Shown here piece after piece: positions 1 to 34,428 of a DNA stretch of 34,428 nucleotides (positions are counted from its first letter, which is position 1; every line of letters begins with the position of its first letter). The position numbers and the translations under genes are program-made. A model generated the notes under the pieces. It did not search any database and was not told the DNA's origin. It saw only the letters and a program-made list of their open reading frames with translations. The DNA lies in NCBI GenBank assembly GCA_903897335.1, contig CAIUAY010000210.1:1-34428 (forward strand), in the 5' to 3' direction. This DNA comes from an uncultured Chromatium sp. (GTDB taxonomy: Bacteria > Pseudomonadota > Gammaproteobacteria > Chromatiales > Chromatiaceae).

Positions 1-493
1 CGTCTTCAAACGATCTGCGTGAAGGCATCATGGAAGCCTGTGATCAGGGGGAGCGAGCGGTGGCGAAGCGGTGTGGCGTGAGCGAATCGTTGATTGAAAA
101 ACTCAAACAGCGCCGCCGTGCGCATGGCACGGTGGCGGCGGCGCCCTGCTGGGGGTCGTCAGCCGTTCCTGGCGGCGCAGAGCGAGCGGATCCGTGCCCA
201 GTTGCAGGCCAAGCCGGACACCGCCCTCCAAGAACTGCGCGAGGTGCTGGGGCTGTCGGTGTCGCTGTCGACCTGGTGGTATCACCTCCGGCGTTTGAGC
301 CTGACGTTCAAAAAACCCCCTGACGGCCGCCGAACAGGGGCGCCCAGACGTGAGCCTGGAACGCGCGTACTGGCAAGCGCTGCAACCGCGCTGGGATCCG
401 GCGCGCTTGGTGTTCGTGGATGAAACCGGGCTGCACGCGGCGATGGTTTGGGAGTGGGGCTGCTGGAGAGTCAACGCCGCTCAGGATGCGTGA
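1..493 (+). pseudogene. IS630-family transposase remnant, 5'-partial with frameshifts
   Basis: A transposase-like protein can be followed only by changing frame twice. Frame 3 (from base 3 to about 150) gives an N-terminal helix-turn-helix stretch with a GERAVAKRCGVSES motif. Frame 1 (about 150-315) gives the linker around LREVLGLSVSLSTWWYHLRR. Frame 2 (about 320-493) gives RLVFVDETGLHAAM, where the Asp of VDETG matches the first catalytic Asp of the IS630/Tc1-mariner DDE domain. Homology fades near 440 and the frame stops at 491-493, so most of the DDE domain is missing. The 5' end lies outside the window. It cannot encode a working transposase. Family assignment is from the VDETG motif and the HTH, both recognised from memory. 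Confidence 0.75.
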
Positions 494-650
494 CGGGACG
501 CCGAGTCGCCCTCACGACGTGACCACTTTTTGACCCGGGCTCGTCCCGCTCCGGGGGGCACGGCTTCGGCACCTTGCGCCTTCGCCATACCCCCTGCGCG
601 AATGACGTGTCGGATGCGTTTTGCATCTCGCCTTCGCGGCGTCGGAACTC

Positions 651-690
651 CGCCCCTTCGCCCCTCCGCCCCTCCGCCCCTTCGCCCCTC
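651..690. repeat. Tandem array of five 8-bp units (CGCCCCTY)
   Basis: Five consecutive octamers read cgccccty with y = t,c,c,t,c at 651, 659, 667, 675 and 683. The array is exact apart from the last base of each unit. It lies in the noncoding stretch between the IS630 and IS110 remnants. Its function is unknown; it may be simple slippage-prone DNA in the IS110 leader. Confidence 0.85.
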
Positions 691-699
691 CGGCGCTCG

Positions 700-956
700 A
701 CGCCTACCCGGGACGACCGGCCTTTGCTTGTCTCTTAACAACGTCTCGCCGCGCAGCGGGACAGGGATCGAGGGCAGCCTGAGCCTTCGCAGAGGACTCG
801 AACCTGGAGCGAAGACAAGGCCCCTCGCATCCTCTCATGAGCCCGGTTGACGCTGGACGGTCAACCAAGACCGCTTCCGTGGACGATGAGTCTGGATGCA
901 CACGCAGAGCGGCTCATGCGGGCGTCTTACCCCAAACGGTTTCACAGGAGGATGCG
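700..956 (+). ncRNA. Candidate IS110 bridge-RNA leader region
   Basis: The 463 bases between the two transposase remnants (494-956) contain no credible gene. IS110-group elements encode a noncoding bridge RNA in the left-end leader directly upstream of the transposase (established for IS621 and relatives). This leader precedes an IS110-type gene and contains a perfect 7-bp stem (845-851 GGTTGAC with 860-866 GTCAACC, 8-base loop), of the kind expected for a guide stem-loop. The boundaries given are approximate. Assignment rests on position and one clear hairpin only, because I could not fold the RNA or match its loops to target and donor. Confidence 0.25.
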
Positions 957-1556
957 ATGATGATCTGGGTCGGCGCTGACGTCTCCAAAGCCAAGGTGAA
1001 CGTGGCCTTCGAACGTGCTCCGGGGCGCTGGCCGTTCAAGGTCTTCGCCAATACTCCGCAAACGGCGGTGGAGTTGATTGCCTACGTGAGTGATCGGGCT
1101 TCAGAGCCACTGGCGGCTCTCCACGTCGTCATGGAGGCCACCGGCGTGTACCACGAGCGGTGGGTCACCGCCTTGTTCGACGCCGGTGCGCAGGTGAGCG
1201 TAGCCAATCCCTACCCGGTGCGGCAATTCGCCAACGGCATGGGATGTCTGAACAAGACCGACGGGGTAGATGCCAAGGCGCTGGCGCGATACGGACAGTT
1301 GAAGCAGCCCGTACCCTGGACACCCCCACCGCCCGAGATCCGCGTGCTGTCCGCCCTGATTTCGCGGCTCAAGGCGGTCTAGGAAGACCTGATGCGCGAA
1401 CGCAATCGTCAAGAACAGACGCAACAGGTCGCCGCTCCTGCCCTGGTACTCGACTCGCTGGCGGATCAGATTGCCGTGTTCAAGGCCGAGATCAAGCGTC
1501 TCGAACAGGCGACCCAAGAACCGTGGAGCCGCGTTAGCGACCCCTTGCCGCTTTGA
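957..1556 (+). pseudogene. IS110-family transposase remnant, internal stop and missing C-terminus
   Basis: The start at 957 is preceded by AGGAG (946-950). The product begins MMIWVGADVSKAKV and shows the DEDD-type N-terminal domain of IS110 transposases: the first Asp in VGADVSKAK, the Glu in VVMEATGVY and the Asp pair in KTDGVDAKALARY. An in-frame TAG at 1380-1382 follows SRLKAV. Reading through it continues a typical coiled-coil stretch (QIAVFKAEIKRLEQ) to a second stop at 1554-1556. The C-terminal Transposase_20 domain, with its catalytic Ser, is absent; about 200 residues remain of the usual 300-400. Both the stop and the truncation make it inactive alone. Confidence 0.8.
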
Positions 1557-1575
1557 GCGGCTCACGCATTCAAAG

Positions 1576-1594
1576 CCCCCGGCTCTGCCGGGGG
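1576..1594. repeat. Perfect GC hairpin behind the IS110 remnant
   Basis: An 8-bp perfect stem (CCCCCGGC, 1576-1583; GCCGGGGG, 1587-1594) with a TCT loop lies 20 bp past the end of the IS110 remnant. No T-run follows, so it is a poor intrinsic terminator. It more probably belongs to the end of a mobile element. From 1595 to about 1715 I see nothing further. Confidence 0.6.
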
Positions 1595-1719
1595 ATGGTT
1601 ACTCCGTTTATGGTTCGGCCTTTCGATAGACTTCAAAAACGAAGGGAATCAATTTTGGCATGACGTTTTTCAGAGATCACCTGATACCTGTGCCAATGCG
1701 ACCACAGATTCAAGTTAAA

Positions 1720-1762
1720 TTGCGACGTGGACGCAAAATAACGATAAAATACTGTATTTTAT
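1720..1762 (+). promoter_or_regulatory. Candidate glyA promoter with overlapping palindrome
   Basis: TTGCGA (1720-1725) and GATAAA (1743-1748) are 17 bp apart and could be a weak sigma-70 promoter. A near-perfect palindrome, ATAAAATAC-T-GTATTTTAT (1744-1762, 9-bp arms around one base), overlaps the -10 and ends about 20 bp before the glyA start. Its position would suit a repressor site, but I do not recognise the regulator; it does not resemble the PurR box. The AT-rich leader contrasts with the GC-rich surroundings. Confidence 0.35.
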
Positions 1763-1781
1763 ATTGTCAGAGGCAGGAACG

Positions 1782-3038
1782 ATGTTCGAGAACACCATGC
1801 AGATCAGCGATTACGATCCAGAACTCTGGACGGCAATCCAAGACGAAGAACGCCGACAGGAAGAGCATGTCGAGCTGATCGCTTCCGAGAATTATGCCAG
1901 TCCGCGCGTCATGCAGGCGCAGGGCAGTGTTCTGACGAACAAATATGCCGAGGGCTATCCGGGCAAACGCTATTACGGTGGCTGCGAGCATGTTGATGTC
2001 GCCGAACAGTTGGCTATTGATCGCGCCAAGCAGTTGTTCGGTGCCGATTACGCCAACGTCCAGCCGCATTCCGGCTCACAGGCGAATGCGGCTGTGTTCA
2101 TGGCGCTCTGTCAGCCAGGCGACACCGTGCTAGGCATGAGTCTGGCGCATGGGGGTCATCTCACGCACGGCGCAAAACCCAACTTTTCAGGCAAAATCTA
2201 TCACGCCGTGCAATACGGTTTAAATCCGGCGACCGGCGAAATTGATTACGACGACGTGGAGCGGTTGGCGCTTGAACACAGGCCACGCATGGTGATTGCC
2301 GGGTTTTCCGCCTATTCGCGCATCGTTGACTGGCAACGCTTCCGCGACATTGCGGATCAGGTCGGTGCCTATTTATTGGTTGATATGGCGCATGTTGCTG
2401 GTCTGGTTGCCGCCGGGGTCTATCCTAGCCCGGTGCAGATCGCCGATGTCACGACGACCACCACGCATAAGACACTTCGCGGCCCGCGTGGCGGTCTGAT
2501 TCTGGCCAAAGCCAATCCTGAGATTGAAAAAAAGCTTAACTCAGTGGTCTTCCCCGGGATTCAGGGCGGCCCGCTCATGCACGTCATCGCGGCCAAGGCG
2601 GTGGCCTTTAAGGAGGCGCTGGAGCCTGAATTCAAGACCTATCAGGAACAGGTCTTGCGCAATGCACGGATTATGGCTGAGGTCTTCATCGCCCGTAGTT
2701 ATGACGTGGTGTCCGGTGGCACCGATGATCATCTGTTTCTGGTGAGCTTTATCGCGCAGGGTCTGACCGGTAAGGACGTGGACGCCTGGCTGGGTGCCGC
2801 CAATATCACAGTCAACAAGAACGCCGTTCCAAACGATCCACAATCGCCGTTCGTAACTAGCGGTATTCGAGTTGGGACGCCGGCCATCACCACCCGTGGC
2901 TTTGGCGCGGAGGAGACGCGTGAGCTGGCGGGCTGGATGTGCGATCTGATCGATGCGCACGGCGATCAATCCGTCATTGCAAGGGTAAAGGAACAGGTGC
3001 TGGCGCTGTGTCAGCGGTTTCCGGTGTATCGGCGTTGA
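1782..3038 (+). CDS. glyA: Serine hydroxymethyltransferase
   Basis: GlyA converts serine and tetrahydrofolate into glycine and 5,10-methylenetetrahydrofolate in the cytoplasm, using PLP. The 418-residue product is almost collinear with E. coli GlyA (417). It has the [18 protein letters not shown] segment near the N-terminus, the YPGKRYYGG substrate loop, SGSQANAAV, and [15 protein letters not shown] with the PLP-binding Lys. It ends in the usual FPVYRR-like tail. The ATG at 1782 ([12 protein letters not shown]) matches the family N-terminus and has AGGCAGG just upstream; a TTG at 1764 would add six atypical residues. The nrdR gene follows, a neighbourhood common in proteobacteria. Confidence 0.97.
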
Positions 3039-3103
3039 TGTCAAGCGTTAAGTCATTCGCAATCTTCACTTTGAAATCATGTGTATCGAGTCTTCGCGAA
3101 AAC

Positions 3104-3123
3104 CCCCGTCGTTTAGGACGGGG
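3104..3123. repeat. Hairpin resembling an IS200/IS605-type end
   Basis: CCCCGTC (3104-3110) and GACGGGG (3117-3123) form a perfect 7-bp stem around GTTTAG, between glyA and nrdR. There is no T-run. The sequence resembles the palindromic ends of IS200/IS605-family elements and the hairpins near 18930 and 19360 in this window. No transposase or TnpB coding sequence remains nearby, so this is at most a solo-end remnant. It could also attenuate transcription from glyA into nrdR. From 3124 to 3262 I see nothing else. Confidence 0.45.
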
Positions 3124-3262
3124 ATGTCGAGCAACCTGACCGGTATTGCCAACGAGATGCAGCGATCACCTGACAGCACTCACCTTACCGCCATTGTCTC
3201 GGATGATCTGCTACGGCTGTCGAAGCGTCTCGAACAGCGGATCGAACGGTTTCATACCTGAC

Positions 3263-3778
3263 ATGCGCTGTCCATTCTGTCGCGCACAGGATACCAAGGT
3301 CGTCGATTCACGTTTGTCCGGTGAAGGTGATCAGGTGCGTCGGCGGCGAGAATGTCTGGTCTGCAAGGAACGTTTCACCACCTATGAATCGGCTGAGCTG
3401 AATCTGCCGCGTATCGTCAAGCGCGATGGCAGCCGGGTACCCTTTGATGCCCGCAAGCTGCGCTCAGGGATGACGCGGGCGCTGGAAAAGCGTCCGGTCA
3501 GCACCGAACTGGTCGATGCGGCGCTGTTGCATATTCAGCATCGGCTGATGTCCTGCGGAGACAGCGAGGTGCCATCACTGCGAATCGGCGAACTGGTGAT
3601 GGATGAGCTGAGCCAGCTTGATCAGGTCGCCTATGTGCGCTTCGCCTCGGTCTATCGGAAATTCGAGGACGTGGCTGCTTTCCGCGAAGAAATCGAACGA
3701 CTTGAACGCCAGTCCGCCAGCCATCAGCAGCTCGATCTGCTGGCTGAGCTGGAGTCTCAAGCGTCTTCGCTACCGTGA
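3263..3778 (+). CDS. nrdR: Transcriptional repressor NrdR
   Basis: NrdR represses ribonucleotide reductase genes in response to ATP/dATP bound by its ATP-cone. The product has 171 residues. The N-terminal zinc ribbon starts MRCPFC and is completed by ECLVCKERF (CxxC...CxxC), with RRRREC between. The ATP-cone starts at about residue 45 ([19 protein letters not shown]) and contains the [16 protein letters not shown] segment near its end. The ATG at 3263 gives the canonical N-terminus; upstream in-frame codons encode nothing family-like. A C-terminal tail of about 20 residues is longer than in many homologues. The customary ribD neighbour is absent; a convergent priA follows instead. Bases 3779-3861, between the two stops, show nothing. 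Confidence 0.96.
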
Positions 3779-3861
3779 CTCAGATGGCTGCAAACGTCCA
3801 GCGTCCAGATTGAAACCATGACTGCAACGTCAATACATTGAATTCAGTTGCGCACGCCTCT

Positions 3862-6108
3862 TTAAGACATCTCCTGTGGATCGACATCCAGCGACCAGTG
3901 CAGTCCACGGGGACGTGGCAGTGTTCGCAGTGCGGCAGTCCAGCGGGTCAAAAAATGCTGGAGCGGCAGGCGTTCACGGCATTGCACCAGAAGCTGGGCG
4001 CGATACCGGCCAGCACGACGCACCATCGGCGCCGGTGCCGGGCCGAGCAGCATGATGGCCGTGTTGTCGTGTTCGGCGGCAAGGCGTCGTGCCTCGCGCA
4101 GGAAATCCAGTGGGGCGTCTTCCGTGGCGGCATCGGCGCGCAGCAGTGCCAGATGGCTGAAGGGCGGCAGCTCGGCGGCACGGCGTTCATCAAGCGCGGT
4201 TGCCGCGAAACCGGCATAGCCATCGCGTAGCAGCGACTGTAGTAGTGGATGTTCGGGGTGCCGGGTCTGCAAGACCACCCGGCCAGGGCGCTCGGCGCGT
4301 CCGGCACGTCCCGCGACCTGCACGATGAGCTGCGCGATGCGCTCCGGCGCACGGAAATCATTAGCATAAAGCGCATGATCCAGATCCAGTATTCCAACCA
4401 GTGTCACGCCCGGAAAATCATGCCCTTTCGCCAACATCTGGGTTCCAAGCAGGATCTGGATCTCGCCGCGCTGTGCCGCCGTGAACAACCGCGCCAGTTC
4501 ACCCTTGCGGCGCGTGCTGTCACGGTCGATCCGAGCAATGGTCGCATCAGGGAACAGCGGACGCAGTGCCTCTTCCAGACGTTCGGTGCCCTGCCCCAAG
4601 CGTCGCAGATCGCTACCCTGACAGGTCGGACAGCCGGTCGGCACTGGCTGCGACCAGCCGCAGTGGTGACACCAGAGTGTTGGCGGACGCTGATGCAGGG
4701 TCAGACGGGCGTCGCAGTGCGGACAGTCGCCGATCCAGCCGCAGTGATGACAGGTCAGCAGCGGCGCGTAACCACGCCGGTTCAGAAACAGCAGCACCTG
4801 ATTGCCTGCCGCGATCTCTGCACGCATTCCTGCCCGCAGCACTGACGACAGCCCGGCCTGTAGCGGCTGATCGCGGATGTCGAGCAAAGCAATGGTTGGC
4901 GGCTGTGCCAGTCCGGCGCGTTGCGGCAGCCTGAGCCAACCATAACGCGCTTGTCTGGCGTTGTGCAGGGTCTCCAACGCCGGAGTCGCCGAGCCCAGAA
5001 TCACTGGACAGCCGGCGAGCTGGGCACGGCGCACCGCCAGATCGCGGGCGGAATAGCGAAAGCCGTCTTGCTGCTTGAACGAGGTGTCCTGTTCCTCATC
5101 GACGCAGATCAGCCCCAGACGCGGCAGTGGGACGAACACCGCCGAGCGCGTTCCCAGCACGAGCGCCGCGTTGCCGCTTGCCGCCTGCTGCCAGTTGCGC
5201 TCACGTTCGCAGGCGTTAAGTGCGGAATGCAACACCACCACCCGTCCTGGCAGGCGCTCAGTGAAACGCGCCTGAAGCTGCGGCGTCAGGCCGATTTCGG
5301 GGACGATCACCAATGCCTGGCCGCCCGTGGCCATGACTGCCGCGATCAGGCGGATATAGACCTCGGTCTTGCCGCTGCCGGTGACGCCATCGAGCAGAAA
5401 AGAGTGAAAACGTCCGAGCACCGCCATCACCGCATTGATGGCGACGGACTGCGCGGCATTGAGATCAACCGTTGCGGTGAACGTGACTGGTGGCATGGCG
5501 GCGGTCTCAGCACCGCGAACCGTAGCGGAAGGAGGGAGCCGACAGTCCATGACCAGTCCTCTGGAACGCAGCGTACGCAGGACATCTCCCGAGCCTGTCT
5601 TCAGCGCATCGAGCGTCATGCCCTCAGGTGCCTGAGCGAGCCGCGCCAGCAACTCGCGTTGTCTCGGAGCGCGGTTCAACGTCTTCAGATCCAGCGCCTG
5701 ACCTGCGGGTGTCAGACGCACTCCCTGGATCAGGCCATCGCGCAGCGGATCGCGCAGGCGTACGGGCAATGCCGTGAACAGCGCCTCGCCGACCGGCTGC
5801 TGGTAATAATGCGCTGCCCAACGGATAAAGCGCAGATCGAGAGCTGACAGCAGTGGCTCAGTGTCGAGGACGCACTCAACCGGTTTGAGCGTAGTCAGGT
5901 TCTGGTGCGTCTGACTCGCCATTTCCAGCAGCATTCCAACGCAGTGGCGACGCCCGAAGGGAACCCGCACACGCATCCCCGGCAGCAACGCTGGCGTGGA
6001 TGGCGTCGCAGGTGGCAGATAATCGAAGAGCTGCATCAGTGGCATGGCCACAGCGACCCGCAGAATCAGCATTTCGGGTGGGACAACTGCCATCGCTTCT
6101 GGAGTCAT
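3862..6108 (-). CDS. priA: Primosomal replication restart helicase PriA
   Basis: PriA recognises stalled forks, unwinds lagging-strand arms 3'-5' and reloads the replisome. The 748-residue product has the N-terminal DNA-binding region (MPLMQLFDYLPP), Walker A DGVTGSGKT at about 240-248, the DEEQ Walker B (CVDEEQDTSFKQ), and a zinc module of paired CxxC motifs (CHHCGWIGDCPHC and CHHCGWS...CPTC). The helicase C-terminal motifs ILLGTQMLAKGHDFPGV and QVAGRAGRAERPG follow. Family length is about 730. The ATG at 6108 is the longest choice; the ATG at 6072 (MLILRVAVAMPL) fits E. coli PriA as well, and neither has a clear ribosome site. The gene converges on nrdR. Long plus-strand frames inside it are antisense shadows. 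Confidence 0.97.
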   Translation of the reverse strand: MTPEAMAVVPPEMLILRVAVAMPLMQLFDYLPPATPSTPALLPGMRVRVPFGRRHCVGMLLEMASQTHQNLTTLKPVECVLDTEPLLSALDLRFIRWAAHYYQQPVGEALFTALPVRLRDPLRDGLIQGVRLTPAGQALDLKTLNRAPRQRELLARLAQAPEGMTLDALKTGSGDVLRTLRSRGLVMDCRLPPSATVRGAETAAMPPVTFTATVDLNAAQSVAINAVMAVLGRFHSFLLDGVTGSGKTEVYIRLIAAVMATGGQALVIVPEIGLTPQLQARFTERLPGRVVVLHSALNACERERNWQQAASGNAALVLGTRSAVFVPLPRLGLICVDEEQDTSFKQQDGFRYSARDLAVRRAQLAGCPVILGSATPALETLHNARQARYGWLRLPQRAGLAQPPTIALLDIRDQPLQAGLSSVLRAGMRAEIAAGNQVLLFLNRRGYAPLLTCHHCGWIGDCPHCDARLTLHQRPPTLWCHHCGWSQPVPTGCPTCQGSDLRRLGQGTERLEEALRPLFPDATIARIDRDSTRRKGELARLFTAAQRGEIQILLGTQMLAKGHDFPGVTLVGILDLDHALYANDFRAPERIAQLIVQVAGRAGRAERPGRVVLQTRHPEHPLLQSLLRDGYAGFAATALDERRAAELPPFSHLALLRADAATEDAPLDFLREARRLAAEHDNTAIMLLGPAPAPMVRRAGRYRAQLLVQCRERLPLQHFLTRWTAALRTLPRPRGLHWSLDVDPQEMS

Positions 6109-6223
6109 GTATTTTTATCAATGACTTGCATAAATTTAATGGGTATTTAAGAAGTCTGTCCCAATCATGTTACAGCAGATTTTTGACGGCTTTGCAGAGA
6201 TCCTCGAACGACCTGGCAGTGCC

Positions 6224-6257
6224 CCACCAGGTGCCGTATTGAACACGCCATGGTGGG
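6224..6257. repeat. Inverted repeat between priA and the kinase gene
   Basis: CCCACCA (6224-6230) and TGGTGGG (6251-6257) are perfect 7-bp arms separated by 20 bases, in the 211-bp divergent intergenic region (6109-6319). It could be an operator or a leader hairpin for the plus-strand gene. No regulator is recognisable. Confidence 0.35.
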
Positions 6258-6319
6258 ATGTATCATGCCTGGAAACAGGTGCCATATGGTGATGGATGAC
6301 TTTCCGATGAGGTGTGTGC

Positions 6320-7195
6320 ATGATCGCCTGGAACCAGATCGCTGAACACATCGGCGGCGTGACCGGCAAGCCGTTTCACATTCAGCGCCAGCGCCCGCTC
6401 AATGGCGGCTGCATCAACACCGCCAGCCTGATCAGTGATGGCAGACGGTCGTTCTTCGTCAAACTCAACGCGATTGCCTGTTTAACGATGTTTGAAGCCG
6501 AGTCTGCCGGACTCCGTGCGCTGGCCGCCGCCCGCGCCATCCGCGTCCCGCAGCCAATCTGTACTGGCATCACTCATGCCCACAGTTATCTGGTGACAGA
6601 CTATCTGGAACTCAGCGGGCGTCTGGACAGCGCCCGTGCCGGACAGCAACTGGCGCAACTGCATCGTGCGAGCGCCGAACATTTCGGCTGGCACCGCGAC
6701 AATACCATCGGCATCACGCCTCAGCCGAACACGCCTCACGCCAACTGGGTCGGCTTCTGGCGCGACCAGCGCCTGGGTTATCAGTTGCAGCTTGCCGCTG
6801 CCAGCGGTCATGGCGGAAAACTGCTGGCATCCGGCGAACGTCTGCTTCTGCGGCTGGATGCATTTCTCGGCCATCAGCCACCGCCATCACTGCTTCACGG
6901 AGACCTTTGGGCCGGCAACATCGGGGCGCTGCCAGACGGCGAGCCAGTCATCTTCGATCCCGCCGTCTATTATGGTGATCGCGAGACGGATCTGGCGATG
7001 ACCGAACTTTTCGGCGGCTTCGATGCCCGTTTTCAGTCCGCCTACCGCGACGCCTGGCCGCTGGATGCGGGCTATGCCACCCGTAAAATCCTCTACAACC
7101 TCTATCACGTTCTCAATCATCTCAATCTCTTCGGCGGCGGCTATCGCGCTCAGGCGCAGCAGATGATCGAATGGCTGTTAGCCGAAGTCGGGTGA
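6320..7195 (+). CDS. Fructosamine-3-kinase-like protein kinase-fold enzyme
   Basis: Members of this family phosphorylate sugar-amine (ketosamine) adducts on proteins or small molecules, starting deglycation. The 291-residue product matches the family length. It shows PLNGGCINTA at about 30 (glycine-rich loop), FFVKLN with the ATP-binding Lys, the catalytic LLHGDLWAGNIG near 190, and VIFDPAVYYGDRETDLAM, whose DP and D residues bind metal and nucleotide. The ATG at 6320 has GATGAGG (6307-6313) upstream; a GTG two codons earlier is possible. It is probably transcribed alone from the region divergent to priA. The exact substrate is not visible from sequence. Confidence 0.9.
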   Translation: MIAWNQIAEHIGGVTGKPFHIQRQRPLNGGCINTASLISDGRRSFFVKLNAIACLTMFEAESAGLRALAAARAIRVPQPICTGITHAHSYLVTDYLELSGRLDSARAGQQLAQLHRASAEHFGWHRDNTIGITPQPNTPHANWVGFWRDQRLGYQLQLAAASGHGGKLLASGERLLLRLDAFLGHQPPPSLLHGDLWAGNIGALPDGEPVIFDPAVYYGDRETDLAMTELFGGFDARFQSAYRDAWPLDAGYATRKILYNLYHVLNHLNLFGGGYRAQAQQMIEWLLAEVG

Positions 7196-7294
7196 GGTGA
7201 CGCAAAAATGACGAATATGTTAAAACCTGATGATCAGGGCTGATTGCCCGGTTTTCGCCGTCTCAACTTGAAGTACATCGACCCTTTTTTTCAT

Positions 7295-7804
7295 ATGCCA
7301 CGAGAACTGCTAATCCTCCGCCACGCCAAGTCGGACTGGAACACGGGTGCGCTTGCCGATTTCCAGCGGCCACTGGCCAGACGCGGCAAAAATGATGCGC
7401 CGAAAGTTGGCGCCTGGCTCTACCGCGAAGGGCTGGTTCCTGAGCATGTTGTCAGCTCACCTGCCGAACGCGCCAGAAAAACCGCAGAAATCGTCTGCAA
7501 ACGCCTGGATTACAAAAAGAAAAATATCGTCTTTGACAATCAGGTTTATGCCGCCGAAGTGCCCGGCCTGCTCGATGTCCTCGCCCGCTGCCCCGCTGCC
7601 GCGTCGATCATCCTGCTCATCGGTCACAATCCCGGACTTGAAGATCTGCTCAGACATCTCGTCGGGAGTGAGCTTGAGATTCCGAAAGACGGCAAACTCT
7701 TACCCACGGCTACCGTCGCCAGGTTGGAGATGCCAGATGACTGGCAGCAACTGGAGCTAGGCTGCGCCCAGCTCGTGTCGCTTACCCGACCGAAAAGCCT
7801 TTAG
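7295..7804 (+). CDS. SixA-like histidine phosphatase
   Basis: The 169-residue product belongs to the histidine phosphatase (phosphoglycerate-mutase-like) superfamily, SixA branch. LLILRHAKSDWN carries the RH phosphate-binding pair with His as nucleophile. SSPAERARKTAEIV holds the second Arg, and LLIGHNPGLEDLL carries the second catalytic His. E. coli SixA dephosphorylates phosphohistidine on phosphotransfer proteins; the substrate here is unknown. The ATG at 7295 gives the conserved start MPRELLILRHA; an upstream TTG frame would add 17 unconserved residues. The ribosome site is weak. It is convergent with the acyltransferase gene (32-bp gap). Confidence 0.88.
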   Translation: MPRELLILRHAKSDWNTGALADFQRPLARRGKNDAPKVGAWLYREGLVPEHVVSSPAERARKTAEIVCKRLDYKKKNIVFDNQVYAAEVPGLLDVLARCPAAASIILLIGHNPGLEDLLRHLVGSELEIPKDGKLLPTATVARLEMPDDWQQLELGCAQLVSLTRPKSL

Positions 7805-7836
7805 AACCAGACATTGCAGAAGCGATGCAGACGAGC

Positions 7837-8811
7837 TTACGACGCACGTCGCAAATGCTCGGCATGCTTCAAGACCTGAGCATCATCGAGCGTCCCCAAA
7901 TAGATCGGCGGCGCGCCTTCTGGACGACGACGAAAGCGTTTATATGGCCAGAGATACTGTTCCGGGCAGATCATCACGCATTGCTCGATCCCGCGATTGA
8001 GCACGGTTGCCGCCACCAGATCATCTTCGCTGTCGATGCCATCCGGTGCCTTCAGACAATGCACCCGAAATCCGGTGACATCTGTCAGACGTTCGGCGAA
8101 CATGAAGATCACCGGCGCACCGGTGCGACGCGCCAGCCGGTTAACCAGCAGCATGGTAAACGCGGGGACGCCAAAGAACGGGGCAAAGACCGCGCCCTTG
8201 TCGGCCTTGGGCTCCTGGTCAGGAAGGATGCCGACCGCTTCGCCACGTTCCAGCGCCTGCACCAGAACGCGGATGCCCTTGGCGGTGATCGGCGCCAGCG
8301 CGGCGCCACTACGTCCGCGTGAGGCGCGGATCATGTCGTCGAGATATTTTTGGGGTTTATAGAAAATTGCCGCTGGTCCTTGAGCGGCCAGATACAATCC
8401 GGCCAGCTCCCAGGCGCCCAGATGCGGCGAGAGGACGATCAATCCCTGACCCGGTTCGCGCTTGAGCAATTCGGCACCTTTGACCTCGCGCACCAGTGAC
8501 AGCGCCTGTTCAGCGGGACGCAGCCAGAGATAGGCAATCTCGAAATAAGTCTTGCCGAATTCACGGAGGTTACGATTGCGCAGCTCAAGCTGCTGCTCGC
8601 GGCTGAGTTGCGGTAGGCAGAGCGCGAGATTCAGGAGCGCATTCTGGCGCTGACGATTTGGCCAGCGCGAGGCGATCCAGCCAAAACCGGCACCGAGTCG
8701 TTGAACCAGGGACAGCGGCAAGCGCGACATGAGGGATATGAGCGTTTGCGCAACCCTGTTTTTGATCATCACGCTAAACGGATGCCGACCGATTACTGAT
8801 TTATCCGCCAC
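7837..8811 (-). CDS. LpxL/HtrB-family lipid A acyltransferase
   Basis: This inner-membrane protein belongs to the late lipid A acyltransferase family, which transfers a secondary acyl chain from acyl-ACP to a Kdo-lipid A precursor. The 324-residue product has an N-terminal hydrophobic or amphipathic segment (VAQTLISLMSRLPLSLVQRL). The catalytic HxxxxE lies in LSPHLGAWELAGL. ILPDQEPKADKGAVFAPFFGVPA holds the DQ and substrate loop. I chose GTG at 8811 because a strong GAAGGAG lies 6 bp before it; ATG 8769 (MIKNRVAQ) is a shorter option and ATG 8847 would overlap the divergent gene. Whether it adds laurate, myristate or another chain (LpxL, LpxM or LpxP role) cannot be told. Confidence 0.9.
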   Translation of the reverse strand: MADKSVIGRHPFSVMIKNRVAQTLISLMSRLPLSLVQRLGAGFGWIASRWPNRQRQNALLNLALCLPQLSREQQLELRNRNLREFGKTYFEIAYLWLRPAEQALSLVREVKGAELLKREPGQGLIVLSPHLGAWELAGLYLAAQGPAAIFYKPQKYLDDMIRASRGRSGAALAPITAKGIRVLVQALERGEAVGILPDQEPKADKGAVFAPFFGVPAFTMLLVNRLARRTGAPVIFMFAERLTDVTGFRVHCLKAPDGIDSEDDLVAATVLNRGIEQCVMICPEQYLWPYKRFRRRPEGAPPIYLGTLDDAQVLKHAEHLRRAS

Positions 8812-8826
8812 AGGAATCTCCTTCAG

Positions 8827-9255
8827 ATGAACAACGATCACCCGCAAAGCCTAACGCCTCAGGATGCACTGGAGATGCTCGAAACGCACCCGCAAGCGGT
8901 GCTGGTCGATATCCGTTCTTCAATGGAATTTTTATTCGTTGGCCATCCGAAGGGTGCCGTCCATGTCGCCTGGATCGATGAACCAGACTGGATTGTCAAT
9001 CCGCACTTCGTCACAGAAATCCGTCAGCTTCTGCTCGGTGGCGCGACCTGTGTAACCAGCGATGCCTGCGCGCCCGTGATTCTCATCTGTCGCAGCGGCA
9101 AACGTTCGCTTGAGGCCGGGAAGGCGCTGATTCGGGATGGACTGAAGTCTGTCTATCATGTTGACGAGGGATTTGAAGGCGATCTGGATGATCAACACCA
9201 CCGCAGCAGCCGGGGCGGCTGGCGGTTTCATGGTCTGCCCTGGGAGCAATGCTAA
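8827..9255 (+). CDS. Single-domain rhodanese-like sulfurtransferase
   Basis: The 142-residue product is one rhodanese domain. It has the N-terminal VDIRSSMEFLFVGHPKGAVHV segment and the active-site loop at residues 88-93, ICRSGKR, with Cys88 as the persulfide carrier and the loop length typical of sulfurtransferases. GFEGDLDDQHHRSSRGGWRFHGLPW is the C-terminal signature of small proteobacterial rhodaneses. No signal peptide is seen, so it is probably cytoplasmic. Its start lies 15 bp from the divergent acyltransferase start. A sulfur-transfer role would suit the nearby iscR and cysE, but they are transcribed from the other strand. Confidence 0.92.
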   Translation: MNNDHPQSLTPQDALEMLETHPQAVLVDIRSSMEFLFVGHPKGAVHVAWIDEPDWIVNPHFVTEIRQLLLGGATCVTSDACAPVILICRSGKRSLEAGKALIRDGLKSVYHVDEGFEGDLDDQHHRSSRGGWRFHGLPWEQC

Positions 9256-9326
9256 ACAGCCGCAGCGAATGTTGGTTCAGGCGACGTGAGTTCATCTCAC
9301 GCGCCGAAGACAGGCAGAGAGCTCGA

Positions 9327-9815
9327 TCACGAGCTGGCGTTTGCAACCGTGCGCTTGCTTGCGAGCTTCACGTCGACTGCGGCGCAATGCGTTGGCGGAC
9401 GTTCGCCCGTGGCATCGCGCTGATCGACTAACTGCTGTAAGTTGATGCTATTCAAATGCGCGTAAATGCGGTCTGTCAGGTCACGCCAGAGCGCGTGCGT
9501 CAGACAGGGGCCGTTATTCTGGCAGTTTTGATCGCCGCCGCAGCGCGTAGTATCCACGTTCTCATCAACCGCTGTAATAACTTCGGCGACACGGATCTCC
9601 GCAGCCGTGCGCGCCAGACGATAGCCGCCTCCGGGGCCACGCACGCTGGTCACGAGCGCACATTTCCGCAGCTTGGCAAAGAGTTGTTCAAGATAGGAGA
9701 GCGAAATGCCCTGGCGTTGGGCAATATCAGCCAATGCGACCGGCCCCTGACCATGGTGAATCGCCAGATCCAGCATCGCTGTGACGGCATAGCGGCCTTT
9801 CGTCGTCAATCTCAT
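9327..9815 (-). CDS. iscR: Iron-sulfur cluster regulator IscR
   Basis: This 162-residue Rrf2-family regulator starts [18 protein letters not shown] with a winged helix-turn-helix ([19 protein letters not shown]). The [2Fe-2S] ligands Cys92, Cys98, Cys104 and His107 sit at the same numbers as in E. coli IscR. This separates it from other Rrf2 proteins. Holo-IscR represses isc genes, and both forms control other Fe-S genes. The tail after about 130 is longer and unconserved. cysE lies upstream in the same direction, a common arrangement, but iscS/iscU do not follow; the next gene is the convergent rhodanese. A sigma-70 promoter lies in the cysE-iscR gap. Confidence 0.95.
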
Positions 9816-9848
9816 GTGACATCGGCTCCAGCAACAAGAACATGCACG

Positions 9849-9877
9849 ATCATACGTGACCTGAGTATGGCGATCAA
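9849..9877 (-). promoter_or_regulatory. Sigma-70 promoter for iscR
   Basis: Read on the minus strand, TTGATC (9872-9877) and TATGAT (9849-9854) are spaced by exactly 17 bp and end 33 bp before the iscR ATG. The -35 abuts the cysE stop (9878-9880), so iscR has its own promoter within the cysE-iscR gap. A CATAC/GTATG inverted repeat lies inside the spacer and could contribute to an IscR autoregulatory site, though it does not clearly match the known type 1 consensus. Confidence 0.6.
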
Positions 9878-10660
9878 TTAAGCCCCGTGCGTCTGCGCAC
9901 TGGCGGAATCGATCTGCGGATCCAGCTCAACCGCATCCAGATCAGCGTCATGCTCAAAATGCGGCATGATGTCTTGCGCTTCAAGCGCCAGGGACATCGC
10001 TTCCAGGCGCTGATCCATATGATGAATATGATCCAGCATCCGATTGATGGCGTTGGCGATCGGATCTGGCGCGTCACGGGTCGCGCCATAGGCATCGAAC
10101 CCGATGCGCTTGGCAGTATCGGCGCGTCGTTGCACGGTCGCGTCGCCGGGTGGTTCGATGATGCGCCCCGGCACGCCGACTGCGGTCGCGCCGGGTGGAA
10201 CGGATTTCACCACGACCGCATTGGAACCAATCCGCGCACCATCGCCGACCGTGATCGGCCCCAACACTTTGGCGCCGGCGCCGACCACCACATCGTTGCC
10301 GAGGGTCGGATGGCGTTTGCCCTTCTGCCAGGACGTGCCGCCCAGCGTCACGCCATGGTACAGCGTGCAGTCATCGCCAATCACCGCCGTCTCGCCGATC
10401 ACCACGCCCATTCCGTGATCGATGAAAAAACGCCGCCCGATGACCGCTCCCGGATGAATTTCGATCCCGGTGAACAGCCGCGTCAGATTCGCCAGCGCCC
10501 GCGCCAGCCATTTGTAATCCTGCCGCCAGAGCCGGGAGGCCATGCGATGCGTCAGGACTGCATGAACTCCCGGATAGATCGTCATGACTTCAAAACGGTT
10601 ACGCGCTGCCGGGTCACGTTCAAAAACGCAGGCAATATCTTCTTTCAGTCGTTCGAACAT
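9878..10660 (-). CDS. cysE: Serine O-acetyltransferase
   Basis: CysE acetylates serine with acetyl-CoA to give O-acetylserine, the carbon skeleton for cysteine. The 260-residue product begins [25 protein letters not shown]. Left-handed beta-helix hexapeptide repeats follow from about residue 65 ([32 protein letters not shown]), then [36 protein letters not shown]. The DHG catalytic motif and the GKRHP loop are present. After about 175 it carries a 75-residue tail, predicted in part as helical and acidic, beyond the helix end. This resembles the shorter CysE type found next to iscR. mtgA lies 51 bp upstream on the same strand, so the two may be co-transcribed. Confidence 0.94.
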
Positions 10661-10711
10661 GGATAGTGGTACTGAGTCGTGATCAATGGATCATCCTTCC
10701 CGTGCCGCGTC

Positions 10712-11632
10712 CTACAGACGCTTGAGATAGCGCAGACCGCCCAGACGCCGGCTCTGGTCGATGATCCAGTCTGCGCGGCGCTGAAGGCGTTCGGATGGGT
10801 TATCCAGCCGATATTGGCCGGGTGCCGGAAGGACGCCGATCAGTAGCGCCGACTCCTCCAGCGTCAGCTCGCTGGCTGAATGGCCAAAATAGCGCCAACT
10901 GGCAGCGTCAATGCCATAGGTGCTGGGGCTGAACTGTGCGATGTTGAGATAGACCTCCAGGATCCGTTCCTTTGACCAGAGGATTTCCATCAGGAGCGTC
11001 AGCCAGGCTTCGAGTAGCTTGCGCCACCAGCTCGATCCCGGCCACAGAAACAGATTTTTGGCGGTCTGCTGGGTAATGGTGCTGGCACCGCGCAGACGCC
11101 CACCTTGCTGGTAGCTCGCCAGGGCATGACGGATCTCGATCAGGTCGAACCCAAGATGCGTCGGGAAACGCTGGTCTTCGCCAGCAATGGCCGCCAGACG
11201 CACCGTCGGCGGGATCTGCTCCCAGGCAATCCAGTGATGCTGATAATACGGCGGTTGCCGGGCGAGTCGCCAGACATTCCAGGCATGATGCAGCATAAAC
11301 GCCGATAGGGGCGGATCCAGCCAGCGTAATGCGCCGACCAGAAGCACCGACAGAACCACCAGCGCCAGCAGCAGGCGAGCCAGCCAGCGGCCAGTCACTG
11401 CCAGCAGATGCCGCCAGCCGTTGCCGCTTGCAGCCGGTTCGGTGGAGTTGACAGGCATCGGCGCGATGACGGCATCGGCGACTTCCACTGTTGCGACAGA
11501 ACTGGAAAGCATGACCACTGATGCCTCTGGGTGTTCATACTGACCATCGGTCAGCGATGCATCAGACGATGACCCGGAATCGAGGATAGCACTGGCCATC
11601 ATGCCAGAAGACTGTGGCGCATTGCTGACCAT
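10712..11632 (-). CDS. mtgA: Monofunctional biosynthetic peptidoglycan transglycosylase
   Basis: MtgA polymerises lipid II glycan strands at the outer face of the inner membrane (GT51 family). In the 306-residue product a single membrane helix (WLARLLLALVVLSVLLVGALRWL) lies at about 80-103. The GT51 signatures follow: AAIAGEDQRFPTHLGFD, which contains the catalytic Glu, then RGASTITQQTAKNLFLWPG, KERILEVYLNIAQF and GIDAASWRYFGHSASELTLEESALL. Typical MtgA has about 240 residues; the extra length is a low-complexity, Ser/Ala-rich N-terminus of about 75 residues predicted cytoplasmic. The start is uncertain: ATG 11632 is taken, with an upstream TTG (11656) or later Met codons possible. Confidence 0.9.
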   Translation of the reverse strand: MVSNAPQSSGMMASAILDSGSSSDASLTDGQYEHPEASVVMLSSSVATVEVADAVIAPMPVNSTEPAASGNGWRHLLAVTGRWLARLLLALVVLSVLLVGALRWLDPPLSAFMLHHAWNVWRLARQPPYYQHHWIAWEQIPPTVRLAAIAGEDQRFPTHLGFDLIEIRHALASYQQGGRLRGASTITQQTAKNLFLWPGSSWWRKLLEAWLTLLMEILWSKERILEVYLNIAQFSPSTYGIDAASWRYFGHSASELTLEESALLIGVLPAPGQYRLDNPSERLQRRADWIIDQSRRLGGLRYLKRL

Positions 11633-11727
11633 GGTGACACGGCAGTAAATTGACAACGTGGGTTGCAGATCATCGGCGCGGCTCGCTATCTGCCCTGGAG
11701 ATGGTAATCAGGACACGGTTCGTCAGG

Positions 11728-12630
11728 CTAACGCGGGGCTGTGACCGGCGCGACAACAAAGATCAGAGCGAGACCCAGAAACGTCGCAAGGGTTATGGTC
11801 AGCGCGATCCGGTACATCAGACGCCAGCCAGGATGTGATTTGCGGGTGATGCGAAAACCTTCAACATAAATGGTCTCGCAGGCACCGTTGCCGGTATCGT
11901 CGCGGGTGATGCTGGTGCCGCGCTGAAATCCACCGGCATGTGAATACTGAGCCAGTTTGCCGTCAAGCCGGATCTGGTCGCCAATCTCGGCGGATTTGAT
12001 TGCCTCCCGAATGCCCGGATCAGGCGTGAGCAGATGGTTGTTTGAGATTTGGTTCCAGGCAAAGCTGGACGCGGCATCGGGATGATTGGCCGAGATCCAG
12101 CACGTCCAGGTAGTGTTGCTATAGTGCATCTGACGAAACACGCCGCTGCTGACATTATCGCCCCAGACGACGCAGAGATCGCGTAGATTGATGAAATCCT
12201 GCCAGTCCCCGAAGTGATAAATGTCCCAGAACACATCGCTGTCATGCAGGCTGACCACCACGCCGTCAAGCTGATAGTCAAAGCGCGGTTCGATGGTATA
12301 GCGTATTCCATGCGCTTCGATCTGGAATACACTTGCATCCGTTGGCGTCTGTCGCGGTTCATCCAGTTGTCCCTGATCATAAAAATCCGGTGGCGGAAGC
12401 TGGTTCATGTTCCAGTGACTCCAGAGCGCGAATCCGAGACCGGAGAGCAAGACCAGCAGCAGAAGTTGTTGGACAAACTGATATGGAAAAGCGTGGGATG
12501 TGATGATGGTCAGTGCTGGTCGAGCAGCCTGCGCCCGCTGCTGTGCCAGCGCATATTTGGCAAATACCAGCCCGCAATGACGGCAGATGTCACCGGCAGG
12601 CTGATGTTGATTGCACTTTGGGCAGCGCAT
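11728..12630 (-). CDS. Zinc-ribbon, two-helix membrane protein of unknown function
   Basis: The 300-residue product begins with a zinc ribbon, MRCPKCNQHQPAGDICRHCG (Cys3, Cys6, Cys16, Cys19). A membrane helix follows at about 50-70 (FVQQLLLLVLLSGLGFALW). Next is a soluble region of about 190 residues rich in aromatic residues, and then a second helix at about 272-293 (IALTITLATFLGLALIFVVA). The middle part is probably periplasmic and contains three Cys (two near LCVVWGDN and TWTCWIS, one in GNGACETIYV) that might pair. I recognise no named domain beyond the ribbon. Similar proteins are annotated only as hypothetical in gammaproteobacteria. It is divergent from the glycosyltransferase operon. 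Confidence 0.75.
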   Translation of the reverse strand: MRCPKCNQHQPAGDICRHCGLVFAKYALAQQRAQAARPALTIITSHAFPYQFVQQLLLLVLLSGLGFALWSHWNMNQLPPPDFYDQGQLDEPRQTPTDASVFQIEAHGIRYTIEPRFDYQLDGVVVSLHDSDVFWDIYHFGDWQDFINLRDLCVVWGDNVSSGVFRQMHYSNTTWTCWISANHPDAASSFAWNQISNNHLLTPDPGIREAIKSAEIGDQIRLDGKLAQYSHAGGFQRGTSITRDDTGNGACETIYVEGFRITRKSHPGWRLMYRIALTITLATFLGLALIFVVAPVTAPR

Positions 12631-12705
12631 GTTTCTAAAATCCTTTGTGTTCTTTGCGCCGTTGTCGTGCCAGTTTATGGCATGACGCGCCTTTCAGAGT
12701 CAACC

Positions 12706-13833
12706 ATGCCTGATTCCAGCCGCATTGCCTGTTTCTTTTCGACCTCCGGGCACAGCGGAGTGGATCGTGCCGCCCGGCATCTGATCCCGGCGCTGGCACG
12801 GCGTGGCTATCAGGTCGATCTGCTCCAGGTGCGCGGGCATGGCCCGCATCTGGATCATCTCCCGCCGGGCGTCCAGCTCATTGATCTTGGCTCGCGCCAC
12901 ACCTACGCCTGTCTGCCTGCCATCGTGCGCTATTTGCGCCGTGCGCGTCCGGCAGTCATGCTCTCGGACAAAGATCGCGTCAATCGTACCGCGCTGGCTG
13001 CGCGTGCCCTGGCGCGGGTGCCAACCCGTCTGGTGTTCAGCTCCGGCACCACCATTTCGATCGATCTCGCCAGCCGTGGCGCGCTCGAACGCTGGATTCA
13101 GCGCAACTCGATGGGACAACTTTATCCCTTCGCCAATCAGGTGATCGTCACCAGCGCAGGGGTTGCAGACGACATGGCCAGCTATACCGGACTGACCCGC
13201 GAGCGCATCCGTGTGGTGCCTTCGCCGGTCGTTCCGGCCAGTCTGTTCACGGCTGACCTGCCGCGCCCGCAACATCCCTGGTTTGGACAGCCCGGCATCC
13301 CGCTGATCCTGAGTGTCGGCGAGCTGTGCGGGCGCAAGGATTTTGCCACGCTGATCCGCGCCTTTGCGGCGGTTCGTGCCACCCGCCCCGCTCGTCTCAT
13401 GATTCTCGGCAAGGGTCGTGCCCGCGAGTCGCTACTGGCGCTAGCGGCTGAACTGGGCGTTGCTGACGCTGTCAGTCTGCCGGGCTATGTCAGCGATCCT
13501 TACGCCTATATGGCTCATGCTGATCTGTTTGCCTTCACGTCGCGCTGGGAAGGGCTGGGATTCGTGCTGATCGAGGCGCTGGCAGTCGGCGCGCCGGTGG
13601 TGTCAACCGACTGTCCAAGCGGTCCGCGTGAGATTCTCGACGATGGGCGTTATGGTCTGCTGGTGCCAGTTGGCAATGTTCCGGCGCTTGCACGGGCGCT
13701 GCTGGCTACACTGGAACAACCACTTGCCAAGTCTGTCTTGCAGCAGGCCGCACGTCCCTATGAGATCGAGACCAGCACGGATGCCTATCTGTCCGCCATG
13801 GGTCTGTCTGCGTTCAGCACCGGCGCGGCATGA
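12706..13833 (+). CDS. Glycosyltransferase family 4 protein
   Basis: The 375-residue product has the GT-B fold pattern of GT4 enzymes. The N-terminal Rossmann half contains FFSTSGHSGVDRAARHLIPALARRGYQV. The C-terminal nucleotide-sugar half starts near 200 (LILSVGELCGRKDFATLIRAF). The E-x7-E motif is in RWEGLGFVLIEALAVGAPVV, followed by STDCPSGPREIL. It transfers a sugar from an NDP-donor, probably to lipopolysaccharide core or O-antigen. ATG 12706 (MPDSSRIACFF) is the most family-like start; ATG 12682 is in frame and neither has a strong ribosome site. Its stop overlaps the next start (ATGA), so the three-gene operon is translationally coupled. It resembles the third gene. Confidence 0.9.
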   Translation: MPDSSRIACFFSTSGHSGVDRAARHLIPALARRGYQVDLLQVRGHGPHLDHLPPGVQLIDLGSRHTYACLPAIVRYLRRARPAVMLSDKDRVNRTALAARALARVPTRLVFSSGTTISIDLASRGALERWIQRNSMGQLYPFANQVIVTSAGVADDMASYTGLTRERIRVVPSPVVPASLFTADLPRPQHPWFGQPGIPLILSVGELCGRKDFATLIRAFAAVRATRPARLMILGKGRARESLLALAAELGVADAVSLPGYVSDPYAYMAHADLFAFTSRWEGLGFVLIEALAVGAPVVSTDCPSGPREILDDGRYGLLVPVGNVPALARALLATLEQPLAKSVLQQAARPYEIETSTDAYLSAMGLSAFSTGAA

Positions 13834-15140
13834 TGAGCCACAATGCCCACTGGCCTCGCGTCTGGCCGGACACCGAACGTCTGGCAGCCGGGCTGCTGAT
13901 TCTCTTTGCCTTTTCCGCCTGGAGCCTGACCGGTCTGGCCAATGTCGCGCTGGCGCTTCTGGCCGCGCTCTTTGTGCATGACCTGCCACGACACTGGCCG
14001 CAGCTTAGACGCGACCCGGGACTATGGCTGCTGTTTGCCGTGCTGCTCGTGACCAGCCTGCTTGCGCTGTTGGCAATCTGGCGCTTTCCGGCAACGGCTA
14101 TCCAGCAGATCGACGCCATCGGGAGCTGGAACGCGCCCTTTTTGTTCGTGATTATCGCCTGGTGGTTGCGCGCCGATCTCCGGCTGATGCATCAGGTCTT
14201 GCTGGCAGCGCTGCTTGGGTTGACCCTGGGGATACTGCGCAAGCTGGATCTGTCACAGCTCGACGCCGTGCTGCATGGTGACCGCTATGATCACGCCGGC
14301 ACGGCAATTTTGGGGCTGGGCTTTCTGATTTCCATCGCCATGCTCGGACTGTTTCTGTACCGCGAGCGACTGCTGACCCTCAGCCCATGGCGCTGGTTTG
14401 GCGGACTGATCTGGACGCTCCTGATACTGTTCTTCGCGGCGCTGTTGCTGGTGATGCAGGCGCGTGGCGCGATGTTTGGCCTGATGCTGGCGGGGATCGC
14501 CGCAGTCAGAGTCAATGCTGGCCATTTGCCATTCCGGGGGCGCTGGCGTCTGCCGTTCGTGCTGCTGACGCTGTTGCTGGCAACCACGACTCTGCTCTGG
14601 ATGAGCCGTGAGCGGCTGACGCATGATCTGAATGCGCTTGTGCAGACCACTGAAGGCGCTTCGGTCAGATATGACTCATCACTCGGAACCCGTCTAAATC
14701 TCTATCGGGTCGGCCTGAATGTTTTTGCCGCCCGTCCGCTCATCGGCTGGGGGCCGGGATCGAGCGCCACGAAGCTCATTATCCCTGCCCGGCTGCTTGC
14801 GGTGGCGCCAGCCGATCTGGAACAGGCACCCGCCTGGTCGCACCTGCACAGCATTCCGCTGGAACTGCTGGTGCGCTTCGGTCTGGTTGGCGCAGCAATT
14901 GGGGTTCTGCTGCTGATCCTGCTGATCCGCGCCTGGCGTCATCTCGATACCAGCCGTGCCGATCCCATGCTTGCGGACTTTCTGCGCCTGATCGCTATCC
15001 TGACGCTCTGGTTCAGTGTTTACGATTTCCGGCTGGTCAATCTCGATCTGCGCTTTTTTCTGATTTTGTTCCTCGGCATTCTCTACAGCTTCAGCCTGTT
15101 TGCGCCAGATCCCGCGTTCCCGGAGGCGCAGCCATCATGA
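13830..15140 (+). CDS. O-antigen ligase/polymerase-family membrane protein (Wzy/WaaL-like)
   Basis: The 436-residue product is almost entirely hydrophobic, with around ten membrane helices. One large periplasmic loop in the second half holds VRYDSSLGTRLNLYRVGLNVFAARPLIGWGPGSSA and, further on, the conserved His region of HLHSIPLELLVRFGLVG. This layout (R...G.GPG...H) is typical of WaaL ligases and Wzy_C proteins, which move or join polyprenyl-linked sugars at the periplasmic face. WaaL and Wzy roles cannot be separated from sequence alone. The start ATG at 13830 overlaps the preceding stop (a second ATG is at 13833), and its own TGA overlaps the next start. Confidence 0.85.
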   Translation: MMSHNAHWPRVWPDTERLAAGLLILFAFSAWSLTGLANVALALLAALFVHDLPRHWPQLRRDPGLWLLFAVLLVTSLLALLAIWRFPATAIQQIDAIGSWNAPFLFVIIAWWLRADLRLMHQVLLAALLGLTLGILRKLDLSQLDAVLHGDRYDHAGTAILGLGFLISIAMLGLFLYRERLLTLSPWRWFGGLIWTLLILFFAALLLVMQARGAMFGLMLAGIAAVRVNAGHLPFRGRWRLPFVLLTLLLATTTLLWMSRERLTHDLNALVQTTEGASVRYDSSLGTRLNLYRVGLNVFAARPLIGWGPGSSATKLIIPARLLAVAPADLEQAPAWSHLHSIPLELLVRFGLVGAAIGVLLLILLIRAWRHLDTSRADPMLADFLRLIAILTLWFSVYDFRLVNLDLRFFLILFLGILYSFSLFAPDPAFPEAQPS

Positions 15141-16240
15141 AGCTCGCGATTCTGGTCAGTGATTTCGAGAGTGGCGGGGTTGAGCGTTCCATGACCCATC
15201 TGGCCGGCGGTCTGGCGCGCCGTGGCCTGACGGTCGACTATCTGGTTGGCAACCCGGAACATCCTTATTTACAGTGTCTGGATGCGCGGGTGCGTCTGCG
15301 TCCAGTCGCGGGAAACCGGACGGCAACCCTGGCCGACTATCTGATCAATCACCGCCCGGATGTCCTGATGACCGCGAAACTGGCGGATGATGTTTGTGCC
15401 ATCGCACTGCGCGAGCAGCTCAATCTGAGTACGCGGCTCGTGGCGAACGTCGGCACCGTGCTCTCTGCGAGTGTCGCCGCCTCGCCTGTCAATCCATTGC
15501 GTAACTGGCTCAATCGCCGCCGCGTCCAGCGGGTTTATCGACAGCTTGACGCCATCGCCGCCGTCTCACAGGGGGTTGCCCAGGATCTGCGCCACGCCTT
15601 TGGATTGCGTGAGCTGCCGATCAGCGTCCTGCCCAATCCGATCATCAGCAGTGATCTGGCATCACTGGCCGCCCTGCCCTGCGCACACCCCTGGCTACAA
15701 CAGCCAAACGCCCCGCCAGTGGTGCTGGCTATCGGCGGTCTGCGGCGCGTCAAGGACTTCCCGACTCTGCTGCGAGCCTTCGCCAAACTGTCGCGCCACG
15801 CCGATGCCCGACTCATCATCCTCGGCGAGGGGCGACAGCGTTCCAAACTGGAACGTCTGGCGGCGCGACTGCATATCACGGAACGTCTGGCACTGCCCGG
15901 CTTCGTCGCCAATCCTTTCCCCTGGCTGGCTCAAGCACGGGTGCTGGCGCTGTCATCACGCCGCGAGGGATTCGGAAATGTGCTGATCGAGGCGCTCGCG
16001 CTCGGAACGCCGGTGGTGGCGACCGACTGCCCAAGTGGTCCGCGTGAAGCACTGGGCGGTGGGCGCTGGGGTCGGCTGGTTGCGGTTGGCGATTCCGACG
16101 CGCTGTCCGCTGCACTGCTGGACACACTGAATGATCACGGCGCACGAGACGTGCCGCATGACGCCGTGCAGCCTTATCGGGTCGATGCTGCCAGCGCGGC
16201 CTATGCCGTGTTTTTGCAGCATGTCTGTGAGCCAGCATGA
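15137..16240 (+). CDS. Glycosyltransferase family 4 protein
   Basis: The 367-residue GT4 enzyme starts MKLAILVSDFESGGVERSMTHLAGGLARRG, with the GGxE-type acceptor-side loop. Its C-terminal half contains VLAIGGLRRVKDFPTLLRAF, LIILGEGRQRSKL and the E-x7-E motif in SRREGFGNVLIEALALGTPVV, then ATDCPSGPREAL. The closing segment is near-collinear with the first glycosyltransferase of this operon, which suggests an old duplication. It probably adds a neighbouring sugar in the same surface glycan. The start at 15137 overlaps the ligase stop by ATGA. Confidence 0.9.
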   Translation: MKLAILVSDFESGGVERSMTHLAGGLARRGLTVDYLVGNPEHPYLQCLDARVRLRPVAGNRTATLADYLINHRPDVLMTAKLADDVCAIALREQLNLSTRLVANVGTVLSASVAASPVNPLRNWLNRRRVQRVYRQLDAIAAVSQGVAQDLRHAFGLRELPISVLPNPIISSDLASLAALPCAHPWLQQPNAPPVVLAIGGLRRVKDFPTLLRAFAKLSRHADARLIILGEGRQRSKLERLAARLHITERLALPGFVANPFPWLAQARVLALSSRREGFGNVLIEALALGTPVVATDCPSGPREALGGGRWGRLVAVGDSDALSAALLDTLNDHGARDVPHDAVQPYRVDAASAAYAVFLQHVCEPA

Positions 16241-16362
16241 CAGTGACCTGCCGCCGTGTGGCGTTTCAATGCCTGACCCCGTCTTCATCTGTTGTTCACC
16301 AATGTTGTGCATGATGTGAAAAAATCGCAAAATGCCATCTATCCTGATTCAAGAGACTTAAT

Positions 16363-17511
16363 GTGTATAACGATTACTACTCCCCGGATGAATGGGAAAA
16401 ATTCATCAGATTTTCCGAGACCAAAGAGACGCCATTTCTGGTCGTGATGCTGGATATCGTCCGGCAGAAATTTGAAGAATTCCGGGCGAGCTTTCCGTAT
16501 GCAAAGATCTATTACGCGATCAAGGCCAATCCAGGTAACGAGGTTCTGGCACTGCTGCGGGATCTTGGCGCTTATTTCGATGTCGCCTCGATCTATGAAC
16601 TCGACAAGCTGCTGGCACTCGATGTGTCACCGGATCGCGTGAGTTTTGGCAATACCATCAAAAAAGCAAAACATATCGGCGAGGCCTACGATAAAGGCGT
16701 CAGGCTCTTTACCACAGACAGTGAGATGGACATCCGTGCGCTTGCCAAAGAAGCGCCCGGATCGCGGGTTTTTTTCCGCATCCTGATGGAAGCCATCACC
16801 TCTGACTGGCCGCTTTCACGTAAATTTGGCTGCCAGCCACGGATGCTGACAGAGCTGGTCTCACTGGCCGCCGATCTCGGTCTGGAACCACATGGCATTT
16901 CATTTCATGTCGGATCGCAGCAGCGCGAAATCTCGGCCTGGGATGCGGCCATCGCCAAGGCAAACTATCTGTTTGAATGGATGGAAGAAGAGCATATCCA
17001 TCTGAAGGCACTGAACATGGGCGGCGGTTTTCCAGCCAATTACATGAATAAAACCAATCCGCTTTCTGTCTATGCGGAAGAAATCAGCCGTTATCTCGGC
17101 CTGCATTTTGGCGATGACGTTCCTGAAATCTATCTTGAGCCAGGACGTGGACTGGTCGGAGAGGCCGGCATTCTGGCAAGCGAAGTGGTTCTAATCGCCA
17201 AGAAATCCAAGACCGACCTGAAACGCTGGGTTTACACGGATGTTGGCAAATTCAACGGGCTAATGGAAACCATTGATGAATCCATTAAATATCCGGCATA
17301 TACGGAGAAGAATGGCGAAACCGGGGATGTGATTCTGGCAGGGCCGACCTGCGACAGCCAGGATATCATGTACGAAGAATTCAAATACCAGCTTCCGTTG
17401 TCACTGGAAGTCGGCGACCGAATTTACTGGTTATCCACGGGTGCGTATACCACAACCTATAGCGCGATTGAATTCAATGGGTTTCCGCCATTGAAGACCT
17501 ACTACCTGTAA
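16363..17511 (+). CDS. Fold-III ornithine/lysine decarboxylase
   Basis: This PLP enzyme of the alanine-racemase fold (ODC/LDC/DAP-decarboxylase family) decarboxylates ornithine (or lysine) to putrescine (or cadaverine). The 382-residue product carries YYAIKANPGN with PLP-Lys54, FGNTIKK, the SFHVGSQQ histidine, NMGGGFPANY, YLEPGRGLVGEAG and the active-site Cys in GPTCDSQD near 330. All are typical of bacterial and eukaryotic-type ODC. The start is GTG at 16363, with AAGAGA just upstream and an in-frame stop at 16345, so no longer form exists. The 122-bp gap upstream is AT-richer and probably holds its promoter. A strong terminator follows. It presumably supplies putrescine to the next two enzymes. 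Confidence 0.9.
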   Translation: MYNDYYSPDEWEKFIRFSETKETPFLVVMLDIVRQKFEEFRASFPYAKIYYAIKANPGNEVLALLRDLGAYFDVASIYELDKLLALDVSPDRVSFGNTIKKAKHIGEAYDKGVRLFTTDSEMDIRALAKEAPGSRVFFRILMEAITSDWPLSRKFGCQPRMLTELVSLAADLGLEPHGISFHVGSQQREISAWDAAIAKANYLFEWMEEEHIHLKALNMGGGFPANYMNKTNPLSVYAEEISRYLGLHFGDDVPEIYLEPGRGLVGEAGILASEVVLIAKKSKTDLKRWVYTDVGKFNGLMETIDESIKYPAYTEKNGETGDVILAGPTCDSQDIMYEEFKYQLPLSLEVGDRIYWLSTGAYTTTYSAIEFNGFPPLKTYYL

Positions 17512-17527
17512 TCTCCGGCAAAGCACC

Positions 17528-17580
17528 CCGGACAGGTTGGCCTGGTCAACAACCAGGCCGCCTGTTCCGGATCATTTTGT
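17528..17580 (+). terminator. Strong intrinsic terminator between convergent polyamine genes
   Basis: CCGGA-CAGG-GGCCTGG pairs with CCAGGCC-CCTG-TCCGG around the loop TCAACAA, giving a long stem (17528-17570) with only a small internal bulge. It is followed by ATCATTTTGTTTT. It ends the decarboxylase transcript. The T-rich side overlaps the last codons of the convergent dehydrogenase gene, whose stop is at 17572-17574. The stem may also act in the other direction, though without a good T-run. Confidence 0.75.
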
Positions 17581-18912
17581 TTTGGGCGCCAGCGCAATCA
17601 TTGGATTTGCTGCTGAAACCGTGACAGTTGCCGTTGATTCCGCCAGTTCCTGCTCCAGCTCTCTCACTGTGCCATCAAAGGATTTCAGGCTTCCTGGCTC
17701 AATCTCCAGGATCTCGGTCGGCAGGCCGATCTGATCAAGTAAAGCAATGAAGGGTTCGGGATCGAGTTCCTCGACATTCACCATTGTTTTTGGATCCCAG
17801 ATGCCCTGGGCAACCAGTAGCGCCGCCGCGACGGGCGGAACGCCAGCGGTATAGCTGATGCCCTGGGACTCGACCTCTTCATAACATTGATGGTGATCCG
17901 ACACCTGATAGATGAAGATTTCACGCTGCTGGCCGTCCTTCCAGCCCTTGACGACGTTGCCGATGCAGGTCTTGCCGGTATAGCCCGGCGCGAGTGTCAT
18001 CGGATCCGGCAACAGCGCCTTGACCACTTTGAGTGGCACGACTTCCTGACCGGTGCTCAATGTCACCGGCAGATGCGACAGCAGTCCGAGTGTGCGCAGA
18101 ACCGTGAAGACGTTGATGTAGTGATCGCCAAAGCCCATCCAGAACCGGATGCTGTTGGCGTCAATATTTTTCGAGAGTGAATGCAGCTCATCATGCCCAT
18201 TCAGATAGATCGGGCAGGAACCCACGACCGGGAAATCGTAGGTGCGCTTGACTGAATGAGTGGGATACTCTTTCCATTGACGGTCGATCCAAGTCCAGAC
18301 CTTGACGAATTCGCGGAAATTGATTTCTGGATCGAAATTCGTGGCGAAATATTTGCCGTGGCTTCCAGCGTTCACGTCCAGGATGTCAATGGTATCAATC
18401 TTGTCGAAATAGCGCTTCGCCGCCAATGCACAATAGGCATTAACGACGCCTGGATCAAATCCAGCGCCCAGAATTACCGTCAATCCCTGTTCAGCGCAGC
18501 GCGCTTTGCGCCTCCATTCGTAATTGGCATACCAGGGCGGGGTTTCACAGACCTTGTCCGGGTCTTCATGGATCGCCGTGTCGATATAGACCGCGCCGGT
18601 TTCAAGACAGGCTTCCAAAATAGACATATTGAGGAATGCCGAGCCGAGATTGATCACAATTTCCGAATTGGTCTCTCGAATCAGCTTCACGGTTTCAGGA
18701 ATGTCGAGCGCATCGAGCTGACGTGAAGAAAACGTTTTTGAAGCATCCTTGAGATGCCCTTTCCGCTTGACGCTGTCGATGATCTGATCGCACTTCGACA
18801 ACGTTCGTGACGCAATACAGATATTACCCAGTCTATCGTTATGCATGGCGGCTTTATGCGCGGCCACATGCGCGACGCCACCCGCGCCAATGATGAGCAC
18901 ATTTTCTTTCAT
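17572..18912 (-). CDS. Carboxynorspermidine/carboxyspermidine dehydrogenase
   Basis: This NADPH-dependent enzyme reductively condenses aspartate semialdehyde with putrescine (or diaminopropane) to carboxyspermidine (or carboxynorspermidine). The 446-residue product begins MKENVLIIGAGGVAHVAAHKAA, a Rossmann GxGGxA site. It continues with the saccharopine-dehydrogenase-family pattern: NICIASRTLSKCDQI, EIVINLGSAFLNMSILEACLETGAVYIDTA and ILGAGFDPGVVNAYCALAAK. The family has about 400 residues; here roughly 40 extra residues form a Glu-rich then Ala/Val-rich tail. ATG 18912 is the only family-like start. The frame stays open for 141 codons upstream, but that stretch is the noncoding element. The start lies directly at the element edge, with no clear ribosome site. 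Confidence 0.92.
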   Translation of the reverse strand: MKENVLIIGAGGVAHVAAHKAAMHNDRLGNICIASRTLSKCDQIIDSVKRKGHLKDASKTFSSRQLDALDIPETVKLIRETNSEIVINLGSAFLNMSILEACLETGAVYIDTAIHEDPDKVCETPPWYANYEWRRKARCAEQGLTVILGAGFDPGVVNAYCALAAKRYFDKIDTIDILDVNAGSHGKYFATNFDPEINFREFVKVWTWIDRQWKEYPTHSVKRTYDFPVVGSCPIYLNGHDELHSLSKNIDANSIRFWMGFGDHYINVFTVLRTLGLLSHLPVTLSTGQEVVPLKVVKALLPDPMTLAPGYTGKTCIGNVVKGWKDGQQREIFIYQVSDHHQCYEEVESQGISYTAGVPPVAAALLVAQGIWDPKTMVNVEELDPEPFIALLDQIGLPTEILEIEPGSLKSFDGTVRELEQELAESTATVTVSAANPMIALAPKTK

Positions 18913-19380
18913 CAGTCTTGCGCGAGAAACCCCGTCCTTCAGGGCGGGGAGGCAGAGCGCACGGCGCGAAGCGTCGTGAAGCCGCTGATCTCGCATCCTC
19001 CGTCTCAGTTTGGTTGATGACGTGTGACCGCAACCATGCAGCCACCGTGAATGGGTGCAGGCTTTCCACCTGCCGGGTCGTGAGACTCTGCGCTGACGCG
19101 CCTGGTGACGGTGCCACGTCTCACGACGTGACACGCTCCCCTCGACCAGGTTATCCGTGGGTTTTCGCACCCTTTCGGGTCTATCCCTAGAAGTGGCACT
19201 GGCTTCGTACCCCTTACGCCTGTTTAACCACCTGCCGCAGGTCTGGAACTGAGGAAGCATTCCAGAGTGCCGATCACACCGGCTGACGCCGGATTCCACA
19301 GTCACGTCGCTCCTTACAGGGCGTGGTCTGGTCAACTCCGGAACTTGCTCTTACAAGTTCCCGCCTTCAGGCGGGGTAGT
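18913..19380 (-). mobile_element. Noncoding IS200/IS605-ISC-type remnant (palindrome-bounded)
   Basis: This 468-bp stretch between two same-strand genes has no plausible protein. It is bounded by two hairpins in the same orientation with identical TTCA loops: 18930-18949 (CCCCGTCC/GGGCGGGG, one GU pair) and 19360-19375 (CCCGCC/GGCGGG). Such subterminal palindromes mark IS200/IS605-superfamily ends, including IscB-carrying ISC elements. No TnpA, TnpB or IscB coding sequence is present, so it can only move if helped in trans. On the minus strand, the left end would be at about 19380 and the right end beside ATGA at 18912. That ATGA is the start codon of the next gene. Exact ends are inferred. 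Confidence 0.6.
18925..19380 (-). ncRNA. Orphan omega-RNA (HEARO-like) candidate
   Basis: The element holds a dense set of stems: 19341-19347 with 19354-19360 (GAACTTG/CAAGTTC), 19279-19283 with 19288-19292 (CCGGC/GCCGG), 19230-19234 with 19238-19242, 19169-19172 with 19177-19180 (ACCC/GGGT), 19111-19120 with 19125-19134 (nine pairs, one mismatch) and 19057-19061 with 19069-19073. Omega-RNAs of IscB (first described as HEARO RNAs) are long multi-stem transcripts at the left end of such elements, with the guide taken from flanking DNA at their 5' end. The sequence looks like HEARO examples to me from memory. Without an Rfam/Infernal search, family and exact limits remain inferred. No nuclease gene is nearby. 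Confidence 0.5.
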
Positions 19381-19399
19381 TGACTGCTATTTTTCTCAC

Positions 19400-20506
19400 T
19401 CAGGAAAGACTGTATTTGAAATCACGGTAACCAAACTTCCGAACCACGTCCAGGGTTCCATCGAGTCGGCGCACGACGATTGATGGCATGGGAACGCCAT
19501 TGAACCAGTTGGTCTTAACCATCGTGTAGCCCCCAGCGTCCGCAAAGCGGACTTCGCTACCGATCTGTAACGGCGCATCCAGATCATACTCGCCGAATAT
19601 GTCACCCGCGAGACAGGTGCGACCGGCAACCATCATCCGATGCGATCCAGATTCCGGGACGGTCATTCCAGGATGCGTGTGATAGATCAGATGATCGAGA
19701 CAATGCGCTTCAACAGAAGCGTCGACAATTGCGATCTCGATTTCATTGTGCACGACATCAAGCACGGTCGTGACCAGCTCGGTGGAATGCGTGACCACCG
19801 CTTCGCCAGGCTCCAGATAGATCTGAATGCCAAACTGTTCGCTGAACTGTTTCAGTCTTTCACAGAAACGCTCAAGCGGATAGCCCGCCTGGGTAAATGC
19901 CAGGCCACCGCCAAGGCTGACCCATTCCATTTTTTCAAGGATTGAACCATATTGATTTCCGATGCTATCGAGAGCCGTACAAAGACTGTCAATATCATTG
20001 TTTTCGCAGTTAAAATGGAACATCAGCCCAGTTAATAGAGGGGCGATTTCAATCACGCTGATGTGATCAACAACGCCAAGCCGTGAATATTTTCTAGCGG
20101 GATCAGCAAGATCAAAATGTGAATAGCTGATTCCAGGGTTAATGCGTAATCCAATATTCATTTCACGAATATCGTCATAATACATTTTAAACTGAGAGAC
20201 TGAATTAAAAATGATCTTGTCGGCAAATTTCCTGAGTATCCTGATGTCTTTTCTGGAAAATCCGACGCTGTAGGCATGGACTTCCTTTCCAAATTTTTCA
20301 GCACCCAGCCTGGCTTCAAACAACGAACTGCTAGTGGTTCCATCCATATATTGCCGCATCAGATCAAATACGCACCAGGCTGAAAAGCATTTCAGCGCAA
20401 GCACCGATTTCGCTCCAGAGATTTCTCGGATCTGTTGGATGATCTCAAGATTTTTCTGGAGTTGATGCTCATCAATTAAATAATAAGGCGTCGCCAGCTT
20501 TTTCAT
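19400..20506 (-). CDS. nspC: Carboxynorspermidine/carboxyspermidine decarboxylase
   Basis: This PLP enzyme removes the carboxyl group from carboxynorspermidine or carboxyspermidine to give norspermidine or spermidine. The 368-residue product has LALKCFSAW with PLP-Lys39, the MDGTTSSSLFEARLG segment typical of NspC, LMFHFNCENND, WVSLGGGLAF, YLEPGEAVV and the active-site Cys in GRTCLAGDIFGEYD. Length matches the family (about 370-380). The N-terminal third (about 20000-20500) is clearly more AT-rich than neighbouring genes. ATG 20506 is the natural start. With the downstream dehydrogenase and the fold-III decarboxylase it completes the alternative spermidine route without S-adenosylmethionine decarboxylase. 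The mobile remnant separates it from the dehydrogenase gene. Confidence 0.93.
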   Translation of the reverse strand: MKKLATPYYLIDEHQLQKNLEIIQQIREISGAKSVLALKCFSAWCVFDLMRQYMDGTTSSSLFEARLGAEKFGKEVHAYSVGFSRKDIRILRKFADKIIFNSVSQFKMYYDDIREMNIGLRINPGISYSHFDLADPARKYSRLGVVDHISVIEIAPLLTGLMFHFNCENNDIDSLCTALDSIGNQYGSILEKMEWVSLGGGLAFTQAGYPLERFCERLKQFSEQFGIQIYLEPGEAVVTHSTELVTTVLDVVHNEIEIAIVDASVEAHCLDHLIYHTHPGMTVPESGSHRMMVAGRTCLAGDIFGEYDLDAPLQIGSEVRFADAGGYTMVKTNWFNGVPMPSIVVRRLDGTLDVVRKFGYRDFKYSLS

Positions 20507-20540
20507 GCGTCGATCATTCCATTAAAGGTGATGAATCCAG

Positions 20541-21548
20541 TTAACTTCCAGACGGGCGAGCCTCGCCAGTTCCCGTCACGGCAAGTCGCAGGCCATCACG
20601 GATCGCCATGGCCTCCGTGTTGGTACAGACCAGGCTGGCGGTGAGCAGATTTTTGCATTCCAGATCCAGATACAAACGCACAGGCTCCTGCGCGTTCTTC
20701 TGGAGCCAGACGAGCGTCAGTAGACGTTCTTCGCGTGCGTCCCGGGAAATGGCGATCAACAGCCCCTGGCCAAGAATTTCATCCTGTGCATGGGTCTGGG
20801 TGCGCACATAGCTCAGCGCCTTCTCCCAGTCTTGATTACACGCGATGCTGTTGGTGCAGCTCACGAGATTGCCTAACTGTGGTTCCAGGGTAAGTTGCGG
20901 ATCGGGTTCCGGGAGCTTTTTGAGCGTCCTGTAGCGCGCCATGACCTCCTCAAATTCAGCACGGATCTCGGCTTTGCGGAATTCCTGATCCAGAATCGTG
21001 GCATAACCTGAGCGGATTAGACGCACGGCATCGGCGATGTCCGCCTGAATTGGCGCATCCAGTGGTTTATCCGTGCGTTTGAGCTCAGCGGATTTTTGAT
21101 GTAGCTCACGCAGCCGTCGCAGCTCACGACGCACCCGGTCGCGGATCACCTGACAGAGCGCTTCGACCGCCGCAACCTTTCCATCTCTGGCGAGGCGAAT
21201 ATCATCCATGGAACGAAAACGCGCCAGAATCTGCTGATTGGCCAGATTTTCCTGCTCAAGACGCTGAGCCGCTTGCAGTTTCGCCTGTTCCGCTGCGCTG
21301 GCTTCCTGAGAGCCGTCTTCGGTAGATGCCGGTTCGACAACTTCTGTTTGCAACCCTTCCTGATTAAGTTTGGCATGACCCTTTGCCGCCTGAGCTGGTG
21401 GAATCTGATCGGAATAATGCACTGTTCCTGCATCATCGACCCAGCGATACATTCGTGTCTCGGCGGAGCCAACGCGCATCCACCAACCAAACAGGCACAG
21501 CACACCGAGCATCACGGCAATCCGCCATGAGAACCGGCGAGCGTCCAT
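20541..21548 (-). CDS. Secreted or membrane-anchored DUF4124-domain protein
   Basis: The 335-residue product begins with a signal-like segment (RFSWRIAVMLGVLCLFGWWMRVGSA). Next comes a DUF4124 motif, RMYRWVDDAGTVHYSDQIPP, common in gammaproteobacterial envelope proteins. A long Glu/Gln/Ala-rich helical region, probably coiled coil (about 60-180), follows. The C-terminal domain has four Cys (VSCTNSIACNQDW and LDLECKNLLTASLVCTN) that may form disulfides in the periplasm. The domain's biochemical role is unknown. ATG 21548 starts just after the pyrE stop; ATG 21560 would overlap pyrE by 11 bp. Tight spacing suggests co-transcription with pyrE. Confidence 0.8.
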   Translation of the reverse strand: MDARRFSWRIAVMLGVLCLFGWWMRVGSAETRMYRWVDDAGTVHYSDQIPPAQAAKGHAKLNQEGLQTEVVEPASTEDGSQEASAAEQAKLQAAQRLEQENLANQQILARFRSMDDIRLARDGKVAAVEALCQVIRDRVRRELRRLRELHQKSAELKRTDKPLDAPIQADIADAVRLIRSGYATILDQEFRKAEIRAEFEEVMARYRTLKKLPEPDPQLTLEPQLGNLVSCTNSIACNQDWEKALSYVRTQTHAQDEILGQGLLIAISRDAREERLLTLVWLQKNAQEPVRLYLDLECKNLLTASLVCTNTEAMAIRDGLRLAVTGTGEARPSGS

Positions 21549-21549
21549 G

Positions 21550-22191
21550 TCACACGCCATATTTGAGCCGGTAATCGCGCATGGATTTGGCGCATCCGCG
21601 GGCGTTTGGCTGCTCCTCCAGGTAGGCGATCAGGTCAGTTAGAGTCAGGATGCAGAACACCGGAAGCTGAAAGGTCGTGCGCACCTCTTCGACGGCAGAC
21701 TGTGCTCCTTGCCCGCGTTCCTGACGATCCAGCGCGATCACCACGCCAGCCGGTTGCGCACCTGCCGCGCGGATCATCCCGACGGACTCGCGCACCGACG
21801 TTCCCGCTGTGATGACATCGTCGATGATCAGGACGCGCCCCGCGAGCGAGCTGCCGACGATCAGTCCTCCTTCGCCGTGATCTTTGACCTCCTTGCGATT
21901 AAAGGCATAGGGCGTCTCCAGGCCATGTGCAGTCGCCAGCGCCACGCTGGTGGCGGCTGCCAGCGGAATACCTTTGTAGGCCGGCCCAAACAGCACCTCG
22001 AACGTCAGCCCTGAAGCGCGGATGCAGTGGGCATAGGCGCTGGCGAGTCGAGCCAGTCGGGCGCCGGTATTAAAGCATCCGGCATTAAAAAAATAAGGAC
22101 TCTGGCGACCCGATTTCAGGGTGAAATCGCCAAACCTTAAAGCATCGATCTCGATGGCAAAGCGGAGAAAGGCGCGTTGGTAATCCTGCAT
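21550..22191 (-). CDS. pyrE: Orotate phosphoribosyltransferase
   Basis: PyrE joins orotate to PRPP to give OMP in pyrimidine synthesis. The 213-residue product matches E. coli PyrE (213). It shows [43 protein letters not shown] (the Lys/His flexible loop) and the PRPP-binding signature [15 protein letters not shown]. The end, [16 protein letters not shown], resembles the family C-terminus. A second Met one codon upstream (22194) is an equal start. It lies between the permease and DUF4124 genes on the same strand; the usual partner rph is not in the window. Confidence 0.97.
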
Positions 22192-22248
22192 CAAGATCCC
22201 CTTGTGCGTTGACAGAATGCAATGACGGTGATGGGTTCGTCAGCGGGC

Positions 22249-24738
22249 TTACCCGGCCTGTCTGATCGTCTGTAACGGCGGTCGGATGAACAACGGATAG
22301 GTGGCGAGCGTCCCCGCCAGTCCGATCAACAGCCCTGAACCGAAGACGCCGATCAGCCACAGCATTGGATTGAAGCTGAATTCCAGACCAAACACCTGCT
22401 CGGCCAGCAGCCAGCCGGTGGCCTCGGCAAACACCGACGCCAACAGTCCCGCCAGCAGACCGGCGGCAGTGAACTCGACGGCGAGACTTCCCAGCAGCGC
22501 CCCGCGCCCGGCACCCAGTGTGCGCAGGATGCCATGTTCAACCCGCCGCTCCTCCAGACTGGCCTGAATTCCGGCATACATCACCAGCAGACCGGCGACC
22601 AGCGTGAACAGAAAGACATATTCCACCGCGAGTACGCCCCGATCAATCACCTGGTGCACCTGTTTGAGGATGGCATCAACGTTCAGCACGGTCACGCTTG
22701 GAAAGCGTCGCGCCAGTTCGGGAACCCATTCCTCGCGGTCTGTGGACAGATAAAAGCTGGTGATGAAGGTTGCCGCTTCGCCGCTCAGCAGTACAGGCGA
22801 GGCGGTCACGAAAAAGTTGACGTTGAAACTGTCCCAGCGCACTTCGCGCAGACTGGTGACGGAGCCACTCACTTCGTGGCCTGAGACCCAGAATGCCAGC
22901 TCGTCGCCGAGTTTGATGCCGAGCGTCCTGGCAATTCCCTGTTCAACCGAGAATTGTGGCGAGGCAGCCGCATCCATCCACCAGGTTCCAGCAACCAGTC
23001 GGTTGTCCGGCTGGGGTTTATCGCCATAACTCAGATTGAATTCACGGCTCGCAAGCTGTTCGGCGCGTGGATTGTCGTAATCGGATGGTTTGACCGTGCG
23101 CTGATTGATGCGCAGCAGTCGGCCACGGATCATGGGATAGAGTTTGGTAGTCTGAATCCCTGATTCACTCAGGAACTGCTCAAGTGGCGCGACGTCCTGA
23201 GGCTGGATATTGATCAGAAACTGATTCGGTGCATTTGCTGGCAGACTGCCCTGCCAGCTTCGCAACAGATCGACGCGCACGACGGCAAGCAGCAGCAAGG
23301 CCAGAATGCCAATCCCTAAACCGGCGATCTGCAAGACTGCACTGCCCGGACGCCGCGCCAGCCCAGCCAGTCCAAGCCGCCAGACGCCACGGGCGCGACC
23401 CGCCAGGCCACCGGCAAGCCGCACCAGCGCCAGCACGATGAGGATCAGGCTTGCCAGCGCACCGAAAACGCCAGCCAGCAGCTTCCAGGCCAGGGCAAAA
23501 TCATTGGCCTGCCAGATGATCAGCAGGCCCAGCGCCAGTCCGGCTGCTGCCAGCGTCAGTGCCGTAGAAGCGCGTGGTGTGCCCAGATCACGTCGCAGCG
23601 CCCGTAACGGCGGCACACGAGCCAGTTGCGCCAACGGCGGGAGCGCGAATCCAAGCAGCGTGATCATGCCGGTGGCCACGCCGACGGCGACCGGCATCAG
23701 CGATGGCGCGGGCAAATCCAGCGGGAACCAGTCCGCCAGCGCCACCACCAGAGCGAGTGAACCAATCCAACCAAGCAGACAGCCCAACAGACTGGCAAGC
23801 AGACCGAACAGCACCAGCCGCAGCACGAACATCCGCATCAGCAGATGACGTGGCGCGCCCAGACAGCGCATCACGGCCACGGCGTCGATCTGTCGCTCGA
23901 CCAGCCGATGACTGGCCAGCGCAATAGCTGCGCCAGCAACCAGCAGCGTGACCAACGTCGCCAGATGCAGGAAGCGCGAGGCGCGATCCACGGCAGCGGC
24001 AAATTCTGGCCGCGCATCGTGGGCATCTTTGAGCGCGGCATTGGGCGACAGACGCGGTTCAACCCAGCGTCTAAAGTCGGAGATCGCTTGGTGATCGCCC
24101 GCAAGCAACAGCCGATAGGTGGCGCGACTGGCCGGGCTGATCAGTCCGGTGGATTCCAGATCGGCATGGTTCATCAGGGCGTGCGGTGCCAGATTGAAGA
24201 AATTGCCACCGGCATCGGGTTCATGACTGAGGATAGCCGTGATGCGCAGGTGTGTTTCGCCAACCCCGATCATGGCGCCAAGCTCAATGCCGAGGAGCCG
24301 CAGCAGGCGCGATTCGACCCAGATCTCGCCTCGTGGCGGGCCGCCAGAGACGGCGCGTTCCGGGCGGTCGAAACCGTCACGCAGACGCAGTTGACCGCGC
24401 AGCGGATAGGCGGGATCAGTAGCCTTGATCTGCGCCAGTTGGGAAGTCTGGGTGGCAATCATCATGCTACGGAATTCGAGCAGACGTGCGCTGATCAGTC
24501 CACGGCTTCTGGCCTCAGACTGAAGGCTATCAGCCAGCGGCGAGGATGACTCGATGACCAGATCAGCGGTGATCAGCTCAGTGCCTGACAGCGCCATACC
24601 GGCGGCGACGCGATCTGTAAAAAAACCCACAGCCGTGATCGCCGCCACGGTCAGGATCACCGCCACCGCCAGCAGATAAAGTTCACCACTGCGCCAATCC
24701 CGGTGCAGCAGACGGAGCGCAAGACGCCAGGTATTCAT
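22249..24738 (-). CDS. FtsX/MacB-like ABC transporter permease (YbbP type)
   Basis: The 829-residue product begins MNTWRLALRLLHRDWRSGELYLL and has about ten membrane helices. It contains two FtsX-type permease domains (about 250-375 and 705-829) with periplasmic regions after the first and sixth helices. It is the large YbbP-like permease, usually paired with a YbbA-type ATPase and often a TesA esterase, and thought to move or extract lipids or lipoproteins. No ATPase gene is present within the window, so the partner must lie elsewhere. ATG 24738 is chosen because the longer frame to 24966 runs antisense-like across the end of the next gene and lacks membrane-protein character. Confidence 0.88.
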   Translation of the reverse strand: MNTWRLALRLLHRDWRSGELYLLAVAVILTVAAITAVGFFTDRVAAGMALSGTELITADLVIESSSPLADSLQSEARSRGLISARLLEFRSMMIATQTSQLAQIKATDPAYPLRGQLRLRDGFDRPERAVSGGPPRGEIWVESRLLRLLGIELGAMIGVGETHLRITAILSHEPDAGGNFFNLAPHALMNHADLESTGLISPASRATYRLLLAGDHQAISDFRRWVEPRLSPNAALKDAHDARPEFAAAVDRASRFLHLATLVTLLVAGAAIALASHRLVERQIDAVAVMRCLGAPRHLLMRMFVLRLVLFGLLASLLGCLLGWIGSLALVVALADWFPLDLPAPSLMPVAVGVATGMITLLGFALPPLAQLARVPPLRALRRDLGTPRASTALTLAAAGLALGLLIIWQANDFALAWKLLAGVFGALASLILIVLALVRLAGGLAGRARGVWRLGLAGLARRPGSAVLQIAGLGIGILALLLLAVVRVDLLRSWQGSLPANAPNQFLINIQPQDVAPLEQFLSESGIQTTKLYPMIRGRLLRINQRTVKPSDYDNPRAEQLASREFNLSYGDKPQPDNRLVAGTWWMDAAASPQFSVEQGIARTLGIKLGDELAFWVSGHEVSGSVTSLREVRWDSFNVNFFVTASPVLLSGEAATFITSFYLSTDREEWVPELARRFPSVTVLNVDAILKQVHQVIDRGVLAVEYVFLFTLVAGLLVMYAGIQASLEERRVEHGILRTLGAGRGALLGSLAVEFTAAGLLAGLLASVFAEATGWLLAEQVFGLEFSFNPMLWLIGVFGSGLLIGLAGTLATYPLFIRPPLQTIRQAG

Positions 24739-24772
24739 GTCACATGTCCGGTTGGGGTAGATCAGGCGTACG

Positions 24773-26386
24773 TTAGAAATGACCCTGAATATATTTGAGT
24801 GCCCGGCTGATCGAAAGCTCGATGTTGGATGGCCCATTGCGGATGATGAACAGTTCGCGTTGCTTGTCATCGCGCAGAAAGGCCGGGGCATCGGCGCATT
24901 CGCATTCGACGGCGCCGATGCGCCGTCCATCCAGATCATGCAAATAGAAGCGCACGAAACGGGCATATTCCGGCCCCAGATGCTGGCTCAGTAGATTCTT
25001 GAAATGGAGCTGGCATTTATCCTCGTTATCGAACCTATCGGCATCCATTCCGAGGACGCTCCCGTCGTCGGCGATTCCAATCAGCAGGATCCCGCCCTCG
25101 GTATTAAGGAAGGCGGCGACGCCCTTGAGCCAGGCCAGTTCGATCTCCTTGCCGGTGGTCTGGGTGCGCAGGTTCATCCGCATGGTGGATTTAAACTCCA
25201 GATGCGTCCCTTCACCGGCTGTGATCAGCTCGCGCAGATCCTGTTCTAGGCGTCGGCGATCCAGACTCAGCTTGGGTAGATCGACCAGTTGCCGACTGTA
25301 TTTGCGCACCACCAGCAGCGCCAGACCCAGACTGGCGGCAAGGATGCCCAGCACGGTGAGTGCGATGACGTGCCAGCGCGTCTGGAGGATGGCCAGGGTC
25401 TCTGACACGGGCAGCACCACTGCGATCCAGACGCCGTCCGGGTCTCTGGTCAGTGGTCGAAAACCGCCCCACCAGTCCTGGTTTGCGCTGTGAAAACGCA
25501 CCAGATCGTCATGCGGCTCGCCAGCGGCTTTCCAGGCCGCGACGGCATCAAACTGGAGCGGTCCGCCAAGTCGCGTCTGGGCTGAGAAAAACTCGTCTGA
25601 ATGATGGTCGCTGGTCGCTGTTTTCGATGGGTCTGGCGGAACAAAGACGCCACCTTCACGACTGAAAAGAAAGCCCTGTCCCTCGTCGCCAATCCCCAGC
25701 CGCTTGATCGCATCGAGGATGCTCTCAAGGGTCACGTCGAGCGCCGTCACCCGTGCCGGTTCAGAACCCGGCCAGGCGAGCGCGGCAGTGATGCCTGGCA
25801 CGCCAAGCGACGCGAAGATATAGGGCTGGCTCCAGACGACCTTTTCAGGTGTCTCCAGCGCGGCGGTGAACCAGCCACGGGTACGCGGGTCATGATCAGA
25901 AACGATGTCATGGCGTTCAATCTGGCGTAATCCAGCATCCCAAGTCGCCACGCTGATCTGTGCGGCATCGCCCGCCGACCGTCGCTGGGTCAGCCAGCCT
26001 TCTCCATTGCGGCGCAGAAAATACTCCTGACCATCGGCGAGTGCGTCAATCACCCCGGCGATCTGCGGCATGTGAGCCAACGTGGGAACCAGACGCTGGT
26101 TCAGGGCTGGCTCATCGGTCGGCGCCAGTCCGGCGCCACGGAGTCCATCACGGATGATCAGCAACTGCTGGCGTACCGGCAGCAGCAGGTTGCGGATCTC
26201 GTCCTTCACCAGCGTGGCTGCCGCCTCGATGCGGTTTGCAGCCAGATCCTGCTTGATACCGTTGATCAGCATGAGATTGATGGTTGCCAGCAGCGCCACC
26301 GTGGAGACTACCAGCAGGATCAGGTCGCGCAGCAGACGCGAGCGGATCGGGCCGGGCGAAAGACGCAGGAGTGATGAATGTGTCAT
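24773..26386 (-). CDS. Membrane sensor: dCache-like domain fused to an AlbA_2/Schlafen-like domain
   Basis: The 537-residue product has a membrane helix at about 21-42 and a periplasmic region (about 43-335). The latter contains DPRTRGWFTAAL, a hallmark of double-Cache sensors, and a second lobe around GFLFSREGGVFVPP. A second helix lies at about 338-360 and a short linker follows. The cytoplasmic domain (about 390-525) matches AlbA_2 (Schlafen AlbA_2, formerly divergent AAA-4): GEGTHLEFKSTMR, KEIELAWLKGVAAFLNTEGGILLIGIADDGSVLG and FIIRNGPSNIELS. AlbA_2 domains bind nucleic acid or act in RNA processing in some proteins. I see no HAMP, kinase or methyl-accepting part. Probably it links an extracellular ligand to a nucleic-acid-related output; ligand and activity are unknown. 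Confidence 0.8.
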   Translation of the reverse strand: MTHSSLLRLSPGPIRSRLLRDLILLVVSTVALLATINLMLINGIKQDLAANRIEAAATLVKDEIRNLLLPVRQQLLIIRDGLRGAGLAPTDEPALNQRLVPTLAHMPQIAGVIDALADGQEYFLRRNGEGWLTQRRSAGDAAQISVATWDAGLRQIERHDIVSDHDPRTRGWFTAALETPEKVVWSQPYIFASLGVPGITAALAWPGSEPARVTALDVTLESILDAIKRLGIGDEGQGFLFSREGGVFVPPDPSKTATSDHHSDEFFSAQTRLGGPLQFDAVAAWKAAGEPHDDLVRFHSANQDWWGGFRPLTRDPDGVWIAVVLPVSETLAILQTRWHVIALTVLGILAASLGLALLVVRKYSRQLVDLPKLSLDRRRLEQDLRELITAGEGTHLEFKSTMRMNLRTQTTGKEIELAWLKGVAAFLNTEGGILLIGIADDGSVLGMDADRFDNEDKCQLHFKNLLSQHLGPEYARFVRFYLHDLDGRRIGAVECECADAPAFLRDDKQRELFIIRNGPSNIELSISRALKYIQGHF

Positions 26387-26571
26387 GGCGACGGATTATA
26401 GCGAGGTCGATGGTTGGCGCGAGCGTTGCCATCACGGCTGTCTTGCTTTCTAACCCGCATTCATGCTGCTAGTATCTGCGTCACGGCGGCAATCCGCCAG
26501 CACACGGAAAGACCCGGCTAACTTATCAAAAACTTATGTCTCGTTCATCGCCTGTGTCAGGGGGGAAATTG

Positions 26572-27048
26572 ATGTCCGAAATTCGTTATGACGCCCATCC
26601 GTCCTTGCCGCGGATGCGGCCATTCACAACCCTGCTGGCGCTCCTGCTGATGCTAGGCGGCATTCTGGTTGCGCTGTCTGGAAATCAGTTCCTGCCGTTG
26701 GCTCTTGTCAGCCTGCTCGATGGCCAGAACTCACAAAAAATCGGAATCGCGGTCGGTGCCATCGCCGCGCTGCAACTGCTGCTGTGGTGGATCGCCACCC
26801 GCTCGGATCGTCTAATCATTACCGAGGAAGCGCTGCTCTGGACTCACGGTCTGTTAAGCAAGCAGTACACCGAGATCAACATGGCCTCGGTGCGAACCGT
26901 GCGGGTCAGTCAAAGCCTGTTGCAACGCATCATGAACGCCGGTGACATCACGGTCTATACCTCTGGCGATACCCCCGAACTGCTGGTGCGCGGTCTGCCA
27001 CAGCCCGCCCGCATCCGCGAACTGGTCAAAGCGCCGAGCGGAGCGTGA
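26572..27048 (+). CDS. Bacterial PH-domain (bPH2/DUF304) membrane protein
   Basis: The 158-residue product has two adjacent membrane helices (about 18-38 TLLALLLMLGGILVALSG, and about 62-80 VGAIAALQLLLWWIA). A bacterial pleckstrin-like domain follows: SDRLIITEEALLWTHGLLSKQYTEINMASVRTVRVSQSLLQRIMNAGDITVYT. The ITVYTSGD segment and final VRGLP(Q)P are typical. Such proteins are membrane-attached and of unknown function. ATG 26572 has a strong GGGGGGA 7 bp upstream; ATG 26536 is an in-frame alternative. It is divergent from the Cache-AlbA_2 gene (185-bp gap without recognisable sites) and 79 bp ahead of the c-di-GMP pair. Confidence 0.85.
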   Translation: MSEIRYDAHPSLPRMRPFTTLLALLLMLGGILVALSGNQFLPLALVSLLDGQNSQKIGIAVGAIAALQLLLWWIATRSDRLIITEEALLWTHGLLSKQYTEINMASVRTVRVSQSLLQRIMNAGDITVYTSGDTPELLVRGLPQPARIRELVKAPSGA

Positions 27049-27127
27049 CGGGTTCATGCCGGTATCCGGCGCCGTCTGTTTTTCGTTCTGATCGAACGTT
27101 GTTTTCCACCATCACAGGTCTTGAGAC

Positions 27128-28381
27128 GTGAACGATATCCAGGCGCAATTTATCGATGTTGACGATCTGCGTGTCGGCATGTACGTCTATCTGGATCTGG
27201 GCTGGATTGGCCACCCGTTTGCTCTAAATCATTTCAAGATTGTCTCGGACGCCCAGATCGACACCATTCGTGGCCTGGATCTGCAACGTCTGCGCTGGTC
27301 GCCGGAACGGAGTGATCTGATTGCATCCGACGCGACGCCAGAGGTCGCGGCGGCACCTGAGTCCACCTCGCCTGCCGAACTGCGCCGTCAGCGTCTGCTT
27401 GCCCAACGGTCACGCCTTGCTCGCTGCGAACGCGATTTCTCCGATGCCACGCGCCGCTTCCGCGACCTCAGCAAACTCCTGAAAAACAATCCTGACGCCG
27501 CACGTCAGCAGGCCGAGGCGATGGCTGACGGGCTGGTCAGCACGCTCCTTGATCAGGGCGAATCCTTTATCCGTCTGCTTTCGGAGAAAGCCGGCGAGAA
27601 AGCATCGCTGCATACCATCAACGTCACCGTCATTGCGCTCCTGCTTGGCAAGAGTCTTGGATACACTGCCGACGAGCTGAAGCGTCTCGGACTTGGCGCC
27701 CTGCTGCACGATATCGGCAAGATGACATTGCCGGAACGGCTGCGCTGGCGCGATGACGGTTTCACGTCCGCCGAGCGCAATCTGTTCCAGCAGCACGTTG
27801 CCCAGGGCGTCGCGCTGGCGGAACGCATGGGCGTTGACGCAGACGTGCGCACCATCATCGCCCAGCATCACGAATATATGGATGGTAGTGGTTACCCCAG
27901 TCGTCTCACGGGTGAGATGCTGCTGCCCGCCTCGCGCATCCTGGTGCTGGTCAACGACTACGATACGCTCTGCAATCCAGCCAATCCGGTCGCGGCGATC
28001 ACGCCACACAAAGCGCTGTCATTGATGTTCGCTCAGTCCAGAGCGAAGTTCGACGCCGCGATTCTCAGCGTGTTTATCCGCATGATGGGCGTCTATCCGC
28101 CCGGCTCGCTGATCCAGCTCACCGATGACCGTTATGCGCTGGTGGTCTCGGTCAACTCGTCGCGCCCACTCAAGCCGCAGATCATCCTGTATGACCCGAA
28201 GGTGCCGCGTGACGATGCCCTGGTGATTGATCTCGAAGAACACCCTGAACTCGGCATTCGTCAGAGCCTGAAACCTCTGCAACTGCCGCGCGCCGCCTCT
28301 GACTATCTCTCGCCAGGCCAGCGCATGTGTTATTTCTTTGAGCGTGCCCGTCAAACAGTTAATGCGCTGGATGACCGATGA
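27128..28381 (+). CDS. HD-GYP cyclic-di-GMP phosphodiesterase with DUF3391 N-terminus
   Basis: HD-GYP proteins hydrolyse c-di-GMP, usually to pGpG or GMP. The 417-residue product starts with a DUF3391-like domain (FIDVDDLRVGMYVYLDLGWIGHPF), then a charged linker. The HD-GYP domain (about 150-340) has LGALLHDIGKMTLPERL, holding the HD metal ligands near 193. It also has IIAQHHEYMDGSGYPSRLTG, with the intact GYP near 250, and ILVLVNDYDTLCNP. The catalytic set appears complete. The start is GTG 27128, with CTTGAG upstream. Its stop overlaps the next start (ATGA), so both c-di-GMP proteins are made together. Confidence 0.93.
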   Translation: MNDIQAQFIDVDDLRVGMYVYLDLGWIGHPFALNHFKIVSDAQIDTIRGLDLQRLRWSPERSDLIASDATPEVAAAPESTSPAELRRQRLLAQRSRLARCERDFSDATRRFRDLSKLLKNNPDAARQQAEAMADGLVSTLLDQGESFIRLLSEKAGEKASLHTINVTVIALLLGKSLGYTADELKRLGLGALLHDIGKMTLPERLRWRDDGFTSAERNLFQQHVAQGVALAERMGVDADVRTIIAQHHEYMDGSGYPSRLTGEMLLPASRILVLVNDYDTLCNPANPVAAITPHKALSLMFAQSRAKFDAAILSVFIRMMGVYPPGSLIQLTDDRYALVVSVNSSRPLKPQIILYDPKVPRDDALVIDLEEHPELGIRQSLKPLQLPRAASDYLSPGQRMCYFFERARQTVNALDDR

Positions 28382-30846
28382 GCCGGATGCGCGAACCCTA
28401 TTCCGAAGACGCAGCGGAGAACCGATGCGGTCTCAGCGTCCGCATTGATTGTCTGGAGCCGCTGATCGAGGGATTGATGGAAGCGGTCTGGGTGGTCGAT
28501 TCGTTCAATCTGCGCATCGTCGCCGCCAACAGTGTCGCCGGCGATCTGCTCGGAATCGCCCGCGAGAATCTGATTGGACGACCAGTGATCGAGCTGGCCT
28601 TTACCCCGGAAGACGTGTTTTTCTGGGAGGACGTGGCGGCCGGAAAGGCGGACACTCTGCTGTCGGAGACCCTGCTGCGCCGCCACGACCAGACCCTGGT
28701 GGCGGTGCTGCGCCGGGTGAGCCGGACGCCGTGCGTTAATGGGGTCTTTCTGTATGTGGTGGCCATCTCCGACCAGAGCGAGCGACGCGCCGTCGAGAAT
28801 GAACTCGAAAAGCTGATCGCCGAACTGCGCGCCACCCTGGAGTCAACTGCTGACGGCATCCTCGTGACGGATCTCGACGGGACGATCCGGGGGTTCAACC
28901 AGGGTTTTGCCGAGATGTGGAACCTGCCTGAAACACTTCTGACTCATCGCAACGATGTCGGGGTCTATGCCTGGATGGCACAGGCGGTCGCCGATACCGG
29001 TGACTATGTCGCACGCCTGGCCGCGATCCGCCAAGACCCGCTGCTACGTGCGTCGGATGTGCTGTTTCTGCGCTGCGGGCAGGTGCTGGAGCGGGTGACG
29101 CTGCCGCAATATGCCTCCGGCCATCCCATCGGACGGGTCTACTCCTTCCATGACATGACCCAGCGTCTGGCCGATGAAAAACGGCTCAAGCTGGCGTCGC
29201 GGGTGTTCGAGGCCAGCCTCGACGCCATTTTTGTCACCGATCCGGGCTTGTGCATCGTCGCCGTCAATCCGGCCTGCGAGCGGATGACCGGCTGCCGCGC
29301 CACCGAACTGGTTGGACAGAGCCTCACCCACTCCATCCATCTCTGGCTTGGCGACCATCCGCTGCACGACATCGAAGCGGTGATGACCCGCGACGGCTTT
29401 TGGCAGGGCGAGATTCTACAACGCAGGAAAGACACCACGCTCTTCCCCTGTCTGTTCTCGCTGGTACGGGTGCTGGATGCCGATGGGGCGCCTTTTCACT
29501 ATATCGGTTTTATCAAGGATCTGTCCGAGGCGATGGCCGCGCGTCAGCGCATCGAGCAGTTGGCTTACACGGATGTGCTGACCGGTCTGCCCAACCGTAT
29601 CCGTCTCACTGAGCGTCTTGAATTCGCCATTAGTCTTGCCCAGCGCGAGCGCAGCCGCTTTGCCGTGCTGTTCATCGACGTGGATCGCTTCAAGCAGATC
29701 AACGACTCACTGGGTCACGCCTTCGGCGACCGGGTGTTGACTGAGATTGCCCAGCGCATCACGCACTGTTTGCGCCATGTGGACACCATCGCCCGTCTCG
29801 GCGGCGATGAATTCGTCCTGCTGCTACACGAAGCGGACGAGTTTGGCGCAGAACAGACCGCCCAGCGACTGTTGGAGGCCATGACCGAACCGTTTGAGAT
29901 CGATGCCATGAAGTTCGCGCTGACCTTCAGCATCGGCATTGCGCTCTATCCCGAAGATGGCGAGACGCTCGACGATCTGATCAAGAACGCGGACAGCGCG
30001 ATGTACCATGCCAAAGAGCGTGGACGCGGCGATTTCCGGTTCTATCAGCGTCAAATGAATGTTGGTCTGCTGACCCGCATGAAGCTCGATCATGCGATGC
30101 GCGAGGCACTGGCGCAGGCGCGTTTCCGTCTCGCCTACCAGCCACAGGTCGATCTGCGCACGGGTCTTGTCATTGGCACCGAAGCACTGCTGCGCTGGCA
30201 CGATGCCGATCTGGGCGAGGTGCCACCAGGCCAGTTCATCCCCATTGCCGAAGAGACCGGCTTTATCGTCGCCCTGGGTGGCTGGGTACTGCGCGAGGCG
30301 ATTCGTCAGGGCGAGTTGTGGCATGCGCAGGGCATCGCGCTGACGATGTCGGTGAACGTCTCGGCGGTGCAGTTTCAACAGGTTAATTTCATTGAATCCG
30401 TAGCGCAGTTGCTGCAACACAGCACCCTGCCACCCGGTCGGCTGGAGCTGGAGCTAACCGAGTCGATCCTGATCCAGAACGTCGATGAAACGCTGGTGCG
30501 GCTCGATGCGCTGGTCGCGCTCGGCGTGCGGCTGGCCGTTGACGATTTTGGAACGGGCTATTCCAGTCTCGCCTATCTGAAACGCTTTCCGATCCATCGG
30601 CTTAAGATTGACCGCTCGTTCGTGCGCGACATTCCAGACGACGAAAGCGATGCCGCCATCGCCACCGCCGTGATCAACATGGCGCGTGCGCTCAAGCTCA
30701 GGGTGATCGCCGAGGGTGTCGAGAACCATGTCCAGCGGCAATTTTTGCTGGATGCTGGCTGTGATGAATTTCAGGGCTATCTGTGCGCCCCGGCGTTGGA
30801 GCCGACAGATTTTCTGGCGGTGGTGAAGCAGATCGGTTTGGCCTGA
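28378..30846 (+). CDS. PAS-PAS-PAS-GGDEF-EAL cyclic-di-GMP protein
   Basis: This 822-residue cytoplasmic protein makes and/or breaks c-di-GMP. Three PAS-like domains occupy about 16-130, 145-265 and 272-390, the last ending in FHYIGFIKDLSEAMAARQR. The GGDEF domain (about 395-560) has an intact ARLGGDEF near 476 and an upstream RHVD inhibitory (I-)site five residues before it. The EAL domain (about 570-820) keeps TEALLRW, NVSAVQFQQ, LTESIL, DDFGTGYSSLAYLKRFPIHRLKID and AEGVEN, the residues needed for phosphodiesterase activity. No membrane segment is seen, so PAS domains probably sense a soluble signal or redox/ligand. The start at 28378 overlaps the HD-GYP stop. Confidence 0.95.
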   Translation: MSRMREPYSEDAAENRCGLSVRIDCLEPLIEGLMEAVWVVDSFNLRIVAANSVAGDLLGIARENLIGRPVIELAFTPEDVFFWEDVAAGKADTLLSETLLRRHDQTLVAVLRRVSRTPCVNGVFLYVVAISDQSERRAVENELEKLIAELRATLESTADGILVTDLDGTIRGFNQGFAEMWNLPETLLTHRNDVGVYAWMAQAVADTGDYVARLAAIRQDPLLRASDVLFLRCGQVLERVTLPQYASGHPIGRVYSFHDMTQRLADEKRLKLASRVFEASLDAIFVTDPGLCIVAVNPACERMTGCRATELVGQSLTHSIHLWLGDHPLHDIEAVMTRDGFWQGEILQRRKDTTLFPCLFSLVRVLDADGAPFHYIGFIKDLSEAMAARQRIEQLAYTDVLTGLPNRIRLTERLEFAISLAQRERSRFAVLFIDVDRFKQINDSLGHAFGDRVLTEIAQRITHCLRHVDTIARLGGDEFVLLLHEADEFGAEQTAQRLLEAMTEPFEIDAMKFALTFSIGIALYPEDGETLDDLIKNADSAMYHAKERGRGDFRFYQRQMNVGLLTRMKLDHAMREALAQARFRLAYQPQVDLRTGLVIGTEALLRWHDADLGEVPPGQFIPIAEETGFIVALGGWVLREAIRQGELWHAQGIALTMSVNVSAVQFQQVNFIESVAQLLQHSTLPPGRLELELTESILIQNVDETLVRLDALVALGVRLAVDDFGTGYSSLAYLKRFPIHRLKIDRSFVRDIPDDESDAAIATAVINMARALKLRVIAEGVENHVQRQFLLDAGCDEFQGYLCAPALEPTDFLAVVKQIGLA

Positions 30847-32051
30847 TCGTCGCACGGACGGTCAGCAGGCACTTCCAGCACCGTCTGTACCAGATCGATG
30901 ACGCCGGTTCTGAAACCGGCCTCGCAATAGGCGAGATAATAATCCCACATCCGCCGGAACGGCTCATCGTAACCCAGTGCGTCGATCTCCTCGGCGGCAT
31001 GCTGAAAACGCACACGCCAGCGGCGCAGTGTCTCGGCATAGTCATCACCGAACCAGCGGGTTTCACGGATCAGCAGACCGGCATCCCTGGCGGCGTGTGC
31101 CAGATGTTCCGGGGCGGGCAGCATCCCGCCGGGAAAGATATGGATCTGAACGAAATCCGGCCTGATCCGATAGATCGGGAAAACATCATCCATGATGGTG
31201 ATGACCTGAAGCGCGATCCGTCCACCCGGACGCACCAGACGCCGCAATGTCTGATAATAGTCCAGCCAGCGCGCTTCGCCGACCATCTCCAGCATCCCGA
31301 TCGAGACGGCATGATCGAACTGACCCTGGATATCGCGGTCATCCCCAAGCCGCAGTGTCACCTGATCCGCAACGCCCGCCATCATCATGCGCGAGCGGGC
31401 GTAATCGAGCTGTTCCGGCGAGCGCGTGACGCCGGTGACGCGCAGTCCATGGTGTGCGGCAACTTCAGCAAAGCCGCCCCAACCACAGCCGAGATCCAGG
31501 ATGTGATCGCCCGGCGTCGCACGCAGGCTGTCAAGCAGACCCAGGTATTTGCGCTGTTGCGCCAATTCGAGCGATTCGGTTTGCGCATCCTCGAACACGG
31601 CACACGAATAGCTCATGCTGTCATCAAGCCAACGCTGGTAGAAGTCGCTGTCCGGTTCAGCATGGCGCACGATGCTGTCACGATGGATCAGGCGATCCCG
31701 TGCGCATGACCAGCGTATGCCCTGCCAGACGGTCTGCAGATGTTCTTCATTGTTCTGCAACACCTCCAGCAACGCGGTCAGATCTGGACTGTCCCAATGA
31801 CCATCCATGTAGGCTTCGCCAAATCCAACCTCGCCGCGCAACAGAAGACGTAGCACCAGCATCCGGGGGTGCCTGATTTCAAGCACTCCTGTGCAACCTG
31901 CAAAGCGTCCGTGATAACGGGCAACCGTGCCATCCGGGAAACAGATTTTCAGCTCGCCAAAGGCCAGAAGGCGGCAGAAGCCGCTGACTAGGCGGGCGAG
32001 CCAGCCTGAGCAGTGCGGCGCGGGATGTTCCAGCAACTCGTCTGCGGACAT
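30777..32051 (-). CDS. Cyclopropane-fatty-acyl-phospholipid synthase-family methyltransferase
   Basis: The enzyme uses SAM to methylenate unsaturated acyl chains in membrane phospholipids. The 424-residue product has an N-terminal lipid-binding part (LKICFPDGTVARYHGRFAG, GEVGFGEAYMDGHWDSPDL). The SAM domain shows HILDLGCGWGGFAEVAAHHGLRVTGVTRSPEQ, and VSIGMLEMVGEARW and IFPGGMLPAPEHL lie further on. This matches CfaS; the E. coli enzyme has 382 residues, and the extra length is mainly the C-terminal tail of about 35 residues. ATG 32051 is preceded by GAGGAG. The tail overlaps the convergent EAL gene by 70 bp. Other SAM lipid methyltransferases of this family are possible. Confidence 0.9.
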   Translation of the reverse strand: MSADELLEHPAPHCSGWLARLVSGFCRLLAFGELKICFPDGTVARYHGRFAGCTGVLEIRHPRMLVLRLLLRGEVGFGEAYMDGHWDSPDLTALLEVLQNNEEHLQTVWQGIRWSCARDRLIHRDSIVRHAEPDSDFYQRWLDDSMSYSCAVFEDAQTESLELAQQRKYLGLLDSLRATPGDHILDLGCGWGGFAEVAAHHGLRVTGVTRSPEQLDYARSRMMMAGVADQVTLRLGDDRDIQGQFDHAVSIGMLEMVGEARWLDYYQTLRRLVRPGGRIALQVITIMDDVFPIYRIRPDFVQIHIFPGGMLPAPEHLAHAARDAGLLIRETRWFGDDYAETLRRWRVRFQHAAEEIDALGYDEPFRRMWDYYLAYCEAGFRTGVIDLVQTVLEVPADRPCDDQAKPICFTTARKSVGSNAGAHR

Positions 32052-32223
32052 CAGTCGATCTCCTCGTTGGGTCGTTCCATTTGCAGATGATAGTCCCGCC
32101 ACCAGTCGAGTTCTTCAAGGGCGCATCGCGTCTGTCAGGCGCGGCGGTTCCGTCGGATTGGGATAGAATCCAGCTTCGCCCGCTAATTGGGCTTGCGACG
32201 GGAACACCGTGTGGAGCCAAAAC

Positions 32224-32529
32224 ATGCCAGAAGAGAAACTTGGTCATTGCTGGAACTGTCAGCGTGGTCTGACCCGTCTGGATTATGGGCGCGAGCTGAA
32301 CTGTCTCGACTGCCAGAAACCGACACGCTGCTGTCGCAACTGTCGCCAGTATGCGCCGGGGCGACCCAATGATTGCCTAGAGCCACGAGTGGAGCGCATC
32401 GTCGAGAAAACACGCGCCAATTTCTGTGAATGGTTCGAGCCCTCTCCCCGCCTGAATGCAGCGGCGGCAGATGCCGCGAACCCAGACCAACTGCGCAGCG
32501 CGGCTGAGGATCTCTTCAAGATGCACTAA
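32224..32529 (+). CDS. Small cysteine-rich zinc-ribbon protein, tmcA-linked
   Basis: The 101-residue product has seven Cys in the first 45 residues: CWNCQRG, LNCLDCQKPTRCCRNCRQY, then NDCLEPR. That pattern is consistent with one or two zinc-binding ribbons. The C-terminal half (VERIVEKTRANFCEWFEPSPR onward) is helical with Ala-rich stretches and ends DLFKMH. I recognise no characterised family; similar small proteins are annotated as hypothetical. ATG 32224 has GGAG about 8 bp upstream; GTG 32209 would add five residues. It ends 4 bp before the tmcA start, so it is probably co-translated with it. A role with tRNA-related functions is inference from position only. Confidence 0.75.
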   Translation: MPEEKLGHCWNCQRGLTRLDYGRELNCLDCQKPTRCCRNCRQYAPGRPNDCLEPRVERIVEKTRANFCEWFEPSPRLNAAAADAANPDQLRSAAEDLFKMH

Positions 32530-32533
32530 GCGC

Positions 32534-34348
32534 ATGGACATCGCGCTTGCCAGACAGCAGTTTGAAGCGGCTCAGGCCAGTCATCAGCGGCGCGTCCTGC
32601 TGTTCACTGGCGATGCGGACTGGACAGCGGCGGCTGCCTGCCAGACGGTCGCGGCACTTCCTGAACTGACGCCGGTCTGGCTGACGGAGCGTCCACTCGC
32701 AGACCAGACTTTGCCCATCCGCAACGCCATCCAGTTGCTGGGTCAGGATCTCGAACTGCTGATTTACGATGCGCATAGTGGCTTCGACCCGGACGGCTTC
32801 GGTGCCGCGACCGGCGCCATCCGAGGCGGCGGATTGCTGCTACTGTTGACTCCGCCGCTTGACGAGTGGCCACTGCTGACCGACCCACAGGCGGTGCGCA
32901 TCGCCGTCTGGCCACATTCGGCAGCCTCATTGAGCGGGCGTTTTCTTGCGCGTCTGGTGGACGTCCTGAAGTCTGATCCGATGCTCGTCACCATCCAGCA
33001 GTCCACAAGCGATCCGGTCATGGCAGACCGGCAACGCCTGACAAGGGATTATTTCACATCCGAATCCGATGGTGCTGAACCGCTGACGCCCGACCAGCAG
33101 CAGGCGGTGGCGGCAATCATCAAGACTGCGCAGGGTCGCGCCCGGCGTCCACTGGTTCTGACCGCCCATCGTGGACGCGGCAAGAGCGCGGCGCTGGGTC
33201 TGGCTGCGGGACATCTGCTCAAGACCGGCCATTGCCGGGTTCTGGTCACGGCACCAACGCGAGCCGCCGTTGCGGCGCTCTTCCGTCATGCCAATGCCAT
33301 GCTGCGCGAGGCTGATGGCACCGCGCTGACAGACAGCCTGCGGTTCTATTCGCCAGCCGCGCTGGTCGCCGAGACGCCTGCCGCCGAGTTGTTGCTGGTC
33401 GATGAGGCCGCAGGCATTCCCGCGCCGTTGCTCGCGGCTCTGCTGGAACACTATCCACGCATTATCTTTGCGACCACGGTGCACGGCTATGAAGGAACTG
33501 GTCGTGGTTTCGAGATCCGTTTCCGCGCAACGCTGAACCAACTCACCCCCGACTGGCGGGCGCTCAGGCTCGAAAGCCCGATCCGTTGGGCAGCCGATGA
33601 TCCACTGGAGGCGCTGTGCTTCCGGGCGCTCCTGCTTGATGCCGCGCCTGCGCCAGACCAGGAACTGATGGCAGCCACATCCGACACCTGCCACTGTGAG
33701 CGTCTTAACCGCAACCGGCTGGCGCAAGACGATTCAACCCTGCGCGAACTTTTCGGCCTGCTGGTGCTGGCGCACTACCAGACCCGTCCGATGGATCTGC
33801 GAATGCTGCTCGATGGGTCAAATCTGCGGATCTATGTCCTGCGGTACGGCGGGCGGATCGCCGCAACCCTGCTGGCCGCCGCAGAAGGCGATCTGGATGC
33901 CGCGCTGCATGATGCCATCTATCTGGGACAGCGTCGTCCGCGTGGTCATCTGCTACCACAGACGCTTTCCGCCCATGCCGGTCTCTATGATGCGCCGGCC
34001 TGGCGTTATCTGCGCGTGGTACGGATTGCCGTGCATCCAGCACTTAGCCGGCGTGGATTGGGGCGGCGTCTGCTGCGTCAACTCGCTCATGACGCCCGGG
34101 CGGAGGGAATCGATCTGCTTGGCGCGAGCTTTGGCGCAACGCCTGCACTGCTGCATTTCTGGGAACGCTGCGGTTATCGCGCAGCGCAGATCGGTACCAG
34201 CCGCAATGCGGCCAGCGGTGAACACGCCGTGGTCGTGCTGCGACGCCTGAACGCCCGGAGCTGGCAGTTTGCGATAGCCGCCGCAGAACATCTGGCATTG
34301 TTAATCAACATGGAAAACTTCCCAGGGATCCGGGGAAATCAACATTGA
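32534..34348 (+). CDS. tmcA: tRNA(Met) cytidine acetyltransferase, C-terminally truncated
   Basis: TmcA forms N4-acetylcytidine at the elongator tRNA-Met anticodon using ATP and acetyl-CoA. The product has an N-terminal DUF1726-like region (about 1-170). The helicase-type ATPase has Walker A TAHRGRGKSAAL near 211-221, then LLVDEAAGIPAPLL and FATTVHGYEGTGRGFEIRF. A GNAT domain includes VVRIAVHPALSRRGLGRRLL near 498-517 and LGASFGATPALLHFWERCGYR. E. coli TmcA has 671 residues and about 130 after this region. Here only about 37 residues follow SGEHAVVVLRRL before a stop at 34346-34348 (604 residues total), and downstream sequence does not look like TmcA in any frame. Activity is uncertain. ATG 32534 is the likely start. 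Confidence 0.88.
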   Translation: MDIALARQQFEAAQASHQRRVLLFTGDADWTAAAACQTVAALPELTPVWLTERPLADQTLPIRNAIQLLGQDLELLIYDAHSGFDPDGFGAATGAIRGGGLLLLLTPPLDEWPLLTDPQAVRIAVWPHSAASLSGRFLARLVDVLKSDPMLVTIQQSTSDPVMADRQRLTRDYFTSESDGAEPLTPDQQQAVAAIIKTAQGRARRPLVLTAHRGRGKSAALGLAAGHLLKTGHCRVLVTAPTRAAVAALFRHANAMLREADGTALTDSLRFYSPAALVAETPAAELLLVDEAAGIPAPLLAALLEHYPRIIFATTVHGYEGTGRGFEIRFRATLNQLTPDWRALRLESPIRWAADDPLEALCFRALLLDAAPAPDQELMAATSDTCHCERLNRNRLAQDDSTLRELFGLLVLAHYQTRPMDLRMLLDGSNLRIYVLRYGGRIAATLLAAAEGDLDAALHDAIYLGQRRPRGHLLPQTLSAHAGLYDAPAWRYLRVVRIAVHPALSRRGLGRRLLRQLAHDARAEGIDLLGASFGATPALLHFWERCGYRAAQIGTSRNAASGEHAVVVLRRLNARSWQFAIAAAEHLALLINMENFPGIRGNQH

Positions 34349-34400
34349 ATTTTTTCCTCCCCGGAGTAGCGCAACCTACCGGCTTTTTGGCCGGAGCAAC
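34328..34400. other. Structured noncoding sequence after tmcA, unassigned
   Basis: A perfect 8-bp inverted repeat (TCCGGGGA at 34329-34336, TCCCCGGA at 34353-34360) spans the tmcA stop. A second hairpin follows: ACCGGC around 34378 with GGCCGG near 34389, over a TTTTT loop. A 9-bp direct repeat AATCAACAT occurs at 34303 and 34337. The layout could be a riboswitch-like leader for a gene beyond the window, a mobile-element end, or a terminator of low T content. I could not match it to a known riboswitch consensus. From here to 34428 no gene is seen. Confidence 0.35.
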
Positions 34401-34428
34401 TTGGGGTGATCAGGATGGAATTCATTGC

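Follow-up and report, generated by a model that had tools for sequence, protein, structure and literature searches.

The spacer at positions 18913 to 19399, which separates a decarboxylase gene from a dehydrogenase gene on the minus strand, raises the question of what kind of structured sequence lies between two presumed polyamine genes and what keeps it there, directly before a start codon. The DNA analyzed, referred to as the window, is one whole contig of 34,428 bases from a 3.29 Mb genome in 277 contigs (label G000). An earlier sequence-only reading had described a noncoding block of 468 bp at 18913-19380, bounded by two hairpins in the same orientation, and had interpreted it as an orphan omega-RNA.

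Structure of the element in the spacer

From their sequences, the product of the dehydrogenase gene is predicted to be carboxynorspermidine dehydrogenase, and the decarboxylase gene is probably nspC; a homologue of the decarboxylase is present at 73 of the 80 loci of dehydrogenase relatives. A second PLP decarboxylase gene, by Pfam of the ornithine/arginine type, lies at 16363-17511 on the plus strand, convergent with the dehydrogenase gene. No sigma-70-like promoter was found in 18600-20600. The locus comprises the following features:

17572-18912, minus strand: saccharopine-dehydrogenase-like gene, 446 aa (Pfam PF03435 and PF16653)
18909-18912, minus strand: ATGA, the target motif and predicted TAM, including the ATG start codon of the dehydrogenase gene
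18913-19384, minus strand: the entire element, 472 bp, probably a non-autonomous ISC/HEARO element, with its left end at 19384 and its right end at 18913
18930-18949, minus strand: right-end hairpin, identified from the sequence and oriented like the left one
18977-19003, minus strand: remnant of the iscB 3' end, 27 bases, one mismatch to the tail pattern, original stop codon altered
19130-19384, minus strand: omega-RNA scaffold (HEARO, RF02033), 97 bits, with compensatory changes among nine copies
19360-19375, minus strand: left-end hairpin, identified from the sequence; two pairs exchanged between C-G and G-C in three of nine copies
19385-19408, minus strand: predicted guide of 16-24 nt, directly 5' of the omega-RNA
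19400-20506, minus strand: PLP-dependent decarboxylase gene, 368 aa (Pfam PF00278 and PF02784)

The similarity among the copies in this genome begins at the left end with GTCAAC and ceases at the right end before ATGA, placing the limits of the element at, or a few bases from, 18913 and 19384. The block described earlier is thus a real inserted unit, but it is four bases longer and ends at 19384. Its proposed HEARO form was borne out by the minus-strand match to RF02033, which exceeded the gathering score of 83 bits (E 6.7e-19), extended over model positions 1-211 and hence the full length of the model, and was the sole Rfam family above its threshold in the window. Both hairpins are present as described, with GC-rich stems and TTCA loops; in other copies, a similar stretch, partly with imperfect pairing, was seen by eye before the right end. 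The absence of IscB, TnpB and TnpA, also claimed before, holds in so far as the contig has no RRXRR, Y1 or OrfB matches and the element no iscB reading frame. What had escaped notice is the 27-base iscB tail, the only part left, which was recognized by a pattern derived from the copies that fits the intact iscB copy exactly. The guide had been expected in minus-strand sequence just beyond the block, and the predicted guide does lie there; it would consist of the sequence from the end of the decarboxylase gene to the start of the dehydrogenase gene together with the final decarboxylase bases.

The common predicted fold of nine copies of the same subtype has 68 pairs, 10 of which are changed on both sides, and 95.5% of its cells are paired, compared to 26-45% when the partners were slid by one to three columns. 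None of 500 shuffles attained the covariation score of this fold, 9 equalled its count of doubly changed pairs and 82 its number of pair types, figures that are to be read with the fold being derived from the very alignment tested and with shuffles overstating significance for related copies. Part of the compensatory change may predate the insertion of the copies. The folding energy of the element is mildly unusual (z -2.33).

The nuclease-less family and the resident IscB

A search of the remaining genome for IscB genes and further copies, as the sequence-only reading had proposed, was productive and yielded 15 HEARO matches, 10 of them above the cut-off, and one IscB gene. The right end was detected in 12 of the 15 copies, 11 of which also have the left end, the exception being the iscB-bearing copy. 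The window element is therefore a member of a multi-copy family with common ends. Nine standalone copies of its subtype share 71-89% mutual identity over the omega-RNA, and the window copy differs from the eight others by 12-25%. The right end of the iscB-bearing copy is the same as that of the standalone copies, and the iscB 3' tail, with no more than one mismatch, has been kept in 9 of the 11 standalone copies in which the right end was detected, so that these look like derivatives produced by internal deletion. The simplest reading of the standalone family is a deletion within an iscB element that later multiplied. The element is nuclease-less, as its description as an orphan implied, but it is no lone relic.

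Several copies depart from this pattern. C104b and C67 (L160 and L161) lack the tail and are also the two with a Shine-Dalgarno-like GGAG before the ATG; they perhaps form a separate derivative line. In C35 and C140 (L162 and L167) neither the right end nor the iscB tail was detected, and the 3' part diverges from the family. At L010 (G000:C104:7344-7726) the omega-RNA match is 383 nt long, and the stretch around CTAAGGGGCTCCGTTTGCAAC occurs three times within it.

The only RRXRR (IscB) match in the genome lies on contig C122 (L016:1495-2841), off the contig of the window. Its frame is open over 448 residues and includes the RuvC motifs DPGS and HALDAACV. At the position in the HNH domain where 26 of the other 28 aligned loci have a His (L047 and L056 being one gene) and two have a gap, the resident IscB has an Asn; the His at this position is presumably the catalytic one. 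In addition, some 60 bases are missing from the start of its omega-RNA. With gaps counted, the identity to the omega-RNA of the window is 31% for that of the resident iscB copy, whereas C104a, the nearest copy to it in the genome, reaches 42%. A working partner for the window RNA was thus not found in this genome, as its IscB carries the Asn and is accompanied by an omega-RNA of another subtype without its 5' part. Judged by its sequence the resident IscB looks impaired, and it is possibly a natural nickase, a dead protein or one that relies on other guides; it is also possible that a second iscB gene is missing from the fragmented assembly. Seven Y1 matches occur in the genome, some of which are pieces of one gene. 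Two short end motifs of the element were looked for at the Y1 and OrfB loci L017-L032 and had no match there, which is weak evidence. In G010, the genome of a relative, 29 RRXRR and 22 HEARO matches were counted, the iscB-bearing form is multi-copy, and several contigs end in or near it (L142, L143, L146, L150 and L049).

Insertion sites and start codons

When the flanks of the window copy are joined, 15 bases separate the decarboxylase stop codon from the dehydrogenase ATG, equal to the distance at L069 and L294, and the surrounding sequence aligns. Over 72 bases, the junction of G037 is that of L069, Thiocystis violacea DSM 207, and that of G032 is the one of L078, Allochromatium warmingii. 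The genome of the window belongs to the family of G037 and G032, and its host is accordingly inferred to be one of the Chromatiaceae. Full-length relatives of the dehydrogenase are present in four of six other genomes of the same genus (L315-L318), the other two having none. All four lack the element before the dehydrogenase ATG, and at L316 and L318 the decarboxylase tail immediately precedes it, so that the block is not conserved at this locus as an ordinary leader, the finding that would have spoken against the sequence-only reading. The window element is an insertion, the flanks of which rejoin to the decarboxylase-dehydrogenase junction of relatives.

A second empty site was available at grpE, where the left flank of the sister copy terminates in CCTTTGGAGCCAGAAAAC and the right flank starts with ATGAACACGGA. 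At L309 and L310, CCTTTGGAGGTCAAC is directly followed by ATGAACACGGA, and L308 is similar; at L307, L311 and L312 the start of grpE is too divergent for the comparison. At both sites the flanks rejoin and a target duplication is absent. These two comparisons indicate that the element goes in downstream of the native ribosome-binding site and directly before the start codon, with both retained.

The right end is followed by ATGA in all 12 copies of this genome in which it was detected, the detection accepting ATGA, GTGA, ATAA and GTAA. In 11 of the 12 an ORF of 100 aa or more begins with this ATG, namely in 10 of 11 standalone copies (the exception is C60c) and in the iscB copy; the right end of these copies thus stands at the start of an ORF, an arrangement referred to as docking. 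The fraction exceeds that at all ATGA sites in the flanks (null 0.157, p 1.5e-8) and that at non-coding or start-proximal ATGA sites (37/148, null 0.25, p 2.2e-6). The docked gene of the window encodes the dehydrogenase; the first 150 residues of the other 10 docked proteins were scanned against Pfam, and a DsrE-like protein, GrpE, two response regulators, RmlD, DUF6858 and the N-terminus of a RuBisCO large chain scored above the cut-off, a cytochrome c assembly match remained below it and two proteins had no match. The docked GrpE is the single GrpE match in the genome. Some of the genes at which copies are docked are core genes.

Docking was also determined in three further genomes, G172, G287 and G384, of another family within the class. 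At a threshold of 80 aa, 15 of 29 ATGA-type copies were docked in G172 (null 0.154, p 6e-6), 17 of 38 in G287 (null 0.204, p 6e-4) and 7 of 9 in G384 (null 0.222, p 6e-4), resulting in 50 of 88 for the four genomes together (nulls 0.154-0.222). Of 24 docked proteins printed for G287 and G384, 10 recognizable ones were chosen by eye for Pfam analysis; matches were homocysteine methyltransferase, HU, KaiB, biotin carboxylase, PdxA, ThiG, SurA, FeoB and a PEP-utilising enzyme, and one protein had none. Copies in G010 and G032 were seen by eye to be docked at a response regulator gene and at ubiG- and purE-like genes. Some copies of G172, such as L181, L186 and L198, belong to a subfamily with the right end against GTGA instead of ATGA. 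None of the 17 GTGA-type copies (15 in G172, two in G287) was docked, which at nulls of 0.125 and 0.138 is no clear depletion.

Two further ideas on the docked copies were considered and rejected. A Shine-Dalgarno signal built into the right end is present at the ATGA-type copies of G287 (mean -5.87 compared to -2.53 kcal/mol at random ATGA sites) and G172 (-4.96 compared to -2.08), but in the genome of the window, where by eye only C104b and C67 have one, the mean was -1.56 compared to -2.44 kcal/mol; the signal hence does not explain docking here. A frame of 587 aa runs from the window element into the dehydrogenase; in other copies of G000 and in those of G384 the upstream in-phase frame varies from 9 to 79 codons with no common start, which argues against a conserved peptide as well as against a coupled reading frame.

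Copy divergence and the proposed persistence of docked copies

For the relation of docking to copy divergence, taken as the mean distance to the three nearest copies, 125 copies were examined (15 in G000, 50 in G172, 45 in G287 and 15 in G384, in the latter three mostly the better-scoring ones). HEARO matches numbered at least 124 in G172 (141 of 282 candidates scored), at least 69 in G287 and at least 37 in G384, and RRXRR matches five, four and four, several of them partial. Of the copies examined, 108 had a detectable right end, against ATGA in 88, GTGA in 17 and ATAA or GTAA in three, which were left aside; a copy was counted as docked if the ATG began an open frame of 80 aa or more, frames running off the sequence included. 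The docked share of the 88 ATGA-type copies rose with divergence from 15/39 (below 2%) over 2/4, 10/18 and 15/19 to 8/8 (above 15%; p 1.8e-4). In a worst-case count, in which undetected right ends were taken as undocked and four of the 17 copies concerned were omitted for having less than 200 bases of sequence beyond, the shares were 15/43, 2/5, 10/22, 15/19 and 8/12 (p 0.002). At 100 aa the pooled trend had p 0.001, or 0.008 in the worst case. Taken singly, G172 displayed the trend (p 0.005; worst case 0.002); G000, G287 and G384 did not, and much of the pooled trend is therefore a difference between genomes. The pooled trend fits a protection of docked copies from loss.

Taken together, the window element is probably an IscB-deleted, non-autonomous element of the ISC (IS200/IS605-like) type with a full omega-RNA and right end, whose docked position would be retained by dependence of the host gene. 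Such an element would rely for its movement on a Y1 transposase that acts in trans and takes ATGA as target. Once transcribed, it would yield an RNA whose guide reproduces the sequence found 5' of the insertion. IscB with the omega-RNA would then cut only the empty site, where the guide sequence is followed by ATGA, and the element would be copied back after loss, while the occupied site would be spared because GTCA stands in place of ATGA. A 17-base query, made of the 13 guide bases nearest to the element followed by ATGA, had a sole match in the genome when as many as two mismatches were allowed, the element's own left end with GTCA; such a pattern would be expected of an IscB that cleaves the empty site and leaves the occupied one intact. 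The docked right end would become the 5' leader of the gene, its deletion would harm the host, and docked copies would outlast others. Points against this reading are the Asn of the resident IscB and the different subtype of its omega-RNA, the negative searches for a promoter and for the end motifs, the weak Shine-Dalgarno signal of the right ends in this genome, the lack of an age trend in G000, G287 and G384 each taken alone, and the shuffles that equalled the pair counts. We tentatively suggest, as an idea with some way to go before it could be called probable, that docking at start codons is a strategy of persistence in which recapture guards young copies and gene dependence old ones, and that the element RNA may control the docked genes.

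Other readings of the locus have to be weighed against this. The element may be a dead remnant, a copy that arose long ago by internal deletion, is no longer transcribed or guided and is tolerated as the next gene is dispensable or translated anyway. The impaired look of the resident IscB and its different omega-RNA subtype, the divergence of the window copy from the others of its subtype and the undetected right ends of C35 and C140 agree with such a history. The stems have, however, been kept by compensatory changes among the copies, though these are possibly older than the insertions, and a sister element precedes the only grpE found, a gene that is hardly dispensable; we regard a dead remnant as rather doubtful, if not by a wide measure. 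The omega-RNA or the right end may also have been domesticated as a cis-regulatory leader that controls the next gene, docking then being a benefit to the host. This would suit the positions before DsrE-like, GrpE, response-regulator, RmlD and RuBisCO large-chain genes and before others in G287 and G384. Yet the docked genes have no evident pathway in common, the site of the window is not shared by the four genomes of the genus that have the gene, and even among the near-identical copies of G287 only 14 of 34 are docked, which makes a domesticated leader unlikely.

A native leader, riboswitch or other structured RNA of the polyamine operon is the reading that the position between two genes on the same strand and the high degree of structure would suggest by themselves. 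It was rejected and retains hardly any credibility, as the element matches HEARO over its full length, recurs before unrelated genes and is lacking at this junction in relatives.

ISC and IS200/IS605-type elements have non-autonomous derivatives (PATE/MITE-like). The IscB-deleted element of the window resembles such elements in its subterminal hairpins of the same orientation, in the lack of target duplication (at the dehydrogenase and grpE sites) and in a fixed short motif at one end, and it differs in that the target motif is a start codon in most copies of this genome and that no transposase is linked to it. Compared to HEARO RF02033, it is alike in the full-length match and in the order of guide, scaffold and right end, but has no iscB ORF behind. 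In the original description of HEARO, the integration sites are reportedly ATGA or GTGA. AwaIscB of A. warmingii has an ATGA-type TAM; the nearest IscB locus compared, L034, is 75.7% identical to the resident IscB and belongs to G032, the genome with the A. warmingii junction (L078), whereas the resident IscB lacks the HNH His. Ktedonobacter is said to be a case in which a standalone omega-RNA acts with IscB. That standalone omega-RNAs are able to act with IscB in trans has already been published (PMC9581776, citing earlier work), and the present family is likewise made up of guide loci without a nuclease and an IscB elsewhere in the genome. Unlike those in print, most copies here are bounded by both transposon ends and lie directly against a start codon, and the IscB looks impaired. 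A similar TAM has been published for DtIsrB, a relative, which prefers NTGA (TTGA at 60 degrees), with TTGA and ATGA targets being cut (PMC9581776). HEARO RNAs and their nucleases, only few of them beside TnpA, are described in PMC9755519, and a study on cyanobacteria excluded HEARO RNAs as remnants of mobility and urged study of their location near genes (PMC8400943). Among the literature matches listed (titles and abstract openings), none concerned docking of such elements at start codons.

The survival of elements with IscB, a nuclease ancestral to Cas9, is usually credited to RNA-guided recapture. The present arrangement offers a second reason that can be tested, as the element stops right at a start codon and the host gene may depend on it. 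The large numbers of omega-RNA matches in G172, G287 and G384, with at most five RRXRR matches in each, mean that guide RNAs have spread with few nuclease genes, and such expansions constitute natural guide libraries together with their empty sites. In the genome of the window, the docked grpE, RuBisCO large-chain and dsrE-like genes are hosts at which effects of the element would be measurable.
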